Positions 1 through 64,000 of a stretch of 64,000 bases of DNA are shown here, in pieces; the stretch's first letter is position 1, and each line of letters begins with the position of its first letter. Position numbers and translations under genes: made by a program. This stretch comes from Bacillota bacterium. GTDB lineage: Bacteria > Bacillota > Dehalobacteriia > UBA4068 > UBA4997. The notes under the pieces were generated by a model. The model did no database searches, was not told the DNA's origin, and saw nothing but the letters and a program-made list of their open reading frames with translations. Location: positions 62,001 through 126,000 of the forward strand of contig JAETNY010000007.1 in assembly GCA_021771915.1 (NCBI GenBank), written 5' to 3'.

Positions 1-1092
1 CACGCCCAAATCCACGCCACGGCGCATAGCCGCCGCCTGCGCAATAACCGGCACATATTCCCGGGAGTGGTCGGTGGAGGGCGTAGTCGGGTCGTTTCCG
101 TGGTCAGCCGTAATCAGCAGCAAATCCTGCGGCCGCAAAGCCGGCCAAAGCTGCGGCAGCCAGGCGTCAAAAACCTGTAAGGCAGCCGCATAACCGGCCA
201 CGTCGTTGCGATGCCCAAACTGCATATCAAAATCCACCAGATTGGCCCAAATCAAACCGCTGGAGTGACTGGCCATCGCCGTCAAAATTTTTGTCATACC
301 GTCGGCATTATTTTCCGTAGGATAACTGAAATCAATATGCTGGTCAGCAAAAATATCATGTATTTTGCCAATCGCCACCACCGGCAGGCCAGCCGACTGA
401 ACCGCTTCCAGCAGATTACCGGCCGGCGGCAGCAGTGAAAAATCGCGCCGATTGGCCGTGCGCCGAAAACTGCCCGGCTCACCCACAAACGGACGGGCAA
501 TCACGCGCCCCACGCCGTGCTCACCAACCAGCAAATGGCGCGCCACTGCGCACATCTCATAAAGCTGCGGCAGAGGGATAATCTGCTCATGCGCTGCAAT
601 TTGAAAAACACTGTCCGCAGAGGTATAAACAATCGGCCGCCCCGTGCGCAAATGTTCCTCGCCCAGCTGCTCAATAATTACCGTGCCAGAGGCAGTAATA
701 TTACCCAGCGTGCCGCGGCCAATCTGCTTTTCAAACTCCGCCAGCAAATCAGCCGGAAAACCGTCGGGATAGGTCGGCAACGGCCGCAACAGCGGCGTGC
801 CGGCCAGCTCCCAATGCCCAGCCGTGGTGTCCTTGCCGCAGGAAACCTCCTGCATTTTGCCAAAGGCGCCAGCCTGCGCCAACTCCGCCGGCTTAATCAG
901 TGGCGGCACACCTGACAGCGGCAAAATATTACCCAAGCCTAATCGCTGCAAGTTTGGCAGGTTTAAACCGCCCACAGCTTTGGCAATATTACCCAGCGTA
1001 TTGCTGCCAACATCACCATAAGCCGCCGCGTCTGGCGCTTCGCCAGCACCGACACTGTCCAGCACAATTAAAATCACTCTTTTTTCCGTCAT
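1..1092 (-). CDS. deoB: Phosphopentomutase (DeoB), 3' end cut by window edge
   Basis: Cytoplasmic enzyme interconverting (deoxy)ribose 1-phosphate and 5-phosphate in nucleoside salvage. The 364 visible codons start at ATG 1092 and run off the left edge. The family is about 390-395 residues, so roughly 30 C-terminal residues are missing. Visible family features: N-terminal metal site [16 protein letters not shown], the [10 protein letters not shown] stretch with the phosphorylated Thr, and [18 protein letters not shown] near the C-terminus, with the metal-binding Asp and His residues of the alkaline-phosphatase superfamily. It lies downstream of spo0A on the same strand. A spo0A...deoB neighbourhood is seen in other spore formers. 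Identification is firm; co-transcription with the preceding small gene is not shown. Confidence 0.95.
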
Positions 1093-1194
1093 ATAAATCA
1101 ACCCCCAATGCCTTTGCCTATTCAGTATGGCGCTGTGGCCTGTTTTATATGCTTATTCGTGAAAAATTGCCCATATCCTGCTTTTTATTCGCGT

Positions 1195-1725
1195 TTAATA
1201 TGGCTGAACCGTCGCCTGCTCCCCAAAAATTACCGCTTTCAAGCGCTCCAAAAGCCCCGGCTTATCAACTTCCTCCTCTGTACTTCCTGTACTTTCCGTA
1301 TTCTCTGCATTTATCGTACTTTCCGTACTGTTTGCGCTCTCTGCACTATCCGTGCTCTCTGTGCTTTCAGTATTTTCTGCATTACCGGATTTTTCGGCAT
1401 TTCCGACACTTTCGGCACTATCGGAATTATGGACATTTTCCGTTGGCACAGCGCCGGCCTGTTCATCAGGCGCTGCCGCGGCATTTTTTTCGTTATTCAA
1501 CGGTTGGCTGTCGCCTGGAGCCTGTTCTGGCGGCGCACTCTGCTCCGTTGGCACGCCTGTTTCAGTCTGCACACTTTCTCCCGATGCGAACAGGCTCATC
1601 GCGCCCACGGTTTGCAGGCCGTGATAAATCCCTGGCACCACCACACCCAACAGCAGCAGCAAAGCGCCGCCTTTAAGCAGACGTTTTAATTTGCGTCGCG
1701 GTTTGGTAACAGTTAACATAATCAT
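1195..1725 (-). CDS. Unrecognised membrane-anchored, low-complexity Ser/Thr/Glu/Asn-rich protein
   Basis: 176 residues from ATG 1725, which lies 8 nt after an AGGAGG motif; in-frame TTG 1728 and ATG 1719 are alternatives. A basic start (KPRRKLKRLLKGG) is followed by one hydrophobic segment at about residues 19-36, suggesting a signal anchor with the remainder outside the membrane. Residues about 85-155 are a degenerate repeat of Ser/Ala-Glu-Ser-Thr/Asn units (NAENTESTESTDSAESANS-like), with no predictable fold and a high acidic charge. A short basic-hydrophobic tail (GLLERLKAVIFG) could be an amphipathic helix. I recognise no family. It lies between spo0A, from which a terminator separates it, and deoB. 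A cell-surface or linker role is inference only. Confidence 0.6.
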   Translation of the reverse strand: MIMLTVTKPRRKLKRLLKGGALLLLLGVVVPGIYHGLQTVGAMSLFASGESVQTETGVPTEQSAPPEQAPGDSQPLNNEKNAAAAPDEQAGAVPTENVHNSDSAESVGNAEKSGNAENTESTESTDSAESANSTESTINAENTESTGSTEEEVDKPGLLERLKAVIFGEQATVQPY

Positions 1726-1790
1726 CAAAAATCCCTCCTAAAACCAATTAAAATATCAAATTCAGGCTTTAATAAATATGCTGAAACTAA

Positions 1791-1830
1791 AAAAAAATGA
1801 GCATCACCCAACAGGTTCGCTCATTTTTTT
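1791..1830 (-). terminator. Terminator after spo0A
   Basis: The inverted repeat AAAAAAATGAGC (1791-1802) and GCTCATTTTTTT (1819-1830) flanks a 16-nt loop. On the minus strand the stem is followed by a U-rich tail. It lies 70 nt past the spo0A stop and is nearly symmetric, so it could act in both directions. Confidence 0.8.
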
Positions 1831-1899
1831 ACTATTAAATTGAAAAAAATGCATTTGATAAAACATCGAACTTTTATTCACTATCCCTAAAAAACTTTT

Positions 1900-2682
1900 T
1901 TAAATAACTTTTTCGCCAATACGCAGACGGTCGGCTACCATAGCAATAAATTCACTGTTGGTGGGCTTGCCACGCTCCATATTTACTGTATAGCCAAAGA
2001 ATTTGTTCATCATGTCCACATTGCCCCGGTCCCACGCAAGTTCAATCGCATGGCGGATTGCTCTTTCCACACGGCTGGCCGTTGTATTATACTTCTCCGC
2101 AATCAACGGATAAAGTTCCTTGGTTACAGCGCCCAGCAGGTTCATTTCCTCCACAACCAAAATAATAGCGTCGCGCACATACTGATAGCCCTTAACATGC
2201 GCCGGCACGCCCATCTGCTGGATAACTCTGGTCACTTCAATATCCAAATTGCGCACCATCGGTGAAAAACCTGTGTTGGCCTTAACCGGAGCCGATTTAA
2301 GCGCCAGCAGTCGATTGGTTAAAACCTGAAAGTCAATAGGCTTCATCATGTAATACTTTGCGCCCAATTCAATAGCGCGGCGCATCATATCGTCCTGCAT
2401 TAAACCGGAAAGCACCACAATATCCGGACGCTGTTGTTCCGGCCGTTCATTGATTGCCTCCAGAACACCAAAACCGTCCACCTTCGGCATAACCACGTCT
2501 AAAACAATAATATCCGGTTTCAGTGCGTCCAGCTGCTCCAGCACCTGTTCGCCATTGTTCATAATGCCGCAGACATTTATGTTTTCATGCATATCCCAAA
2601 ATTCTTTCAAGTCCGAACAAAAATTTCTGTTATCGTCCGCCAACATCACATTAATTTTAGTTTTGCCATTTTCGCCCATCAT
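1900..2682 (-). CDS. spo0A: Sporulation master response regulator Spo0A
   Basis: DNA-binding response regulator that commits the cell to sporulation when phosphorylated. 260 residues, matching family length. Receiver domain about 10-130: acidic pair Asp16-Asp17, phospho-acceptor Asp62 in IIVLDVVMP, conserved Lys114 in MMKPID. The C-terminal sigma-dependent activator domain (about 150-260) carries the family hallmark helix [21 protein letters not shown] 2682 follows a GGAAAG motif; a second ATG is directly next to it. It is downstream of spoIVB on the same strand, as in Bacillus and Clostridium, but with a 470-nt gap holding three Spo0A-box-like sites, which suggests autoregulation. Confidence 0.98.
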
Positions 2683-2821
2683 AATTTTCTTTCCTTTCCA
2701 AATGCTACCAGGAGATTAAGCCCTGAAAAGGTTCTTGTTTCATTTTACACCTTATAGGCCTTTAAAGTAGCTTTTACTATAAATTAAAAATATTTTTGAA
2801 GATTAATCTTGTAATAAAGTT

Positions 2822-2828
2822 TTCGACA
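2822..2828 (-). promoter_or_regulatory. 0A box (TGTCGAA) upstream of spo0A
   Basis: Exact TGTCGAA on the minus strand, the established Spo0A recognition heptamer, 140 nt upstream of the spo0A start. One of three in the same orientation in this gap. Confidence 0.6.
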
Positions 2829-2895
2829 ACCCTAAAGACTTTCCTCCACTGGTTATTCGCAAAAATTAGACGTTTTTCGATTATATATTATACAG

Positions 2896-2902
2896 TTCGA
2901 CA
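2896..2902 (-). promoter_or_regulatory. 0A box (TGTCGAA) upstream of spo0A
   Basis: Second exact TGTCGAA on the minus strand, 74 nt upstream of the first and in the same orientation. Confidence 0.6.
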
Positions 2903-2957
2903 CTATTAACAAAAATTTAACAGTATGCCACAAACTTCAACAATATCTTTCCACAGG

Positions 2958-2964
2958 CTCGACA
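2958..2964 (-). promoter_or_regulatory. 0A-box-like site (TGTCGAG)
   Basis: One mismatch to TGTCGAA, 62 nt upstream of the second box and in the same orientation, lying between DnaA-box-like sites. Confidence 0.4.
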
Positions 2965-2979
2965 AAACTTATCAAACTT

Positions 2980-2988
2980 TTATCCACA
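2980..2988 (+). promoter_or_regulatory. DnaA box (TTATCCACA) upstream of spo0A
   Basis: Exact match to the DnaA consensus TTATNCACA. Flanked in the same orientation by TTTTCCACA (2999-3007, one mismatch) and CTTTCCACA (2947-2955, two mismatches). TTATTCGCA lies at 2853-2861 (one mismatch). Confidence 0.45.
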
Positions 2989-3020
2989 TTCCCAAAATTT
3001 TTCCACAACCCCAAATTATC

Positions 3021-3060
3021 AACGGCATTCAACTCCATTCAACGGCGTTCAACAACATTC
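3021..3060. repeat. Four tandem 10-bp repeats
   Basis: The units AACGGCATTC, AACTCCATTC, AACGGCGTTC and AACAACATTC follow each other without gaps (consensus AACnnCATTC). The period equals about one helical turn. They lie in the gap between spoIVB and spo0A. Confidence 0.8.
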
Positions 3061-3152
3061 AGCGGCAGGCGGCATTTGTCTGCATTTTTCAACTATGTAG
3101 ACAGGGCGGCTGCTCTGCCGCAGCCAAACCCTGCCCAAACCGGCAGCGCCGG

Positions 3153-4214
3153 TTAAAGTTCTTTCGCTTCCTCCAACATCCATTCAGCAAAGCAGGCATA
3201 GCCGGAGCTGGCGTCATTCACAAAAACATGCGTAACCGCACCAACCAGCTTGCCGTCCTGAATAATCGGGCTGCCGGACATGCCCTGCACAATACCGCCA
3301 GCCCTGGCCAACAGGCGTTCGTCGGTAATCTTAATCACCATACCCTTGTCCGCAGCATGCTTCTGCGGTGAAACGCGGCTGATTTCTATTTCAAATTCTT
3401 CCAGCGTTTCGCCCTCCAACACGGTCAAAATCGTAGCCGGGCCGGCCTTAACCTCGTCCGCGCCGGCCACCGGCAATAAATCCGGATAAAGTTCATTGCT
3501 GACAGGCTTATCCAACAAACCATAAATACCCAAATCACAATTTTTATTAATCGTACCATTCAGCGCGTCACTGTTAAAAACGCCAACCTTTTCGCCAGGC
3601 TCACCGTCCACGCTGTTTTGAATATATTGCACCTGCGCTGCCAAAACACGACCCAGATTATCGGCGCCGCCCTCGCTGTTATCCTCAACGCGGTGACCCA
3701 GCGCGCCATAAGCGCCCGTGGCCGGGTCATAGAAAGTCAGCGTGCCAATTCCGGCGTTGGCGTCGCGAATATAAAGACCAATGCGCCAGCTGCCGCTTTC
3801 CGCACACAAAGCCGGCTCCACCTTAAGCTTTTTCAAAGCCCCGTCCCGGCGCAGCGTCAACTCAACGCTTTCGCCCTTGCGCCCCAATTCATCAATCAAA
3901 TCGGCAACTTCCTGATTATAGCTAACCTGCTTATCATTAATAGCAATCAACATATCCTCAATCGCCACCCCGGCGTCTTTGGCCGGATAAAGTTCCTGGC
4001 CGTCTGCCGTTTGAACCGGTGTAAAACCAACCACAATCGCGCCCTCGCTTTTCAGCACAATACCAAGAGATTGTCCACCGGCCACCACATCATAGGCTAA
4101 AGAAATTTGTGGTGACAACAGGCCGGTTATCAGCATAGAAAATAATAAAGCTGTAAAAACTAAGCTTGAACGTAAATTCACCACAAAATTTTTGCCAAAA
4201 TTTGCCTTGGACAA
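3153..4214 (-). CDS. spoIVB: Stage IV sporulation serine peptidase SpoIVB
   Basis: Forespore-secreted peptidase of family S55 that triggers pro-sigma-K processing in the mother cell. From TTG 4214 it has 353 residues. This start is chosen because AAAAGGAGGTG ends a few bases before it, inside the longer frame that opens at ATG 4241, and that ATG has no Shine-Dalgarno. One N-terminal hydrophobic segment (LVFTALLFSMLITGLLS) is a signal/anchor. A PDZ domain follows (about 55-130, with GIVLKSEGAIVVGF), then the peptidase domain with GALGHRVED (catalytic His) and QGMSGSPI (catalytic Ser). Upstream neighbour of spo0A as in Bacillus; the usual recN is not adjacent here. Confidence 0.96.
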   Translation of the reverse strand: MSKANFGKNFVVNLRSSLVFTALLFSMLITGLLSPQISLAYDVVAGGQSLGIVLKSEGAIVVGFTPVQTADGQELYPAKDAGVAIEDMLIAINDKQVSYNQEVADLIDELGRKGESVELTLRRDGALKKLKVEPALCAESGSWRIGLYIRDANAGIGTLTFYDPATGAYGALGHRVEDNSEGGADNLGRVLAAQVQYIQNSVDGEPGEKVGVFNSDALNGTINKNCDLGIYGLLDKPVSNELYPDLLPVAGADEVKAGPATILTVLEGETLEEFEIEISRVSPQKHAADKGMVIKITDERLLARAGGIVQGMSGSPIIQDGKLVGAVTHVFVNDASSGYACFAEWMLEEAKEL

Positions 4215-4218
4215 ATTA

Positions 4219-4229
4219 ACACCTCCTTT
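4219..4229 (-). promoter_or_regulatory. Strong ribosome binding site deciding the spoIVB start
   Basis: AAAGGAGGTG on the minus strand directly precedes TTG 4214. It lies inside the longer reading frame, so initiation at ATG 4241 would translate through it. Confidence 0.7.
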
Positions 4230-4387
4230 TGCGTTATCCATGCTTTCATTAATTAATGCATCATTTCAGGCAAACGCTTTTCTACCAAGCGCCTGCTTTT
4301 ATTACGATAACCAAAGCAAGCTGGCTTTATCCTGTGAAAAAAAGCAAGTCGGTTGAAGATTTTCCAAAGCAAATTTTTAAAATTATT

Positions 4388-4422
4388 AAACGCCGCTTCT
4401 TAACAAAGGCAAGGCGGCGTTT
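4388..4422 (-). terminator. Terminator after the hemerythrin-receiver gene
   Basis: AAACGCCGC (4388-4396) and GCGGCGTTT (4414-4422) form a 9-bp perfect stem. It is followed on the minus strand by an AT-rich, U-containing tail, 17 nt past the stop. Confidence 0.8.
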
Positions 4423-4438
4423 ATTTCAGCTAAAAGTT

Positions 4439-5815
4439 TTAAGCCATACCAGACTCATTTCTGGTAATAAAAAAGTCGTCAATTTTTTTCTTAATTTCGT
4501 CCGGCTTCAAATATTTCAACAAATAGCCGGCCGGTTTCAACACCATAACTTTACGCACACTTTCCGGGTCGCTGCGGCCGGTCAGGAAAACAACCGGAAT
4601 ATCAGCAAAGTGTTGGTCAGAGCGCAACATGGCCAATGTCTGCTGACCATCGCAAACCGGCATTTCATAATCCAACAAAATTAAATTCGGCCGATTAAGA
4701 GTAATAGCCCGAATTGCCGCCAGACCGGAATCCACCATCGACACATCATAATCTTCTTCCAAAAGCTTTTTCATGCTTTGCCGTACCGTTAAAGAGTCGT
4801 CAACAATCAGCACCTTTAACCGGGAATCGTCGCTATCCTGTGTTTTATTACGACGCATAAGATATTGCTCAACCTTGTCCATAGCGTATTCTTCTTCCAA
4901 AGGCTCGCCAACACCCTGTTCCAAAAGATGCGGCGAGATTACGCAATATGCAAAATAGCCGGCGCCGCCAGTGTTAAACAACAAACTGACCTGTAATTTC
5001 TCCTTTTCCAACAGCTTCTGGAAGCGGTCATAAGAAAGTAAATTTTCTTCCTTAAGTTCATAGCCGTCCATAGACGGAAAATGTTCCATAACTCTTCCCA
5101 CAAACTGCCGGGCGGTGTGTCGGGCAGCATTAACCAACATGCTGTCCAGTTTATTGGTTTTAATCCCCAAAACCTGACCCACCGTGTTAATCAATAATTT
5201 TTCTTCAAAAACCAAAATAACTTCCAGTATCTTATCATCACGGCCGTTGCCATAAACCAGACGATAATAAACGCCGCGGCCAAATTTTTCACCATTATAA
5301 GCGTCGCTTATCATTTGTGATTCCAGCTTAAACATATCAAAAACCAACTGAACAATTACTTTGCGCATGGCCGTAATTTCTTCACTTGGCAGTAAATTTT
5401 CCCATTTTCTGGGGTGTTTATCAACAATGGCTAAATCTTCAGTTTTAGTATGGCCAATCAGCCAGCCAGCGCATACGCCGAGAAAATGCTCCACAGCGCT
5501 GTCAGAATATTCGGTACGTTCCAATTCCTGTTCAAGCGCCGGCAATGTATGCTCCTGAAAACTTTTATGTATACGCCTGTGCTGTTCATACCCAGCATAA
5601 CCGATGGATTTCATGTAGGCTTCTTCTTCCGCAAAATGCTTCACCATATGCCCTTTGAAGAATTTAATACCCTCCTGACAAATCCACTCATTGTCCTTTT
5701 CTTCTTCTTTAAAATTAAAAAGTTTGTTGATAATCTTAAAAAGGCGCTGATGTTCTTTATCAATAATGTCCACACCAATATTAAAATCATCACGCCATAT
5801 CAACTGGGCGTCCAT
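4439..5815 (-). CDS. Bacteriohemerythrin / CheX-like / receiver three-domain protein
   Basis: 458 residues from ATG 5815 behind AAAGGAGG. Residues 1-130 are a hemerythrin domain with all seven diiron ligands in the expected places: His22, His60, Glu64, His79, His83, His122, Asp127. It should therefore bind O2 or a related ligand. Residues about 150-305 resemble the CheX/CheC phosphatase fold (LDSMLVNAARHTARQF) but lack the usual Glu-x-x-Asn catalytic pair; this match is tentative. Residues about 333-455 are a receiver domain with DD after LIV, phospho-acceptor Asp382 in LILLDYEMP and a C-terminal Lys-Pro. There is no output DNA-binding domain. It sits upstream of spoIVB-spo0A on the same strand. 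A cytoplasmic oxygen/redox-linked phosphosignalling role is inferred; the partner kinase is unknown. Confidence 0.85.
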   Translation of the reverse strand: MDAQLIWRDDFNIGVDIIDKEHQRLFKIINKLFNFKEEEKDNEWICQEGIKFFKGHMVKHFAEEEAYMKSIGYAGYEQHRRIHKSFQEHTLPALEQELERTEYSDSAVEHFLGVCAGWLIGHTKTEDLAIVDKHPRKWENLLPSEEITAMRKVIVQLVFDMFKLESQMISDAYNGEKFGRGVYYRLVYGNGRDDKILEVILVFEEKLLINTVGQVLGIKTNKLDSMLVNAARHTARQFVGRVMEHFPSMDGYELKEENLLSYDRFQKLLEKEKLQVSLLFNTGGAGYFAYCVISPHLLEQGVGEPLEEEYAMDKVEQYLMRRNKTQDSDDSRLKVLIVDDSLTVRQSMKKLLEEDYDVSMVDSGLAAIRAITLNRPNLILLDYEMPVCDGQQTLAMLRSDQHFADIPVVFLTGRSDPESVRKVMVLKPAGYLLKYLKPDEIKKKIDDFFITRNESGMA

Positions 5816-5863
5816 ATAAAAGCCTCCTTTATTAGGGTTAAAATAATAATCATTCTTAATTTA

Positions 5864-5893
5864 ATTATACAATATATTATGCGGTAAAAGCAA
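5864..5893 (-). promoter_or_regulatory. Sigma-A-like promoter of the hemerythrin-receiver gene
   Basis: Minus strand TTGCTT, 18 nt, TATAAT, ending 49 nt before the start codon. A TGTAACAAATT element lies just upstream of the -35. Confidence 0.5.
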
Positions 5894-5898
5894 TATCA

Positions 5899-5946
5899 TT
5901 GTAACAAATTTATAAAAAACCATACAATGCTTCTCTGTTACAAATT
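5899..5946 (-). promoter_or_regulatory. Pair of TGTWACAAATT operator-like repeats
   Basis: TGTAACAAATT (5900-5910) and TGTTACAAATT (5936-5946) on the plus strand differ at one base and lie 36 bp apart, directly upstream of the promoter at 5864-5893. The core TTGTAACAA is near-palindromic. The binding protein is unknown. Confidence 0.35.
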
Positions 5947-6368
5947 CACTATAATTTGGGGAAAACCGTAAAAAATAAGAAAAAAGATTTAGAAAAAAAA
6001 AAAACTCTTGATACTGCCAGCAATCTCCAACAAAATAATTTTTTAAACAAAAGTGTAACATATAATTTAGGCAATATACCTAAAATATAAATAAAAAATA
6101 TACATCATTCTGCCGCAATTTTATAATCCGCTTTCTTGAATTTTAACACTCTTTCTCTGTTTGGCCAATTCCTTTAACAAACAGCGCACCATATTTTTCA
6201 CAGGTTCCAAATCCTGTTTAGGCGCATTATTATTATTCAAAATTTTTGCAATATTCATACAGACTATCTATATTTAAATAAGGAAAGAAAAGGTTAAACC
6301 AGACCACGCCAGCCTGTTTATATTTTCAGTCTGCGCTTAAAAAAATGAGTATAATTTGCAATTTGCAC
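5947..6368. other. AT-rich intergenic stretch with one possible small ORF
   Basis: Very AT-rich spacer between the divergent hemerythrin-receiver gene and the SulP gene. Apart from a 45-codon minus-strand ORF (6121-6258) I see no gene or stable RNA. An A12 tract lies near 5993-6004. Confidence 0.5.
6121..6258 (-). CDS. Possible small ORF, 45 residues
   Basis: Begins ATG and encodes MNIAKILNNNNAPKQDLEPV followed by a basic, helix-favouring stretch (CLLKELAKQRKSVKIQ). No Shine-Dalgarno is visible. It is about the size of Spo0E-like phosphatases but lacks their SQELD signature, so I do not assign it to that family. It may be chance. Confidence 0.2.
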   Translation of the reverse strand: MNIAKILNNNNAPKQDLEPVKNMVRCLLKELAKQRKSVKIQESGL

Positions 6369-6397
6369 TTGAAATATCTCTTTTTGGCGAGTATAAT
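6369..6397 (+). promoter_or_regulatory. Sigma-A promoter of the SulP gene
   Basis: TTGAAA (6369-6374), 17 nt, TATAAT (6392-6397). The leader contains a small hairpin, GTGCC/GGCAC (6406-6423), just before the ribosome binding site. Confidence 0.75.
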
Positions 6398-6442
6398 TAT
6401 AAATTGTGCCTGAAAAAAGGCACAGCAAGGAGAGATATTACA

Positions 6443-8089
6443 ATGAAAGAACTAACACCACAGCTAATCCATTCCCTAAAGCATTATTCTCGAGAAACCT
6501 TTATCAAAGATTTAATTTCCGGTCTGATTGTGGCCATAATTGCCCTGCCCCTGTCTATCGCGCTGGCGCTGGCCTCTGGCGTCGCCCCGGAACAGGGCTT
6601 ATATACCGCTATTGTCGCCGGTTTTGTCATCTCCGCCCTGGGCGGCAGCAAGGTACAAATTGCCGGCCCCACCGCCGCATTTGCCACCATTGTAGCCGGT
6701 ATCGTTGCCAAACACGGCATGGAGGGTCTGGCCACCGCCACAATTCTGGCCGGTATAATGCTGGTTTTAATGGGCTTGCTGCGCATGGGCAGCATGATTA
6801 AATTCATACCCTATACCATCACCGTCGGCTTTACGGCCGGCATTGCCATAACTATCATTATCGGCCAGCTGAAAGATTTTTTTGGCCTGACGTTTACGCA
6901 ATCCCCCGTGGAAACCATGTGGAAGCTGGAGGAAACTGCACGTTGTATCAACACCCTGAACCCGGCGGCTTTAGGCGTTGGCTGTCTGGCTCTGGCCATA
7001 CTTTTTTTCTGGCCGAAATTTTTCAAAAAAGTGCCGTCCTCGCTCATTGCCGTGCTGGTAACAGCCGCCGCCGTCAAATTGCTGAATTTACCCGTCAACA
7101 CCATCGGTGATTTATACACCATTTCCAGTTCACTGCCGCATTTCGCCATACCCGATATGTCATATGAAACAGTTGCGGCCATACTGCCGGATACATTTAC
7201 TATCGCCGTGCTGGCAGCTATTGAATCCCTGTTATCCGCCGTAGTGGCTGATGAGATGATTGGCACCCGGCATAATTCCAACATGGAACTGGTGGCACAA
7301 GGCGTTGGCAACACAGCCTCCGCTTTCTTTGGCGGTATCCCGGCCACCGGCGCCATTGCCCGAACCGCCGCCAACATCAAAAACGGCGGCAGTTCTCCAA
7401 TCGCCGGTATGGTACATGCTTTGATACTGCTGTTGGTATTAGTTCTGCTGATGCCTTACGCCGCACTTATTCCCATGCCATGCATTGCCGCCATTCTGTT
7501 CCAGGTGGCCTACAACATGAGCGGCTGGCAAACCGTAATACAGGTTATCAAACATTCGCCCATGAGCGACGCCGCAGTGTTGGTGGTTACTTTCCTGCTC
7601 ACCGTAATGTTTGACCTGGTTGTTGCAATCGTGGTTGGCCTGTCTTTGGCCTGTCTGCTGTTTATGAAGCGTATGGCCGATGTAACCGAAGTCAAGGAGT
7701 GGGAATATATTGAGGATACCGGCGACGACCAGGGCCGCATGAAGCCCGTGCCGTCCCATGTTATGGTTTATGAACTCACCGGTCCCATCTTTTTTGGCGC
7801 AGCTGATAAAATTCCGCACATTGAGCGCAACACCGGCCGCCGGGTGCTTATTCTGCGTATGCGCTCCGTGCCGGCCATGGATATCACCGCCATCAACAGC
7901 CTGCACCGCCTTTATGACGAATGTAAAAGCAAGGGTATCCAAATGTTGTTCTCCCATGTAAATGAACAGCCCATGTCCGTTTTCCAGAAATCCGGCATGT
8001 ATGATTTGGTTGGTAAGGAAAACTTTTTGCCCAACATTGACGCGGCCATAAACCGTGCAACCCAAATGACTGCTGGCAGCGCCGCCTGA
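6443..8089 (+). CDS. SulP-family anion permease with STAS domain
   Basis: 548 residues from ATG 6443, chosen because AAGGAGAG precedes it; the frame extends 29 codons upstream without such a site. Residues about 15-420 hold 10-12 hydrophobic segments of the SLC26/SulP fold (DLISGLIVAIIALPLSIALA near the start, then ALASGVAPEQGLYTA). Residues about 435-545 are a cytoplasmic STAS domain (YELTGPIFFGAADKI, VLILRMRSVPAMDIT). Family members move sulfate, bicarbonate, dicarboxylates or other anions; the substrate cannot be read from sequence. It is a single-gene unit with its own promoter and a strong terminator. Confidence 0.93.
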   Translation: MKELTPQLIHSLKHYSRETFIKDLISGLIVAIIALPLSIALALASGVAPEQGLYTAIVAGFVISALGGSKVQIAGPTAAFATIVAGIVAKHGMEGLATATILAGIMLVLMGLLRMGSMIKFIPYTITVGFTAGIAITIIIGQLKDFFGLTFTQSPVETMWKLEETARCINTLNPAALGVGCLALAILFFWPKFFKKVPSSLIAVLVTAAAVKLLNLPVNTIGDLYTISSSLPHFAIPDMSYETVAAILPDTFTIAVLAAIESLLSAVVADEMIGTRHNSNMELVAQGVGNTASAFFGGIPATGAIARTAANIKNGGSSPIAGMVHALILLLVLVLLMPYAALIPMPCIAAILFQVAYNMSGWQTVIQVIKHSPMSDAAVLVVTFLLTVMFDLVVAIVVGLSLACLLFMKRMADVTEVKEWEYIEDTGDDQGRMKPVPSHVMVYELTGPIFFGAADKIPHIERNTGRRVLILRMRSVPAMDITAINSLHRLYDECKSKGIQMLFSHVNEQPMSVFQKSGMYDLVGKENFLPNIDAAINRATQMTAGSAA

Positions 8090-8122
8090 GCGGACTGCCA
8101 GCCATACAACAATTATTCATAC

Positions 8123-8170
8123 AAAAAACCTGTCTATTCTAAATTAATGTTCAGAATAGACAGGTTTTTT
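8123..8170. terminator. Bidirectional terminator between the SulP gene and tRNA-Pro
   Basis: An 18-bp stem, AAAAAACCTGTCTATTCT (8123-8140) with AGAATAGACAGGTTTTTT (8153-8170), around a 12-nt loop. It ends the plus-strand SulP transcript and lies directly downstream of the minus-strand tRNA. Confidence 0.92.
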
Positions 8171-8171
8171 C

Positions 8172-8249
8172 TGGTCGGAGCGACACGACTTGAACGTGCG
8201 GCCTCTACCACCCCAAGGTAGCGCTCTAGCCAAACTGAGCTACGCCCCG
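8172..8249 (-). tRNA. tRNA-Pro (GGG)
   Basis: Cloverleaf on the minus strand: acceptor CGGGGCG/CGCTCCG with one G-U pair, anticodon stem CTACC/GGTAG with loop TTGGGGT giving anticodon GGG, T loop TTCAAGT, and encoded CCA (8172-8174). Confidence 0.95.
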
Positions 8250-8262
8250 TTGCACTTGTAAT

Positions 8263-8291
8263 ATTATATTACCAGCGCCGCAATTTGTCAA
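8263..8291 (-). promoter_or_regulatory. Promoter of tRNA-Pro
   Basis: Minus strand TTGACA, 17 nt, TATAAT: exact consensus hexamers ending 13 nt before the tRNA 5' end. Confidence 0.88.
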
Positions 8292-8380
8292 GCTTTTTTG
8301 CCAAAAATGCGAAAAAAAGCAAAATCTATGCGCCAAAAACAGTTTAGAAAAAATATCCGCAAAAAATTTCCAAAAAACTC

Positions 8381-8409
8381 TTGCAACTACGTTAATTTTC
8401 TGCTAAAAT
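8381..8409 (+). promoter_or_regulatory. Promoter of rpmB
   Basis: TTGCAA (8381-8386), 17 nt, TAAAAT (8404-8409), followed by a leader of about 70 nt with a small CTCCTTTTAGGAG hairpin. Confidence 0.7.
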
Positions 8410-8485
8410 AGTATAGGTTATTCTCCTTTTAGGAGATTAATTAATTTGGAGGGTTTATTATTGCCTGGAAAAAGGAGGTGGAACT

Positions 8486-8674
8486 ATGGCAAAATGCGAA
8501 GTCTGCGGCAAAACTATGCAAACCGGTATGAAGGTAAGCCACTCACATATCCGCACAAAACGCAAATGGAAACCCAACCTGCAAAGGGTTAAGGTTGTGG
8601 TGGGCGGCACTCCGCAGAGAATTAATGTCTGCACCCGCTGCCTGCGTTCCGGCAAAGTTCAGAGGGCAATTTAA
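8486..8674 (+). CDS. rpmB: Large ribosomal subunit protein bL28
   Basis: 62 residues, full family length, starting at ATG 8486 behind AAAGGAGGTGG. Begins MAKCEVCGK and ends with CTRCLRSGK. The two CxxC pairs mark the zinc-binding form of bL28. Typical RTKRKWKPNLQ core. It assembles into the 50S subunit. Monocistronic, with its own promoter and terminator. Confidence 0.98.
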   Translation: MAKCEVCGKTMQTGMKVSHSHIRTKRKWKPNLQRVKVVVGGTPQRINVCTRCLRSGKVQRAI

Positions 8675-8700
8675 TATTATGCCGTATATAAAAAATAAAG

Positions 8701-8738
8701 AAAGGTTAAATTGTATTCCCACAATTTAATCTTTTTTT
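8701..8738 (+). terminator. Terminator of rpmB
   Basis: AGGTTAAATTGT and ACAATTTAATCT form a 12-bp stem with one G-U pair around a 6-nt loop, followed by TTTTTTT. Confidence 0.88.
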
Positions 8739-8763
8739 ATGTCCTTAAATTCCGCCAAAACTC

Positions 8764-8792
8764 TTGACTTGATATTTCAGCTATGATAAAAT
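8764..8792 (+). promoter_or_regulatory. Promoter of the polyamine operon
   Basis: TTGACT (8764-8769), 17 nt, TAAAAT (8787-8792), about 245 nt upstream of speD. It implies a long untranslated leader. Confidence 0.75.
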
Positions 8793-9035
8793 GCAAGATA
8801 GGAAACAGGCAAATATTTTTGCGAAAAAAACCGGGCGGTCCGCACCAAACTTGTGAAACGGTAAATAAGAGTAGTAAAAGTAAAATATTTGCTATATAGA
8901 CTCTGAAATTGCAAACAACCAAAAACGCAAGTGGCTCCGTTTGGCTTTGTGTTATTGGTTGTTTGTTTGTCTAAACACTTAACCATATATCCCAATTCTT
9001 TCCTTAATTATAACTCTGTAAAGGCGGTTTGTGTT
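8793..9035 (+). promoter_or_regulatory. Long structured 5' leader of the polyamine operon
   Basis: About 240 nt between promoter and speD. The clearest element is an 11-bp perfect stem, CAAACAACCAA (8912-8922) with TTGGTTGTTTG (8955-8965). It encloses a second helix, roughly ACGCAAG with CTTTGTGT. A GC-rich segment near 8828-8866 can form ACCG/CGGT and GCGG/CCGC pairings. There is no intrinsic terminator before speD. I recognise none of the known S-adenosylmethionine or polyamine-linked riboswitches here. A cis-regulatory RNA is plausible but unproven. Confidence 0.4.
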
Positions 9036-9797
9036 ATGCAACAGGAAAAAATCAAGCTATATGGCTTTAACAATCTCACCAAATCATTAAGCTTCAATAT
9101 TTATGACGTTTGCTATGCCAAAACTCAGCGCGAGCAAAAAGATTATATTGCTTATATTGACAAGCAGTACAACTCAGAGCGTCTGACCAGTATTCTGACT
9201 AACGTGGCAGAGATGATTGGCGCTAAAGTTTTGCATATTTCCAGTCAGGACTATGAACCGCAGGGAGCCAGCGTTACCCTACTGATTGCAGAAAGTTCCA
9301 TGGTGCCCGTCAGCGATACCACCGTGGCGCATCTGGATAAAAGCCATGTCACCGTGCATACCTATCCGGAATATCACCCGGAAACATGTCTGGCCACCTT
9401 TCGGGTGGATATCGACGTGGCAACCTGCGGCGAGATTACGCCGCTTTCCACGCTGGATTATCTGATTGGCAGCTTTGATTCCGATATCATCACCATGGAT
9501 TACCGCGTGCGCGGCTTCACCCGTGATTTACAGGGACGCAAACTGTTCATCGACCACTATATCAACTCTATTCAAAATTATATCAATGAACAAACCCTGC
9601 GCCGCTATGACGCTGTGGATATCAATATTTATGAGGCCAATATCTTCCATACCAAAATGCTGATTAAGGATATTGACCTGCAAAATTATCTTTTTAACGC
9701 CGACGTTTATGAACTGCCACCCAAAACCCGGTTGGAAATTACCGACAGCCTGCGGCAGGAAATGATAGAAATTTTTTCGGGACGCAACATTTATTAA
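9036..9797 (+). CDS. speD: S-adenosylmethionine decarboxylase proenzyme, E. coli (SpeD class 1A) type
   Basis: Makes decarboxylated S-adenosylmethionine, the aminopropyl donor for spermidine synthase. 253 residues from ATG 9036. The longer frame opening at 8931 runs through the leader and has no family support. Self-cleavage site before the Ser of [13 protein letters not shown], which becomes the pyruvoyl cofactor. Further matches to the long proteobacterial-type enzyme are [31 protein letters not shown] and [11 protein letters not shown]. First gene of the six-gene operon. The last codons and stop lie in a 25-bp sequence repeated just before speA. Confidence 0.96.
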
Positions 9798-9798
9798 A
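9774..9798 (+). repeat. 25-bp direct repeat, copy 1 (end of speD)
   Basis: From TTTTCGGGACGC to TTATTAAA, covering the final codons and stop of speD. Identical to 9853-9877. Confidence 0.95.
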
Positions 9799-9852
9799 TT
9801 CAAATATAACCTTAATTGCCCGATTACTTTTGCAATGACAGTTTTAAAAAAA

Positions 9853-9877
9853 TTTTCGGGACGCAACATTTATTAAA
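9853..9877 (+). repeat. 25-bp direct repeat, copy 2 (before speA)
   Basis: Exact copy of 9774-9798, displaced by 79 bp. It recreates the speD tail in the intergenic region and its last bases run into the speA ribosome binding site. Confidence 0.95.
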
Positions 9878-9882
9878 GGGGG
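9875..9882 (+). promoter_or_regulatory. Ribosome binding site pointing to an ACG start for speA
   Basis: AAAGGGGG, 8 nt before ACG 9891. No comparable site precedes ATG 9951. Confidence 0.55.
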
Positions 9883-9890
9883 TATAAACC

Positions 9891-11342
9891 ACGAAACAGT
9901 CCAGTCAGAATGAAGCGCCGATTTATCAGGCACTGCAAAATTTTCAAAAAATGCGTGTAGTCCCCTTTGACGTGCCCGGCCACAAAAGAGGGCGCGGCAA
10001 CCCGGAGTTGACCGCCTTTCTGGGCGAGCAATGCGTCAATCTGGACGTTAACTCCATGAAGCCGCTGGACAACCTCTGCCACCCGGTTTCCGTCATCAAA
10101 CGCGCCGAAGAACTGGCAGCCGAAGCCTTTGGTGCAGCGGCCGCCTTTTTAATGATTGGCGGCACCACCTCTGCCGTGCAAAGCATGATTTTAACCGTCT
10201 GCAAGCAGGGCGACCAGATTATTCTGCCGCGCAACGTCCACCGCAGCGTATTAAACGCCATGGTGCTTTGCGGCGCGCGCCCGGTTTACGTTAACCCAGA
10301 CGTCAATCCAGATTTGGGCATTGCGCTGGGTATGCGCCCGGAACAAGTTGAAGCCGCTATTTTAGCCAACCCCAAGGCCAAGGCCGTGCTGATTAATAAC
10401 CCCACATACTATGGCGTATGTTCTGATATTAAAGCCATTGTGGATTTGGCGCACCGCCACAATATGCTGGCGCTGGCTGATGAAGCGCACGGCACGCATT
10501 TTTATTTTGGCGATAATCTGCCCCCGGCCGCCATGCATGTGGGCGCGGATATGGCCGCCGTCAGCATGCATAAATCCGGCGGCAGTCTGACGCAAAGCTC
10601 TTTTCTGCTGCTGGGGCCAAATATCAGCCCCGGTTATTGCCGCCAGATTATCAATCTGACCCAGACCACCAGCGCCTCCTATCTGTTGCTCTCCAGTCTG
10701 GATATTTCCCGGCGCAAGCTGGCGCTGGAGGGACGGCAAATTTTTGCCCAGGTATTGAAGCTGGCCGAATACGCCCGGGAGGAAATCAACAGTATCGGCG
10801 ATTATTGGGCGTTTGGCGCAGAGTTGGTGCAAAGCGGCACCGCCGTGGCCAATTTTGACCGCACCAAGCTTTCCGTCAACACGCTTAATGTAGGTCTGGC
10901 CGGCATCGAGGTTTACGATATTCTGCGCGATGAGTATGATATTCAAATTGAGTTCGGCGATTTAGGCAATATTCTGGCCTATATTTCGATTGGCGACCGT
11001 CAGCGAGATATTGAACGGCTGGTCAGCGCACTGGCTGAAATCCGCCGCCGTTATAAACGTGATAAAAGCGGACTGCTCACCCAGGAATACATCGAACCGC
11101 AGGTGGAATTAACACCGCAGCAGGCGTTTTACGCCCCCAAGGAGTCTTTGCCTCTGGCGCAGACGCGCGGCCGTATTTGCAGCGAATTTGTGATGTGTTA
11201 TCCGCCCGGCATACCGATTGTGGCGCCGGGCGAGAAAATCACCGAACAGATTTTAGCTTATATCAGCTACGCCAAGCAAAAAGGCTCCTCGCTAACCGGC
11301 CCAGAGGACGCGCAGATTGAATACCTGAATGTTATAAAATAG
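9891..11342 (+). CDS. speA: Arginine decarboxylase, fold-type I (SpeA, Orn/Lys/Arg family)
   Basis: PLP enzyme turning arginine into agmatine. The first in-frame ATG (9951) gives 463 residues starting MRVVPFDVPGHK. The frame stays open back to 9888, and the upstream codons read QSSQNEAPIYQALQNFQK. This aligns with SSSNQTPLIQAIEEYQAK, the N-terminus of the paralogue at 52197, and the extended length of 483 fits the family. A good ribosome binding site stands 8 nt before ACG 9891, so initiation at ACG (or a mutated ATG) is my preferred reading; ATG 9951 is the conventional alternative. Motifs: VPGHK, ADEAHGTH, and SMHKSGGSLTQ with the Schiff-base Lys. Presence of speB next to it favours arginine over lysine or ornithine as substrate. 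Confidence 0.88.
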   Translation, partial: TKQSSQNEAPIYQALQNFQKMRVVPFDVPGHKRGRGNPELTAFLGEQCVNLDVNSMKPLDNLCHPVSVIKRAEELAAEAFGAAAAFLMIGGTTSAVQSMILTVCKQGDQIILPRNVHRSVLNAMVLCGARPVYVNPDVNPDLGIALGMRPEQVEAAILANPKAKAVLINNPTYYGVCSDIKAIVDLAHRHNMLALADEAHGTHFYFGDNLPPAAMHVGADMAAVSMHKSGGSLTQSSFLLLGPNISPGYCRQIINLTQTTSASYLLLSSLDISRRKLALEGRQIFAQVLKLAEYAREEINSIGDYWAFGAELVQSGTAVANFDRTKLSVNTLNVGLAGIEVYDILRDEYDIQIEFGDLGNILAYISIGDRQRDIERLVSALAEIRRRYKRDKSGLLTQEYIEPQVELTPQQAFYAPKESLPLAQTRGRICSEFVMCYPPGIPIVAPGEKITEQILAYISYAKQKGSSLTGPEDAQIEYLNVIK

Positions 11343-11370
11343 CCAGTGATAAAATAAGGAAGTGATGTTG

Positions 11371-12231
11371 GTGGAATTGTGGTTCACAGAAAGACACACG
11401 CCGCATGTAAAATTTTCTATTCGCGTTGATAAACAGCTATACAGCGCCCGGAGTGAATTTCAGCGCATTGATATTTTTGAATCAACAGAATTTGGCCGTT
11501 TTCTGACGCTGGACGGCTATATGATGCTGACCGAAAAAGACGAATTTATTTACCATGAAATGATAACACATGTGCCGCTGGCCGTACACCCCCATGTGCA
11601 GGACGTGCTGGTAATCGGCGCCGGTGATGGCGGCGTTGTGCGTGAGTTGGTTAAATACCAGGAAATAACCCGGATTGATTTGGTGGAAATTGATGAAATG
11701 GTGGTGCGGGCCTGCCGGGAATTTCTGCCGCAGACCGCCAGCCAGCTGGACGACCCAAGAGTTCATATTCATTTTGCCGACGGTCTGAAATTTGTCCGCA
11801 CCAAACAGGCCAATTATGATTTAATTATTGTGGACTCCACCGACCCTTTCGGCCCCGGCGAGGGTTTGTTTACCCGGGAGTTTTATGGCAACTGTTACAA
11901 AGCGCTGCGCGACGACGGCATTATGGTCAATCAGCATGAAAGTCCTTTTTATGAGGCTGACGCTTTGGCCATGCAGCGCGCCCACAGCCGAATTATTGCC
12001 AGTTTTCCCTTAAGCCGCGTTTATCAGGCGCATATTCCGACTTATCCCTCCGGGCATTGGCTTTTTGGTTTTTCCGCCAAAAAATATCACCCGGTTAAAG
12101 ATTTACGCGCCGCCGAATGGAACAGCCGCGGCCTTAACACCCAATATTACACCACAAACCTGCACCGCGGCGCTTTTGCTCTGCCGGCTTATGTGGAAAG
12201 ACTGCTGGAGGATATGGAGGACGTTGAATAA
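11371..12231 (+). CDS. speE: Spermidine synthase (polyamine aminopropyltransferase)
   Basis: Transfers the aminopropyl group from decarboxylated SAM to putrescine. 286 residues from GTG 11371, which gives the family start MELWFTE. It follows AAGGAAGTGAT, close to the full anti-Shine-Dalgarno match, at 11356-11366. ATG 11365 and GTG 11362 are in-frame alternatives. N-terminal beta domain with QRIDIFESTEFGRFLTLDG; Rossmann SAM-type site VLVIGAGDGGVVRE; DLVEIDE; catalytic region IIVDSTDPFGPGEGLF; QHESPF. Sits 28 nt after speA; its stop is one base before the speB start. Confidence 0.96.
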   Translation: MELWFTERHTPHVKFSIRVDKQLYSARSEFQRIDIFESTEFGRFLTLDGYMMLTEKDEFIYHEMITHVPLAVHPHVQDVLVIGAGDGGVVRELVKYQEITRIDLVEIDEMVVRACREFLPQTASQLDDPRVHIHFADGLKFVRTKQANYDLIIVDSTDPFGPGEGLFTREFYGNCYKALRDDGIMVNQHESPFYEADALAMQRAHSRIIASFPLSRVYQAHIPTYPSGHWLFGFSAKKYHPVKDLRAAEWNSRGLNTQYYTTNLHRGAFALPAYVERLLEDMEDVE

Positions 12232-12232
12232 T

Positions 12233-13096
12233 ATGTCAAATAACATTCAGAAAAATTATCAAACCTTTCTGGCCTGCGACGCGGATTTTGCCGATGCTAA
12301 TATCGTGCTTTTCGGCGCTCCTTATGATTCCAGCACCTCCAACCGGCCGGGCGCGCGTTTTGGCAGCAGCTTTATTCGGGCGGACTCCTATGGGCTGGAA
12401 ACTTACAGCCCATATCAGGAGCGCGATTTAGCCACTGATTGTCAGATTTGCGACAGCGGCGATTTAGAACTGCCCTTTGGCGACAGTGCGCAAACGCTAG
12501 CCGCCATTGCCGACCATACCGGCCAAATTCTGGACTCCGGCAAGCTGCCCTTTATGCTGGGCGGCGAACATCTGGTTACATTGGGCGCGGTACGCGCAAC
12601 CGCCGAGCGATACCCCAATCTGCATCTGCTGCATTTTGACGCGCATACTGACCTGCGCGAGGAATATCTTGGCGTAACCCTTTCCCATGCCGCAGTAATT
12701 CGGCGCTGCTGGGAAATTTTGGGCGACGGCCGAATTTGGCAGTTTGGTATTCGTTCCGGCGAGCGCTATGAATTTGAATGGGCAGCGGCCGGCCATACTC
12801 ATTTGCAAAAATTCGATTTTAACGGTTTAGAACAGGCTCTGGCGGCCTGCCAGGGTCAGCCGATTTATTTCACACTGGATTTGGACGTTTTGGACCCCGG
12901 CGTCTTTCCCGGCACTGGCACGCCGGAGCCAGGCGGCGTCGGCTTTTTACAGCTGATGCAGGCGGCGGTTCAAGTTTGCCAAAAGGCGCAGGTTGTGGCC
13001 TGCGACGTTAACGAGTTGGCGCCGCATTATGACCAAAGCGGCGTTTCCACCGCCGTGGCCTGTAAAATTGTCCGGGAAATGCTGCTGGCGTTATAA
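12233..13096 (+). CDS. speB: Agmatinase
   Basis: Hydrolyses agmatine to putrescine and urea using two Mn ions. 287 residues from ATG 12233, one base after the speE stop, with GGAGG in the end of speE serving as its ribosome binding site (translational coupling). The metal ligands of the ureohydrolase family are all present: GGEH, LLHFDAHTDLRE and TLDLDVLDPGVFPGTGTPEP. Supplies putrescine to both SpeE and the carboxyspermidine route encoded next. Confidence 0.96.
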   Translation: MSNNIQKNYQTFLACDADFADANIVLFGAPYDSSTSNRPGARFGSSFIRADSYGLETYSPYQERDLATDCQICDSGDLELPFGDSAQTLAAIADHTGQILDSGKLPFMLGGEHLVTLGAVRATAERYPNLHLLHFDAHTDLREEYLGVTLSHAAVIRRCWEILGDGRIWQFGIRSGERYEFEWAAAGHTHLQKFDFNGLEQALAACQGQPIYFTLDLDVLDPGVFPGTGTPEPGGVGFLQLMQAAVQVCQKAQVVACDVNELAPHYDQSGVSTAVACKIVREMLLAL

Positions 13097-13147
13097 TGGC
13101 GTTAATAAACGCGCATATTATATATAAATTTTAGAGAGGTACAAAAA

Positions 13148-14350
13148 ATGGGAAAAGCAATGATTATCGGCTGCGGCGGCGTAGCGTCCGTGGCCATTCA
13201 CAAATGCTGCCAGAACAGCGATGTTTTTACAGAACTTTGTCTGGCCAGCCGCACCAAAGCCAAATGTGATGCACTGCGCGACAAACTGGCCGGGCAGACC
13301 AAAACCAAAATCAGCACCGCCCAGGTTGACGCTAACAATGTGGAGGAGCTGACACGGCTGATTGAGGCCGAGCAACCGGACGTAGTGCTTAATCTGGCTC
13401 TGCCCTATCAGGATTTATCTATTATGGAGGCCTGTCTGGCAGCGCGAGTGCCTTATGTGGACACAGCCAACTATGAGCCGGAAGACACGGCCAGGTTTGA
13501 GTATAAATGGCAGTGGGCTTACCGCGAGCGCTTTGAACAGGCCGGTATCACCGCGCTTTTGGGCAGCGGTTTTGACCCCGGCGTAACCGGCGTTTTTTCA
13601 GCCTATGCCTTAAAGCACCATTTTGACGAAATTAATTATATTGATATTCTGGACTGCAACGCCGGCGACCACGGTTATCCCTTTGCCACCAACTTTAACC
13701 CGGAAATTAATATTCGCGAGGTTTCCGCCAACGGCAGCTATTGGGAAAACGGCCAGTGGGTGGAAACTGCGCCCATGGAAATTAAACGCGTTTATAACTT
13801 TCCGGAGGTTGGCGAAAAGGATATGTACCTGCTGCACCATGAGGAGTTGGAATCGCTGGCGCTGAACATGCCCGGCATTAAGCGTATCCGCTTTTTCATG
13901 ACTTTCGGCCAAAGTTATCTGACTCACCTGAAATGTCTGGAAAACGTCGGCATGACCTCTATCCAGCCGATTGAATTTGAGGGCAAACAGATTGTGCCGC
14001 TGCAATTTTTAAAAGCCGTATTGCCGGACCCGGCCTCACTGGGGCCGCGCACCAAAGGCAAAACCAATATCGGCTGCATTTTTACCGGCAAAAAAGACGG
14101 CCAGCTTAAGCATTATTACCTTTATAACGTCTGCGACCATGAAAAATGCTATCAGGAAGTCGGCTCGCAGGCCGTGGCCTACACCACCGGCGTTCCGGCC
14201 ATGATTGGCGCTATGCTGGTTATGCAAGGCGTTTGGCAAAAACCCGGCGTGTATAACATTGAGGAGTTTGATCCGGACCCGTTCATGGACGCCCTGAACC
14301 GTTGGGGTTTGCCCTGGCAGGAAAGTTTCACGCCGGAGTTGGTGGACTAA
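13148..14350 (+). CDS. Carboxynorspermidine/carboxyspermidine dehydrogenase (synthase)
   Basis: Condenses aspartate beta-semialdehyde with putrescine (or diaminopropane) and reduces the Schiff base with NADPH to carboxy(nor)spermidine. 400 residues from ATG 13148 behind AGAGAGGT, matching the family. Rossmann start MGKAMIIGCGGVASVAIHKC, saccharopine-dehydrogenase-like body with GSGFDPGVTGVFSAY and DCNAGDHGYPFATNFNPEIN, and C-terminal AYTTGVPAMIGAMLV. It follows speB after 51 nt and is followed without a gap by the decarboxylase, the usual partner. Product identity (nor- or spermidine series) cannot be told from sequence, but the putrescine-making genes nearby favour spermidine. Confidence 0.92.
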   Translation: MGKAMIIGCGGVASVAIHKCCQNSDVFTELCLASRTKAKCDALRDKLAGQTKTKISTAQVDANNVEELTRLIEAEQPDVVLNLALPYQDLSIMEACLAARVPYVDTANYEPEDTARFEYKWQWAYRERFEQAGITALLGSGFDPGVTGVFSAYALKHHFDEINYIDILDCNAGDHGYPFATNFNPEINIREVSANGSYWENGQWVETAPMEIKRVYNFPEVGEKDMYLLHHEELESLALNMPGIKRIRFFMTFGQSYLTHLKCLENVGMTSIQPIEFEGKQIVPLQFLKAVLPDPASLGPRTKGKTNIGCIFTGKKDGQLKHYYLYNVCDHEKCYQEVGSQAVAYTTGVPAMIGAMLVMQGVWQKPGVYNIEEFDPDPFMDALNRWGLPWQESFTPELVD

Positions 14351-15499
14351 ATGCCCGGCCAGATTTTACCCCCTGGTCAACTGCCCAGCCCCTGCTATAT
14401 TATTGACGAAAACCGGCTGGAGAATAATCTGCGCCTTTTGCAGGGAATTTGTCAGCGCACCGGCTGCCGGATTTTGCTGGCGCAAAAAGCTTTTTCCTGC
14501 TACGCGCTGTATCCGCTGATTAGCCGTTATTTGCAGGGCACCGCCGCCAGTGGGCTGTATGAAGCGCGCTTGGGCCGAGAAGAAATGCCCGACGGCGAAG
14601 TGCATGTTTTTAAGCCGGCTTTTACCGCCGCGGAATTTGCCGAATTATTGCCGCTGGCAGACCATCTGATTTTTAACTCCGGCCAGCAGCTGCAAAAATT
14701 TGCACCCCAAGCGCAGTCCGCCGGCAAAAGCTGCGGTCTGCGCGTCAACCCGGAATTTTCCACCCAAAACCACGCCATTTATGACCCCTGCGCCCCCGGC
14801 TCCCGTCTGGGCGTGCGCCGGACTGACTTTAACCCGGACTGGCTGCCTCTATTAGACGGCCTGCACATGCACACTTTATGTGAGCAGAACAGCGATGCGC
14901 TTATTCAAACCGTGGCCGTGCTGGAGGAAAAATTCGGCGAGTTTCTGCCGCATATGCGCTGGCTGAATTTGGGCGGCGGTCATCATCTGACTAAACCCGA
15001 CTACAATCTGCCGGCGCTGGAGGAATGTTTGCTATATCTGCGTCAGAAATATGATTTACAAATTTATCTGGAACCCGGCGAAGCAGTGGCTCTTGATTGC
15101 GGTTTTCTGCACACCACCGTGCTGGACGTGTTGCCGGCGCAGGCTGGCTCTCCACAATGCGCCATTTTAGACGGCTCTGCCGCCTGCCATATGCCGGACG
15201 TTTTGGAAATGCCTTATCGTCCGCCGCTTCAGGGCTCTGCCCTGCCCGGTGAACTGCCCTACACTTATCGCCTGGGCGGCGCCACCTGTCTGGCCGGCGA
15301 TGTAATTGGCGATTACTCTTTCGCCCAACCATTACAGCCCGGCGACCAGCTGACTTTTGAAGATATGGCAATTTATACCATGGTCAAAAACAACACTTTT
15401 AACGGTATGCCCCTGCCGGCCATAGTGCTGCACAACGCCGCCGGCGAATATATTCTGCATAAAGAATTTGATTATGCGGATTTCAAAAGCCGTCTGTAA
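14351..15499 (+). CDS. nspC: Carboxynorspermidine/carboxyspermidine decarboxylase
   Basis: Fold-type III PLP enzyme (alanine-racemase fold, related to LysA) completing the second spermidine route. 382 residues; ATG 14351 immediately follows the stop of the dehydrogenase (TAAATG). PLP Lys47 in ILLAQKAFSCYALYP, HMHTLCE, LNLGGGHH, LEPGEAVALDCG, and LGGATCLAGDVIGDY with the active-site Cys/Asp region. It is distinguished from diaminopimelate decarboxylase by the short NspC-type C-terminus and by its operon partner. The true lysA lies at 50913. Last gene of the operon; a terminator follows. Confidence 0.93.
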   Translation: MPGQILPPGQLPSPCYIIDENRLENNLRLLQGICQRTGCRILLAQKAFSCYALYPLISRYLQGTAASGLYEARLGREEMPDGEVHVFKPAFTAAEFAELLPLADHLIFNSGQQLQKFAPQAQSAGKSCGLRVNPEFSTQNHAIYDPCAPGSRLGVRRTDFNPDWLPLLDGLHMHTLCEQNSDALIQTVAVLEEKFGEFLPHMRWLNLGGGHHLTKPDYNLPALEECLLYLRQKYDLQIYLEPGEAVALDCGFLHTTVLDVLPAQAGSPQCAILDGSAACHMPDVLEMPYRPPLQGSALPGELPYTYRLGGATCLAGDVIGDYSFAQPLQPGDQLTFEDMAIYTMVKNNTFNGMPLPAIVLHNAAGEYILHKEFDYADFKSRL

Positions 15500-15552
15500 A
15501 AATCTCCGCAACCGACTGGGCGGCTGATAATAATTTTTATCAATAATTACAA

Positions 15553-15594
15553 AAATTCCCTCCCGTTGATTTTACAATCAGCAGGAGGGAATTT
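15553..15594. terminator. Bidirectional terminator between nspC and the EF-G-like gene
   Basis: AAATTCCCTCC (15553-15563) and GGAGGGAATTT (15584-15594) form an 11-bp stem; inside it TTGATT and AATCA extend the hairpin. It serves convergent transcripts from both sides. Confidence 0.85.
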
Positions 15595-15619
15595 ATATAT
15601 TTCAGGCTATTTTATAATT

Positions 15620-17647
15620 TTACTCTTTCTTGCTCTTGGCAATAACTTTCTCCGCCACATTGGCCGGGGCTTCTTCATAGCCAGCCGGCTCCATGGTGAA
15701 CTTGCCGCGCCCCTGGGTCATAGATTTCAAATCAATGGTATAACGGGAAAGTTCGGCCAGCGGAATACGCGCATTGATAACCTGCACCTTGCCGTCCTTT
15801 TCCATACCCATAATACGGCCGCGACGCGCACCGTTAACATCACCCATAATATCGCCGGTATAAGCGTCAGGCACGCGGATTTCCACGTCCATAATCGGCT
15901 CCATCAGCACAGGTTTGGCCTGCTCGCAAGCCTTGCGGAAAGCAATGTTAGTAGCAATTTTAAACGCCATTTCAGAGGAATCTACATCATGATAAGAGCC
16001 GTCAGTCAAAGTCACTTTAATATTGCTGACGGGATAACCGGCCAAAACGCCCTCCATAATGGCCTCCTTAAGGCCTTTTTCCACCGCCGGAATATATTGC
16101 TTCGGCACGGAACCGCCAAAAATCTTTTCTTCAAACACAAAATCTTCATCATAGCACGGCTCAACGTCAATAAATACATGACCATACTGCCCATGACCGC
16201 CGGATTGCTTTTTATGCTTGCCCTCAACATGAGTAGCTTTGCCGCGAATAGTTTCCCGATAAGGCAGGGTGCGCTCAACCATATCCACCAGTACGTTAAA
16301 CTTGCGTACCAATCTGTCCATAGTTATGTCAATATGCGTATCGCCCATACCGGTAAGCAACGTCTGCTTGGTAATCGGGTCTTTCACGCAAAGCAGAGTG
16401 GGGTCTTCTTCCAAAATTTTCTGCAAAGCCGCGCCCAACTTATCTTCATCAGCCTTACTCTTGGGCTGAATAGCCACGGTATAATTCGGCCGGGAGAACT
16501 CAATCGCCGGCAGTTCAACCTGTTTATCTTTCAGGCACAGAGTATCATTGGTTCCGGTGTTAGCCAGTTTGCTGAAAACGCCTATATCGCCCCAGGCTAA
16601 CTCGGTAACCGGCACAGTAGTTTTACCCAGCATAGTCGCCAGACCGCCAATTTTTTCCTCTTTGCCCTTGGTAGAATTATAAAGCGTCGTCACGCCTTTC
16701 ATACTACCTTGGCAAATTTTAAACAAATTCAGCTTGCCAACAAACGGGTCGCTGATGGATTTGAAAACCAACGCCGCCAGCGGTTTCTGCTCATCTTCCT
16801 CCGGCAGACAATCCTGCGGCGAGGGCAGATAGGCTGCGCTGAAGCCCAGCAGAATATCAACGCCCATATTGTTCAAAGCGGAGCCGCAAAGCACCGGAGC
16901 CAGAACCCCCTTGGCAATCGCGCCGCGCAGGCCGATTTTGATTTCATCATCAGTCAGTTCTTCGCCGTCCAGATATTTCATCAAAGTTTCATCATTACCC
17001 TCGGCGGCATATTCCATCAAACGCATATGCGCATCGTCCACAGCGTCGGCCATATCCGCCGGCATCTCGGTTTCAGTTGTTTTACCGCCCTCAAACAGAT
17101 AGGCCTTTTTGGAAAGCACATTGACAACGCCCTTAAAGCCGGCCTCCTGCCCAATCGGCAGCTGCACCGGCACAGCCTGAATACCCAGCGTGTCAGAAAG
17201 AGCAGCCACGCATTTATCAAAATCAGCGTTTTCACGTTCCATTTTATTGATAAAAATAACCATGGCCTTGCCTTGCGCGCGCGCCTTTTCGGCAATCAAT
17301 TCCGTACCAACGCCAACGCCGGCAGCCGCGTCAACCGTCATCAACACATTCTCACAAACCGGCAGGGCGGCGTCTAACTCACCGGCAAAATCCAAAAAGC
17401 CCGGTACATCTAAAATGTTTAGCTTTGTATCATGCCATTCACAGGCCAACAGAGAAGTGTTTACCGAAACCTTACGCTTAACCTCCTCAGGACTGTAATC
17501 AGAAAGCGTATTGCCCTCAGTAACCTTGCCCAGGCGGTTGGCTGCGCCGGTTTGAAAAACAATAGCCTCGGCCAAACTCGTCTTACCAGTCCCCTGATGT
17601 GAAGCAATAGCGATGTTGCGGATATTCTCTGTCTTGTAAACCTTCAT
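15620..17647 (-). CDS. Elongation factor G-like GTPase
   Basis: 675 residues from ATG 17647 behind AAGGAGGAAAG. It has the full EF-G domain order but a divergent G domain: P-loop SHQGTGKTS (residues 16-24) in place of the AHIDAGKTT of FusA, G3 DVPG, and G4 NKME rather than NKMD. The C-terminal half has the domain IV/V signatures GGHGQYGHV and RGRIMGMEKDGK. This matches the EF-G paralogue group (FusA2/TM_1651-like), whose function is not well defined. It stands alone, away from rpsL-rpsG, supporting a paralogue rather than the housekeeping factor. Not a tetracycline-protection protein by its P-loop and length. Confidence 0.9.
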   Translation of the reverse strand: MKVYKTENIRNIAIASHQGTGKTSLAEAIVFQTGAANRLGKVTEGNTLSDYSPEEVKRKVSVNTSLLACEWHDTKLNILDVPGFLDFAGELDAALPVCENVLMTVDAAAGVGVGTELIAEKARAQGKAMVIFINKMERENADFDKCVAALSDTLGIQAVPVQLPIGQEAGFKGVVNVLSKKAYLFEGGKTTETEMPADMADAVDDAHMRLMEYAAEGNDETLMKYLDGEELTDDEIKIGLRGAIAKGVLAPVLCGSALNNMGVDILLGFSAAYLPSPQDCLPEEDEQKPLAALVFKSISDPFVGKLNLFKICQGSMKGVTTLYNSTKGKEEKIGGLATMLGKTTVPVTELAWGDIGVFSKLANTGTNDTLCLKDKQVELPAIEFSRPNYTVAIQPKSKADEDKLGAALQKILEEDPTLLCVKDPITKQTLLTGMGDTHIDITMDRLVRKFNVLVDMVERTLPYRETIRGKATHVEGKHKKQSGGHGQYGHVFIDVEPCYDEDFVFEEKIFGGSVPKQYIPAVEKGLKEAIMEGVLAGYPVSNIKVTLTDGSYHDVDSSEMAFKIATNIAFRKACEQAKPVLMEPIMDVEIRVPDAYTGDIMGDVNGARRGRIMGMEKDGKVQVINARIPLAELSRYTIDLKSMTQGRGKFTMEPAGYEEAPANVAEKVIAKSKKE

Positions 17648-18010
17648 AAAACTTTCCTCCTTCTATCTATTGTGTACTTTATTTAAAGGCATTTTATAAC
17701 GGCATCTTAACGCATTTCAGCCGGCGCAAGGCCGCTCAGATAATGCCTGAAAAAACATCATAACAGGACAATCAGACCGACTCTGGAACAAATTATATCA
17801 TATTAAATAAATTATACTTTTTTCTTGAAAATCCTCCAAAAATTTAATATTTATTTTTATCCCCCATACCCGGCGTAAATAAAAATTGCCAAAACTCGCC
17901 GGCAGAAGCCGCACAAAAATTCTTCATATCGAAGTGCGCGGCTTCATATTTATAAAAAAACGCTTTTGCGAAAATTTTACGACAAGATAAAAATTTATGA
18001 GGTATTTTTG
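17648..18010. other. Intergenic region between the EF-G-like gene and the flippase gene
   Basis: AT-rich divergent spacer. A hairpin pairs GAAGCCGC (17905-17912) with GCGGCTTC (17938-17945); a small CGC-TTTT-GCG hairpin followed by AAAATTTT lies at about 17961-17977. Both are in the putative leader of the plus-strand gene. A TATAAT (minus strand) lies near 17796-17801, but no convincing -35 was found. No gene seen. Confidence 0.5.
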
Positions 18011-19549
18011 ATGAAAATGCAGAATATTTTCTGGAGCGCGGCCATTTTGTTAATCTGCAATTTTATTTCGCGCTGTTTGGGCTTTGTCTACAAAATTATT
18101 CTGGTACGCCTTATTGGCGCCGAGGGCATCGGTATCACGGAAATGGTCAGCCCGGTTTACTCGCTGGCGCTGGTGGCTGCCAGCCTTGGTATTCCGCTGG
18201 CTATGAGCAAACTACTGGCCTCTGAGATTGGCCGGCGGCGTTTTCAAAACCTGCGCTTAATTCAACAAACCAGTTTAGCACTGCTGATTGTGCTGGGCGC
18301 AGGCGTAACCCTGCTTTGCGCGCTGCTGGCGCCGTTGCTGCTGCAAAATCTTAACCCGGAAGCGCGCACGCTGAATTATCTGCGCGCTTTAACGCCAGCT
18401 ATCTTCATCGTCACCGTCTGCTCCGGTTTTCGCGCTTATTTTCAGGCCACCAAACAAATCGGTATCATCGGAGTATCGCAAAATATTGAACAGACCGTGC
18501 GCGTGCTGGCTGGCGCGGCGCTGGTCAGCGCCCTGCTGCCGCAGGGACTGCCCACCGCCCTTTTAGGCGTGGCCGCCGCCACCGTGCTGGGTGAATTGGC
18601 CGGCCTGTTTTATATCTGGCTGCAATATCACCGCCAGCGCCCGGAAAATACGGAAACGCCCAGCTTAAGCCGTTTCAGTATCGGTTTGAGCCTGCTGACT
18701 TATGGTGCGCCGGTTACTGTGCAGCGCCTAATCAGCTCCGGCATATTGCTTCTGCAAGCCACCATGCTGCCGCTGGCCTTGGTACAAAGCGGATTAAACA
18801 GCAGTCAGGCCACGGCCGCTTATGGCAATTTTTCCGGCGTGGCGCTGGCTTTAATCCACCTGCCCGGTATTTTTACGGCCACTCTGGCCATGGCGCTGCT
18901 GCCGGCCATTGCAGAAATCGACAATGACAAAATGTGTCTCAGCCGGCGTATCAATCAAAGCCTGCACCTTACCGCCGTAATCGCCGCACCGTTCAGTCTG
19001 CTGTTTTTCAGCCATGCCACTGAACTTTGCAGCTGGCTCTTCCATGCACCGGAGGCAGCGCCGCCCCTCCGTATTTTGGCTCTGGGCGCTTTTTTCATCT
19101 ATGCCCAAACGGCGCTGACCAGCATTTTGCAGGGCATGGGCAAACTGAACTCACTGCTTATAAGCCTGCTGCTCTCCGGCGGCGTGTTTCTGCTGGCTAT
19201 TCGGCTGCTGGTGCCGCTTTATGGCCTGCCCGGGGCGGCGGTGGCTTATCTGATGCTGGCCGCAAGCGCCTGTATGTGTGATTATACCTGCCTGAAACTG
19301 GCCTGCGCCATGCGGCTGGATATACTCAACATATTTATTAAACCGCTGCTGGCGTTGTTGCCCTGCATAATGATACTAAAAACGGCCAAGCAATTTTGCT
19401 CCGCCGTTATAAACAATGATTTAATCGTTTTTCTGCTGGCCGGCAGTATCTGCGGCCTGGCCTATCTGCTGCTGCTGGGGCTGCTGGGCGGCCTGCCGTC
19501 CGTAATGCTCCGCTATCTGCATCGCCCCTTTGCCGGCTATCGAAAATAA
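18011..19549 (+). CDS. SpoVB-type lipid-linked polysaccharide flippase (MATE/MVF superfamily)
   Basis: 512 residues from ATG 18011 with GAGG upstream; the frame extends 15 codons further, without support. Polytopic, with about 14 hydrophobic segments starting MQNIFWSAAILLICNFISRCLG. Early conserved region LVRLIGAEGIGITEMVSPVYSL and GIPLAMSKL fit the Firmicutes SpoVB/YtgP group of the MOP exporter superfamily. Members move lipid-linked precursors, in sporulation for cortex peptidoglycan. Whether this copy is sporulation-specific SpoVB or a vegetative MurJ-like paralogue cannot be told from sequence. Convergent with lepB-folE, 27 nt apart. Confidence 0.85.
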   Translation: MKMQNIFWSAAILLICNFISRCLGFVYKIILVRLIGAEGIGITEMVSPVYSLALVAASLGIPLAMSKLLASEIGRRRFQNLRLIQQTSLALLIVLGAGVTLLCALLAPLLLQNLNPEARTLNYLRALTPAIFIVTVCSGFRAYFQATKQIGIIGVSQNIEQTVRVLAGAALVSALLPQGLPTALLGVAAATVLGELAGLFYIWLQYHRQRPENTETPSLSRFSIGLSLLTYGAPVTVQRLISSGILLLQATMLPLALVQSGLNSSQATAAYGNFSGVALALIHLPGIFTATLAMALLPAIAEIDNDKMCLSRRINQSLHLTAVIAAPFSLLFFSHATELCSWLFHAPEAAPPLRILALGAFFIYAQTALTSILQGMGKLNSLLISLLLSGGVFLLAIRLLVPLYGLPGAAVAYLMLAASACMCDYTCLKLACAMRLDILNIFIKPLLALLPCIMILKTAKQFCSAVINNDLIVFLLAGSICGLAYLLLLGLLGGLPSVMLRYLHRPFAGYRK

Positions 19550-19576
19550 ACCGCCAACAGCTTTTAACAGAATTTT

Positions 19577-20116
19577 TTAGTTTAAAAAGCCAAATTGCGA
19601 GGTTGGCCAATAGAGAAAAAAGGCCTTGCCCTTGACATTCTCCATCGGCACAAAGGGATTTGACCACATATGCGCATCAAAGCTGACATTCCGGTTATCT
19701 CCCAAAAGCAGCACGCTATCCTCCGGCACCGTAACCGGGCCAAATTCATAGGTCATTTGCTCGGCCAAATAAGGCTCGTCAATGGCCTGACCGTTCACAT
19801 AAAGTTGCGCATCTAATACCTGCACCACATCACCGGGCAAACCAATCACCCTTTTCAGCATATCATCGTCCCGGCCAACCTCAATTTTGGTAGTTTCCGT
19901 TGGCTCAAAAACCACAATATCCTGAAATTTTGGCTCCCCAAAATCATAAATCAACCGGTTAACCAAAATCCGCCCGTTGGTGGGTACGGTTGGCACCATT
20001 GACGAGGTTGGTATCAAACGGTTATCAATCAGAAAAGTTTTAATTACCAGCGATAATAGTAACGCACATACAAAAATTACAACAAAGTCCTTGCAAAAGC
20101 TTAATATTTTTGCCAC
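19577..20116 (-). CDS. lepB: Type I signal peptidase
   Basis: Membrane serine/lysine-dyad peptidase that removes signal peptides. 179 residues, the small Gram-positive form, starting at GTG 20116. One N-terminal membrane segment (about 10-28), catalytic Ser39 in IPTSSMVPT and Lys88 in MLKRVIGLPGD; LLLGDNRNVSFDAHMWS is box E. Follows folE by 20 nt on the same strand, likely the same transcript. A functional link to folE is not evident. Confidence 0.95.
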   Translation of the reverse strand: MAKILSFCKDFVVIFVCALLLSLVIKTFLIDNRLIPTSSMVPTVPTNGRILVNRLIYDFGEPKFQDIVVFEPTETTKIEVGRDDDMLKRVIGLPGDVVQVLDAQLYVNGQAIDEPYLAEQMTYEFGPVTVPEDSVLLLGDNRNVSFDAHMWSNPFVPMENVKGKAFFLYWPTSQFGFLN

Positions 20117-20136
20117 GAACCTCTAACACCTCCCTA

Positions 20137-20721
20137 TCAACCACGAATTAACGACATAGCCTCGGCTCTGGCTTTAACATCTTTCTCGAAATAGCCGCGC
20201 ACCGCCGAAGTGACCGTTAATGAGCCTGGCTTCTGCACACCGCGCATGGTCATGCACATATGTTCGGCTTCAATCACCACCAAAACTCCGCGCGGCTGCA
20301 AAACGTCCATCACCGCATCGGCTATTTGAGTTGTCAGCCGCTCCTGCACCTGCAAACGCCGCGCATAACCGTCCGCCATACGCGCCAGCTTGGAAAGGCC
20401 GGTTATCCGACCATCTTTGGGGATATAGGCAATATGCGCCCGGCCATAAAAGGGCAACATATGATGCTCACACAGGGAATATATAGAGATATCTTTAACC
20501 AGAACAAGTTCACCATGCTTGTCCGTGCTGAATTGCTTCTGCAAATGCTCACGCGGCTCCTCTCGCATGCCGGACAAAATTTCATCATACATTCTGGCCA
20601 CCCGAGCCGGCGTTTCCAAAAGGCCTTCCCGATCCGGGTTCTCGCCCACCGCCAGCAAAATCTCACGCACAGCCGCCTGTATTCTCGCCTGGCGCTCATC
20701 AGTCAATTTATTTTCTGTCAT
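20137..20721 (-). CDS. folE: GTP cyclohydrolase I
   Basis: First step of tetrahydrofolate (and queuosine-type) biosynthesis: GTP to dihydroneopterin triphosphate. 194 residues, family length, ATG 20721 behind GGAGG. Zinc ligands Cys84 and His87 in [10 protein letters not shown] and Cys156 in EHMCMTMRG; substrate region [24 protein letters not shown]. Has its own sigma-A promoter at 20753-20781. No other folate gene is adjacent. Confidence 0.97.
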
Positions 20722-20752
20722 ATAAATAAACCTCCGCTTATTTTATCTTATT

Positions 20753-20781
20753 ATTGTATGCTATTTTTCAGTTCTAGTCAA
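20753..20781 (-). promoter_or_regulatory. Promoter of folE-lepB
   Basis: Minus strand TTGACT (20781-20776), 17 nt, TACAAT (20758-20753), 31 nt before the start codon. Confidence 0.78.
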
Positions 20782-20993
20782 GACTTTGCCGCCAATTAAC
20801 CAACAATAATTCCAGCATGTTATGTACTTTAATAATGTAATAACTGAAAAAATAAATTGGATTTTTATACAGATAAATATAGCCGCTCTGCTCCTAAATA
20901 AATTATGGCTATTCTTAATGCCCTAAAGTTTATTTATTAGCAGAAAAAATCCGTGTTATTACCAATAGCTTATACAATAATTAACCAATCCCC

Positions 20994-21022
20994 TTGACTA
21001 AAGACTTTTGACATGATATACT
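20994..21022 (+). promoter_or_regulatory. Promoter of tRNA-Val(GAC)
   Basis: TTGACT (20994-20999), 17 nt, TATACT (21017-21022), 16 nt before the tRNA. Confidence 0.85.
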
Positions 21023-21038
21023 GTAAAAGTGACTATTG

Positions 21039-21115
21039 GGAAGCGTAGCTCAGTCGGTTAGAGTGCTTGCTTGACATGCAAGAGGTCACTGGTTCGATTC
21101 CAGTCGTTTCCACCA
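21039..21115 (+). tRNA. tRNA-Val (GAC)
   Basis: Acceptor GGAAGCG/CGTTTCC with one G-U pair; anticodon stem CTTGC/GCAAG with loop TTGACAT giving GAC; T arm GGTTCGATTCC; encoded CCA (21113-21115). Confidence 0.96.
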
Positions 21116-21126
21116 AAGAAAACACA

Positions 21127-21160
21127 AAACACCTGCTATCTCTATTGATAACAGGTGTTT
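21127..21160. terminator. Terminator shared by tRNA-Val and feoB
   Basis: AAACACCTGCTATC (21127-21140) and GATAACAGGTGTTT (21147-21160) form a 14-bp stem with one wobble or mismatch, U-rich on both exits. Confidence 0.85.
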
Positions 21161-21167
21161 TTACAAT

Positions 21168-23129
21168 TTAAAATAAACTTAACAAACGTGCCGCCACAAA
21201 ACAAAGCACCAAACCGCAAATCGTCGGCAAGGCAAAGGCCAGTGCCGTCCAGCGCCAGCTGCCGGTTTCCTGCTTAATCGTTAGCAGGGTTGTGGAGCAG
21301 GGCCAATGCAGCAGCATAAACAGCAGCGTACAAACTGCGGTTTGCCAGGTCCAGCCGTTCGCCACAAACAGCTGACGCAACTCCGTCAAATCAGCCATTT
21401 CGGTCAAACTGCCAGTTTGCAGATAACACATCACCATAATTGGCATAACAATTTCATTAGCCGGCAAACCGAGAATAAAAGCCAGCAAAATTACGCCGTC
21501 CAGACCAAACAAGCGACCCAGCGGCTCCAGCCAACCGGCCAGCTGCATTAAAAGACTACTATCGCCCCAAGGTAGATTAGCCAACAGCCAAATCAGCAAA
21601 CCGCAAGGCACCGCCACCACCACCGCGCGCCCCAGCACAAAAAGTGTACGGTCAAAAACTGAGCGAACAATAACGCTAAACAAGCGCGGCCGCCGATAGG
21701 CCGGCAACTCCAATGCAAAACTGGAGGCCTCCCCCTGCAAAATTGTGCGTGAAAGCAGATTGGTCAACAGAAATGTTAAACCAATGCCCAATAATATAAC
21801 CAAAACCAACAGCAGCGCCGCCAGCCAAGAAGAAGCCATGCCGGTCTGCCAGACAAAAAACATGCTAATCAGGGCAATAAGTGTTGGGAAACGGCCGTTA
21901 CAGGGTACAAAATTATTAGTAAGTATAGCCAGCAGCCGCTCCCGTGGTGAATCAATTATACGACAGCCAATTACCCCAGCCGCATTGCAGCCAAATCCCA
22001 TACACATCGTTAATGCCTGTTTGCCACAGGCATGACAGGCTTGAAACGGCCTATCCAGATTATAGGCTACGCGCGGCAAATAACCAACATCTTCCAAAAG
22101 CGTAAACAGAGGAAAGAAAATAGCCATAGGCGGCAGCATGACAGAAACTACCCAACCCAGAGTGCGCCAAACGCCATTTACCAACAGTTCTTGCAGCCAA
22201 AGCGGCGCATGCAGACTGCTTAAACCATCATTCAGCCGCTCACCTAGCCAGAAAAAACCTTCTGATAATAAAGCCGAAGGATAATTGGCGCCCACCAGCG
22301 TCAGCCAGAACACCACTGCCAGCAGAAGCAGCATCAGCGCATAGCCCCAAAGCCGGCTGGTTAACAGGCGGTCTATTTTCCAGTCCAGGCTGCGGCAATA
22401 ATTATCAGACGGCCCAGTCACCACCTGCGCAGCCAGCTCCTCGGCTCGCTGCATGAACAGACTCATCAGTTCCTCACGCAGTTCCTCTGAGGTTTGCCCG
22501 GATATCGCCGTACACAAATCCAAATCACAAACTGAATGTTCTGCTGACTGATTAACATACTGCGCAACATCAGCCTGCCGGTCAATAGCCTGCTTTAAAG
22601 CCGCCAGCGTCTGCGGCTGGCTGGCAACCGTTCCCACCACCGGCACCCCCAACAGACGCTCCAGCGCCGGCAAATCCAGCTTTAACCCTCTGGCCTGCGC
22701 TTCGTCCAACAGGTTCACACAGACTACCACGCGCCGGGTTATCTCCAGTGTTTGCAGCACCAAATTCAGATTGCGTTCCAAACTTGCGGCATTACAAACC
22801 ACCACAACCACATCAGCCTGACCGGAACAGATAAATTCTCGCGCCACCTCCTCCTCGGCCGAACTGGCCAGCAACGTATAAGCGCCGGGAATATCCACCA
22901 AAACATATGAATTATGGCCATTGCTGTAATAACCCTGCGCATTGGCCACCGTTTTGCCCGGCCAGTTGCCGGTATGCTGGTGCAAACCCGTCAGGGCGTT
23001 AAAGATAGTGCTTTTACCTACATTCGGATTACCAGCCAGCGCCACAACTCTATCCTGTGAGCGCCGTTTTTTTATAACCAAACCGGCGTCAAGCGCACCG
23101 CCGGCCACCGAGCCCTTTGTCAACCCCAT
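21168..23129 (-). CDS. feoB: Ferrous iron transporter FeoB
   Basis: 653 residues from ATG 23129 behind AAGGAGG. N-terminal G domain: P-loop GNPNVGKST (33-41), DIPGAYTL as G3, NLLDEA as G4. Then a helical spacer and a C-terminal membrane domain with two Gate-type regions (ALTMCMGFGCNAAGVIGCR, NFVPCNGRFPTL) carrying the conserved Cys, as in FeoB. Imports Fe2+ across the cytoplasmic membrane. feoA is 27 nt upstream. It is somewhat shorter than the E. coli protein (773), as is common in Clostridia. Confidence 0.97.
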   Translation of the reverse strand: MGLTKGSVAGGALDAGLVIKKRRSQDRVVALAGNPNVGKSTIFNALTGLHQHTGNWPGKTVANAQGYYSNGHNSYVLVDIPGAYTLLASSAEEEVAREFICSGQADVVVVVCNAASLERNLNLVLQTLEITRRVVVCVNLLDEAQARGLKLDLPALERLLGVPVVGTVASQPQTLAALKQAIDRQADVAQYVNQSAEHSVCDLDLCTAISGQTSEELREELMSLFMQRAEELAAQVVTGPSDNYCRSLDWKIDRLLTSRLWGYALMLLLLAVVFWLTLVGANYPSALLSEGFFWLGERLNDGLSSLHAPLWLQELLVNGVWRTLGWVVSVMLPPMAIFFPLFTLLEDVGYLPRVAYNLDRPFQACHACGKQALTMCMGFGCNAAGVIGCRIIDSPRERLLAILTNNFVPCNGRFPTLIALISMFFVWQTGMASSWLAALLLVLVILLGIGLTFLLTNLLSRTILQGEASSFALELPAYRRPRLFSVIVRSVFDRTLFVLGRAVVVAVPCGLLIWLLANLPWGDSSLLMQLAGWLEPLGRLFGLDGVILLAFILGLPANEIVMPIMVMCYLQTGSLTEMADLTELRQLFVANGWTWQTAVCTLLFMLLHWPCSTTLLTIKQETGSWRWTALAFALPTICGLVLCFVAARLLSLF

Positions 23130-23156
23130 CGGCCTGCCTCCTTTTCAGTATGTAAT

Positions 23157-23375
23157 TTAAGACAATATAATCTCCTGGCAATCCTTGGCACGCAAAGCAA
23201 TCACTGCGCCACGAATTAAATAAGCTGACGGGTCGCCGGCCGGGCTGCGCCCCAGGCACTGCACTCTGGTATCACGCAGCAAACCGATATTCAAAAGCCG
23301 CCGCCGCTGGCTGCCCGTCAGCAAAAGTTTTTGCACAACGCCGCTTTCACCGGGCTCTAAATCTGCCAAATTCAT
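23157..23375 (-). CDS. feoA: FeoA, SH3-like accessory protein of iron transport
   Basis: 72 residues from ATG 23375 behind GAGGGGTGAT. The SH3-like FeoA fold is recognisable from LADLEPGESGVVQKL, LNIGLLRDTRVQCL and an Ala-Leu-Arg ending. It acts on the FeoB G domain in the cytoplasm. First gene of feoAB. Confidence 0.93.
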   Translation of the reverse strand: MNLADLEPGESGVVQKLLLTGSQRRRLLNIGLLRDTRVQCLGRSPAGDPSAYLIRGAVIALRAKDCQEIILS

Positions 23376-23411
23376 CAAAAATCACCCCTCAAACCGCCCA
23401 CTTTTAGTTTT

Positions 23412-23440
23412 ACAATATATGCTATTCAAGCGCCGGCCAA
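23412..23440 (-). promoter_or_regulatory. Possible promoter of feoAB
   Basis: Minus strand TTGGCC, 17 nt, TATTGT, 37 nt before feoA. Weak -35; no clear Fur box seen. Confidence 0.35.
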
Positions 23441-23464
23441 TATGTGCCAATAAATCTTTAAAAT

Positions 23465-23507
23465 GGAAAAGCGCATCGCCAGTCTGCTGACCGGCCATGC
23501 GCTTTCC
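23465..23507 (-). terminator. Terminator of the spoIIA operon
   Basis: GGAAAAGCGCAT and ATGCGCTTTCC pair across a 20-nt GC-rich loop, 43 nt after the sigF stop. Confidence 0.7.
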
Positions 23508-23549
23508 TTTGGGAATTATATTGGGATAGATTAGTTGAAAGATTCAAAT

Positions 23550-24314
23550 TTATAAATACTCGCGCAGCAAACGCAATGCCTGCTTTTCCAAACGGGAAAC
23601 CTGCACCTGAGAAACACCCAGCGCCGAGGCAATCTGCTGTTGAGTTTGTTCCTTATAATAACGAGCCTCCATGACATAGCGCAGACGCGCCGGCAGACGC
23701 GCAAAGGCCTCCTGCAACGCCAAATTCTGCACCCATTTATCTTCATTATCCAACGCCGGAACTGTTTCCAGCAACGATGTTTCCTTATCGTCGCGCCCGT
23801 CAGCCGCGGCAATCGGCGTTTGCAGAGAAAGCGGCCGCTGATTGGCCTCCAGCGCTAAAACAATCTGCTCCTGCGGCAGCTGCAAAATATCCGCCAACTC
23901 CGCCATGGTCGGCTCCCGGCCCTGCAAAGAAATGAACTCCTGCGCGGCCTGCAAAATTCTGGCAATTTTCTCCTTATAAGAACGGCTAACATGCAGCAGG
24001 CTGTCATCACGCACCGCCCGGCGCAACTCGCCCAAAATCATCGGCACCGCATAAGTGGAAAAGCGGTTTTTATATTCCGGCTGAAAGTTATCAATAGCTT
24101 TCAGCAAGCCAATGGTGCCAATCTGGCAGAGGTCGTCCCATTCAAAGCCGCGCCCCATAAACCGCCGCGCCAGCCAGAAAACCAGCTGCATATTGGCCTC
24201 CACCAGCCGCTCACGCGCGCTCATCTCGCCGGCGCGCACACGCTGCCAAATTTCAGCGTCCGTGTTGATATCATTATTAGTTTTAAGCATATTTTCAGCC
24301 ATAGTATCAGCCAT
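23550..24314 (-). CDS. sigF: Forespore sigma factor SigF
   Basis: First compartment-specific sigma factor of sporulation, held inactive by SpoIIAB. 254 residues from ATG 24314. A TTG at 24326 that overlaps the spoIIAB stop is also in frame, and neither has a strong Shine-Dalgarno, so translational coupling is likely. Region 2: ARRFMGRGFEWDDLCQIGTI and GLLKAIDNFQPEYKNRFSTYA; region 3; region 4 helix-turn-helix QQQIASALGVSQVQVSRLEK. Third gene of spoIIAA-spoIIAB-sigF. Confidence 0.96.
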   Translation of the reverse strand: MADTMAENMLKTNNDINTDAEIWQRVRAGEMSARERLVEANMQLVFWLARRFMGRGFEWDDLCQIGTIGLLKAIDNFQPEYKNRFSTYAVPMILGELRRAVRDDSLLHVSRSYKEKIARILQAAQEFISLQGREPTMAELADILQLPQEQIVLALEANQRPLSLQTPIAAADGRDDKETSLLETVPALDNEDKWVQNLALQEAFARLPARLRYVMEARYYKEQTQQQIASALGVSQVQVSRLEKQALRLLREYL

Positions 24315-24322
24315 ATATGCAC

Positions 24323-24832
24323 TCAAATTTTCTTAATCAGCGTCACAACCGTACCCTGACCCAACTGCGAATTTACCCTGACCTCGTCCATAAATGAACT
24401 CATAAACGCAAAACCCAGCCCCAAATGCTCCTCGCCAGTTGTAAACTCCGGTTCCATAGCCTTCTGCACATCGGCAATACCAACGCCCTCGTCGCTAACA
24501 CGCACCACCAGCGCCTGCTGATACTGCCAAAGCTCCATATGTACCTGCGCCCGGCCGTCCGTGTTCGGATAACCATGAATAATCGCGTTGGAAACCGCTT
24601 CGGAAACAGCAACCTTAATTTCCTCCAGAGCGGAAAGGGTCATGTCCCAGCCGCTTTCCCGGCAGTTAACAATCAGCGCCGCCACCAGAGAACGCGCCAA
24701 AGCCACATTTTCACTGATAGCCGCAAAATTTAGGCATAGCGAGTTTTGCAGCAGACCATAATCCGTGCTGTTTAAATCAGGAAAATCCAAAGCCGGGGCT
24801 GCCGGCAGTTTTTCAGCCAAGTTTTCTCGCAT
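24323..24832 (-). CDS. spoIIAB: Anti-sigma-F factor / serine kinase SpoIIAB
   Basis: Binds SigF and phosphorylates SpoIIAA. 169 residues from ATG 24832, whose A overlaps the spoIIAA stop (TGATG). GHKL ATPase motifs: N box EAVSNAIIHGYP, G1 DEGVGIAD, G2 GLGFAFMSSFMD. About 30 residues at the N-terminus (to LLQNSLC) have no counterpart in the 146-residue B. subtilis protein. An internal start closer to the conserved NFAAISENVALAR is not marked by any ATG. Confidence 0.95.
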   Translation of the reverse strand: MRENLAEKLPAAPALDFPDLNSTDYGLLQNSLCLNFAAISENVALARSLVAALIVNCRESGWDMTLSALEEIKVAVSEAVSNAIIHGYPNTDGRAQVHMELWQYQQALVVRVSDEGVGIADVQKAMEPEFTTGEEHLGLGFAFMSSFMDEVRVNSQLGQGTVVTLIKKI

Positions 24833-25179
24833 CACATTTGCCCCCCTGCTGCCTGCGCGGTCATCTTCAAAGGCTGCTCAATCTCCATCAAATTTGCAAA
24901 GCCGGATAATTGCAGGATTTTATAAACCTGAGGACTGGCGCCGATTATTTTAACATGACCGCCCCGGCTGGCCACTCTTTTATACCGCCCCAAAATTACC
25001 CCCAGGCCAGAACTGTCAATAAAGCGCACGCCGCTGAAATCAAAGACCAGATTACGCGCCAGGGTGGCGTTAAGCTGCCGCTCCAGCGCATCACGCCAAA
25101 GCCCGGCCACCTGCATATCCACCTCTCCATCAATAGACGCCCAAACGGTATTATCCTTAATCTGAAAGCCAAAGCTCAT
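24832..25179 (-). CDS. spoIIAA: Anti-anti-sigma factor SpoIIAA
   Basis: STAS-domain protein that frees SigF when dephosphorylated. 115 residues, ATG 25179 behind GGGAGG. The phosphorylatable Ser is Ser56 in FIDSSGLGVILGRYK, equivalent to Ser58 of B. subtilis. First gene of the operon, with a sigma-H promoter match 37-63 nt upstream. dacF, which precedes spoIIAA in Bacillus, lies elsewhere (44484). Confidence 0.96.
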   Translation of the reverse strand: MSFGFQIKDNTVWASIDGEVDMQVAGLWRDALERQLNATLARNLVFDFSGVRFIDSSGLGVILGRYKRVASRGGHVKIIGASPQVYKILQLSGFANLMEIEQPLKMTAQAAGGQM

Positions 25180-25215
25180 ATAGACAGCCTCCCTCTCTCA
25201 TCAAGCTAATATAAA

Positions 25216-25242
25216 ATTCGGCTTCGGCCTGTTTTTTCCTGC
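25216..25242 (-). promoter_or_regulatory. Sigma-H-type promoter of the spoIIA operon
   Basis: On the minus strand GCAGGAAAA (-35, consensus RnAGGAwWW), 11 nt, GCCGAAT (-10, consensus RnnGAAT). Position and match fit the known sigma-H and Spo0A control of spoIIA in Bacillus. No clear 0A box was found upstream. Confidence 0.7.
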
Positions 25243-25370
25243 GCAGAAATTGCACTAAGAATGACTAATTATGACAAAGAATAGGCAATTTTGTCTAACC
25301 AATGTAATAGGCAATCGTTAAGTGTTCAAAGAGGTTTACAACCGGCCTTGCCAGTTTTATGTGTTCACAC

Positions 25371-25404
25371 AAAAACTGCTATCGCCTCAATCAGCGATAG
25401 CAGT
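25371..25404 (-). terminator. Terminator of hpf
   Basis: ACTGCTATCGC and GCGATAGCAGT: 11-bp perfect stem, 8-nt loop, followed on the minus strand by TTTTTGTG. Confidence 0.9.
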
Positions 25405-25424
25405 CCATGTCAAAACTTAAATTA

Positions 25425-25943
25425 TTATTCCGGCTGCAATAAACCGTAATTATCGTCTTTGCGTTTATAAACGATATTGATTTCCTCAGTTTCAGCGTTA
25501 ACAAAAGCAAAAAAGCTATGCCCCAAAAGTTCCATCTGACTGATAGCCTCGTCAATATCCAAAGGCTTTTTATCAAAATGCTTCGTGCGTACAAGCTTCT
25601 GTTCATTCGGCAGCGCGTCCAGTTCCTGCATGGAAGCCTTTTGAGCCTCCTTGCGGAAACGCTTCTCCAAACGGGTTTTATGCTTGCGCACCTGGCGCTC
25701 CAACTTGTCTACAGCCTGGTCAATGCAAACGTACATATCCGTCCCGGAAACCTCACTGCGCAGAATTACACCGTCCACATAGATGGTAACCTCCACACTG
25801 TGCGTATCTTTAACAACATCATGCAAAACGGATACATCATCTACGCCGCCCAGCATTTTGTCAAATTTCCGCAGGCGTTTTTCCGCATAATCGCGCATGG
25901 CCTGGGTAACATCATTTTTTCTGGACCTAACATTAATGTTCAT
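25425..25943 (-). CDS. hpf: Long-form ribosome hibernation promoting factor
   Basis: 172 residues from ATG 25943 behind GGGAGGT; the frame opens 18 codons earlier without a site. N-terminal HPF/RaiA domain (about 1-100: MNINVRSRKNDVTQAMRDY, KFDKMLGG) and C-terminal dimerisation domain (about 115-172: RTKHFDKKPLDIDEAISQ, FFAFVNAETEEINIVYKRKD). The two-domain form joins 70S ribosomes into 100S dimers in stationary phase. The upstream spacer carries a DnaA-box-like cluster. Confidence 0.95.
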   Translation of the reverse strand: MNINVRSRKNDVTQAMRDYAEKRLRKFDKMLGGVDDVSVLHDVVKDTHSVEVTIYVDGVILRSEVSGTDMYVCIDQAVDKLERQVRKHKTRLEKRFRKEAQKASMQELDALPNEQKLVRTKHFDKKPLDIDEAISQMELLGHSFFAFVNAETEEINIVYKRKDDNYGLLQPE

Positions 25944-26125
25944 AAAACGACCTCCCTTGTTACTTAATTCAGCCGATAATTTTAAGGCTTTGCCCAAATC
26001 TATCCGCTATATTATTAATTATATTTTAAGCGGCAAATTCCTGCTATCTGACGGAAAAGATTTCTATTCGACTTTTTTTTCAATTCCCAACAGGCTCCGG
26101 CATGTTTTACACCACTTTCCCCCAA

Positions 26126-26212
26126 TAATCCACAGGCCTTGCCTGTGGAAAATGTGGAAAAACCTGTTGACAACTGACCACATGCCGTTTTTTCAAGCAT
26201 AAATTATGCACA
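26126..26212. promoter_or_regulatory. Cluster of DnaA-box-like sites with a palindrome
   Basis: Within 87 bp: TAATCCACA (26126-26134, one mismatch to TTATNCACA), two abutting TGTGGAAAA (26144-26152, 26153-26161; each the complement of TTTTCCACA, one mismatch), and an exact TTATGCACA (26204-26212). The first two sit in the 8-bp palindrome CCACAGGC-CTT-GCCTGTGG (26130-26148). Located between hpf and the PstS-like gene. Confidence 0.5.
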
Positions 26213-26254
26213 TAGAGGCAAAGTCTGCCCACAATCGACGTTAAATCGACAAAA

Positions 26255-27172
26255 TTAGTCCAACGGAATATAACCGGCCCTGCGCATTGAGTCCTTGCCA
26301 GCGTCGCTTAAAATCCATTCATAAAGACGGCTGACCGCAGAATTTTTATCTTGCAAATCATCAGTGCGCGCCGCCAGATAATACTCGTTCAACAGCGGAT
26401 AACTGCCGTCGGCAATCGTTTCATCACTGGGTAAAACGCCGTCCACCGCCACAAAACGCAGCCCCGGCTGCTGATACATATAAGAAGCGTAATAGAACAC
26501 CGAATATCCCAAAGCGTCAGCGCTGTTATTATAGGCCGCCAACTCCTCAATCAAACCGCCCATTTCCATCGGCCGAAACTCCGTCGGCGCGTCCATCGGT
26601 TCTCTGCCCTGCATTAACAGCTTCATAAACAGGCTCTGGCTGCCGCTCTCCTCTGGCCGCTGAAAGGCCACAATCGGCAAATCCGCGCCGCCAACCTCGC
26701 TCCAGTTGATAATCTCACCAGTATAAATGCCAATCAGCTGTTCCTGAGTCAGGCTTTTTACCGGGTTGTCCTCGTTCACAATAAACACCAGCGCATCCCG
26801 ACCAATCGGCTCAACTGACAATTCCGTCCCCATATCCGCCAGCTGCTGTTTGGTAACCTCCGCCGCCTCATAAACCAGCAGCAGGTCATTTTCCCCACTG
26901 GCCAGCGCCAGCCAGGCCGCCGGGGTCTTGCGGCACCAGGTTTGCTGCTCCGCCTCCTCCAGCGAGATACCCGTTACATCAGCCATAATCTGCGCCATCA
27001 TCGGCAGGTTAGCGGTGGAGCCGTCCACCAGCGGATATTCCGCCAACGTCATGATTGGCTTATCCAGCTCGGCTGACTGCTGCCCCTGATTATTATCAGC
27101 GCCGCAGGCCGTCAGCGTCAGCATAACCCCCAATAAAACCGCCGCCAGTAACCACCTGTTTTTAGTTTTCAT
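26255..27172 (-). CDS. PstS-like phosphate-binding lipoprotein
   Basis: 305 residues. Signal peptide with lipobox LTAC (Cys23), so a membrane-anchored extracellular protein. The rest is a PBP-like domain of the PstS type: YPLVDGSTANLPM (oxyanion-binding Ser/Thr region), DALVFIVNEDNPVKSLTQEQ, IYTGEIINWSEVGG, RPEESGSQSLF. No pstCAB or phoU genes are adjacent, so it may work with a distant transporter or act as a stand-alone sensor. Phosphate as ligand is inferred from the family. Confidence 0.85.
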   Translation of the reverse strand: MKTKNRWLLAAVLLGVMLTLTACGADNNQGQQSAELDKPIMTLAEYPLVDGSTANLPMMAQIMADVTGISLEEAEQQTWCRKTPAAWLALASGENDLLLVYEAAEVTKQQLADMGTELSVEPIGRDALVFIVNEDNPVKSLTQEQLIGIYTGEIINWSEVGGADLPIVAFQRPEESGSQSLFMKLLMQGREPMDAPTEFRPMEMGGLIEELAAYNNSADALGYSVFYYASYMYQQPGLRFVAVDGVLPSDETIADGSYPLLNEYYLAARTDDLQDKNSAVSRLYEWILSDAGKDSMRRAGYIPLD

Positions 27173-27247
27173 ACAACAAACCTCCAGTCACAGTAAAATG
27201 AACAAATCATCGCCCACATATTGTAAGCAGCAACTTTTTAGCTATAA

Positions 27248-28183
27248 TTAATCTTCAAACTCCTTAAATACGCTCTCCTGGTAAATCCAGTTGCCCTGCG
27301 CGTCCATCAAACCACGCTCAAAGCCGCGCACCACCACAAAAATACCGTCGGCATAGCGGATTATATCATTAATACCGCTCACCAGAACCTTGCCGTCCTT
27401 ATCCAGCAAATCCGTCAGCGTCTGACCCTGCGCGTTCTCATAAACGCCGCCATAATATCCGGAAACAGCATTGGAAAAATCATCATAAATATCATAAACA
27501 TAATCATATTCTCGCGCCAGTTCCAAAGGCTGACCGCTCATATCGTAAAAATAGGTTTTTTCAATCACATCATAGTTCTTATCATACATGGAACAACGTA
27601 CCTGCATAAAATTCGCCGTCAGTTCCAGCCAGACATAACCGTCCTGCCATTTATCCACCTCGTTGGCCGGAACAATCTGCTCCTCCAGCAACAGATTACC
27701 ATCAACGTCCAATATCCGGAATTTGCCGTTTATTAGCCCCTGGTTAACAATGATGCGAAAATTATCTAAATTGCCATCGGTCGGAAAACTATACCGTACC
27801 GCATTTTCCGGCTCACCCTCCACCTGAATATTAATCTCCTTTTGCAGCGCGCCCTGCAAGTCATAAATACGATAGGTGCAGGCCGCCAGCAAAGGTTGAT
27901 CATACCTGGTGCGCTTTTCGGGGTCATAAGTGTTCAGTATTTCCAGAATATAATACTGCTGCCCCTGCTGGCCAGTTAAAATCAGATAATCACTGCCCTC
28001 CTGCGCCGCAAACAGTACTTTTCCGTCACGGCTGATAACGCCGTCAAAATAATAAAGCACCTGTGAACCAGGCGAATTTTGATTTTCCCCCACCTGCCCA
28101 CTCTGTTGACCGTCATTCTGCTGATTGCAGCCGGCCAGCACCAGCAGCAAAACAAAGCACAACAATAACCATTGCTTTTTCAT
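27248..28183 (-). CDS. Lipoprotein with WG-repeat-like C-terminus, function unknown
   Basis: 311 residues. Signal peptide with lipobox LAGC (Cys19), then a Gln/Asn/Gly-rich linker (about 20-40) and a beta-rich body. The C-terminal part contains short units resembling WG/KWG beta repeats (LTDLLDKDGKVLVSGINDII, FERGLMDAQGNWIYQESVF). Acidic overall. No enzyme motif seen. It sits upstream of the PstS-like lipoprotein on the same strand (75-nt gap), perhaps one transcript; both would face the outside of the membrane. Confidence 0.7.
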   Translation of the reverse strand: MKKQWLLLCFVLLLVLAGCNQQNDGQQSGQVGENQNSPGSQVLYYFDGVISRDGKVLFAAQEGSDYLILTGQQGQQYYILEILNTYDPEKRTRYDQPLLAACTYRIYDLQGALQKEINIQVEGEPENAVRYSFPTDGNLDNFRIIVNQGLINGKFRILDVDGNLLLEEQIVPANEVDKWQDGYVWLELTANFMQVRCSMYDKNYDVIEKTYFYDMSGQPLELAREYDYVYDIYDDFSNAVSGYYGGVYENAQGQTLTDLLDKDGKVLVSGINDIIRYADGIFVVVRGFERGLMDAQGNWIYQESVFKEFED

Positions 28184-28216
28184 AAAGAACCAACCCCCCG
28201 TTCTACTCGCTATAAG

Positions 28217-29014
28217 TTAATTTACCCCCATGCTCATGGTTTCCGGCAGCGTACTGCCGCCATCAATAACCACCTGCGAGCCGGTCAGATAGCTGGCCTC
28301 GTCACTGCCCAGAAAGGCAAACAACTCGCCCACTTCCATCGGCCGGGCCAGCCTTTTCATCGGCACTGCGCTGGCAATATCCGCAATCGCGCTTTCCGGG
28401 TCAGCCGGGTTAGACTCATGCGCCATTTTCTCCACCATAGGCGTTCTGGCATAGCCCAGCTGGGTGCAGTTCACCCGAATATTCCGGTCGGCATATTCCA
28501 CCGCCAGACATTTGGTCAAACCCACCAGGGCGGCTTTGGTCATCGCATAAGCAGCCTCGCCGGCGTCGGCCACAATATCGCCGGTCACCGAAGACGCAAT
28601 GACGATACTGCCGCCGCCCTGCTTCAGCATATAAGGCACCGCCGCCTGACAGGTATTCCAAACGCCTTTAATGTTAACGTCGATATGAAAATCGCGCATT
28701 TCATCGCTCATTTCCTCAAAGGGAGCCAAACGGCAAACCCCGGCGTTGCAGCAGGCAATATCCAGCCGGCCAAACCGCTCAACCGCCTGCGCCGCCGCGG
28801 CCTGCATCTGCGCCTTATCCGCCACATCGGCCACCAACGCAATAATTTCCGCGCCATACTCCCGACGCAGACGCTCCGCGGTTGCTTCAACCTCCGCCAT
28901 AATATCAACCAGACAAAGCCGCGCGCCATATTTGGCATAAACTTCGGCAATGCCCTCCCCCAAACCAACTGCCGCACCTGTAATCAAAGCTGTTTTACCA
29001 TCTAATTTTGCCAT
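28217..29014 (-). CDS. ucpA: Short-chain dehydrogenase/reductase, UcpA-like
   Basis: 265 residues from ATG 29014 behind AAAAAGGAGATG. Cofactor motif TGAAVGLG (12-19), NAG at 90-92, catalytic Ser142, Tyr156 and Lys160 in YAMTK. It aligns along its length with E. coli UcpA as I remember it: matching segments include VCRL, FHIDVNIKGVWN, VTGDIVAD, SNPADPES and the ending DGGSTLPET. The substrate of that enzyme is not established. A few other SDRs could share these motifs, so the symbol is a close-homologue call. Confidence 0.85.
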   Translation of the reverse strand: MAKLDGKTALITGAAVGLGEGIAEVYAKYGARLCLVDIMAEVEATAERLRREYGAEIIALVADVADKAQMQAAAAQAVERFGRLDIACCNAGVCRLAPFEEMSDEMRDFHIDVNIKGVWNTCQAAVPYMLKQGGGSIVIASSVTGDIVADAGEAAYAMTKAALVGLTKCLAVEYADRNIRVNCTQLGYARTPMVEKMAHESNPADPESAIADIASAVPMKRLARPMEVGELFAFLGSDEASYLTGSQVVIDGGSTLPETMSMGVN

Positions 29015-29080
29015 AATAACATCTCCTTTTTAAATTTAATTTTGTCCGTAGCGCCATCTGCGCCTGCTTTCTTAACAACA

Positions 29081-29118
29081 AACCCGAACCTAATGCCAGA
29101 TAGCCTCAGGTTCGGGTT
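29081..29118 (-). terminator. Terminator after tRNA-Val(CAC)
   Basis: AACCCGAACCT (29081-29091) and AGGTTCGGGTT (29108-29118): 11-bp perfect stem, then a T-rich minus-strand exit. Confidence 0.85.
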
Positions 29119-29127
29119 ATAATACAT

Positions 29128-29204
29128 TGGTGGAGATAATAGGATTCGAACCTATGACCTCTCGCATGTGAGGCGAGCGCTCTAACCAACTGAGCTATAC
29201 CTCC
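29128..29204 (-). tRNA. tRNA-Val (CAC)
   Basis: Minus strand cloverleaf: acceptor GGAGGTA/TATCTCC, anticodon stem CTCGC/GCGAG with loop CTCACAT giving CAC, T loop TTCGAAT, encoded CCA (29128-29130). Second valine tRNA in the window. Confidence 0.95.
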
Positions 29205-29223
29205 ATAATTAAGCTGTGTCTAT

Positions 29224-29252
29224 ATTATAGCTAAAGCAGAATTAAAAGTCAA
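29224..29252 (-). promoter_or_regulatory. Promoter of tRNA-Val(CAC)
   Basis: Minus strand TTGACT, 17 nt, TATAAT, 19 nt before the tRNA. Confidence 0.85.
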
Positions 29253-29300
29253 GCCATATCCTGTTATTCGCAAAAATTTTTCCAGCAGCCGCCAAACAAC

Positions 29301-29330
29301 TTGACAAAACCAGCTCTAACAGACTAAAAT
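29301..29330 (+). promoter_or_regulatory. Promoter of the Cys-rich gene
   Basis: TTGACA (29301-29306), 18 nt, TAAAAT (29325-29330), 25 nt before the start codon. Confidence 0.7.
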
Positions 29331-29355
29331 AAATGGCATAAGGAGGTTTGCAATT

Positions 29356-29973
29356 ATGGCAACATACTTTTTTCCCAGCTGTAAAGTACAAAAGCAATTT
29401 CCAGAAAGCAGCCAACGCCTGCAAAAATACTTACAGGAACGCTGGCAGATAACCATAACCGGCTGCTGCCGTCAAAATCATCAGCAGCTGCAACCGACAG
29501 ACGCTGCCTTTTTCGTTTGTAATACCTGCGCGCATATTCTTACAGAAAGTTCGGCAGCCGGACAAATCCGCTCTGTTTGGGAGTTAATTGACCAGGACGC
29601 CGCTTTTCCTTTCCCTGATTATCAAAATGAGGTCATGACGGTGCAGGATTGCTGGTTAAGTTCAGACCGGCCGGAAATGCAGCAGGCCGTGCGTTCCTTA
29701 ATGCATAAAATGCACATTCAGCCTCAGGAACTGCCCGATAACCTGGCCAAAACCCGTTTTTGCCGTATTAATATTTCAGCCAACACGGCGCAGCTGGCAC
29801 CCGGACTGGCCGCAAAAACCGGCCAAATGACGCCTGAAGAACGCCAGGAACACCTGCAACAAATTAACACCGATAAAGTCGTCTGCTATTGCCGCCCCTG
29901 CCTGACAGAAATCAACGAGGCCGGCCTCAAAGGCTATCATCTGTTGCAGCTGCTGTTCCCGGAAACAGAATAA
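29356..29973 (+). CDS. Cysteine-rich protein with CCG-like pattern
   Basis: 205 residues, ATG 29356 behind AAGGAGG. Cys pattern: Cys9, Cys37-Cys38, Cys55-x2-Cys58, Cys99, Cys136, then Cys177-x-Cys179-x2-Cys182 in VVCYCRPCLTEINEAG. C...CC...CxxC recalls the CCG domain of heterodisulfide-reductase B and LutA/GlpC-type proteins, which bind an iron-sulfur cluster, but the spacings (28 and 17) are shorter than the classical motif. No membrane segment. Possibly a small iron-sulfur or zinc protein in electron transfer or thiol chemistry. I do not recognise a named family. Single-gene unit. Confidence 0.7.
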   Translation: MATYFFPSCKVQKQFPESSQRLQKYLQERWQITITGCCRQNHQQLQPTDAAFFVCNTCAHILTESSAAGQIRSVWELIDQDAAFPFPDYQNEVMTVQDCWLSSDRPEMQQAVRSLMHKMHIQPQELPDNLAKTRFCRINISANTAQLAPGLAAKTGQMTPEERQEHLQQINTDKVVCYCRPCLTEINEAGLKGYHLLQLLFPETE

Positions 29974-30005
29974 TTTTTTATTTTCCCCCAATATAAAGAT
30001 GCATG

Positions 30006-30040
30006 AAATAGTGTAAAAAAACATTAATCCGCACTATTTT
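30006..30040 (+). terminator. Possible terminator after the Cys-rich gene
   Basis: AAATAGTG and CACTATTTT pair (8 bp) across an 18-nt AT-rich loop; only a short T run follows. Confidence 0.4.
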
Positions 30041-30185
30041 CAGGTATAAAATCTGTTTAACAAAAAATTTACAGTTCAAAAGCATTTTTTCTCCTTAAAA
30101 ACCATTTATTTAGTGTGCCAATGTGTACATTATACAAAATTTATGTTATGATATTACATGACTAAAAAACAGGAGAATATAACCT

Positions 30186-31589
30186 ATGAACTGGAATGAT
30201 TTTTTATATGTGGTTGAAACGGTAAACAGCGCGGTAAACTCATTTATCTGGGGCATGCCGGCCATGATTTGCATTGTGGGCGTCGGCCTTTTTTTAACTT
30301 TGCGTACCGGTTTTTTGCAGTTGCGCAAATTTCCTTATGCAATTAAAACCTCGCTGGGGCGTATTTTTCGGCGCGGAGAGGCCGCCGATGGCAGCATGAC
30401 GCCTTTTCAGGCCGTCTGCACAGCGCTGGCGGCAACTGTTGGAACCGGCAACATTGCCGGCGTGGCCGGAGCCATTGCGATTGGCGGCCCGGGCGCTGTA
30501 TTCTGGATGTGGATATCCGCCCTGCTTGGTATGTGTACCAAATTTGCCGAGGTAACGCTGGCCGTACATTTTCGTGAAACAAATGCCAGAGGCGAGTTGG
30601 TTGGCGGCCCAATGTATTACATCAAAAACGGTCTGAGCAAAAACTGGCAATGGCTGGCCACAATGTTTTCCGTTTTCGGCGTTTTGGCCGTTTTCGGCAC
30701 CGGCAACGCCACACAGGCCAACACTATTGTTACAGCTATCAATTCAGCCCTGCTCAGTTTTAACCTGCTTAATGAAAAATCAGTTAACACCTGCAATCTG
30801 ATACTGGGAACAATAATTGCCATACTGGTAGCGCTGGTGTTACTGGGCGGCATCAGGCGAATTGGCGCGGTGACGGAAAAACTGGTGCCTTTTATGGCTC
30901 TGCTCTATATCATGCTGGCGCTGGGGGTTATCATCGTACATTGGCAATCCGTACCGCAGGTTTTCGGCTGGATTGTCCAGGGCGCTTTCAATCCGGCGGC
31001 CGTAACTGGCGGCGTGGTCGGCAGCTGCTTTTTAAGCCTGCAAAAAGGCGTGGCGCGCGGTATTTTTTCCAATGAGGCCGGCCTTGGCACCGGCTCCATA
31101 GCTCATGCCTGTGCAGATACGCACGAGCCTGTGCAGCAGGGATTTTTCGGCATTTTTGAAGTGTTTATGGACACGATTATAATTTGTACCTTAACCGCAC
31201 TGGTTATTTTATGCAGCGGCGTACCCGTGATTTATGGCCAGGCCGCCGGAGCAGAATTAACCATATCCGGCTTTGAAGCAGTTTATGGCAGCTGGGTTTC
31301 TGTTTTCACAGCTATAGCGATGTGTTGCTTTGCTTTTTCCACTATTCTGGGCTGGGGCCTTTATGGAGCGCGCTGCATGGAGTTTTTATTCTCCGCCAAA
31401 GTTATCAGGCCTTTCATGCTGGTTTACGCGTTAGTGGCCATTCCCGGAGCCACCATGGATTTGGGGCTGCTCTGGAGCATCGCTGAAACCTTTAACGGCT
31501 TGATGTCCATTCCCAACCTGATTGCCGTATTTATGCTCTCCAGTGTTGTAGTGCGGCTTTTACAGGAATATTTTGCCAAAAAGAACTGA
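30186..31589 (+). CDS. Sodium:alanine/glycine symporter (AGCS family)
   Basis: 467 residues, ATG 30186 behind CAGGAGAA. Polytopic with about 11 membrane segments. AGCS hallmarks: LTLRTGFLQLRKFPYAIK, MTPFQAVCTALAATVGTGNI, GGPGAVFWMWISALLGM, ELVGGPMYYIKNGL, FSNEAGLGTGSIAHA. Imports alanine or glycine with Na+ across the cytoplasmic membrane; the exact amino acid is not readable from sequence. It is monocistronic and its terminator overlaps the metN promoter. Confidence 0.95.
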   Translation: MNWNDFLYVVETVNSAVNSFIWGMPAMICIVGVGLFLTLRTGFLQLRKFPYAIKTSLGRIFRRGEAADGSMTPFQAVCTALAATVGTGNIAGVAGAIAIGGPGAVFWMWISALLGMCTKFAEVTLAVHFRETNARGELVGGPMYYIKNGLSKNWQWLATMFSVFGVLAVFGTGNATQANTIVTAINSALLSFNLLNEKSVNTCNLILGTIIAILVALVLLGGIRRIGAVTEKLVPFMALLYIMLALGVIIVHWQSVPQVFGWIVQGAFNPAAVTGGVVGSCFLSLQKGVARGIFSNEAGLGTGSIAHACADTHEPVQQGFFGIFEVFMDTIIICTLTALVILCSGVPVIYGQAAGAELTISGFEAVYGSWVSVFTAIAMCCFAFSTILGWGLYGARCMEFLFSAKVIRPFMLVYALVAIPGATMDLGLLWSIAETFNGLMSIPNLIAVFMLSSVVVRLLQEYFAKKN

Positions 31590-31616
31590 ACAAACCGGCC
31601 AGTATAGACAAATATC

Positions 31617-31657
31617 AAAGTGCAATCGGCAAAATAGGTTGCACTTTCCCTTTTTTT
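31617..31657 (+). terminator. Terminator of the symporter gene
   Basis: AAAGTGCAA (31617-31625) and TTGCACTTT (31639-31647): 9-bp stem, followed by CCC and TTTTTTT. Confidence 0.85.
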
Positions 31658-31667
31658 ATGTTATAAT
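31639..31667 (+). promoter_or_regulatory. Promoter of metNI inside the preceding terminator
   Basis: TTGCAC (31639-31644, right arm of the terminator stem), 17 nt including its T run, TATAAT (31662-31667). The leader is only about 40 nt, too short for a SAM riboswitch or T-box. Confidence 0.75.
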
Positions 31668-31714
31668 ACAGGGTACGTTTGATAATAAATGAAGAAAGGC
31701 GGTGCAAATCACCA

Positions 31715-32755
31715 ATGACGGCAACGCAACCAACTATTATCCGCCTGCAAAACCTGAGCAAAACATATGGCAATGGCGAGAATGCCGTCCACGCCTTAAA
31801 TGACATTAATCTGGACATTAAACAGGGCGAAATATTCGGTGTAATCGGGCTTTCCGGCGCTGGGAAAAGCACCCTGGTGCGCTGTATCAATTATCTGGAG
31901 CGGCCCACCGCCGGCGAGGTTATTGTCGATAAACAGGAATTGGGCAAGCTTAGTCAGGCTGAACTTAACCGGGCCCGGCAGTCTATCGGCATGATTTTTC
32001 AGCAGTTTAACCTGCTGATGCAAAAAACCGCGCTGGAAAACATCTGCTTTCCGCTGGAAATTGCCAAAACGCCGAAAAAACAGGCCGTGCAGCGCGCGCA
32101 GGAGTTGCTGGAAATGGTTGGTCTGGCTGATAAAACCAACTCTTATCCCTCCCAGCTTTCCGGCGGTCAGAAACAGCGCGTGGCTATCGCACGCGCACTG
32201 GCCACAAACCCCAAGGTTCTGCTCTGCGATGAAGCAACTTCGGCTCTGGACCCAACCAGCACACGCTCCATTTTAAGCCTGCTGAAAAGTATTAATGAAA
32301 AGCTGGGCATAACCATTGTTATCATCACCCACGAAATGAGCGTGATTGAAGAAATATGTCAGCGCGTGGCGCTTATCGACAAAAGCCGCATTGCTGAATG
32401 CGGTGAGGTGCGCGAGATTTTTGCCCACCCCAACAGCGATATTGCCAAATCCTTTGTCTTTCCCAGACAACAGGCAGTCAAAGCCATGCTCAACAAAAAC
32501 TGCGTTCGGGTTATTTATGACGGCCAATCCTCCTTTGAGCCGGTAATTGCCAACATGATTTTACAGTTTAAGCAGCCGGTTAACATTATTTTTGCCAACA
32601 GCCAAAATATCGACGGCAAAGCTTTTGGTCAGATTGTTTTACAACTGCCGGACGATATGCCGACAGCCGCCAAAATGCTGCAATATCTGCGCATGCAGGG
32701 CTTAAACGCCGAAGAAATTACGGCCAATGACAACTGGGAGGTGAACGCCCAATGA
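31715..32755 (+). CDS. metN: Methionine ABC importer, ATPase MetN
   Basis: 346 residues from ATG 31715 after AAAGGCGGTG; the frame opens 12 codons earlier without a site. Walker A GLSGAGKST (45-53), signature LSGGQKQR, Walker B VLLCDEAT, switch His in THEM. The C-terminal NIL/ACT-like domain (about 265-340) senses methionine and inhibits transport. Stop overlaps the metI start (ATGA). Confidence 0.95.
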   Translation: MTATQPTIIRLQNLSKTYGNGENAVHALNDINLDIKQGEIFGVIGLSGAGKSTLVRCINYLERPTAGEVIVDKQELGKLSQAELNRARQSIGMIFQQFNLLMQKTALENICFPLEIAKTPKKQAVQRAQELLEMVGLADKTNSYPSQLSGGQKQRVAIARALATNPKVLLCDEATSALDPTSTRSILSLLKSINEKLGITIVIITHEMSVIEEICQRVALIDKSRIAECGEVREIFAHPNSDIAKSFVFPRQQAVKAMLNKNCVRVIYDGQSSFEPVIANMILQFKQPVNIIFANSQNIDGKAFGQIVLQLPDDMPTAAKMLQYLRMQGLNAEEITANDNWEVNAQ

Positions 32756-33411
32756 GTACAGAAGTTATGGTGAATATACTTTCATCAGAAACGATAACCA
32801 CGCTTTATCTGACGCTGGTAAGCACCTTTTTTGCTTATCTGCTGGGTTTGCCGCTGGGAATTATCCTTATTCTCACCGATAAGGACGGTATCCACCCAAA
32901 CCGCCCAATCAATGTCTGTCTGGGTATTATAATCAATATACTGCGCTCTGTGCCTTTCCTGATTTTAATGGTCTGGATGATTCCGTTCACCAGAATGATG
33001 GTCGGTACAATAACCGGCAACCGCGGCATTATCGTGCCGCTGGTGGTGGCCGCGGCTCCCTTTGTGGCGCGCATGGTGGAAAGTTCCATTAAAGAGGTTG
33101 ACCATGGCGTTATTGAAGCAGCGCAGTCCATGGGCGCTCCCACCAGCAAAATTATCACCAAGGTTATGCTGGGCGAAGCACGCCCCTCTCTGCTGGTGGG
33201 TTTTGCCATTACCGTTACCACCATTCTGGGCTATACCGCTATGGCCGGCTTCTGCGGCGGCGGCGGTCTGGGCAAAGTGGCCGTAAACTATGGCTATTAC
33301 AAATATCAGGACGATATCCTCAATCTGGCTGTTATTCTGCTGGTTATTCTGGTGCAGATTTTTCAGGAGGCCGGCACGCGATTGGCCAGAAAATTTGACA
33401 AAAGATTATAA
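32752..33411 (+). CDS. metI: Methionine ABC importer, permease MetI
   Basis: 219 residues, ATG 32752 overlapping the metN stop, with GGGAGGTGAA at the end of metN. Five membrane segments. BPD permease loop EVDHGVIEAAQSMGAPTSK (the EAA motif contacting MetN), GFCGGGGLGKVAVNYGY near the end. Typical MetI length. Confidence 0.95.
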   Translation: MSTEVMVNILSSETITTLYLTLVSTFFAYLLGLPLGIILILTDKDGIHPNRPINVCLGIIINILRSVPFLILMVWMIPFTRMMVGTITGNRGIIVPLVVAAAPFVARMVESSIKEVDHGVIEAAQSMGAPTSKIITKVMLGEARPSLLVGFAITVTTILGYTAMAGFCGGGGLGKVAVNYGYYKYQDDILNLAVILLVILVQIFQEAGTRLARKFDKRL

Positions 33412-33427
33412 TTTAAGCCAAAAACAA

Positions 33428-33465
33428 ATACACCTGAACTGTTTAACAAAACAACTCAGGTGTAT
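33428..33465 (+). terminator. Hairpin between metI and metQ
   Basis: ATACACCTGA and TCAGGTGTAT form a 10-bp stem with an 18-nt loop and only an AT-rich exit. It probably reduces read-through, so metQ (160 nt further on) may have its own promoter. Confidence 0.6.
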
Positions 33466-33624
33466 TATATTATTGCGGTTTTGTTTATACCCAAATTTTT
33501 ATTATAGTCAAAATCTATATCTTTTAATAAAAATGTTTTATAGAAAAAAGACTGGCTTTTTATGTTTTTATATTATATAATTAGTCTATGCAAATTTTTA
33601 TTTTATTTTTAGGAGGAACAAATA

Positions 33625-34467
33625 ATGAAGAAACTATTATCCCTGTTACTGGTATTGAGCCTGACCCTGCTGGCGGCAGCCGGCTGCGGCGATGAGCAAA
33701 AGACGTCCGGCAACAATGACAACCAGGACAAAAATTTAACCCCGATTGTGGTTGGCGCCAGCCCCACGCCGCATAAGGAAATTCTGGAGGCTCTTAAAGA
33801 CACATTGGCTGAACAGGGCTATGATTTGCAGGTTCAGGAATACACTGATTACATCATTCCCAACACTGCTCTGGAAAACGGCGAAATTGACGCCAACTAT
33901 TTCCAGCACATCACCTACCTGAACGATTTCAACGCTGAAAACAACACACATCTGGTTTCCATTGCTGATGTTCACTATGAACCGATGGGTCTGTATCCCG
34001 GCAAGACTGCCAGTCTGGAAGAACTGGCCGATGGCGCTACAATCGGTATCCCGGCCGACCCCACCAATGAAGCACGCGCTTTGCTGCTGTTGGAAGCTGC
34101 CGGCCTGATTACCATTAATCCGGACGCTGGTATCAAAGCCACTCCTTATGACATCACCGATAACCCGAAAAACCTGAAGTTCAGCGAGATGGAAGCAGCC
34201 CAGCTGCCGCGCGCTCTGGCTGACCTGGATATGGCTGTAATCAACGGCAATTATGCTCTGCAAGCCAACCTTTCCGCCGCCACTGACGCTCTGGCTGCTG
34301 AAGACGACCAATCCCTGGCCGCCACACTGTATGTAAATGTTCTGGCCGTTAAAGAGGGTACCGAAAACGATGAGAAATTGAAGGCTCTGGCTGCCGCTCT
34401 GTGCAGCGATACCGCCAAGAATTTCATCAATGAGCAGTATAGCGGTAATGTTCAGACCGTATTTTAA
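33625..34467 (+). CDS. metQ: Methionine-binding lipoprotein MetQ
   Basis: 280 residues, ATG 33625 behind TAGGAGGAAC. Signal peptide with lipobox AAGC (Cys21), then the NlpA fold: PIVVGASPTPHKEILE, DYIIPNTALENGEIDANYFQ HITYL region, IPADPTNEARALLLL, and AVINGNYALQANL. Substrate-binding partner of MetN-MetI on the outer face of the membrane. Confidence 0.95.
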   Translation: MKKLLSLLLVLSLTLLAAAGCGDEQKTSGNNDNQDKNLTPIVVGASPTPHKEILEALKDTLAEQGYDLQVQEYTDYIIPNTALENGEIDANYFQHITYLNDFNAENNTHLVSIADVHYEPMGLYPGKTASLEELADGATIGIPADPTNEARALLLLEAAGLITINPDAGIKATPYDITDNPKNLKFSEMEAAQLPRALADLDMAVINGNYALQANLSAATDALAAEDDQSLAATLYVNVLAVKEGTENDEKLKALAAALCSDTAKNFINEQYSGNVQTVF

Positions 34468-34486
34468 TTAAAAAACTTAAAACAGC

Positions 34487-34523
34487 AAACCTCCCTTTGG
34501 CAAATGCTAAAGGGAGGTTTTTT
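34487..34523. terminator. Bidirectional terminator between metQ and the stalk-domain gene
   Basis: AAACCTCCCTTT (34487-34498) and AAAGGGAGGTTT (34509-34520), then TTT. Lies between convergent genes. Confidence 0.9.
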
Positions 34524-34537
34524 AATTGTTTATTACT

Positions 34538-36187
34538 TTATTTAATTGTCATCATATTGCCGGAAACAGAAACCTCATGCCCCATCATTTCAAACAGTTC
34601 CGCCGGTACATACAGAATATCATTCATCATACGGGTCATGCCGTCCAGACTAACCGGCTTGCTCATACCAACAGCGCCGGGAATGGCCGTGGTATAATTA
34701 AAGCTTTCCTGACCGTCATAAAGACTGGTCTGGATTTGGCCATTATTAATGTTGGCAACCTGAGCAGCTTCGTCCCAGGAAACATCATAACCCAAATACT
34801 CCGCCACCAGACGCACCGGCACCATCGGCACGCCATGCGCAACATATTTAACAGTGTCCGCAAAAACCATATCGCCCAAAACCAACTCGCTGGTCTGCTG
34901 GTTGTTATAATATTTTTTCTCCCATTCAACCTCGCGCTCTTTTTCGGCATATTCCGTCAGTTGAGTCAGTTCCACAACCTTGTCAGCATTGGCCTGCGCC
35001 GGATAGCTTTCCATCACAATATCATACCAGGCCAGAATATAGCCGTCAGTATTCAAAGAATGTGACATTCCGTCCTGCGTAAGCGCCTGCATGGGGAAGC
35101 TAATCCAAAGGCTGCCCTCATTGGTTAAAATTCTGGTTATTTCATTATTTTCACCGATTTTTTCTATCTTAAACAAGCCAACCGGCGGATTGTCTCCCAG
35201 ATTTACCAGCGCATAATTAAGCCAGCTTTGCGGCGGCAGGCTGAATGTTGTCGCGGCGTTATAGTTTACAATAATCTGAGTACCCGGCTGGATACTGCTC
35301 CAGTCCTGAATAACGCCAGTCTGCGCATCTACCACCAACAGCGCATGTTCACCTTCCGTAGCAAAATTCAGCTGAATATCGCCAGCGCCGTCCGGGCGTT
35401 CCACCAGTAAATACTGAATATTGCCATCGTTAATAATTTCCTTGACTTTCACGGTGCTGGTAATGAAGCTAACCGCCTCCGGCAACTCCACCGAAACGTC
35501 CTCCTTATCCCCAGCATCCTGCGTCGTTGCCACGCCAGACAGTATCATCACTGCCTTGTTAGCCGTGGCCTGACCGGGATAGGAAAGAGCTACAATATCA
35601 TACCAGGCCAGAAAACGCTCACCCTCCTGCAACTGTGTTTTTTCGTCAATCCAGGATTTAGCCGGCACGCGCAGCAACAAACCGCCGTTATCTGTGGTAA
35701 CTACCAAATCGCCGCCGTTCTCGGCCTTAATCTCCTCAGCAGTCCAAAGCTTGGCCGGCGTACCCTCCTCAACATCAGTCAACACCAGATAAGCCCGGCT
35801 CTGCGGCGGAATAGAACGCGTCATCGCCATATCATAATAAACATAAACACGGTCGCCAGCCTTAATATCTGCCAGCTTCACCTCTTTGCCGGTTTTGTTG
35901 TTCACAAACAGCGTATCCGTGCCAATATTCAACTGAATTTCCGGATAACTTCCATCTTCCGGCTTAACCACAATAAACTCAGAGTTCATCTCAATTGCGG
36001 CAATCTCTGTAACCTCGGCGTAACCGCTCTGCATATGCGCCGCAACCTCTTTCTGAATAACAGTCGTTTCACCGCCAACAACCGGCTGCGCGCTTTGCGC
36101 CGGCGTATCCGCAGCCCAAGCCACGCCGCCAAAGGCGCCAACAGCTGCAATCGTTAAAGCTGCGCAAATCATTCTAATCTTTTTCAT
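34538..36187 (-). CDS. Secreted protein with copper-amine-oxidase-N/stalk-like domain
   Basis: 549 residues from ATG 36187 behind TGGAGG (the frame opens 15 codons earlier). Signal peptide to about residue 26 (AWAA). Two related central modules, about 55-215 and 235-410, share 'VYYDMAMTRSIPPQS' and 'VNYNAATTFSLPPQS' as well as 'AWYDIVALSYPGQA' and 'AWYDIVMESYPAQA', an internal duplication. The C-terminal part (about 450-549: VPMVPVRLVAEYLGYDVSWD, LYVPAELFEMMGHEV) is the copper-amine-oxidase N1 / stalk domain found in surface proteins of Clostridia. No SLH motif or catalytic site seen. Cell-wall surface role inferred. Confidence 0.8.
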   Translation of the reverse strand: MKKIRMICAALTIAAVGAFGGVAWAADTPAQSAQPVVGGETTVIQKEVAAHMQSGYAEVTEIAAIEMNSEFIVVKPEDGSYPEIQLNIGTDTLFVNNKTGKEVKLADIKAGDRVYVYYDMAMTRSIPPQSRAYLVLTDVEEGTPAKLWTAEEIKAENGGDLVVTTDNGGLLLRVPAKSWIDEKTQLQEGERFLAWYDIVALSYPGQATANKAVMILSGVATTQDAGDKEDVSVELPEAVSFITSTVKVKEIINDGNIQYLLVERPDGAGDIQLNFATEGEHALLVVDAQTGVIQDWSSIQPGTQIIVNYNAATTFSLPPQSWLNYALVNLGDNPPVGLFKIEKIGENNEITRILTNEGSLWISFPMQALTQDGMSHSLNTDGYILAWYDIVMESYPAQANADKVVELTQLTEYAEKEREVEWEKKYYNNQQTSELVLGDMVFADTVKYVAHGVPMVPVRLVAEYLGYDVSWDEAAQVANINNGQIQTSLYDGQESFNYTTAIPGAVGMSKPVSLDGMTRMMNDILYVPAELFEMMGHEVSVSGNMMTIK

Positions 36188-36245
36188 AATATATACCTCC
36201 ATATTAATTATATTTTTAACTATATTTATCATCTAACTATATTTA

Positions 36246-37286
36246 TCATTTCAGTTCAACAATCATGGTCTGGCCGTCAACGGCAATATCCGCGCCGAAT
36301 ATCTCAAACAACTCTGCCGGCACGCAAATTTCGTTATCATATTCACGCGGCAGGCCATAATAAGATTGCTCCCGACCGTTGGCCAGCCAATACACTCCGT
36401 CATACAGCACAACTTTGGCACGCAATCCGTTCCGGCTTATATAGGCTGCTCGCTCAGTTTCTTGCCATTCAACGTCAAAACCCAGCTTCTCCGCAGTTTG
36501 GCGCAGCGGCAGATAAGGCTCTCCATGCACATAGCGCACCACGTCCGGCAGCCGTTCACCATTAACCAGCAAATGCCGCGTCTGGCGGTTGTTATAATAC
36601 ATATCCGCCCGAATTTTATCCTGCCGCATTTCCTCAATCTCCTGCGGTGAATAAATATGCAGCATTTTAACAGCCACAACCTGCGCCGGCTGCTGGCTGG
36701 CCTCCGGCTCGTCATACCAAAGCAGAACCTGATGTCCAACCCCCAAGGAAAGAACATTATATTCCTTGGGATATTGCCAAACGCCTTTCGGCAGCGAAAC
36801 CCACAAACGGCCGTTATCCACCAAAATCCGGCTTTCCAGCAAACCGGCCATGTCCTCAACGGTAAACAGACCGGCCGGCGGCTCTTCGCCCAAATTCAGC
36901 AGCAGATAATGCAGCTGATTACCATTCGGCTGTTGGCTGTAATTCACCATAACGCGGCTGCCCGGCTGCACATTAAGCCAATCAGTTAAGATACCCGTCT
37001 GTGCGTCCACCAACAGCGCGGCGTTTTCTCCCTCCTCCATAAAATTCAGCCGCAGTTCTTCGCCGTTCTGGCCATTAGCCAGAATATAATGCTCCTCCGT
37101 TTTATCAGCGCCGCTGCCAACTTGTTTAATCAAAACCTCCATTGTTATACGCTGTTCCGTCTGCACTACCACATTCTGCTGCGCTTCCGCCGCCAGGGCC
37201 GCCGGTTCCGCCGCCCAAACCGGGCAGTTCCAGCCAAGCAAAGCCGCCAGCAATAATGTTCCACAGGCAATTTTAATTTTTTTCAT
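36246..37286 (-). CDS. Secreted paralogue of the stalk-domain protein, single module
   Basis: 346 residues from ATG 37286 behind GGTGGAGG; the frame opens 39 codons earlier in sequence without family support. Signal peptide ends near VWAA. Corresponds to the second half of the neighbour at 34538-36187: one module with LLVDAQTGILTDWLNVQPGS and LNLGEEPPAGLFTVE, then the C-terminal stalk domain (EPYLPLRQTAEKLGFDVEW, ICVPAELFEIFGADI). 58 nt upstream of its paralogue on the same strand; probably co-transcribed and derived by duplication. Function unknown. Confidence 0.75.
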   Translation of the reverse strand: MKKIKIACGTLLLAALLGWNCPVWAAEPAALAAEAQQNVVVQTEQRITMEVLIKQVGSGADKTEEHYILANGQNGEELRLNFMEEGENAALLVDAQTGILTDWLNVQPGSRVMVNYSQQPNGNQLHYLLLNLGEEPPAGLFTVEDMAGLLESRILVDNGRLWVSLPKGVWQYPKEYNVLSLGVGHQVLLWYDEPEASQQPAQVVAVKMLHIYSPQEIEEMRQDKIRADMYYNNRQTRHLLVNGERLPDVVRYVHGEPYLPLRQTAEKLGFDVEWQETERAAYISRNGLRAKVVLYDGVYWLANGREQSYYGLPREYDNEICVPAELFEIFGADIAVDGQTMIVELK

Positions 37287-37439
37287 AGTTATTTTTCCTC
37301 CACCCAAATTCACACAACTAATTAAATTACGTTTCCTTAAATAGCATACCGCTGAATTTGCCTGTCTAATATATACACCCGGCAAAAGACGGTTTTGCCA
37401 CATTAAAAATAAAGTTTTTTAAAAGTTTTTAATATTTTT

Positions 37440-39758
37440 TTATGACTCCAAAAGTTCGCTTTTCCGCCGCACTTCCTGCGCCAGCGGCCATTTCAAATAC
37501 TCGCCGTCCGCCAGCAGCCGCGTAGCGTCGGCGCGCGCAGCTTCCACCAGCCGCAAATCGGCGGCCAAATCAGCATATTTCAGCATAGCCAAACCACTCT
37601 GCCGGGTTCCCAAAAGTTCGCCGGCGCCGCGCAGCCGCAAATCCGCTTCCGCAATCACAAAGCCGTCGCTGCTCTCCGTCAGAATTTTTATCCGTTCCCT
37701 GGCCTCTTTGCTTTTGGCATTGTTCAGCAAAATACAATAACTCTGCCGGCCGCCGCGCCCCACCCGACCGCGCAGCTGGTGCAGCTGCGCCAAACCAAAA
37801 CGCTCTGCATCGCGGATAAGCATAACCGTGGCGTTTGGCACATCAACGCCAACTTCAATAACCGTGGTGGAAACCAAAACCTGAATTTCCCCGGCGGCAA
37901 AAGCCTGCATAACCTCGTTCTTTTCCTGCGGCTTCATCTTGCCATGCAGCAGCCCCACCCGATAAGCGGCAAACTCCCGGCTTTGCAGGCGTTCCGTCAG
38001 CTTAACAGCCGATTGCAGCTCCAGGTTCTCATTTTCCTCCACCAGTGGGCAAACGATATAAGCCTGCCGGCCTTGTTGCAGTTCCGCCAGAACAAAAGCC
38101 AGGGCACGCGCCTCCAAATCATAGCTGACAGCATAAGTAGCAATCGGCTGCCGTCCCGGCGGCAGTTCGTCAAGCACAGAAACCGCCAAATCACCGCAGA
38201 AAGTCATGGCCAGCGTACGCGGAATAGGCGTGGCCGTCAGCACCAGAACATCTGCCTGCGCCCCCTTTTGCCGCAAAGAGTTGCGCTGATTAACACCAAA
38301 ACGGTGCTGCTCGTCAGTAACCGCCAGACCCAGCCGGGCAAACTCCACATCAGCCGAAAACAGGGCATGCGTACCCACCAGCACGTCCACCTGACCGGCA
38401 GCCAAAGCCGCCAAAGTTTCACGCCGCTCAACCGTCGGCGTATCGCCGGTCAGTAATGCCACATGCAAGCCCAGCCCAGCCAGCAGCGGCTGCAAATTAT
38501 GATAATGCTGGGCGGCCAGAATTTCCGTCGGCGCCATTAAAGCCCCCTGCCGGCCGGCCCGGAAATTATGATACAAAGCCGCCGCGGCCACCACCGTTTT
38601 GCCGGAGCCAACATCACCCTGCACCAGCCGGCGCATCAAACGCGGCTGGATTAAATCGTCCAGAATTTCCGTAATCACCCGATGCTGGGCGTTAGTCAGC
38701 TGATACGGCAACACCGCGGTAAACTGTGACATAATATCATCGTTGTCCGCCGCCGGCCGCTCCACTGGCTGCTCGCTTTCCGGCAAACGGTTTGCCAGCA
38801 CCGTCAGCTGGGTCACCAACAATTCCTCATAAGCCAGACGCTGCCGCCCCTGCTCCACCTGCTGCTCATTCTCCGGAAAATGCAGATAAAACAACGCCTG
38901 ACGCAAAGGCAGAAGCTGATGCTCGGCCAGCAATTCCGGCGGCAGTCCGTCCGTCAGATAAGCCGCATATTTGCCCCAGGCCGTTTCCACCAGCCGGCGC
39001 ATGGCTTTCTGGTTCAGATTAGCGGTCAGGGCATAAACCGGCAGCAGTTCGCCGCCAGCATCAGAATCTGCCGAAGCATCATCTATAATTTCATAGTCCT
39101 GCACCGCCAATTCCCAAGCGCCATAGCGCCATTCCAGCTTGCCGAAAATTTGCAGTGGCAAACCCACCGTCAGCTTAGGCTCCAAATGCTGCTGATTATA
39201 CCAGACTGCCGCCAAACTGCCAGTGCCGTCGCTTACCGTCACTTTCAAAATGGTTAACCCACGCCTGGGACGCAGCACGGTTTTGGCCAGAACCCGGGCG
39301 CGCACCGCCGCTATATCGCCCTGCCAGGCTGAAAGCTGCGCGATAGCCACCGGTTGCGGCCGGCTTTCATAAGCTCGCGGCCGGTTAAACAGCAAATCGG
39401 CAATCTTATAAATACCCAAACGCCGCAGCAGCACTGCACGCTTGGGACCAACCCCTTTCAGATATTCAATGGAAGTCTGCAAACAATCCGCCGCACTGGG
39501 TTTCTGCTGAATTGAACCAGTCGGTTGCTTTAGGGCCTCCGGCTGCTCCGCCGCCTCCAGCAACGCTCTGGCCCGCTGCCAGAGTTCCGGGCGCTGATTA
39601 AGCGCAGCCTCGCTGTATGCCAGCCCCAGCGCCGCCAACTCCGGCCGCCCCAGACTGGCCAGCCACTCGCCAAAGCCGCCCAAAACACTGCTGTCCAGAT
39701 AACCCTGCCGCTGTTCCGCCTGCAAAATTGCCGCCCATTCCCGGGCCAATGCCGCCAT
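37440..39758 (-). CDS. recG: ATP-dependent DNA helicase RecG
   Basis: Branch-migrating helicase for stalled replication forks. 772 residues from ATG 39758 (GGTGAGG upstream; the frame opens 14 codons earlier). An N-terminal extension of about 105 residues precedes the wedge/OB region (SIEYLKGVGPKRAVLLRRLG, LLFNRPRAYESR). Helicase motifs: Walker A GDVGSGKTVVA, motif II DEQHRFG, TATPIPRTLAM, motif VI QLRGRVGRGG. Family is usually about 680-700, so the N-terminus is long. Downstream of yloU-fakA, as in B. subtilis. Confidence 0.96.
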   Translation of the reverse strand: MAALAREWAAILQAEQRQGYLDSSVLGGFGEWLASLGRPELAALGLAYSEAALNQRPELWQRARALLEAAEQPEALKQPTGSIQQKPSAADCLQTSIEYLKGVGPKRAVLLRRLGIYKIADLLFNRPRAYESRPQPVAIAQLSAWQGDIAAVRARVLAKTVLRPRRGLTILKVTVSDGTGSLAAVWYNQQHLEPKLTVGLPLQIFGKLEWRYGAWELAVQDYEIIDDASADSDAGGELLPVYALTANLNQKAMRRLVETAWGKYAAYLTDGLPPELLAEHQLLPLRQALFYLHFPENEQQVEQGRQRLAYEELLVTQLTVLANRLPESEQPVERPAADNDDIMSQFTAVLPYQLTNAQHRVITEILDDLIQPRLMRRLVQGDVGSGKTVVAAAALYHNFRAGRQGALMAPTEILAAQHYHNLQPLLAGLGLHVALLTGDTPTVERRETLAALAAGQVDVLVGTHALFSADVEFARLGLAVTDEQHRFGVNQRNSLRQKGAQADVLVLTATPIPRTLAMTFCGDLAVSVLDELPPGRQPIATYAVSYDLEARALAFVLAELQQGRQAYIVCPLVEENENLELQSAVKLTERLQSREFAAYRVGLLHGKMKPQEKNEVMQAFAAGEIQVLVSTTVIEVGVDVPNATVMLIRDAERFGLAQLHQLRGRVGRGGRQSYCILLNNAKSKEARERIKILTESSDGFVIAEADLRLRGAGELLGTRQSGLAMLKYADLAADLRLVEAARADATRLLADGEYLKWPLAQEVRRKSELLES

Positions 39759-39799
39759 ATCCTCACCCCTGTTTTTTCTGTTAAGCTTTATATACAGCA

Positions 39800-39822
39800 A
39801 TGGCGCCTAACAAAGGCGCCAT
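39800..39822 (-). other. 9-bp hairpin between fakA and recG
   Basis: ATGGCGCCT-AACAA-AGGCGCCAT, perfect stem, but no U tract follows on the minus strand. May modulate read-through or protect mRNA ends rather than terminate. Confidence 0.6.
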
Positions 39823-39845
39823 GTAAAATGCTATAATTTTAATCT

Positions 39846-41582
39846 TTATTCCACGGCAATCAGATAATGATAAACCGCCTGGCCGCCCAGCTGCACCTCA
39901 ATCTCATAATCCGGAAAAGCCTCGGCCAAATCCTCGCCCAAAAGCACAGCGTCTTCCTCCGTTACGCCATCGCCATAAAGCAGCGTTATCAGGCTGGTAT
40001 CATCGTCAAACATCTGCGGCAGCAAATTCAAAACGGTCTGGCGCACCGTAGTTTCCACCACGGCAATATCGCCCTCCAGCAAGCCCAGAATATCGCCCTC
40101 ATGTATTGTCTGGCCGTCAAACTGAGAATCGCGCACCGCATAAGTAACCTGAGCGCTGTGTACCAACGCCGCAGCTTCCTGCATGCTGGCCGCGTTCTCC
40201 TCGGCGCTGCTCTCCGGGTCAAAATTCATCATAGCCGCAATGCCCTGGGTGATAAACTTGCTGCTTACCACCACCACCGGCTTCTCCGCCAACTGACTGG
40301 CCTGATTGGCCGCCATCACAATATTGCTGTTGTTCGGCAGAATAACCGCCTGTTGAGCCGGCAGATTATTAATCGCCTGCAAAATATCCTCCGCGCTGGG
40401 GTTCATACTCTGGCCACCGCTTACCAGACCGGCCGCGCCCATCTCAGTAAAAATCTGGTCCAGACCACTGCCCGAAGAAACCGTCACCACACCGCACAGG
40501 GGCAGTTCCACCGCCTCCATATCAGGCAGCATATCGCCAAGCGTAGCGGCCGCCTCGGCGATGGCCGCGTCCAACTGGTCAGGCTCCGGCGAAACAGTTT
40601 CCGGCTTATCAGCCGGAGCAGAGTTCTCCTCCGCACTGCTGCGTTCCGCATCTGTCAGCAGCGTTTCGCGGTGCTGATCCTTCATATTATCAATCTTCAA
40701 ATCATGCAATGAGCCAAATTGCAGCGCATAACTCAAAACCGCGCCGGGGTCTGCCGTATGAATATGCGTTTTAACCACCGTAGCATTACCCACAATCACC
40801 TGACTTTCGCCCATAGACTGCAAATGCTGCCGGTAAGTATCCACATCAATGCCCTGACCATGAATAAAAAATTCCGTGCAGTAATGGTTAACCAACTGCT
40901 GCGTATCCTCGGCGGTCTGGTTGGTAAAATCAACTTTACCCTCAACCTGCAGCGGCATCTCAAATTCCTCGCCGCGCAGAGCGCGCAAGCCGCCCTCAAA
41001 AATAGCCACCAGACCGCTGGCGCCAGAATCCACCACGCCGGCCTGTTTTAAAACCGGCAGTTGGTTGGGCGTGTTGGCCAAAGCTTGATGCCCCTGTTTG
41101 AGCATCAACTCAACCAGATTTTCCAAATCCATAGCCGCATCAACCGCCACAGCTTCACCAGCGGCCTCGGCCATTTTACGCGCCACAGTTAAAATCGTAC
41201 CCTCCACCGGCCTCATTACCGATTTATAGGCCAACTCAACGCCCTTTTGCATAGCACGCGCAAAATCTGGCGCGGCAACCTGCTCACAGCCCTCCAGACC
41301 CTGCGCAAAGCCGCGCAAAATCTGGCTCAAAATCACGCCGGAATTACCACGCGCCCCAAGCAGCGCGCCATGCGCCAAACGCTCGGCTGCTTTGGCAATA
41401 TTGGTCTGGGCCGGCAAATCCTTAACCGCAGAACTCATGGTTAATCCCATGTTGGTGCCAGTATCGCCGTCCGGCACCGGGAAAACATTAAGCGCGTTTA
41501 TCCGCTCCTTGTTAGCCGTCAAATTGGCTGAAGCGCCGATGAAAAAAGCGGTAAATTCGCTGGTATTCAATAGCTTACTCAA
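39846..41582 (-). CDS. fakA: DAK-family fatty acid kinase FakA (YloV)
   Basis: 578 residues. The N-terminal DAK-L-type nucleotide domain has NVFPVPDGDTGTNMG (Asp ligands for Mg-ATP) and GARGNSGVILSQILRGF. A middle linker region follows, with a C-terminal DegV-like/FakA C domain (SSGSGLDQIFTEMG, ILPNNSNIVMAANQA). Phosphorylates fatty acids bound by FakB (DegV) proteins; no fakB is in the window. ATG 41582 follows AGGAGG; 12 nt after yloU. An acidic, Ser-rich insert near residues 315-345 (ERSSAEENSAPADKPETVSP) is unusual. Confidence 0.93.
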   Translation of the reverse strand: MSKLLNTSEFTAFFIGASANLTANKERINALNVFPVPDGDTGTNMGLTMSSAVKDLPAQTNIAKAAERLAHGALLGARGNSGVILSQILRGFAQGLEGCEQVAAPDFARAMQKGVELAYKSVMRPVEGTILTVARKMAEAAGEAVAVDAAMDLENLVELMLKQGHQALANTPNQLPVLKQAGVVDSGASGLVAIFEGGLRALRGEEFEMPLQVEGKVDFTNQTAEDTQQLVNHYCTEFFIHGQGIDVDTYRQHLQSMGESQVIVGNATVVKTHIHTADPGAVLSYALQFGSLHDLKIDNMKDQHRETLLTDAERSSAEENSAPADKPETVSPEPDQLDAAIAEAAATLGDMLPDMEAVELPLCGVVTVSSGSGLDQIFTEMGAAGLVSGGQSMNPSAEDILQAINNLPAQQAVILPNNSNIVMAANQASQLAEKPVVVVSSKFITQGIAAMMNFDPESSAEENAASMQEAAALVHSAQVTYAVRDSQFDGQTIHEGDILGLLEGDIAVVETTVRQTVLNLLPQMFDDDTSLITLLYGDGVTEEDAVLLGEDLAEAFPDYEIEVQLGGQAVYHYLIAVE

Positions 41583-41594
41583 ACGACTTCCTCC

Positions 41595-41951
41595 TTAGTC
41601 CAATATCCGCACACCCTGCACAATTATATTGATGTTATCCAGCTGGATACCCAGATATTCACGAACATTGTACTGTATTCTATGCATTACATTATTGGCA
41701 ATCTCTGAAATTTTGGTGCCATAACCCACAATAATATAAACATTCACCTGCAAGCTGTCATCTTTCTCAGCAATTTCCACACCCCGGCTCACGGAATCAC
41801 GCCCCAAAAGTGTAGCAAAACCGTCTTTCAGCGTCTTGGAAGACATGCCAACCACGCCGAAACAATTTGTAGCGGAAAGCCCAATATACGTGGCCAAAAC
41901 ATCTCTGGCAACGTCAACCATACCCAAATCAGTCTTAAATTCTCGCAACAT
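41595..41951 (-). CDS. yloU: Asp23/Gls24-family envelope stress protein (YloU)
   Basis: 118 residues from ATG 41951 behind AGGAGGG; the longer frame from 42038 covers the promoter. Asp23/Gls24 domain: GLVDVARDVLATYIG-like start, CFGVVGMSSKTLKDG, YIIVGYGTKISEIANNVM. Usual partner of FakA; order yloU-yloV-...-recG is as in Bacillus. Exact role not known. Confidence 0.92.
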   Translation of the reverse strand: MLREFKTDLGMVDVARDVLATYIGLSATNCFGVVGMSSKTLKDGFATLLGRDSVSRGVEIAEKDDSLQVNVYIIVGYGTKISEIANNVMHRIQYNVREYLGIQLDNINIIVQGVRILD

Positions 41952-41997
41952 AAACAACCCTCCTGCGGTATTAATCATTTTTACTAAACACAATTTA

Positions 41998-42026
41998 ATT
42001 ATATCATAGGAAAAAAGAAAGTGCAA
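41998..42026 (-). promoter_or_regulatory. Promoter of yloU-fakA-recG
   Basis: Minus strand TTGCAC (42026-42021), 17 nt, TATAAT (42003-41998), 47 nt before yloU. Confidence 0.8.
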
Positions 42027-42055
42027 CTTATTTTGCAAATATTAGACAATGCCTT

Positions 42056-44341
42056 TTATACCAGACCCTCAGCGACCAAAGCTTCGCCCATCGACCTGCC
42101 GCCCAGAACCCAGACCAAATCACCGCTCTCCAGCACCATATCCGGGCTGGGGTTCATAATCGGCAGCATATTGCGCTCCAAACCCAACAGAAAACAACTC
42201 CAATCCTGACGCAGAGATGAATCTCGCAGATTTTTGCCCACATAACGCGGCGCATCTGCCATCTGCACCGCACAGCAATAAATCTGCTCGCTGTCGCTGG
42301 CGTCGCTCTGGCCAGCAATAAAATCTTTCAGGGTCAAATCAGCCGTTTCCGCCTGCAACAGGTTGTTTTCCGCACTATAAAAGCTGAAATTAGCCAAATC
42401 CCTGGCCTCGCCCAACAGCCACACCAAATCATTGGCCTGCAAACGCTCGCCACCCTCCGGGATATTGATATGCTTGCGGCCACGCTTAATTTTAATCACT
42501 TTCAGATTATATAAACGCCCCCAATCTGTCTCCTGTAAACTCTGGCCAATTAACGCGCCCTCCTCAGGACAACGGAAACATTTTACCAACAACTCCTCAT
42601 TCAGGCTATGGCGCAACTCATTCCCCGTTGTGCCGGCACGCTGCTCATAAAGCTTGCGCTCATTAAAATTAGCCAGAAAACGCGCTTCAATTCGCAGATA
42701 CATACTGGTAAATTTGTTAAACTTAAACAGCAGCAAAGTCAAACCCAAACAAATCAGACCAATCAACACTGAGTGGAATTGCAGCAGCCAGTAAAGCGGC
42801 ATAATCAGCAGCGCCATAGCCACCGCCACACGCAAAATCATCAACACCAGCAACGGCAGACGGTTTTTCAGGCCGCGCAGCCAAAGCGACGTCATATAGG
42901 AATTGCGAAAGACCAGCAGCTGACCGACAAACGGCAACATTGCCAACTCCACCACCAGGCAGACCAGCGCCGGCCCAAAGCCCCATTGGCTCACCAGACC
43001 GGTAAGGAAATTGGTACCCAGCATATAAATACCCAAAGAAATCATGCTATGCAGCACCAGCGTCCCCAGATAACTGCGGCCAAAGGCAAGCCAATCACTG
43101 TCCTGCAAGGCGCTGTCATCGTCATTATTGCCATATTTTTCCCAACCGTCGCGCACTCCGGCCGGCATAATTTTAGCCAGCCAGCCGGCAAAGCCCTCCG
43201 CATAACGTATCATCACTGGCGTGGTGAAAGAAGTAATCACGGAAACCGCCACAATCACCGGATAGAGAAAATCGCTGGTTACAGCCAATGAAGTACCAAG
43301 TGAAGCAATAATAAAGGAAAACTCACCAATCTGCGTCAGACAAAAAGCGGCTCCCACCGAAGTTGCAATATCCTTGCCAGCGGCCATCATGCCCAAAGTC
43401 AGGAAAATAATCTTGCCAATAATCGTCACCAGCGTAATCAACAAAATCGGAATAATGTATTCGGCCAAAGTGGACGGCACCACCAACAGACCGACGGATA
43501 CAAAGAATACCGCGCCAAACAAGTCCCGACATGGCGCAACCAAATGCTCAATGCGCTCGCTATGCACCGTTCCGGCCAGAATGGAGCCAGCCAGAAACGC
43601 CCCCAGCGCTGAGGAAAAGCCCAGCGCAGCAGCAATCCAGACCATACCAAAGCAGATACCCAGCGAGATAACCAGCAGCATTTCATCATTCAACAAGCTG
43701 CGCACCTTGTTCAGGAAAGTAGGCAACAGATAGATACCCAAAAGCAGCCACAAAGCCAGATAAAACACCAGCCGGCCAATCGTTTCCAGGAGACTCAGAC
43801 CGCTGATACCCTGACTGACGGAAACCGTGGACAAAATAATCATCAGGAAAATTGCCACAATATCCTCAATAATCAGCGTACCAATGGCATAGCCGGCAAA
43901 CTTATGCTCTTTCAGGCCGGAATCCTCCAGCGCTTTAATCGCAATCATGGTGGAGGAAATGGAAAGCATGCCGCCCAGAAAAATGCTGTCCATCATAGAC
44001 CAGCCCAAAAGCCGCCCCAGACCAATACCCACCAGCATCATGCCCACAACCTCAAACAGAGAGGCCAAAATGCCGGCCAGACCAACCTTAACCAGCTTAT
44101 GAATACTAAACTCCAGTCCCACCGCAAACATCAAAAAAATTACGCCAATTTCTGACCATAACTCAATATTTTCCTGGTCGGCAATCGTCGGCAGAAAATT
44201 TACCACCGGACCACACAAAAAACCGGCCAGAATATAGCCCAAAACCAACGGCTGCTTTAGCTTTTTGCAAAGCAAAGTGGTCAAACCGGCCAAAATCAAA
44301 ATCAGCGCCAGGTCCGTAATCAGAGATGGCAATTCACTCAA
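42056..44341 (-). CDS. Kef-type cation/proton antiporter (CPA2) with two TrkA-C domains
   Basis: 761 residues from TTG 44341, chosen because GGGGGAGGG stands 7 nt upstream. ATG 44359 is in frame but lacks a site and would place that sequence inside the gene. Residues about 10-395 are the 12-13-segment Na/H exchanger domain (LGYILAGFLCGPVV, GVIFLMFAVGLEFS, SSTMIAIKAL). More membrane segments lie at about 440-560. The C-terminus holds two RCK-C/TrkA-C ligand domains (about 580-650 and 690-760) without the Rossmann RCK-N. Probably K+ or Na+/H+ exchange gated by a small ligand; ion not determined by sequence. Confidence 0.9.
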   Translation of the reverse strand: MSELPSLITDLALILILAGLTTLLCKKLKQPLVLGYILAGFLCGPVVNFLPTIADQENIELWSEIGVIFLMFAVGLEFSIHKLVKVGLAGILASLFEVVGMMLVGIGLGRLLGWSMMDSIFLGGMLSISSTMIAIKALEDSGLKEHKFAGYAIGTLIIEDIVAIFLMIILSTVSVSQGISGLSLLETIGRLVFYLALWLLLGIYLLPTFLNKVRSLLNDEMLLVISLGICFGMVWIAAALGFSSALGAFLAGSILAGTVHSERIEHLVAPCRDLFGAVFFVSVGLLVVPSTLAEYIIPILLITLVTIIGKIIFLTLGMMAAGKDIATSVGAAFCLTQIGEFSFIIASLGTSLAVTSDFLYPVIVAVSVITSFTTPVMIRYAEGFAGWLAKIMPAGVRDGWEKYGNNDDDSALQDSDWLAFGRSYLGTLVLHSMISLGIYMLGTNFLTGLVSQWGFGPALVCLVVELAMLPFVGQLLVFRNSYMTSLWLRGLKNRLPLLVLMILRVAVAMALLIMPLYWLLQFHSVLIGLICLGLTLLLFKFNKFTSMYLRIEARFLANFNERKLYEQRAGTTGNELRHSLNEELLVKCFRCPEEGALIGQSLQETDWGRLYNLKVIKIKRGRKHINIPEGGERLQANDLVWLLGEARDLANFSFYSAENNLLQAETADLTLKDFIAGQSDASDSEQIYCCAVQMADAPRYVGKNLRDSSLRQDWSCFLLGLERNMLPIMNPSPDMVLESGDLVWVLGGRSMGEALVAEGLV

Positions 44342-44436
44342 ATAAAATCCCTCCCCCATAAACTCTACACTATAATTATAATATATTACATTTTATCATA
44401 CTTATTATAATTTATTTTTTTTAAGAAAATATAAAC

Positions 44437-44472
44437 AAAACAGTGTCTCATGCGCTGAAACACTGTTTTTTT
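44437..44472 (-). terminator. Terminator after dacF
   Basis: AAAACAGTGT and ACACTGTTTT form a 10-bp stem across a 13-nt loop, T-rich on both exits, 12 nt past the dacF stop. Confidence 0.8.
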
Positions 44473-44483
44473 ATACAAATTTT

Positions 44484-45650
44484 TCAGTTAAGCGCGCAGG
44501 TGGAACTCAAAATCTCTCGCCAACATTGCAGCAAACCGATTTTTTCCACATCATTGCTCGCCACCAGCGGCAAACTCTGCACCACCTGGCCATTCTGGCA
44601 AATCTGCAACTCTCCAAGCTGCGTGCCGGCCGCCAGCGGCGCCTGCGGCCAGGGCTCCGTAACATTAATTACCGTTTCAAAATCGGCGCTGCCGCCGGCC
44701 TTGCTTAAAACGCCAGCCGGCTGCTCAATCCGGGCGTCCACCTGGCCGGCCGCTCCTTTTTCCACCGGCACCGAACAAATCAGGGAGCCGGCCGCATAAA
44801 GCAGCTGATAGCTGTAATTATTAAAACCATGATTTAGAAGCTTCATGCTCTCTGTAAAATGCCCCTGCTGCGGCTCCACACCCATCACCACGGAAATCAG
44901 CCGCAAATCGCCGCGCGTGGCCGTTGCCACCAGATTGCGCCCGGCCTCTGAAGTATAGCCGGTTTTCAGACCGTCCACACCGTCATACCATTTCAGCAGC
45001 CGGTTGGTGTTCCACAAAACCAGCGGATTGGGCTCTCCCCGGAATTGATATTCATAAATACTGGTATATTCCAGCAAATGCGGCACATTAATTGCATGCC
45101 GCGCCAAAACAGCCATATCGCCGGCCGTGGTATAATGCTCCGGGTCATGCAGACCGTGCGGATTGGCATAATGCGTACCGCTCATACCCAATTCCGCCGC
45201 CCGTTTATTCATCATATCAACAAAATTGCCCACTGAACCGCCAATATGCTCGGCAACGGCCACGCTGGCGTCATTGCCGGAACCAACCGCCACTGCCACC
45301 AACATCTCATGCAAGGTTCTGGTTTCGCCAACATACAGATATACCTGTGAACCACCCATGCCGGCGGCATATTCACTGGTGGTAACATTATCCTCCAGGC
45401 TGGCCTCGCCGCGCTCCACCGCCTCCAGCGCCAAAACCAGCGTCATAATCTTGGTGGTACTGGCCGGATAACGCTTCGCATCAGCATTGGCGGCCGCCAA
45501 AATTTCTCCGCTCTGCGGCTCCATTAAAACATAGGCCGCCGCATCAATCTCCGGCAGTTCGGCCGCTGCCGCCGAACCAAAAGAAGCCAAAACAAATGCC
45601 GCCAACAGCATCGCAAATAATAATAGCTTTTTAGGCGCTGATAAATACAT
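44484..45650 (-). CDS. dacF: D-alanyl-D-alanine carboxypeptidase (DacF/PBP5 type)
   Basis: 388 residues from ATG 45650 behind TAGGAGGG. Signal peptide ending near AAAA. Penicillin-binding triads: YPASTTKIM (SxxK), VGSGNDAS (SxN), GLKTGYTSEAG (KTG). C-terminal PBP5-C beta domain (about 285-370) and an amphipathic tail. Trims the terminal D-Ala of peptidoglycan stem peptides. Symbol given because spore formers carry DacF/DacB-type enzymes; a vegetative DacA role is equally possible. It lies downstream of rodA in the division cluster, not beside spoIIA. Confidence 0.9.
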   Translation of the reverse strand: MYLSAPKKLLLFAMLLAAFVLASFGSAAAAELPEIDAAAYVLMEPQSGEILAAANADAKRYPASTTKIMTLVLALEAVERGEASLEDNVTTSEYAAGMGGSQVYLYVGETRTLHEMLVAVAVGSGNDASVAVAEHIGGSVGNFVDMMNKRAAELGMSGTHYANPHGLHDPEHYTTAGDMAVLARHAINVPHLLEYTSIYEYQFRGEPNPLVLWNTNRLLKWYDGVDGLKTGYTSEAGRNLVATATRGDLRLISVVMGVEPQQGHFTESMKLLNHGFNNYSYQLLYAAGSLICSVPVEKGAAGQVDARIEQPAGVLSKAGGSADFETVINVTEPWPQAPLAAGTQLGELQICQNGQVVQSLPLVASNDVEKIGLLQCWREILSSTCALN

Positions 45651-45802
45651 AAGCAAACCCTCCTAACATACGATATTAATTCATATGCCGGAGGATTTTG
45701 CTTATGCAAATTTTTTAAATCTTGACAAACTATGTTACGTCATAATTTTATCTCTATAAAATAGGATTGCTTTTCTATCATACTAAACAAAATTTGCTCC
45801 GG

Positions 45803-45859
45803 ATTGCCAAAGATTTAAAAAATTGACAAAGATTTAGAAAATTGCCAAGGCCTTAAAAA
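45803..45859. repeat. Three tandem 19-bp repeats
   Basis: Units ATTGCCAAAGATTTAAAAA, ATTGACAAAGATTTAGAAA and ATTGCCAAGGCCTTAAAAA without gaps, in the rodA-dacF spacer. The third unit covers the rodA stop codon. Confidence 0.85.
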
Positions 45860-47022
45860 ATTTTGATTTCGCGACGCATGTTAACAGAAAGGATAAGGCC
45901 GATAGCCGTCATATTAAACAGCAAACTGCTGCCGCCATAACTGAAGAAAGGCATGGTGATACCGGTAATCGGCATAATACCCACCGTCATGCCGATATTA
46001 ACAAAAATCTGAAACATCAGCATGGCCACAATACCGGACACAATAAGCGAGCCAAATAAATCAGCCGATTGGTTGGCAATGCGCATCATACGCAGCAATA
46101 GCAGCATATAAATCAGCAGCACAACCAAAGCGCCCAGAAAACCAAGTTCCTCACCAACAACGGCAAAAATAAAGTCCGTATGATGATAAGGCACAAAGTT
46201 ACTCTGCACCTGTGAGCCCTCGCCATAACCCTTGCCGAACATGCCGCCGGAGCCAATGGCCACCTTGGACTGAATTATCTGATAGCCCTCTTTTAAGGGG
46301 TCCATGTCCGGATTGATGAAGATAATCAAACGGTTCAACTGATAGGTATGCATCGGCAATGGCACAGGCAATTCCTCAATCATATGGTCAAAGCCGTCTG
46401 TGGCCACCCAGAGGTCCAGAAAGACGAACCCCACCAGCAGGACAATTATAGCCAGCATCGCCAGCATACGCCGGCGCGGAATACCGGAAAGCCACATCAT
46501 AACAACCACCATAAAGCCGAAAACCATGGTAGTACCCAAATCAGGCTCAATCAAAATCAAAAACATAAAAGGAGCCGCCATTCCCAGCGAAACCCAAAAG
46601 GTGCGCCATTCATGAATAGTGTCCTGACGCCGGCTCAGGTAGTTGGCCAGAACCACAATAAAGACCAGCTTGGCCAACTCTGAGGGCTGTAATTGATACG
46701 TACCGATGTAAAACCAACGGTTGGCGTCAGTGCTTGCATTTGACGGGTGCGGCGCAAACAGAACAGCCAGAAGCAGAAGCAGAACCACAACATAAGCCAG
46801 AGATGAATAACTGGCCAGATTGCGGTAATTAAACAGCGCCACCACCGTCATGGACACCAGACTGATACCGAAAAATATGGCCTGACGCTGCACATAATAA
46901 AACGGATTTGATACTACATTGCTGGAAGCGGAAATCAACACCACAAAGCTGAAAGTCATCAGCAAAGCCAGCAAAAGCAAAAATACCCAGTCCAGGTTTT
47001 TTAAAATCTTTTTGTCAAACAC
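45853..47022 (-). CDS. rodA: Rod-shape determining glycosyltransferase RodA (SEDS)
   Basis: Polymerises lipid II for side-wall growth together with PBP2. 389 residues from GTG 47022 with GGGAGATT upstream. Ten membrane segments. SEDS motifs: YIGTYQLQPSELAKL, LIEPDLGTTMVFG, GSGGMFGKGYGEGSQVQSNF, VPYHHTDFIFAVVGEELGF, and GITMPFFSYGGSSLL. Last gene of mrdA-minC-minD-minE-rodA. Confidence 0.96.
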   Translation of the reverse strand: MFDKKILKNLDWVFLLLLALLMTFSFVVLISASSNVVSNPFYYVQRQAIFFGISLVSMTVVALFNYRNLASYSSLAYVVVLLLLLAVLFAPHPSNASTDANRWFYIGTYQLQPSELAKLVFIVVLANYLSRRQDTIHEWRTFWVSLGMAAPFMFLILIEPDLGTTMVFGFMVVVMMWLSGIPRRRMLAMLAIIVLLVGFVFLDLWVATDGFDHMIEELPVPLPMHTYQLNRLIIFINPDMDPLKEGYQIIQSKVAIGSGGMFGKGYGEGSQVQSNFVPYHHTDFIFAVVGEELGFLGALVVLLIYMLLLLRMMRIANQSADLFGSLIVSGIVAMLMFQIFVNIGMTVGIMPITGITMPFFSYGGSSLLFNMTAIGLILSVNMRREIKIF

Positions 47023-47057
47023 TTATCTAATCTCCCAAAAAAATATCCCAAATTCTA

Positions 47058-47336
47058 CTAATTCTTTATTCTAACCACCGGTATACTGGCCACCAGGGCA
47101 ATTTCTCCCTCGCTTTTATTAAAGGCCATATCCAGCTGACCCTCGTCAATCACCATATACCGGGAAAAAAGAGAAATAAGTTCCGCACGCAGATTAAGCA
47201 GCATGTCCTCCGGCAGGCTGTTGCCACGGTCCTGCACCAAAACCAGACGCAAACGCTCCTTGGCAATCTCCTTGGAACTGTTTTTTTTCATTTCTTCTTT
47301 AGGAAAGAATTTTGTTAAAACCTCTGAAAAACTCAT
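47058..47336 (-). CDS. minE: Cell division topological specificity factor MinE
   Basis: 92 residues from ATG 47336 behind GGAGGGG, 11 nt after minD; the frame upstream (to 47432) overlaps minD without support. N-terminal membrane helix MSFSEVLTKFF, MinD-contact region KEIAKERLRLVLVQDR, and C-terminal topological domain (LRAELISLFSRYM). Displaces MinCD from mid-cell by stimulating the MinD ATPase. Confidence 0.95.
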   Translation of the reverse strand: MSFSEVLTKFFPKEEMKKNSSKEIAKERLRLVLVQDRGNSLPEDMLLNLRAELISLFSRYMVIDEGQLDMAFNKSEGEIALVASIPVVRIKN

Positions 47337-47347
47337 ATTAACCCCTC

Positions 47348-48142
47348 CTAACGCACGGCAAACAAGGTCTTCAAACGGCTCAAAAAGCCGTCTTTTTCCG
47401 ATAAATCCAACAGCGGAACCTCCGCCCCACAAAGCCTTTGGGTGATATTACGATAAGCCTGACCGGCACGGGACAGTTCATCAAGCACTGCCGGCTCACC
47501 GCGATTGGTGGAAGTTACGATAGAATCGTCATCAGGTACAATACCCAGCAAATCCACCGCCAAAATCTCAAGCATATCCTCCACCGACATCATATCACCA
47601 TTTTGCACCATGCGCGTCCGGATACGATTAATAATCAAATGCGGCTCATTCAGACCAGCCGCCTCCAAAAGCCCGATAATGCGGTCAGCGTCACGCACCG
47701 CCGAAACCTCTGGCACCGTCACCACAATAGCATGGTCAGCGCCGGCAATGGCGTTTTTAAAACCATGCTCAATACCAGCCGGACAGTCAATCAGTATGTA
47801 ATCAAACTGCGGCTTAAGCTCATCAATCAGTTCCACCATCTGAACCTCTGTAACCGCAGTTTTATCCTTGGTCTGCGCGGCCGGCAGCAGATACATATTC
47901 TCAAAACGCTTGTCCTTAATCAAAGCCTGTTTCAGGCGGCAACGCCCCTGTACAACATCAACCACATCATAAACAATACGGTTTTCCAGCCCCAGCACAA
48001 CGTCTAAATTGCGCAGGCCGATATCCGTATCCAGCATAACAACCTGTTTGCCCAACTTGGCCAGGCCGCAGCCCAAATTGGCGGTGGTCGTAGTTTTGCC
48101 AACGCCTCCCTTGCCGGAGGTAACGACATATACAACTCCCAT
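47348..48142 (-). CDS. minD: Septum-site ATPase MinD
   Basis: 264 residues from ATG 48142 behind GGGAGG. Deviant Walker A SGKGGVGKTT (9-18), ILIDCPAGIEHG as switch II, and a C-terminal amphipathic membrane-targeting helix (FLSRLKTLFAV). Recruits MinC to the membrane and oscillates with MinE. Confidence 0.97.
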   Translation of the reverse strand: MGVVYVVTSGKGGVGKTTTTANLGCGLAKLGKQVVMLDTDIGLRNLDVVLGLENRIVYDVVDVVQGRCRLKQALIKDKRFENMYLLPAAQTKDKTAVTEVQMVELIDELKPQFDYILIDCPAGIEHGFKNAIAGADHAIVVTVPEVSAVRDADRIIGLLEAAGLNEPHLIINRIRTRMVQNGDMMSVEDMLEILAVDLLGIVPDDDSIVTSTNRGEPAVLDELSRAGQAYRNITQRLCGAEVPLLDLSEKDGFLSRLKTLFAVR

Positions 48143-48164
48143 ATTACTTCCTCCCTCAAATAGC

Positions 48165-48536
48165 TTATTTGCTGATGACGTATTTTTCAATTACCACTTC
48201 ACCATCGCGAAGATAGGCAACCTCCGGGCAAAAAGTTTCCGGCAGAGGCTGGCCGTCCGGCGGCCGGGTAATGTAAGAAGCAATGCGAATTTGAGTCGGC
48301 AAAAGAGATGAAGCCACCACCGTGGCGCTGTCATCACCATGCGCGCCGGCATGAACCACGCCGCGCAGCGCTCCCAGCACCACAACATGACCATCAGCAA
48401 TGATTTCCGCGCCGGGGTTAACGTCACCCAACACCACAACATTGCCGCCAAAGCTGACCTTCTGGCCTGAGCGCAAAGTCCTTTGCACCAGGGCGGTATC
48501 ACTCACCAATCTGACGCTCTCTCCTGATATAACCAA
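48165..48536 (-). CDS. minC: MinC reduced to its C-terminal domain
   Basis: 123 residues from TTG 48536, 8 nt after GGGAGG. It contains the MinC-C beta-helix domain (QRTLRSGQKVSFGGNVVVLG, DVNPGAEIIADGHVVVLGAL, RGVVHAGAHGDD), which binds MinD and dimerises. The N-terminal FtsZ-inhibiting domain (about 100 residues in full-length MinC of about 220) is missing. The 203 nt upstream to mrdA show no MinC-N in any minus frame. A complete ribosome binding site shows this is the annotated start, not an artefact of a wrong start. How division is inhibited without MinC-N is unclear. Confidence 0.85.
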   Translation of the reverse strand: MVISGESVRLVSDTALVQRTLRSGQKVSFGGNVVVLGDVNPGAEIIADGHVVVLGALRGVVHAGAHGDDSATVVASSLLPTQIRIASYITRPPDGQPLPETFCPEVAYLRDGEVVIEKYVISK

Positions 48537-48739
48537 AAACCACGCCTCCCTTATAAAAATCCGTTACATCTTTTTGCTCAAAATAATTTCGGAGACCGCC
48601 GGCTCTTTTCCTATGCCAGATTACGAATAGTTTGCGCCAAATTGCCGCAAAATCAGCGGATATTTTGCATTTTAATTAAATTTTTATAACAAATCCTCTC
48701 TTTTATATATTTTCAGTCTAAAAATTTCTTTATTTAAAA

Positions 48740-50668
48740 TTACTCTACAACCGAGGAATAAACCGAGGTTGAAGTCTGGCTACTGTCAAAACCAAAATAA
48801 GCGTTAAAAACATCGCGGCAGACAATACCACCAGAAGAAAAACCATGAAAACCATATTCCACCATACCGGCAAAAGCTACCTGTGGGTCGTCCGCCGGCG
48901 CAAAGGCAATAAACCAGCCATGATAGTCATTATTTTTATCGTCACCAACCAAACCAGTCTGCGCCGTACCGGTTTTGGCCGCCACCGGCACCGGATAACG
49001 GCCAAAGGTGGAATAAGCCGTGCCGCCGGGCTGGGTTACCGCCAAAAGCGCGTCATAAAGCACATCCCAGTTTTCATCAGACATATTAATGCGGTCCATA
49101 ACACGCGGCTCCCACTGATAAACCGTTTCTCCCTCATAGTCAATAATCCGGTCAACCACATGCGGCTGCATGCGTACGCCATGATTGGCAATCGTAGCCA
49201 TGGCCTGCGCCATTTGCAGCGGCGTGTAATAACTGTAACCCTGGCCGATAGACATATAATAAGTATCATAGGGATACCAGTTGCCCTCACTGCCCTTAAA
49301 ATTCAGTTTTTTCCAGTCCGGATTAGCCAGCAGACCACGCGTTTCACCAGTCAGTTCAATACCGGTCAGCTGGCCATAACCAAGCTGCCGAAAAACCTCA
49401 TACATATTATCAATACCGGCCATAGCGCCGGCGTCCTGCGCATAAGTGTTACATGAAACCGCCAAAGCATGGCTTAAATCCACCATACCATGAATACCAG
49501 TGCATTTGGCTTTATCATTAACCCAGTTTTCCGGGTCGCATAAAATTTCCGTATTCCGGCCAATAGCCCCACAGGCCAAAGCCGCCAGCGCCGTGCTGAC
49601 CTTAAACGTGGAGCCCACCGGATAAGCGCCGGAAACTGCCCTGTTAAAGGTGGGTTTCAGCGTTTCATCATAATAATAAGCGGCCAGCTCACTGTCAATA
49701 CCGCTGATAAAATCCTCTGGGGCAAAATCAGGATAAGAAGCCATGGCCAGCACCGCTCCGGTTTTTACATCTAACAAAACCGCCGCGCCGCCCTGCGCTT
49801 TGGGGCGGTCCTGCTGCAATTTTTTAACCGTGGAGGCCAGGCTCTCCTCCATAACACGCTGAATATCCGCGTCAATCGTCAGCACCAGCGAATTACCGGA
49901 AACGCTTTCCTGCGTGGATATCACGCGTACAATACGGTTTGAGGAGTTAATCTCCAAAAGCTGCAAACCGCGTTGTCCGCGCAGGCCAATTTCCCGGCCC
50001 TCGGTATCTGTAAAACGCTCCATTGTGCGCTCAACCCCGGCTTTGCCCACCAAATCCGTAGCCAGATAATTATAATTCTGCACCAAATCTGTATCAGAAT
50101 CCGTGATTTTACCAACCTGACCCAGAACATGGCTGGCCAGCCGCCCCTGCAAATAAATGCGGCGCGGCGTTTCAATAATCAAAAGTCCGGGCAGCTTGTC
50201 CCGGTTTTCTTCCAGACTGGCCACCAGATGCTGATTATTCTCCGCCGGCAAAGTGGTAATAACAACCGGTTGATAACGGCGACTGTTGCCGGTAATCATT
50301 TTTTCAATCGTTTTCGCGTCCAGTTCCGGGTCTTTCAGGTAACCGGCCAGATTGGCGGCCAATTCCTCAATTTCCTCTTCAGACTGCTCTTTAGACGTGG
50401 AAATGGAAATTTCAAAGCAAATCTCCGACCCGGCCAGCTTCAGCATATTGCGGTCATAAATATCACCGCGCTTGGCCGGCTGAGAAATCATGCGCAGCTG
50501 GTTGCGGCTGGAAATTGCGGAATACTCGCTGGTATTCATAACCTGCAAGGCAAACAATCGCGCCGCCAGCGCAAAAAACATAGCCAGCATAACCAGAACA
50601 AAAACCAGACTGCGTTTCCCAAAACGCTTATACTTGTCCTCCTGCTCCGTTTCCAAAGGTTCAAACAA
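48740..50668 (-). CDS. mrdA: Penicillin-binding protein 2 (class B transpeptidase)
   Basis: 642 residues from TTG 50668, 8 nt after GGGAGG; that site lies inside the longer frame starting at TTG 50686. One N-terminal membrane segment (about 23-45), dimerisation/pedestal domain with RGDIYDRN, and transpeptidase domain: YPVGSTFKVSTAL (SxxK), AVSCNTYAQ (SxN), AAKTGTAQTG (KTG). Works with RodA in elongation. mreBCD, which often precede it, are absent; lysA lies divergently instead. Confidence 0.95.
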   Translation of the reverse strand: MFEPLETEQEDKYKRFGKRSLVFVLVMLAMFFALAARLFALQVMNTSEYSAISSRNQLRMISQPAKRGDIYDRNMLKLAGSEICFEISISTSKEQSEEEIEELAANLAGYLKDPELDAKTIEKMITGNSRRYQPVVITTLPAENNQHLVASLEENRDKLPGLLIIETPRRIYLQGRLASHVLGQVGKITDSDTDLVQNYNYLATDLVGKAGVERTMERFTDTEGREIGLRGQRGLQLLEINSSNRIVRVISTQESVSGNSLVLTIDADIQRVMEESLASTVKKLQQDRPKAQGGAAVLLDVKTGAVLAMASYPDFAPEDFISGIDSELAAYYYDETLKPTFNRAVSGAYPVGSTFKVSTALAALACGAIGRNTEILCDPENWVNDKAKCTGIHGMVDLSHALAVSCNTYAQDAGAMAGIDNMYEVFRQLGYGQLTGIELTGETRGLLANPDWKKLNFKGSEGNWYPYDTYYMSIGQGYSYYTPLQMAQAMATIANHGVRMQPHVVDRIIDYEGETVYQWEPRVMDRINMSDENWDVLYDALLAVTQPGGTAYSTFGRYPVPVAAKTGTAQTGLVGDDKNNDYHGWFIAFAPADDPQVAFAGMVEYGFHGFSSGGIVCRDVFNAYFGFDSSQTSTSVYSSVVE

Positions 50669-50779
50669 AATCAGCACCTCCCTCAATCAACACAACCTAT
50701 TCTTTATCTTTATTTTTGTATTATATCACACCTTGCCCGGCCAGTGCAACAAATTTACTGTATACATTGGCGCAGACTA

Positions 50780-50809
50780 TTGACTTTTCCGCCCGATAAA
50801 TGTTTTAAT
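50780..50809 (+). promoter_or_regulatory. Possible promoter of lysA
   Basis: TTGACT (50780-50785), 18 nt, TTTAAT (50804-50809). No lysine riboswitch in the following 100 nt. Confidence 0.4.
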
Positions 50810-50912
50810 ATTATGTAGCCAATTTTATTATATACAATTTTCGGGTTTATTTTCTTAAGAAAATATTAATTTTTTTAGAAAAAATACAATTTTATAAAGG
50901 AGCAAAACCAAG

Positions 50913-52175
50913 ATGGCCGAAAAACAGCTTTTTTGCACAGAAGCAAAAATACAGGAAATTGCCGCCGCCTATGGCACCCCCTTTCATCTTTATGACGAAG
51001 CCGGTATCCGCAGCATGGCGCAGCGCCTCCAGGCCGCTTTTGCCTGGGCGCCCGCTTTCCGGGAACATTATGCAGTAAAAGCCCTGCCCAACCCCCATAT
51101 TCTGGCAATAATGCAAGAAGAGGGTCTGGGCGCTGATTGCAGTTCTTTAGCAGAACTACTGTTGGCCGAGGCCACTGGCATGCACGGCGCCGAAATCTGC
51201 TTTACCTCCAACAACACACCGCCGGAAGAATATATTAAAGCGCGCAGCCTGGGCGCTATCATCAATCTGGACGATATCACCCACCTGGATTTTCTGGAAA
51301 AAACTGCCGGTCTGCCGGAATTGTTATCCTTCCGTTACAATCCCGGGCCGCAGCGCAGCGGCGGCAACGCTATTATCGGTACCCCGGAAGAAGCCAAATA
51401 CGGCCTGACGCATGAGCAGCTGCTACAAGCCGTAAGCCGGGCGCAAGCCAAAGGCGTTAAGCGCTTCGGTCTGCATACTATGGTGGTTTCCAATGAGTTG
51501 CAGAGCGATTATCTTATCGGCACCGCCACCATGATGTTTGAATTGGCGGTAGAATTAAAGGATAAACTGGGCGTAGCCGTGGAATTTATCAACCTGGGCG
51601 GCGGTCTGGGGCTGGCTTATCGGCCGGAAGAATCCGATATTAACCTGACCGCGTTGGGCGAGGGTATCAAACGTGAATATCAGCGTCTGCTAACGCCGGC
51701 CGGGCTGGATAATGTCAGCCTGTCCATGGAGAGCGGCCGCCTGATGACCGGCCCCTTTGGTCTGCTGGTTACGCGCGCTATTCATACTAAAGACACTTAT
51801 AAGCATTATATCGGCGTGGACGCCTGCATGGCGAATTTAATGCGCCCGGCGCTTTATAACGCTTATCATCATATTACTGTTCTGGGCAAGGCGCAGGCTC
51901 CGCATGACCATGTTTATGACGTGGTAGGCTCGCTTTGCGAAAATAACGACAAATTCGCCATTGACCGCCAGCTGCCGGAAATTGCCGTTGGCGACCTGCT
52001 GGCTATTCACGATACCGGCGCGCACGGCTCCGCCATGGGCTTTAACTATAACGGCAAACTGCGTTGTCAGGAACTTTTATTGAAAACCGACGGCTCGGTG
52101 CAGCTTATCCGCCGCGCGGAAACGCTGGCCGACCTTTTTGCCACGCTGGATTTTCCGGGCTTAAAAACCTGTTGA
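50913..52175 (+). CDS. lysA: Diaminopimelate decarboxylase
   Basis: Last step of lysine synthesis. 420 residues, ATG 50913 behind AAAGGAGC. Fold-type III PLP enzyme: Lys56 in EHYAVKALPNPH, GLHTMVVSNEL, NLGGGLGLAY, MESGRLMTGPFG, and SLCENNDKFA with the active-site Cys, then GAHGSAMGFNYN. Full length. Followed after 21 nt by the yaaO-like decarboxylase. Confidence 0.95.
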   Translation: MAEKQLFCTEAKIQEIAAAYGTPFHLYDEAGIRSMAQRLQAAFAWAPAFREHYAVKALPNPHILAIMQEEGLGADCSSLAELLLAEATGMHGAEICFTSNNTPPEEYIKARSLGAIINLDDITHLDFLEKTAGLPELLSFRYNPGPQRSGGNAIIGTPEEAKYGLTHEQLLQAVSRAQAKGVKRFGLHTMVVSNELQSDYLIGTATMMFELAVELKDKLGVAVEFINLGGGLGLAYRPEESDINLTALGEGIKREYQRLLTPAGLDNVSLSMESGRLMTGPFGLLVTRAIHTKDTYKHYIGVDACMANLMRPALYNAYHHITVLGKAQAPHDHVYDVVGSLCENNDKFAIDRQLPEIAVGDLLAIHDTGAHGSAMGFNYNGKLRCQELLLKTDGSVQLIRRAETLADLFATLDFPGLKTC

Positions 52176-52196
52176 ACGCCAAATCAGGAGCCGAAT

Positions 52197-53645
52197 ATGT
52201 CATCATCAAACCAAACGCCGCTTATTCAGGCAATTGAAGAATATCAGGCCAAAAACCGCCAGCGCCAGCACATGCCCGGTCATAAGGGGCAGAAGCAGGC
52301 GCTGGGGCTGTTCCGAAATTGGGGCAATTTGGCCGGCTGGGACCTTACCGAAGCCGATGGGCTGGACGACTTACATTCTCCGGCCGGCGCGCTTAAACAG
52401 GCGCAGGAAATGCTGGCCGCCGTTGTGGGCGCAAAACAGGCGCATTTTCTGGTAAACGGCGCGACGGTTGGTATTCTGGCCGCCATTCTGGCCGCCACAG
52501 CCGAACACCCCGGCTGCTCTGTTCTGTTGCCGCGCAATGCCCACCGCGCCGCCTGGAACGCGCTGGCGCTGGCCGATTGTCAACCGGTCTGGCTGCCCGT
52601 TCAATACCTGCCGCACGGCCTGCCACTGGGCATTACGCCGCAGCAGCTGCAAACAGCCTGCCAGAACAGCCCCGGCTGTCAGGCGGCTTTTTTCGTTTAT
52701 CCCTCTTATTACGGCGTGTGTGTGGATTTGGCGCAAATGCTGGCGGTTTGCCGGGAAAATCAGCTAATAAGCATTGTCGATGAAGCCCACGGCGCGCACC
52801 TGCCTTTTATCGCACCGGATATGGCCGCTACCAGACTGGGCGCGGATTTGGTTATTGACAGCTGGCACAAAAGCATGGGCAGTCTGGGTCAAACGGCCGT
52901 GCTGCTGCAAAATGACCGACCAGACCAGCCAGGTCTGTGGCCGGAGCGCTGGCTGACCATGCTGCAAACCAGCAGCCCCTCCTATCCCCTGCTGGCCTCT
53001 CTGGACGCGGCACGCGCCGAATGGAGCGAGCAGGCCGCAGCGCGTGGGCTGGCGCTGCAACAGGAAAGGGAGGCTATCGCTGAAGCATTGCAGCAAACCA
53101 AACTTCTGCGCCTTTATAACGCCGCTGATTTACCGCCGCATTTCAGCTATGACCAAAGCAAAGCGCTGCTATACAGCGCCGCTGCTCATAGCGGCTGGCA
53201 ACTGGCCGAGGCCTTGCGGCAGTCTGGTCTGGAGCCGGAATTTGCGGATTGGCAATGGGTGTTGCTGCTGTTAAGTTATGCGGATATGCTGCCGGCCAAT
53301 GGTTTGCCGCAGCTGCTGCGCGCCCTGCGACGGGCTGACTATATTTTACAGCAAACGCCGCCCCGGCCCATAAATGAAAAATATCTCTGCCAACCGCCCT
53401 CGCCCCAAAAGGTTCTGAACCCGGCCGAAGCCATGCGCAAGCCGATACGTAAGGTTCAGCTTAAATCAGCGGCCGGTCTGCTGGCGGCCGGTCTGCTGAC
53501 GCCTTATCCGCCCGGTATTCCCTGGCTGGGTCCGGGCGAATTAATCGAGCCGGAGCATGTCGCCGCCGCCGAAAGCCTGCTGCAAGCCGGCGGCCGCCTG
53601 CAAGGAGTTGAGAATGGTATGATATCGGTGCTGGATTTTGCCTAA
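52197..53645 (+). CDS. Orn/Lys/Arg decarboxylase family protein (YaaO-like)
   Basis: 482 residues, ATG 52197 behind AGGAGC. Fold-type I PLP protein paralogous to SpeA at 9891: RQHMPGHKGQ, VDEAHGAHLPF, SWHKSMGSLGQTA with the PLP Lys, and TPYPPGIPWLGPGE near the C-terminus. It directly follows lysA and precedes holB, as yaaO does (before tmk) in B. subtilis. Being after lysA hints at lysine as substrate (cadaverine), but family position alone does not settle this. Confidence 0.88.
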   Translation: MSSSNQTPLIQAIEEYQAKNRQRQHMPGHKGQKQALGLFRNWGNLAGWDLTEADGLDDLHSPAGALKQAQEMLAAVVGAKQAHFLVNGATVGILAAILAATAEHPGCSVLLPRNAHRAAWNALALADCQPVWLPVQYLPHGLPLGITPQQLQTACQNSPGCQAAFFVYPSYYGVCVDLAQMLAVCRENQLISIVDEAHGAHLPFIAPDMAATRLGADLVIDSWHKSMGSLGQTAVLLQNDRPDQPGLWPERWLTMLQTSSPSYPLLASLDAARAEWSEQAAARGLALQQEREAIAEALQQTKLLRLYNAADLPPHFSYDQSKALLYSAAAHSGWQLAEALRQSGLEPEFADWQWVLLLLSYADMLPANGLPQLLRALRRADYILQQTPPRPINEKYLCQPPSPQKVLNPAEAMRKPIRKVQLKSAAGLLAAGLLTPYPPGIPWLGPGELIEPEHVAAAESLLQAGGRLQGVENGMISVLDFA

Positions 53646-53719
53646 ACGGCTTGCATTTATCGCCGTTATATTTTATCATATATAGAAGAAAAAAAATAAA
53701 ATTGGAGGAACCGGCTAAC

Positions 53720-54631
53720 ATGCTTTATGAAAAACTGGCGGCAATCATAGCGGCCGACCGTATCAGCCACGCCTGGCTGCTGACCGGACGCGCTGAACAA
53801 ACTCTGGAGCAGGCCATTCTTTTGGCTAAGGCGCTGCTCTGTCATAATTTGCAAGCTGACGGCCAGCCATGCGGCGAATGTCCGGCCTGCCATAAGCTTG
53901 ACGCGGGCAACCACCCGGATTTACAGCTGATACTGCCCAGGGGAGCCAGCGTAAAAATTGAACAAACGCGCGCCATGCAGTATCTGGCCAGTTTGGAGGC
54001 CTATGAGGGCGGCCGCCGCGTGGCGATTATTCATCAGGCGCACACCATGCCGCCGGCCGCGGCCAACAGTCTGCTGAAAATTCTGGAGGAGCCGCGCCCC
54101 GGCCTGTATCTGATTTTAACCGCGCCGCTGGGCGATAGTCTGCTGGAAACTATTCTTTCACGCGTGGTCTGGCTGCGTCTGCCGGAAAACCTGCCAGTAA
54201 CCGCCGCCAACCTTTACACCGGCGCTTATCTGGAGGAAATTGCCAAAGAACAGGAACTGCACGCTGCCATGCAAACCAAATGCAGACGTCTGTTTGAATT
54301 GCTGAAGCAACAGGACGGCGCAGAGCTGCTGCTTTTAGCCAAAACTTTCCGGGACGATAAACAATCCGAGCTGGCCTTGAAGCGTGTGCTGGCGGTTTTT
54401 CTGGAGGAACTGCTGACCCAGCTGCGCAATCTGGCCGCAGCCGCTATCTATACACGGCATGGTGCAGCAGATGCGCCCAGCGCGCCTGGTCTTGCAATTA
54501 ATGAATTACAGGCGCTGAAAATGGCGGCGCTGGTGGAAGACGCGCGCCGCAGTGTGGACGGCAACATCAACGGCGTATTGCTTTTGAGCGTGCTGTTTCT
54601 GCAAATGCGCGATATTTGCCAGCCGGCCTAA
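53720..54631 (+). CDS. holB: DNA polymerase III delta' subunit
   Basis: 303 residues from ATG 53720 behind TTGGAGG; the frame opens 23 codons earlier without a site. Clamp-loader AAA+ fold with RISHAWLLTGR in place of a P-loop (delta' does not bind ATP productively), zinc module CGECPACHK, SVKIEQTRAMQ, HTMPPAAANSLLKILEEPRP (SRC-region neighbour) and ILTAPLGDSLLETILSR. Part of the clamp loader in DNA replication. Its stop lies in the stem of a terminator. Confidence 0.93.
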   Translation: MLYEKLAAIIAADRISHAWLLTGRAEQTLEQAILLAKALLCHNLQADGQPCGECPACHKLDAGNHPDLQLILPRGASVKIEQTRAMQYLASLEAYEGGRRVAIIHQAHTMPPAAANSLLKILEEPRPGLYLILTAPLGDSLLETILSRVVWLRLPENLPVTAANLYTGAYLEEIAKEQELHAAMQTKCRRLFELLKQQDGAELLLLAKTFRDDKQSELALKRVLAVFLEELLTQLRNLAAAAIYTRHGAADAPSAPGLAINELQALKMAALVEDARRSVDGNINGVLLLSVLFLQMRDICQPA

Positions 54632-54655
54632 AGCCGGCTTAAACCGCGGCTTTTT
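54630..54655 (+). terminator. Terminator at the end of holB
   Basis: AAAGCCG (54630-54636) and CGGCTTT (54647-54653), then TT; the left arm overlaps the holB stop codon. Confidence 0.6.
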
Positions 54656-54684
54656 ACTATTTTTATTATTTTAATGTTTTTCTA

Positions 54685-54713
54685 TTGAGATTTTGCCGAT
54701 TTTGTGGTATGCT
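54685..54713 (+). promoter_or_regulatory. Promoter of ricT-yabA-trmN6-rsmI
   Basis: TTGAGA (54685-54690), 17 nt, TATGCT (54708-54713), 97 nt before ricT. Confidence 0.6.
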
Positions 54714-54810
54714 AAAGGATAAGATATTTACCATTTTTTATTTTATAAATTTTTATAAACTATTTAATATTTTTATCTAATATTTTTAATGCAATTAAAG
54801 GAGATAAAAT

Positions 54811-55608
54811 ATGTCCAATATTGTAGGCATTCGTTTTGAGCGTGCCGGCAAAATATCATATTTCAGCTGCGGTGATTTGCAACTGACCTTTGGCGACCAT
54901 GTTATCGTTGAAAGCAGCTGGGGGCTGGATTTTGGCACGGTGGTTACGCCAACGCTGCCAGAACCACAGCCGCAGGCAGAGGCCGCGGCGGAAAAGGAAA
55001 AAACGCCGCTACGCTCCGTTGTGCGTCTGGCTACCCCGGAAGACGAGCGCAGTTTTGAAAACATGAAAAAGCAGGAACCGGAGGCCTTTGCTTACTGCCA
55101 ACAGCAGATTGCCAAATTTGGCCTGCCGATGAAGCTAATCCGCGTCAGCTACACATTTGACGGCGGCAAGATTATTTTCTATTTTTCCTCGGAGAACCGG
55201 GTGGACTTCCGCGAACTGGTTAAGGTGCTGGCGGCGCACTTCCACACACGCATAGAACTGCGTCAGGTTGGCGTGCGTGATGAAGCGCGGATTGTGGGCG
55301 GTTATTCCACCTGTGGCCGGGAACTTTGCTGCGCCTCTTTTTTGAACAATTTTCACCCGGTTTCCATCAAAATGGCCAAAAAACAAAATCTGGCTCTCAA
55401 TCCGGCCAAAATTTCCGGCGTTTGCGGCCGCCTGATGTGTTGTCTTTATTATGAGTATGACAGCGATAAAAACGAACCTGGTTTTGACGAGAATATTGAG
55501 GGCGCACCAGAAGCAGCATCAGCCAAAAAATGCCGAAAATGCCCCAAAAACGCGGCCAATCAAAACCGCCAGGACAAGGAGGCTGAAGACCTTGGCACTG
55601 AGGAATGA
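54811..55608 (+). CDS. ricT: RicT (YaaT), PSP1-domain protein of the Y-complex
   Basis: 265 residues, ATG 54811 behind AAAGGAG. PSP1 C-terminal domain with VVESSWGLDFGTVV-type start, GGKIIFYFSSENRVDFREL, and Cys motifs CGRELCCASFL and GVCGRLMCCLYYE, which in the family take part in [4Fe-4S] binding. In Bacillus, RicT with RicA and RicF promotes RNase Y processing and Spo0A phosphorelay. A Lys/Asn/Cys-rich tail (about 235-265) is poorly conserved. Its end overlaps yabA by 17 nt. Confidence 0.94.
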   Translation: MSNIVGIRFERAGKISYFSCGDLQLTFGDHVIVESSWGLDFGTVVTPTLPEPQPQAEAAAEKEKTPLRSVVRLATPEDERSFENMKKQEPEAFAYCQQQIAKFGLPMKLIRVSYTFDGGKIIFYFSSENRVDFRELVKVLAAHFHTRIELRQVGVRDEARIVGGYSTCGRELCCASFLNNFHPVSIKMAKKQNLALNPAKISGVCGRLMCCLYYEYDSDKNEPGFDENIEGAPEAASAKKCRKCPKNAANQNRQDKEAEDLGTEE

Positions 55609-55864
55609 AATATTGGCGCTGGAAGACCAGCTAAACCAGATGCTGGACAGGTTACAGGAACTGCGCATCAAGGTTGACTCCATGGAGGTGCAAAACGCGC
55701 GGCTGCTGGAGCGTCTGAGCGTGGAAAATATCCGCAGCGAGGGTCTGGAGGAACTAACCAAGCTTTATAATGAGGGTTATCACATTTGCTCCACCTATTA
55801 CGCGCAAAATCGCAACGGCGAGGAATGCCTGTTCTGCCAAAGCTTTCTCAAGGAGAATATGTGA
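55592..55864 (+). CDS. yabA: DnaA-binding replication initiation control protein YabA
   Basis: 90 residues from TTG 55592, 9 nt after AAGGAGG; the frame extends further up but only as a shadow of ricT. N-terminal coiled coil (LALEDQLNQMLDRLQELRIK) and C-terminal zinc-type domain LYNEGYHICSTYYAQ followed by EECLFCQSFL, matching B. subtilis YabA LYQEGFHIC...DCLFCLSFL. Binds DnaA and DnaN to restrain initiation. The window also has two DnaA-box-like clusters. Confidence 0.93.
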   Translation: MALRNEILALEDQLNQMLDRLQELRIKVDSMEVQNARLLERLSVENIRSEGLEELTKLYNEGYHICSTYYAQNRNGEECLFCQSFLKENM

Positions 55865-56511
55865 GTCTCCCAAACCCGGAACCCCGGGAAATCGTGGTGC
55901 AGCTGCGCTGGTTGGGTCTGCGGCTTTGGCAAAGACAGGATTTTTTCGGTTTCACCGAGGATTCACTGGCGCTGGCCGAATTTGTGGGCAAGCAGCCGGA
56001 ATGTCAGCATATTTGCGATTTGGGCAGCGGCAGCGGCGGCCTGCTTTTACTCGTCTGGGCCAAAAATCAGCGAGCCATTTGCCAGGGATTGGAAATTATA
56101 CCGGAAAATGTGGCGCTGGCAGAGCGCAGTAAACAACTAAACGCAGCTTTGCCAGGACTGCTGGCCAACTGCCGCTTTCAACAAGGCGATTGGCGCACGC
56201 CCTGGCTTTATTTTGCGCCGCAATCCTTTGATTTGCTGGTTAGCAATCCGCCCTATCAGCCGCTGGGCGCCGGGCGCGTCAGCCCACACCACCAGCGCGC
56301 CGCCGCTCGCACCGAATGTTTCGGCTCGCTGGCAGAACTTTTATCCAGCGCCAACTGGCTGCTGCGCCCGGCCGGCCAACTGGCGCTGGTTTTGCCGGTC
56401 AGCCGCCAAACGGAACTGCACCGGCTGCTGGCGGCCAACAACTTCCAGATAACACGTGAGCAGACACAAAACAAACTGCTTTTACTGGCCGCCCAAAAAG
56501 CAGCGCAATAA
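55861..56511 (+). CDS. trmN6: tRNA(Val) (adenine(37)-N6)-methyltransferase TrmN6 (YabB)
   Basis: 216 residues from GTG 55861, which overlaps the yabA stop (GTGA) behind AAGGAG. SAM motif CDLGSGSGGLLLL and catalytic SNPPYQPLG of N6-adenine methyltransferases; QDFFGFTEDSLALAEF is typical of the YabB group. The 37th base of both valine tRNAs in this window is A, consistent with such a substrate. Family name rests on E. coli YfiC-like enzymes. Confidence 0.9.
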   Translation: MSLPNPEPREIVVQLRWLGLRLWQRQDFFGFTEDSLALAEFVGKQPECQHICDLGSGSGGLLLLVWAKNQRAICQGLEIIPENVALAERSKQLNAALPGLLANCRFQQGDWRTPWLYFAPQSFDLLVSNPPYQPLGAGRVSPHHQRAAARTECFGSLAELLSSANWLLRPAGQLALVLPVSRQTELHRLLAANNFQITREQTQNKLLLLAAQKAAQ

Positions 56512-56537
56512 TATTTTAAAACAAGGCAGGTAAGAAA

Positions 56538-57383
56538 ATGGGCAAGCTGATTTTAGTAGCCACGCCAATCGGCAATCTTGACGATATCTCAACCCGGCAG
56601 ACCGCCGCCCTGCAAGAAGCCGATTTGGTGGCCGCCGAGGATACCCGGCACAGTGGGCTGCTTTTGCAGCATATGGGGCTGAAAAAACCGCTTTTAAGTT
56701 ATTTTCAGCATAATGAAGAAAAAAGGGAGGGACGGCTGCTGGCCGAGTTGGAGGCCGGGCGCACTGTGGCGCTGATAAGCGACGCCGGCACCCCCGGCAT
56801 TTGCGACCCCGGCTCCGCCATTTTGCGCGCTGCCGTACATAACGGCCATGAAACCGATGCGATACCCGGCCCCTGCGCCTTAATTCAGGCGCTGATTTTA
56901 AGCGGTCTGCCTACGGAGCGCTTCGCCTTTGAGGGATTTCTGCCGCGCGGACAGGCCTTGTTGCCCTTTTTGCAAAGTCTGCGCCAGGAAAAGCGCACAT
57001 TGATTTTTTATGAAGCGCCGCACCGCCTGCAAAACACCCTGCAAACCATGAGGCAAGCTTTTGAGCCAGAACGGCCAATTGCCGTCTGCCGGGAGTTGAC
57101 AAAAAAGTTTCAGGAAATTAACCGCGGCACGCTGGCTGAAATAGCTGAACTCTGGCAGCAGCGCACGCCTAAAGGCGAATTTGTGTTAGTCTTGGGCGGA
57201 GCGCCGGCTGAACAGCCGCAGGCCGCCGAGGATATTCGGCAAAACGCCCGGCAACATCTGGAGCGGCTGCTGTCCGGCGGCATGAAACACAAAGCAGCGG
57301 CCAGAGAGGTCGCCGCCGTTTATAGTTTGCCAATCAGTGAGGTTTATCAAATGGGTCTGGATTTAAAAACAGCTAAACAATAG
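56538..57383 (+). CDS. rsmI: 16S rRNA (cytidine(1402)-2'-O)-methyltransferase
   Basis: 281 residues, ATG 56538. Tetrapyrrole-methylase fold: LVATPIGNLDDIS, AAEDTRHSG, LISDAGTPGICDPG, IPGPCALIQALILSGLPT, FYEAPHRL, CRELTKKFQE. Methylates C1402 at the decoding centre. Last gene of the ricT operon; order as in Bacillus. Confidence 0.96.
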   Translation: MGKLILVATPIGNLDDISTRQTAALQEADLVAAEDTRHSGLLLQHMGLKKPLLSYFQHNEEKREGRLLAELEAGRTVALISDAGTPGICDPGSAILRAAVHNGHETDAIPGPCALIQALILSGLPTERFAFEGFLPRGQALLPFLQSLRQEKRTLIFYEAPHRLQNTLQTMRQAFEPERPIAVCRELTKKFQEINRGTLAEIAELWQQRTPKGEFVLVLGGAPAEQPQAAEDIRQNARQHLERLLSGGMKHKAAAREVAAVYSLPISEVYQMGLDLKTAKQ

Positions 57384-57574
57384 ATAAAAACGGCTTATAA
57401 ATCTGCCGGAAAACGATTATTGTTACAAACAACCGCCTCAGCCGGCAACGCGTATAAAATTGAGCCGAACCAGCCGCCATTATTCCAGCAATATAAAACA
57501 AAGCTGCCAAAGGCGCACACCAAAGACAGCATGGCGATTGAGGAAAAGCTCCACTATTAATACGGACATTTTGC

Positions 57575-58384
57575 TTAATAGCCCAGAATTTCATCAATTG
57601 TCACCACTTTCAGGCCAAACTTTTCGGCAGCCGCCCTCTGCTCCGCCAGCTGAAAAGCCAAATCGGCCGCCGCATGCGCATCGCTGTTCACCATAACCCA
57701 GGCTTTCTCGTCACGCAAAATTTCCCAAAGCCAATAATCTGGATAGGGACGCCGCAAATAGCCCCGACACATGCCGCCGGTGTTAATCTCAAAAACCGGA
57801 CTAATCATAGCCCCTTTTCGACAATGTCGCCGCAGAACTCCAGCGGCGCTTTTTTTATATTCCGGACTGTCCTCCGCAAAGAAACGACCACCGGCATTAT
57901 ATTTGCAAATTAGGTCAAAATGGCCGCAAATATCCACTGGCCGGCTGTTCAACATCTCATCAACCGCCGCAAAATAAGCCTGCACATAGGCCGCCACGCC
58001 GCCAAACTCCGCGATAGCGGCCGCAGTATCAGCCGGCGCTGCATCAATCGGATAAACTCGCCCCACCGGCGTTTGCAGATTATGCACGCTGCCAATCAGA
58101 TATTCAAACTGACCGGCCGCCGGCATTACACTCATGGAGTCCAGCTCAAGTCCCAGATAAACCGCCATGCGCCCCTGATATTCGTGCTTAAGCGCCAAAA
58201 CCTCCCGGCAATACTGCGCCAGCCGCTCCGCGGTCATACCATAGCCGTCCGCCGGGCAAAAGCTGTGGCCGGAAAAGCCCAACGATTTAAACCCCAGCCG
58301 ATAAGCGGCCTGCGCCATGGCCGCCGGCGTATCCAGGCCGTCGCAAAGGCTGGTGTGCGTGTGCGCATTGCTTTTAACCTGCAT
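57575..58384 (-). CDS. hisK: Histidinol-phosphatase, PHP type (HisK/HisJ)
   Basis: 269 residues from ATG 58384, which shares a base with the hisIE stop (TAATG). PHP metal motifs: NAHTHTSLCDG, GFSGHSFCPA, LGLELDSM, LIGSVHNL, ICGHFDLICKYN and VNSDAHAA. Dephosphorylates histidinol phosphate. Last gene of the his operon. Some PHP phosphoesterases act on other substrates, but position makes this call strong. Confidence 0.93.
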   Translation of the reverse strand: MQVKSNAHTHTSLCDGLDTPAAMAQAAYRLGFKSLGFSGHSFCPADGYGMTAERLAQYCREVLALKHEYQGRMAVYLGLELDSMSVMPAAGQFEYLIGSVHNLQTPVGRVYPIDAAPADTAAAIAEFGGVAAYVQAYFAAVDEMLNSRPVDICGHFDLICKYNAGGRFFAEDSPEYKKSAAGVLRRHCRKGAMISPVFEINTGGMCRGYLRRPYPDYWLWEILRDEKAWVMVNSDAHAAADLAFQLAEQRAAAEKFGLKVVTIDEILGY

Positions 58385-59019
58385 TACACCATTTTCTCCT
58401 GCTTAACCTTATGGTCCACAATATGCCGCTTGTCCAACTCGGCAATAATCTCGGCCGGGCTGATACCCATTTGCACCAGCAAAACCAGTACATGATAGCA
58501 CAAATCCGCCACCTCATAAACCGTTTCCGGCTTGTCCTGGTCTTTGGCGGCAATAATTACCTCCGTACATTCCTCGCCCACCTTTTTCAGGATTTTATCC
58601 AGTCCCTTTTCAAAAAGATATGAGGTATAGCTGCCGGCCTGCGGTTGCTGCCGCCGCCCCTGCAAAAGCTGATAAAGCCCGGCCAGCCCCAGACTCTGCA
58701 CCTGCTCGTCCACAAAAAGCGGCTGAAAAAAACAACTTTCCTGTCCGGTATGACAGGCCGGCCCCTCCTTGCAGACCTGTACCAGTAAAGCGTCCCCATC
58801 ACAATCCGCGGTTATACTCACAATATGCTGCACATTGCCGCTTTCCTCACCTTTGCGCCAAAGCTGTTGCCGACTGCGCGACCAAAAACAGGTGCGCCGC
58901 TCGGCCAAACTGATAGCCAGACTTTCCTCGTTCATATAGGCCAGCGTCAGAACCTGTTTGGTCTGAAAATCCTGCACAATAACTGGAATTAAGCCGTTTT
59001 CATCAAATTTCAATGCCAT
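58384..59019 (-). CDS. hisIE: Bifunctional PR-AMP cyclohydrolase / PR-ATP pyrophosphatase
   Basis: 211 residues, ATG 59019 behind TTTGGAGAT. HisI domain about 1-110 with zinc and Mg residues in [12 protein letters not shown] and [13 protein letters not shown]. HisE domain about 120-200 with [20 protein letters not shown] and [13 protein letters not shown]. Catalyses steps two and three of histidine synthesis. Separated from hisF by an unknown gene. Confidence 0.96.
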
Positions 59020-59054
59020 ATTTTATCTCCAAATCCTTATTTTTTTCAATCCAC

Positions 59055-59558
59055 TCAGTCCAGATAACGCCTGATTAAACGGACATAAGAAAAATAACTC
59101 TCATTATCAGGCCGATTACCGCCAAAATTATCGCCGCCAAAATCCTCCTCGTCGGCGCCCACAAAATAAACCATCAGCATAACACCCGGCGCAAAAATGC
59201 CAAAACCAACCATGATATCGCCGTCCTTGGTCAGGCCGCGATAAGCCAGCGTGAAAAATCCGGGCGGATAATAGGCCGCCAGATTTTCCACCATGACCGT
59301 CCCAAGCTGTGTAATCAGCGGCCGCATGCCCATCTGCTCACAAGCCGTGCTGAACAGCAGCTGCAATGAGCCCGGCTCCGGCACGCCGCTGCTGCTGTCA
59401 TCTTGAAAAGTGCAGGACGAAAAGCACACAACCAGCCGATTGTATGGCTCCTGAAAAATATACTGTGGCGGCTTGGCCTGCGCATCAACATAAAACTGCC
59501 AATGCGCCGGCATGGTTACCTGCCAGCCGTCAATATTATAAACCTGATTTTCCTGCAT
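59055..59558 (-). CDS. Unrecognised protein inside the his operon
   Basis: 167 residues, ATG 59558 behind TTGGAGG. No signal peptide or clear membrane segment. Mixed alpha/beta composition with Trp/Tyr/Phe-rich stretches (YNIDGWQVTMPAHWQFYVD, AAYYPPGFFTLAYRGLTKDG, ISO-type hydrophobic strand MVGFGIFAPGVMLMVYFVG) and an acidic Gly/Asn/Asp loop (EEDFGGDNFGGNRPDNES) before a basic end. 14 nt after hisF and 35 nt before hisIE, so almost surely co-transcribed. I do not recognise it; no known histidine enzyme is missing that it would obviously replace. Confidence 0.75.
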   Translation of the reverse strand: MQENQVYNIDGWQVTMPAHWQFYVDAQAKPPQYIFQEPYNRLVVCFSSCTFQDDSSSGVPEPGSLQLLFSTACEQMGMRPLITQLGTVMVENLAAYYPPGFFTLAYRGLTKDGDIMVGFGIFAPGVMLMVYFVGADEEDFGGDNFGGNRPDNESYFSYVRLIRRYLD

Positions 59559-59572
59559 AAATCAACCTCCAA

Positions 59573-60328
59573 TTAAATGCGCATCGGCACTCCGGCGCTT
59601 TGCAGCTGCCGTTTCAAATCCGGCAGTAAAACCTGCTTATGATGAAAAATTGAAGCCGCCAACCCGGCGTCAATGCCGGGGTGCTGAAACAACTCCATAA
59701 AATCCTCCACACAGCCGGCGCCGCCGCTGGCGATAATCGGCACCTTAACCCGGGCGGCCACCGCGTCCAACATCGGCAAATCAAAGCCATGTTTCACGCC
59801 GTCTGTATCAATGCTGTTAACCACCAATTCCCCGGCGCCGCTTTTAACCGCAAATTCCGCCCACTCCAGAGCATCGCGGCCGGTATCCTCGCGGCCGCCC
59901 CTGGCAAAAATATGCAGCCGCCCCTGCACCCGTTTCACGTCCATGCTCAATACCACGCATTGATTGCCATAGCGCTGCGCCGCCGCCGCAATCAGCCCTG
60001 GGTCTGCCAGCGCGCCGCTGTTCACGCTGACCTTATCCGCGCCGCATTTCAAAACCCGGTCAAAATCGTCCAGATTACGAATACCGCCGCCCACCGTCAG
60101 CGGAATAAAAATCTCAGCCGCCACACGCTGCAAAATATCAACAAACAAAGAGCGCCCCTCGGCGCTGGCCGTAATATCATAAAAAACCAACTCATCAGCG
60201 CCGGCTTCATTATAAAAACGCGCCAAAGCCACCGGGTCGTCCACGTCCTGCAAACCCTGAAAGTTCAGCCCCTTAACCACCCGGCCATCGCGCACGTCCA
60301 GACAGGGAATTATCCGCTTGGTAATCAC
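59573..60328 (-). CDS. hisF: Imidazole glycerol phosphate synthase cyclase subunit
   Basis: 251 residues from GTG 60328 behind GAGGAGGTG, which overlaps the hisA stop (GTGA); the frame upstream of this lies inside hisA. TIM barrel with catalytic Asp in KRIIPCLDVRDGRVVKG and in SIDTDGVKHGFDL; GGGIRNLDDF phosphate loop. Pairs with HisH. Confidence 0.97.
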   Translation of the reverse strand: MITKRIIPCLDVRDGRVVKGLNFQGLQDVDDPVALARFYNEAGADELVFYDITASAEGRSLFVDILQRVAAEIFIPLTVGGGIRNLDDFDRVLKCGADKVSVNSGALADPGLIAAAAQRYGNQCVVLSMDVKRVQGRLHIFARGGREDTGRDALEWAEFAVKSGAGELVVNSIDTDGVKHGFDLPMLDAVAARVKVPIIASGGAGCVEDFMELFQHPGIDAGLAASIFHHKQVLLPDLKRQLQSAGVPMRI

Positions 60329-61050
60329 TGCGCACCTCCTCTGGCCGCCTGCAAACATTCAGGCAGACTTAAGCGGCCGCTGTAAAACGCCTTGCCAATG
60401 ATTACCCCGGCCACGCCAAGTTCCGCCAGTGCCGGCAGTTCATGCGCAAAGCTAACGCCGCCGCTGGCCACAACCTGCAAACCGTCAATCTGCGTCAACT
60501 CCCGATAAAGCTGCAAATTGGTGCCGCCCAGCGTGCCGTCTTTGGCAATATCCGTCACAATAACCGTCCGCACGCCAGCATCGCGGCAACGCCGACAAAA
60601 ATCCAGCGTTTGCAGGCCGGTTTCCTCCAGCCAGCCAGAAACTGCCACCCGGCCGTCGCGCGCGTCAACGCCCACCACAATCTGACCGGGATATTGAACC
60701 GCCATACGCTCCACGAAAGCAAAATCACGCACAGCCACCGTGCCCAGAATAACGCGCCAAACGCCCAAATCCAGATATTTTTTAATGCGCTCCTCGGTGC
60801 GGATACCGCCGCCCACCTCCACGCGCAAATCACAGTTACGAACGATTTCCGCAATCGCCGTGAAGTTGGCCAACGTGCCGTCCTTGGCGCCGTCCAAATC
60901 CACCACATGCAAATAATTCGCCCCTTGCCGGGCAAATTCCTGCGCCGCCGCCACCGGGTCGTCGCCATAAACCTCCATTTGCTGATAATCGCCCTGCGTC
61001 AGGCGCACCACCTTGCCGCCGGATAAATCAATCGCCGGAAAAATTTCCAT
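60325..61050 (-). CDS. hisA: ProFAR isomerase
   Basis: 241 residues from ATG 61050 behind GGGGAGAGG; 19 nt after hisH. TIM barrel paralogous to HisF: MEIFPAIDLSGGKVVRL with general-base Asp, EVGGGIRTEERI, and VTDIAKDGTLGGTN with general-acid Asp, ASGGVSFAHEL. Fourth step of the pathway. Confidence 0.97.
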   Translation of the reverse strand: MEIFPAIDLSGGKVVRLTQGDYQQMEVYGDDPVAAAQEFARQGANYLHVVDLDGAKDGTLANFTAIAEIVRNCDLRVEVGGGIRTEERIKKYLDLGVWRVILGTVAVRDFAFVERMAVQYPGQIVVGVDARDGRVAVSGWLEETGLQTLDFCRRCRDAGVRTVIVTDIAKDGTLGGTNLQLYRELTQIDGLQVVASGGVSFAHELPALAELGVAGVIIGKAFYSGRLSLPECLQAARGGAQ

Positions 61051-61069
61051 ATAAAAAACCTCTCCCCTG

Positions 61070-61690
61070 TTAAATCTCTGCAAAAGCGCGCAACAAGCGC
61101 AAACCGGCCGCGCCGCTCTTTTCCGGGTGAAACTGAACGCCCCAAACCGCGCCTTCGCTGCTGCGCACCACGCCCGTCACCGGCAGGCTGTAATCAGAAA
61201 CCGCCAGCGTGCTGGCCGCGCAATCCTTAGCGTAATAACTATGCACATAATAAACATACTCGCCGTCCTGAAAATACTTAAACAAAGGGTCAGGCCGCAG
61301 AATATGCAGACTGTTCCAGCCAATATGCGGCGTTTTCAGGCTTTTATCCAGCAAATCCGGCTGCAAATCCTGCACAATGCCGGCAATCAGCCCCAGCCCC
61401 TGATGCTCGCCATACTCAAAACTGCGCTCAAACAGAAGCTGCATACCAAGACAAATGCCCAACAGCGGCTTGCCGGCTGCCGCCTGCTCCTGCACCACGG
61501 TAAATAAGCCGCTTTGCCTCAGCTTGGCAGCAGCATCACCAAAAGCCCCCACGCCCGGCAAAATCAGCCGCTCCGCCGCGCGCAGTTCCGCCGCTTTTGC
61601 CGTAACCTTAGCCTCCACGCCCAAATAACGCAACGAAGAAGCCAGAGAAAACAGATTGCCCACGCCATAATCAATAATTGCCACCGTCAT
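61070..61690 (-). CDS. hisH: Imidazole glycerol phosphate synthase glutaminase subunit
   Basis: 206 residues, ATG 61690 behind AAGGAGTGAT, 3 nt after hisB. Class I glutamine amidotransferase triad: Cys80 in LLGICLGMQ, His188 and Glu190 in VQFHPEKSG. Supplies ammonia to HisF. Confidence 0.97.
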   Translation of the reverse strand: MTVAIIDYGVGNLFSLASSLRYLGVEAKVTAKAAELRAAERLILPGVGAFGDAAAKLRQSGLFTVVQEQAAAGKPLLGICLGMQLLFERSFEYGEHQGLGLIAGIVQDLQPDLLDKSLKTPHIGWNSLHILRPDPLFKYFQDGEYVYYVHSYYAKDCAASTLAVSDYSLPVTGVVRSSEGAVWGVQFHPEKSGAAGLRLLRAFAEI

Positions 61691-61693
61691 GAA

Positions 61694-62278
61694 TTAAATC
61701 ACTCCTTTGGTAGAGGGGATTTTGTCCGCCTGCCGCGCGTCCAGCTGCACAGCCTGCCGCAGCGCTCGCGCCACCGCCTTAAACAGCGCCTCAATAATAT
61801 GATGCGAGTTATGGCCGGCCAGCATACGGCAATGCAGCGTCAAACCGGCATTACGCACCAACGCCTGCATAAATTCCTCGGCCAGCTCAGTATCAAAATC
61901 ACCCACCCTGGCCGTCGGCAGCGTCACATCATAGACCAAATACGCCCGGCCGCTGATATCCACCACCGCCAGCAGCAAAGCCTCGTCCATCGGCAGCAGC
62001 TGCTGGCCATAACGCGCCACGCCGCGCATATCGCCCAGCGCCTGCCGCAGCGCCTGCCCCAACACAATACCAACGTCCTCCACCGTGTGATGATAGTCAA
62101 CCTCCGTATCCCCCCGTGCGCTTATTTGCAGGCCAAAGCCGCCATGCGCCGCAAAAAGTTCCAGCATATGATTTAGAAAACCACACCCCGTATCAATCTG
62201 ATAATTGCCGCCGTCCAAATTCAACGACAACTTAATCTGCGTTTCCCGTGTTACGCGCTCAATTTCCGCCTGCCGCAA
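61694..62278 (-). CDS. hisB: Imidazoleglycerol-phosphate dehydratase
   Basis: 194 residues from TTG 62278, 9 nt after AGGAGGTG and 1 nt after the hisC stop; the longer frame lies inside hisC. Monofunctional form. Mn-binding motifs DTGCGFLNHMLELFAAHGGF, DYHHTVEDVGIVLG and AGHNSHHIIEALFKA. Confidence 0.96.
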   Translation of the reverse strand: MRQAEIERVTRETQIKLSLNLDGGNYQIDTGCGFLNHMLELFAAHGGFGLQISARGDTEVDYHHTVEDVGIVLGQALRQALGDMRGVARYGQQLLPMDEALLLAVVDISGRAYLVYDVTLPTARVGDFDTELAEEFMQALVRNAGLTLHCRMLAGHNSHHIIEALFKAVARALRQAVQLDARQADKIPSTKGVI

Positions 62279-62279
62279 T

Positions 62280-63371
62280 TCACGCCACCTCCTGCAAAAT
62301 CTCGGACACTGCCACCAAAAGCCGCTGCATTTCCTCATGCGTGCCAATGGTAATACGCACAAAATCGCGTATCCGCGGCTCATCAAACCAGCGCACCAAA
62401 ATGCCGCGCTCTTTCAATTCCCGATACAGCAAACTGCCGGCAACTTTACCATGCCGCGCCAACACAAAATTAGCCAGACTAGGCAGCACCTCAAAGCCCA
62501 AATCGCTCAAACCCTGGGCGGTAAACTCGCGCGCAGCCATAATTTTCTGCCGACACTCCGCAAAATACTCCTTATCATGCACAGCAGCCGCGGCCAGCGC
62601 CAAAGAAATTCGGTTGACGTTATACGGATTAAAGGAAAATTTAATCGTATTCAAATCCGCGATAACCTCCGGCCGCCCCAAAGCCAAACCAACCCTTGCC
62701 CCAGCCAGCGAGCGACTTTTGGAAAGCGTCTGCACAATCAGCAGATTTTCATACTGCGGCAGCAGCGCCGCCGCGCTCTCGCCGCCAAAATCCACATAGG
62801 CCTCATCGATAAGCACCATATCATTAGGGTGGGCCTGCAAAATCTGCTCCAACACCGTCAACGGCAAATTTTTACCGGTTATCGCGTTGGGATTAGCCAG
62901 CACCACCATTTCCGGCCGTTCCGGCTGTAAATAATCGGTGGGCTGAATATTAAAATCCGCGTCCAGCGGCACAATGCGCGTTTTCAGACCATACAAGGCC
63001 GCATAAACACTGTAAAAAGCATAGGTAACATCGGGAAAAGCCACCTGCCGCCCCTTGCCAAAGGCCAAAAAGGCCAGCGCCAAAACCTCGTCGGAGCCAT
63101 TGCCAACATAAACATTTTCCGGCTGCAAGCCATAAAAAGCAGCAATCTCCCGGCGCGGCTCTCGCGCTTCCGGGTCGCTGTAAAGCCGCAGCTGACCGGC
63201 CGGTTTATCCGCCAAATCCTGCATCAAACGGCGCACCGCCGGCGACGGCGGATAAGGATTTTCATTGGTGTTCAGCTTGATATAAGCCGGCTCTCCAGCG
63301 CCCGACTGCGGCTGTTCGCCCGGCGTATAAGGCACCAGCCCGGCCAGTTCCGCGCTTAAAAATCTGCTCAT
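62280..63371 (-). CDS. hisC: Histidinol-phosphate aminotransferase
   Basis: 363 residues, ATG 63371 overlapping the hisD stop (ATGA). Fold-type I PLP enzyme: [69 protein letters not shown] with the PLP Lys. Seventh step of the pathway. Confidence 0.97.
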
Positions 63372-64000
63372 TGCCGCTCCTCCTCTGCAAAGCGAATAGC
63401 CACACTGCGCGCATGCGCCTGCAAGCCCTCGCGCTCGGCAAAATCCTCAATCCGGCCTGCCACTTTAGCCAGCGCCGGCTTGGGATAATAAATAAAGCTG
63501 CTTTTTTTCACAAAATCGTCCACGGAAAGCGGACTGGAAAAACGCGCCGTGCCGCTGGTGGGCAAGGTGTGGTTGGGACCAGCCCAATAATCGCCCAAAG
63601 CCTCCGGCACATTTTTGCCCAGAAAAATGGAACCGGCGTTCTGGATAGCGTCCAGCAGCGCAAAAGGCTCGTCCACACAAACCTCCAAATGCTCCGGTGC
63701 GATAATATTGGCCGCCTCCACCGCTTTTTCCATACTTTCCGCCAAAATAATCTTGCCATTAGTTTCAATGCTGCACCGGGCAATCTCCTCCCTGGGCAGC
63801 AGCGCCAGCTGACGCTCCAACTCCATGCTGACCGCATCAGCCAGCTGCTGGCTGGTGGTAATCAGAACCGCCGTAGCCAGCTTATCATGCTCGGCCTGAC
63901 TCAGCATATCCGCCGCCACATAAGCCGGATTGCAGGTGCCGTCCGCCAGAACCAGAATTTCACTGGGACCGGCAATCATATCAATATCAACCAGTCCAAA
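63368..64000 (-). CDS. hisD: Histidinol dehydrogenase, N-terminal part beyond window
   Basis: Only the last ~210 codons are visible; the family is about 430, so about half is missing on the right. Begins in [19 protein letters not shown]. Zinc-ligand region [12 protein letters not shown], catalytic [32 protein letters not shown]-dependent oxidation of histidinol to histidine, the last two steps. Confidence 0.97.

Follow-up and report, generated by a model that had tools for sequence, protein, structure and literature searches.

A conserved block joining a DnaA box to a 0A box upstream of spo0A in an uncultured Peptococcaceae genus

Does DnaA act directly on spo0A in a lineage that has sporulation genes but no Sda? 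This question is raised by a window of 64 kb (the whole stretch of DNA that was analysed, 64,000 nucleotides) from a 2.3 Mb draft genome of an uncultured Peptococcaceae genus near Ca. Avidehalobacter. The window carries spoIVB and spo0A on the same strand in their usual order, separated by a spacer of 470 bp (Table 1). The first-pass annotation had proposed that three 0A sites of one orientation, two of them exact, lie in this spacer among an exact DnaA box and three related sites, and that the arrangement would let DnaA influence spo0A. All of these sites were recovered at the positions given, the three 0A sites on the spo0A strand, and the exact DnaA box is conserved in the eight aligned sequences. 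The relatives used for comparison bring the genus sample to nine species, all metagenome assemblies in about four close groups; several are of animal gut origin and one is Ca. Avidehalobacter. Genome-wide motif counts were obtained by pattern searches. An Rfam search of window positions 1-10000 matched no family. Window positions 1195-1728 (minus strand) encode a 177-aa protein with no Pfam match, a membrane-like N-terminus and a repetitive tail rich in Ser, Thr and Glu.

Table 1. Features of the spo0A locus, with positions in the window
Feature	Sequence	Position	Strand	Remarks
spo0A		1900..2682	-	response regulator; Pfam Spo0A_C (1.2e-44) and Response_reg
Palindrome	AAGATTAATCTT	2799..2810	-	near the expected sigma-H transcript start, just downstream of the -10
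Sigma-H promoter	AGGAAAG-N11-GTCGAAA	2821..2845	-	in all nine genus sequences examined
0A box	TGTCGAA	2822-2828	-	exact; coincides with the sigma-H -10
DnaA-box-like site	TTATTCGCA	2853-2861	+	one mismatch
Candidate vegetative sigma-A promoter	TTAATA-18-TATAAT	2880..2909	-	10/12 match in the window
0A box 2	TGTCGAA	2896-2902	-	exact; within the candidate sigma-A promoter
Degenerate third DnaA box	CTTTCCACA	2947-2955	+	two mismatches
Composite block	TGTGGAWAANNNTTTGATAASTTTTGYCGNN	2958..2988	-	DnaA box, TTTGATAA and 0A box
0A box 1	TGTCGAG	2958-2964	-	one mismatch; part of the 31-bp block
Invariant segment	TTTGATAA	2969..2976	-	inside the block; 8-sequence alignment
Core DnaA box	TTATCCACA	2980-2988	+	perfect match; core box of the block
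Second DnaA box	TTTTCCACA	2999-3007	+	one mismatch to TTATNCACA; exact to the wider consensus TTWTNCACA
10-bp repeat, five copies	GTTGAANNNN	3014..3063	-	strand of the 0A boxes; helically phased
spoIVB		3153..4241	-	peptidase S55, PDZ; Pfam Peptidase_S55 (3.9e-75)

The 0A boxes of the spacer clearly exceed chance expectation: exact TGTCGAA occurs twice in the 470 bp against 0.04 expected (P < 0.001, 1000 dinucleotide shuffles), and only three copies are present in the whole window. The DnaA boxes by themselves exceed it only modestly, at P about 0.01-0.03; exact TTWTNCACA was seen twice against 0.15 expected (P 0.01, 1000 dinucleotide shuffles). A single DnaA box is weak evidence because TTATNCACA occurs 146 times in the 2.3 Mb genome (47 times for the reversed control). 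Same-strand pairs of TTWTNCACA at most 30 bp apart are rare, the seven matches in the genome forming five loci, one of which is spo0A. The first-pass annotation had held that equally frequent boxes elsewhere would count against its proposal; this applies in part to single boxes, but it fails for the box pair and for the conserved block described below. Motif spotting in a single window is convincing only with relatives.

Alignment of the upstream regions revealed a block of 31 bp that reads TGTGGAWAANNNTTTGATAASTTTTGYCG, in which the DnaA box is followed by TTTGATAA and by 0A box 1 at the end. Across the eight aligned sequences, which amount to about four close groups (the window and L061 are nearly identical), 24 of the 31 columns are invariant, while the remaining upstream DNA has 24 invariant columns among 219. 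The six more distant sequences share 84-90% identity with the window in the block and 33-64% in its surroundings. Identity of the surrounding DNA to the window falls to 33-40%, and much of the DNA between the block and the sigma-H promoter is highly diverged. The block was found in eight of the nine genus genomes, each time ~290-330 bp upstream of spo0A, and, with up to two mismatches allowed, had no match outside the genus among 398 Bacillota genomes sampled. It is absent from the ninth member, L065 (= G002), where the gene upstream of spo0A differs, spoIVB is not directly upstream, and the sigma-H promoter and palindrome are kept. In four species the block lies 143 bp from the sigma-H -35 and in the remaining four 163 bp; the 20 bp between these values is near two helical turns. 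Such fixed spacing would fit a protein-DNA assembly whose alignment with the promoter has to be maintained.

Six of the eight sequences have a perfect TTATCCACA as their core box, and two sister species have TTTTCCACA, so that only the W of TTWTNCACA varies. The core box thus changes only where DnaA tolerates it, which points to DnaA. 0A box 1 reads TGTCGAA or TGCCGAA in most relatives and TGTCGTC in one. Two other readings of the block were rejected. It is not a sigma-A promoter, since the alignment shows that the final T required for the -10 is not kept. A conserved small ORF beginning with the block (GTG GAT AAT ...) is scarcely credible: L064, L066 and L067 keep the frame open over 67-79 codons, but in the window, L061 and L068 it meets a stop after 16-18. 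Substitutions within the block change the encoded amino acids and spare silent sites, and the sequences have no ribosome-binding site in common.

Further DnaA boxes accompany the core box. The second box, 19 bp from it, occupies the same place in the window, L061, L062 and L063. The box at 2947-2955, 33 bp from the core box, is degenerate in the window and an intact TTTTCCACA in L061-L063, so that both spacings are kept in these four species, which carry two or three DnaA boxes inside 61 bp. In L064, L066 and L068, a TTTTCCACA lies ~100 bp beyond the core box, and at least two DnaA boxes are present in seven of the eight species with the block. The site at 2853-2861 is present in the window, but it shows no conservation in the alignment of relatives and was dropped as a functional DnaA box. 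Of the four boxes proposed at the outset, one is therefore conserved genus-wide, two in a subclade (2999-3007, and 2947-2955 despite its degenerate form in the window), and one not at all; it is to this extent that comparison supports direct action of DnaA on spo0A, strongly so at 2980-2988.

These additional boxes bear on a reading in which some other, unnamed regulator binds the entire block and the DnaA box is coincidental. The conserved block is far longer than a DnaA box, and its invariance spans TTTGATAA and TTTTG, which are accounted for by neither consensus, that of DnaA or the core one of Spo0A; this favours such a regulator. However, TTWTNCACA would arise by chance in a random 31 bp with a probability of about 0.1% (calculated for equal base frequencies), and additional boxes flank the block in seven of the eight species. 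We therefore regard this reading as unlikely.

Spo0A itself is another competitor for the core box, since DnaA and 0A box consensus sequences are documented to be similar (PMC5295017). The TGTGGAWAA sites could be degenerate 0A boxes that form, with the three 0A boxes and the GTTGAA array, a single Spo0A autoregulation array in which DnaA is uninvolved. TGTGGAA differs from TGTCGAA by one base, every site is on the strand of the 0A boxes, and Spo0A could read TGTGGAAAA. The 10-bp GTTGAA array is peculiar to the spo0A upstream region, and nine of the ten lone boxes found before spo0A in other Bacillota share this orientation. On the other hand, position 4 is G in all orthologous core boxes and never C, whereas the true 0A site of the block keeps its C. 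Six of the eight core boxes read TGTGGAT, which has two mismatches to the 0A box and is a perfect DnaA box. Since the core box lacks the C of the 0A core and in these six is two bases off the 0A box, DnaA is favoured over Spo0A, and an array of Spo0A sites alone appears improbable. The core box may nevertheless be a dual site read by both proteins. The GTTGAA array, which the first-pass annotation did not note, lies directly upstream of the DnaA boxes; four species of the genus have it, in each case before spo0A and nowhere else. As GTTGAA is one base off the 0A core GTCGAA, the repeats may form a weak array of Spo0A sites.

Outside the genus, 107 other spo0A upstream regions of Bacillota contained one TTWTNCACA in ten cases and two in none, which makes the feature specific to this genus. 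DnaA control of spo0A throughout the Bacillota is unsupported, since the ten regions with a lone box are only slightly more than the 4.4 of shuffles and close to the six of the reversed control.

The remaining spacer elements recall B. subtilis, in which spo0A is transcribed from the promoters Pv and Ps, with three 0A boxes in the interval and a fourth overlapping the -10 of Ps (PMC12090719). The present region likewise has several 0A boxes and an upstream candidate sigma-A promoter, and the 0A site at 2822-2828 coincides with the sigma-H -10 as 0A4 does with that of Ps (PMC12090719). In B. subtilis the other boxes lie between the promoters; here 0A box 1 would be upstream of the candidate vegetative promoter and 0A box 2 within it. 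The placement of that promoter is uncertain, and it is not clearly kept in the alignment of distant species. In addition, the DnaA box is here joined to the outermost 0A box, whereas the scheme of PMC12090719 mentions no DnaA site.

The palindrome downstream of the sigma-H -10 sits in the run TATTACAAGATTAATCTTC, among the best conserved DNA of the spacer, and its AAGATNNATCTT is present in 9/9 genus sequences, including L065. It is probably an operator; we know of no regulator that matches AAGATTAATCTT. The predicted RNA fold of the presumed sigma-H leader was as stable as that of shuffled sequences (z 0.04).

The first-pass annotation had also invoked the Bacillus origin, and this analogy proved loose. 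At oriC of B. subtilis, Spo0A boxes overlap DnaA boxes and Spo0A blocks DnaA (PMC5295017). Spo0A and DnaA sites are close together here too, but they are side by side, and DnaA would act at the spo0A promoter: 0A box 1 and the core box share no bases and are 15 bp apart, and the box at 2947-2955 stops 2 bp short of 0A box 1 without sharing bases. The genome's own origin, in the dnaA-dnaN spacer (L132 3780-4300, G000:C23), contains TTTTGCACA, TTATGCACA and TTTTCCACA, of which TTTTCCACA is followed by the DnaA-trio TATTACTACTACTACC and then by an AT-rich stretch. The origins of this genome and of three sister genomes all have TTTTCCACA adjoining the DnaA-trio, and the DnaA retains the DHTTV recognition motif; both points favour DnaA as the reader of the core box.

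DnaA-box clusters built on the same motif, a further point in favour of DnaA at the core box, were also observed at other genes. A triplet TGTGGAAAATGTGGAAAACTCTGTGCATAA lies upstream of pepF (oligopeptidase F; L134 5460-5489, G000:C6:75459-75488) and was found in eight of the nine genus genomes with changes almost all at W or N, its placement before pepF having been checked in the genome of the window; one of its boxes varies precisely at N (TTATGCACA/TTATTCACA). A TTTTCCACA triplet is directly upstream of sbcD (L133 6934-6964, G000:C23:88933-88963), also in sister genomes. Upstream of hpf (ribosome hibernation factor, about 25425-25997), a DnaA-like cluster at window positions 26124-26212 comprises TAATCCACA, two TTTTCCACA and TTATGCACA, with a 0A-like TGTCGAT near 26248. 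Given these clusters, the spo0A spacer might be one of several DnaA-binding spacers, at which DnaA would bind only for titration or reactivation, in the manner of datA or DARS, and leave spo0A unaffected. This is very improbable in view of the locked register between the box and the 0A box and the fixed distance to the sigma-H promoter.

Box clusters in gene spacers are shared with the direct DnaA regulon of B. subtilis, in which spo0A is not a listed target (PMC8203912). There, DnaA restrains Spo0A by way of sda (PMC8203912). A profile search for Sda (PF08970) was negative in all nine genus genomes and positive in the B. subtilis control. Because Sda is the B. subtilis route and is absent from the genus, a direct link between DnaA and spo0A would reach the same outcome by a shorter path. 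A literature search joining DnaA boxes with the spo0A promoter found no paper among the sources covered, most subscription papers being outside the search.

Weighing these comparisons, we judge the chances to be evenly balanced that spo0A is controlled directly by DnaA and Spo0A through a module in this region, in which DnaA most likely binds the block and tunes spo0A transcription together with Spo0A. DnaA would occupy the core box, aided by the box at 2999-3007 and, in the sister species, by that at 2947-2955. Spo0A~P on 0A box 1 would adjoin DnaA, with its centre 23 bp from the DnaA box. The complex would be placed immediately before the candidate vegetative promoter, with its distance to the sigma-H promoter fixed at 143 or 163 bp. 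Transcription of spo0A would most likely be lowered while active DnaA is high, just after a replication round starts, and spo0A would be released later. DnaA binding, its cooperation with Spo0A and the repressive sign are what we infer. As in the DnaA-sda-KinA checkpoint of B. subtilis (PMC8203912, PMC5295017), DnaA boxes would couple replication initiation to Spo0A output; unlike that checkpoint, the proposed action is on spo0A DNA itself, in a genus without Sda.

The arrangement suggests that replication may directly control the sporulation decision in this genus, instead of through the Sda protein of Bacillus. Somewhat more tentatively, in a lineage with sporulation genes and without Sda, DnaA acting on the spo0A promoter through the composite element may constitute a one-step replication checkpoint. 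To our knowledge, how clostridia without Sda match sporulation to replication has not been established. A genus-wide, spo0A-specific element with a perfect DnaA box offers a concrete and easily tested candidate for such Sda-less coupling.
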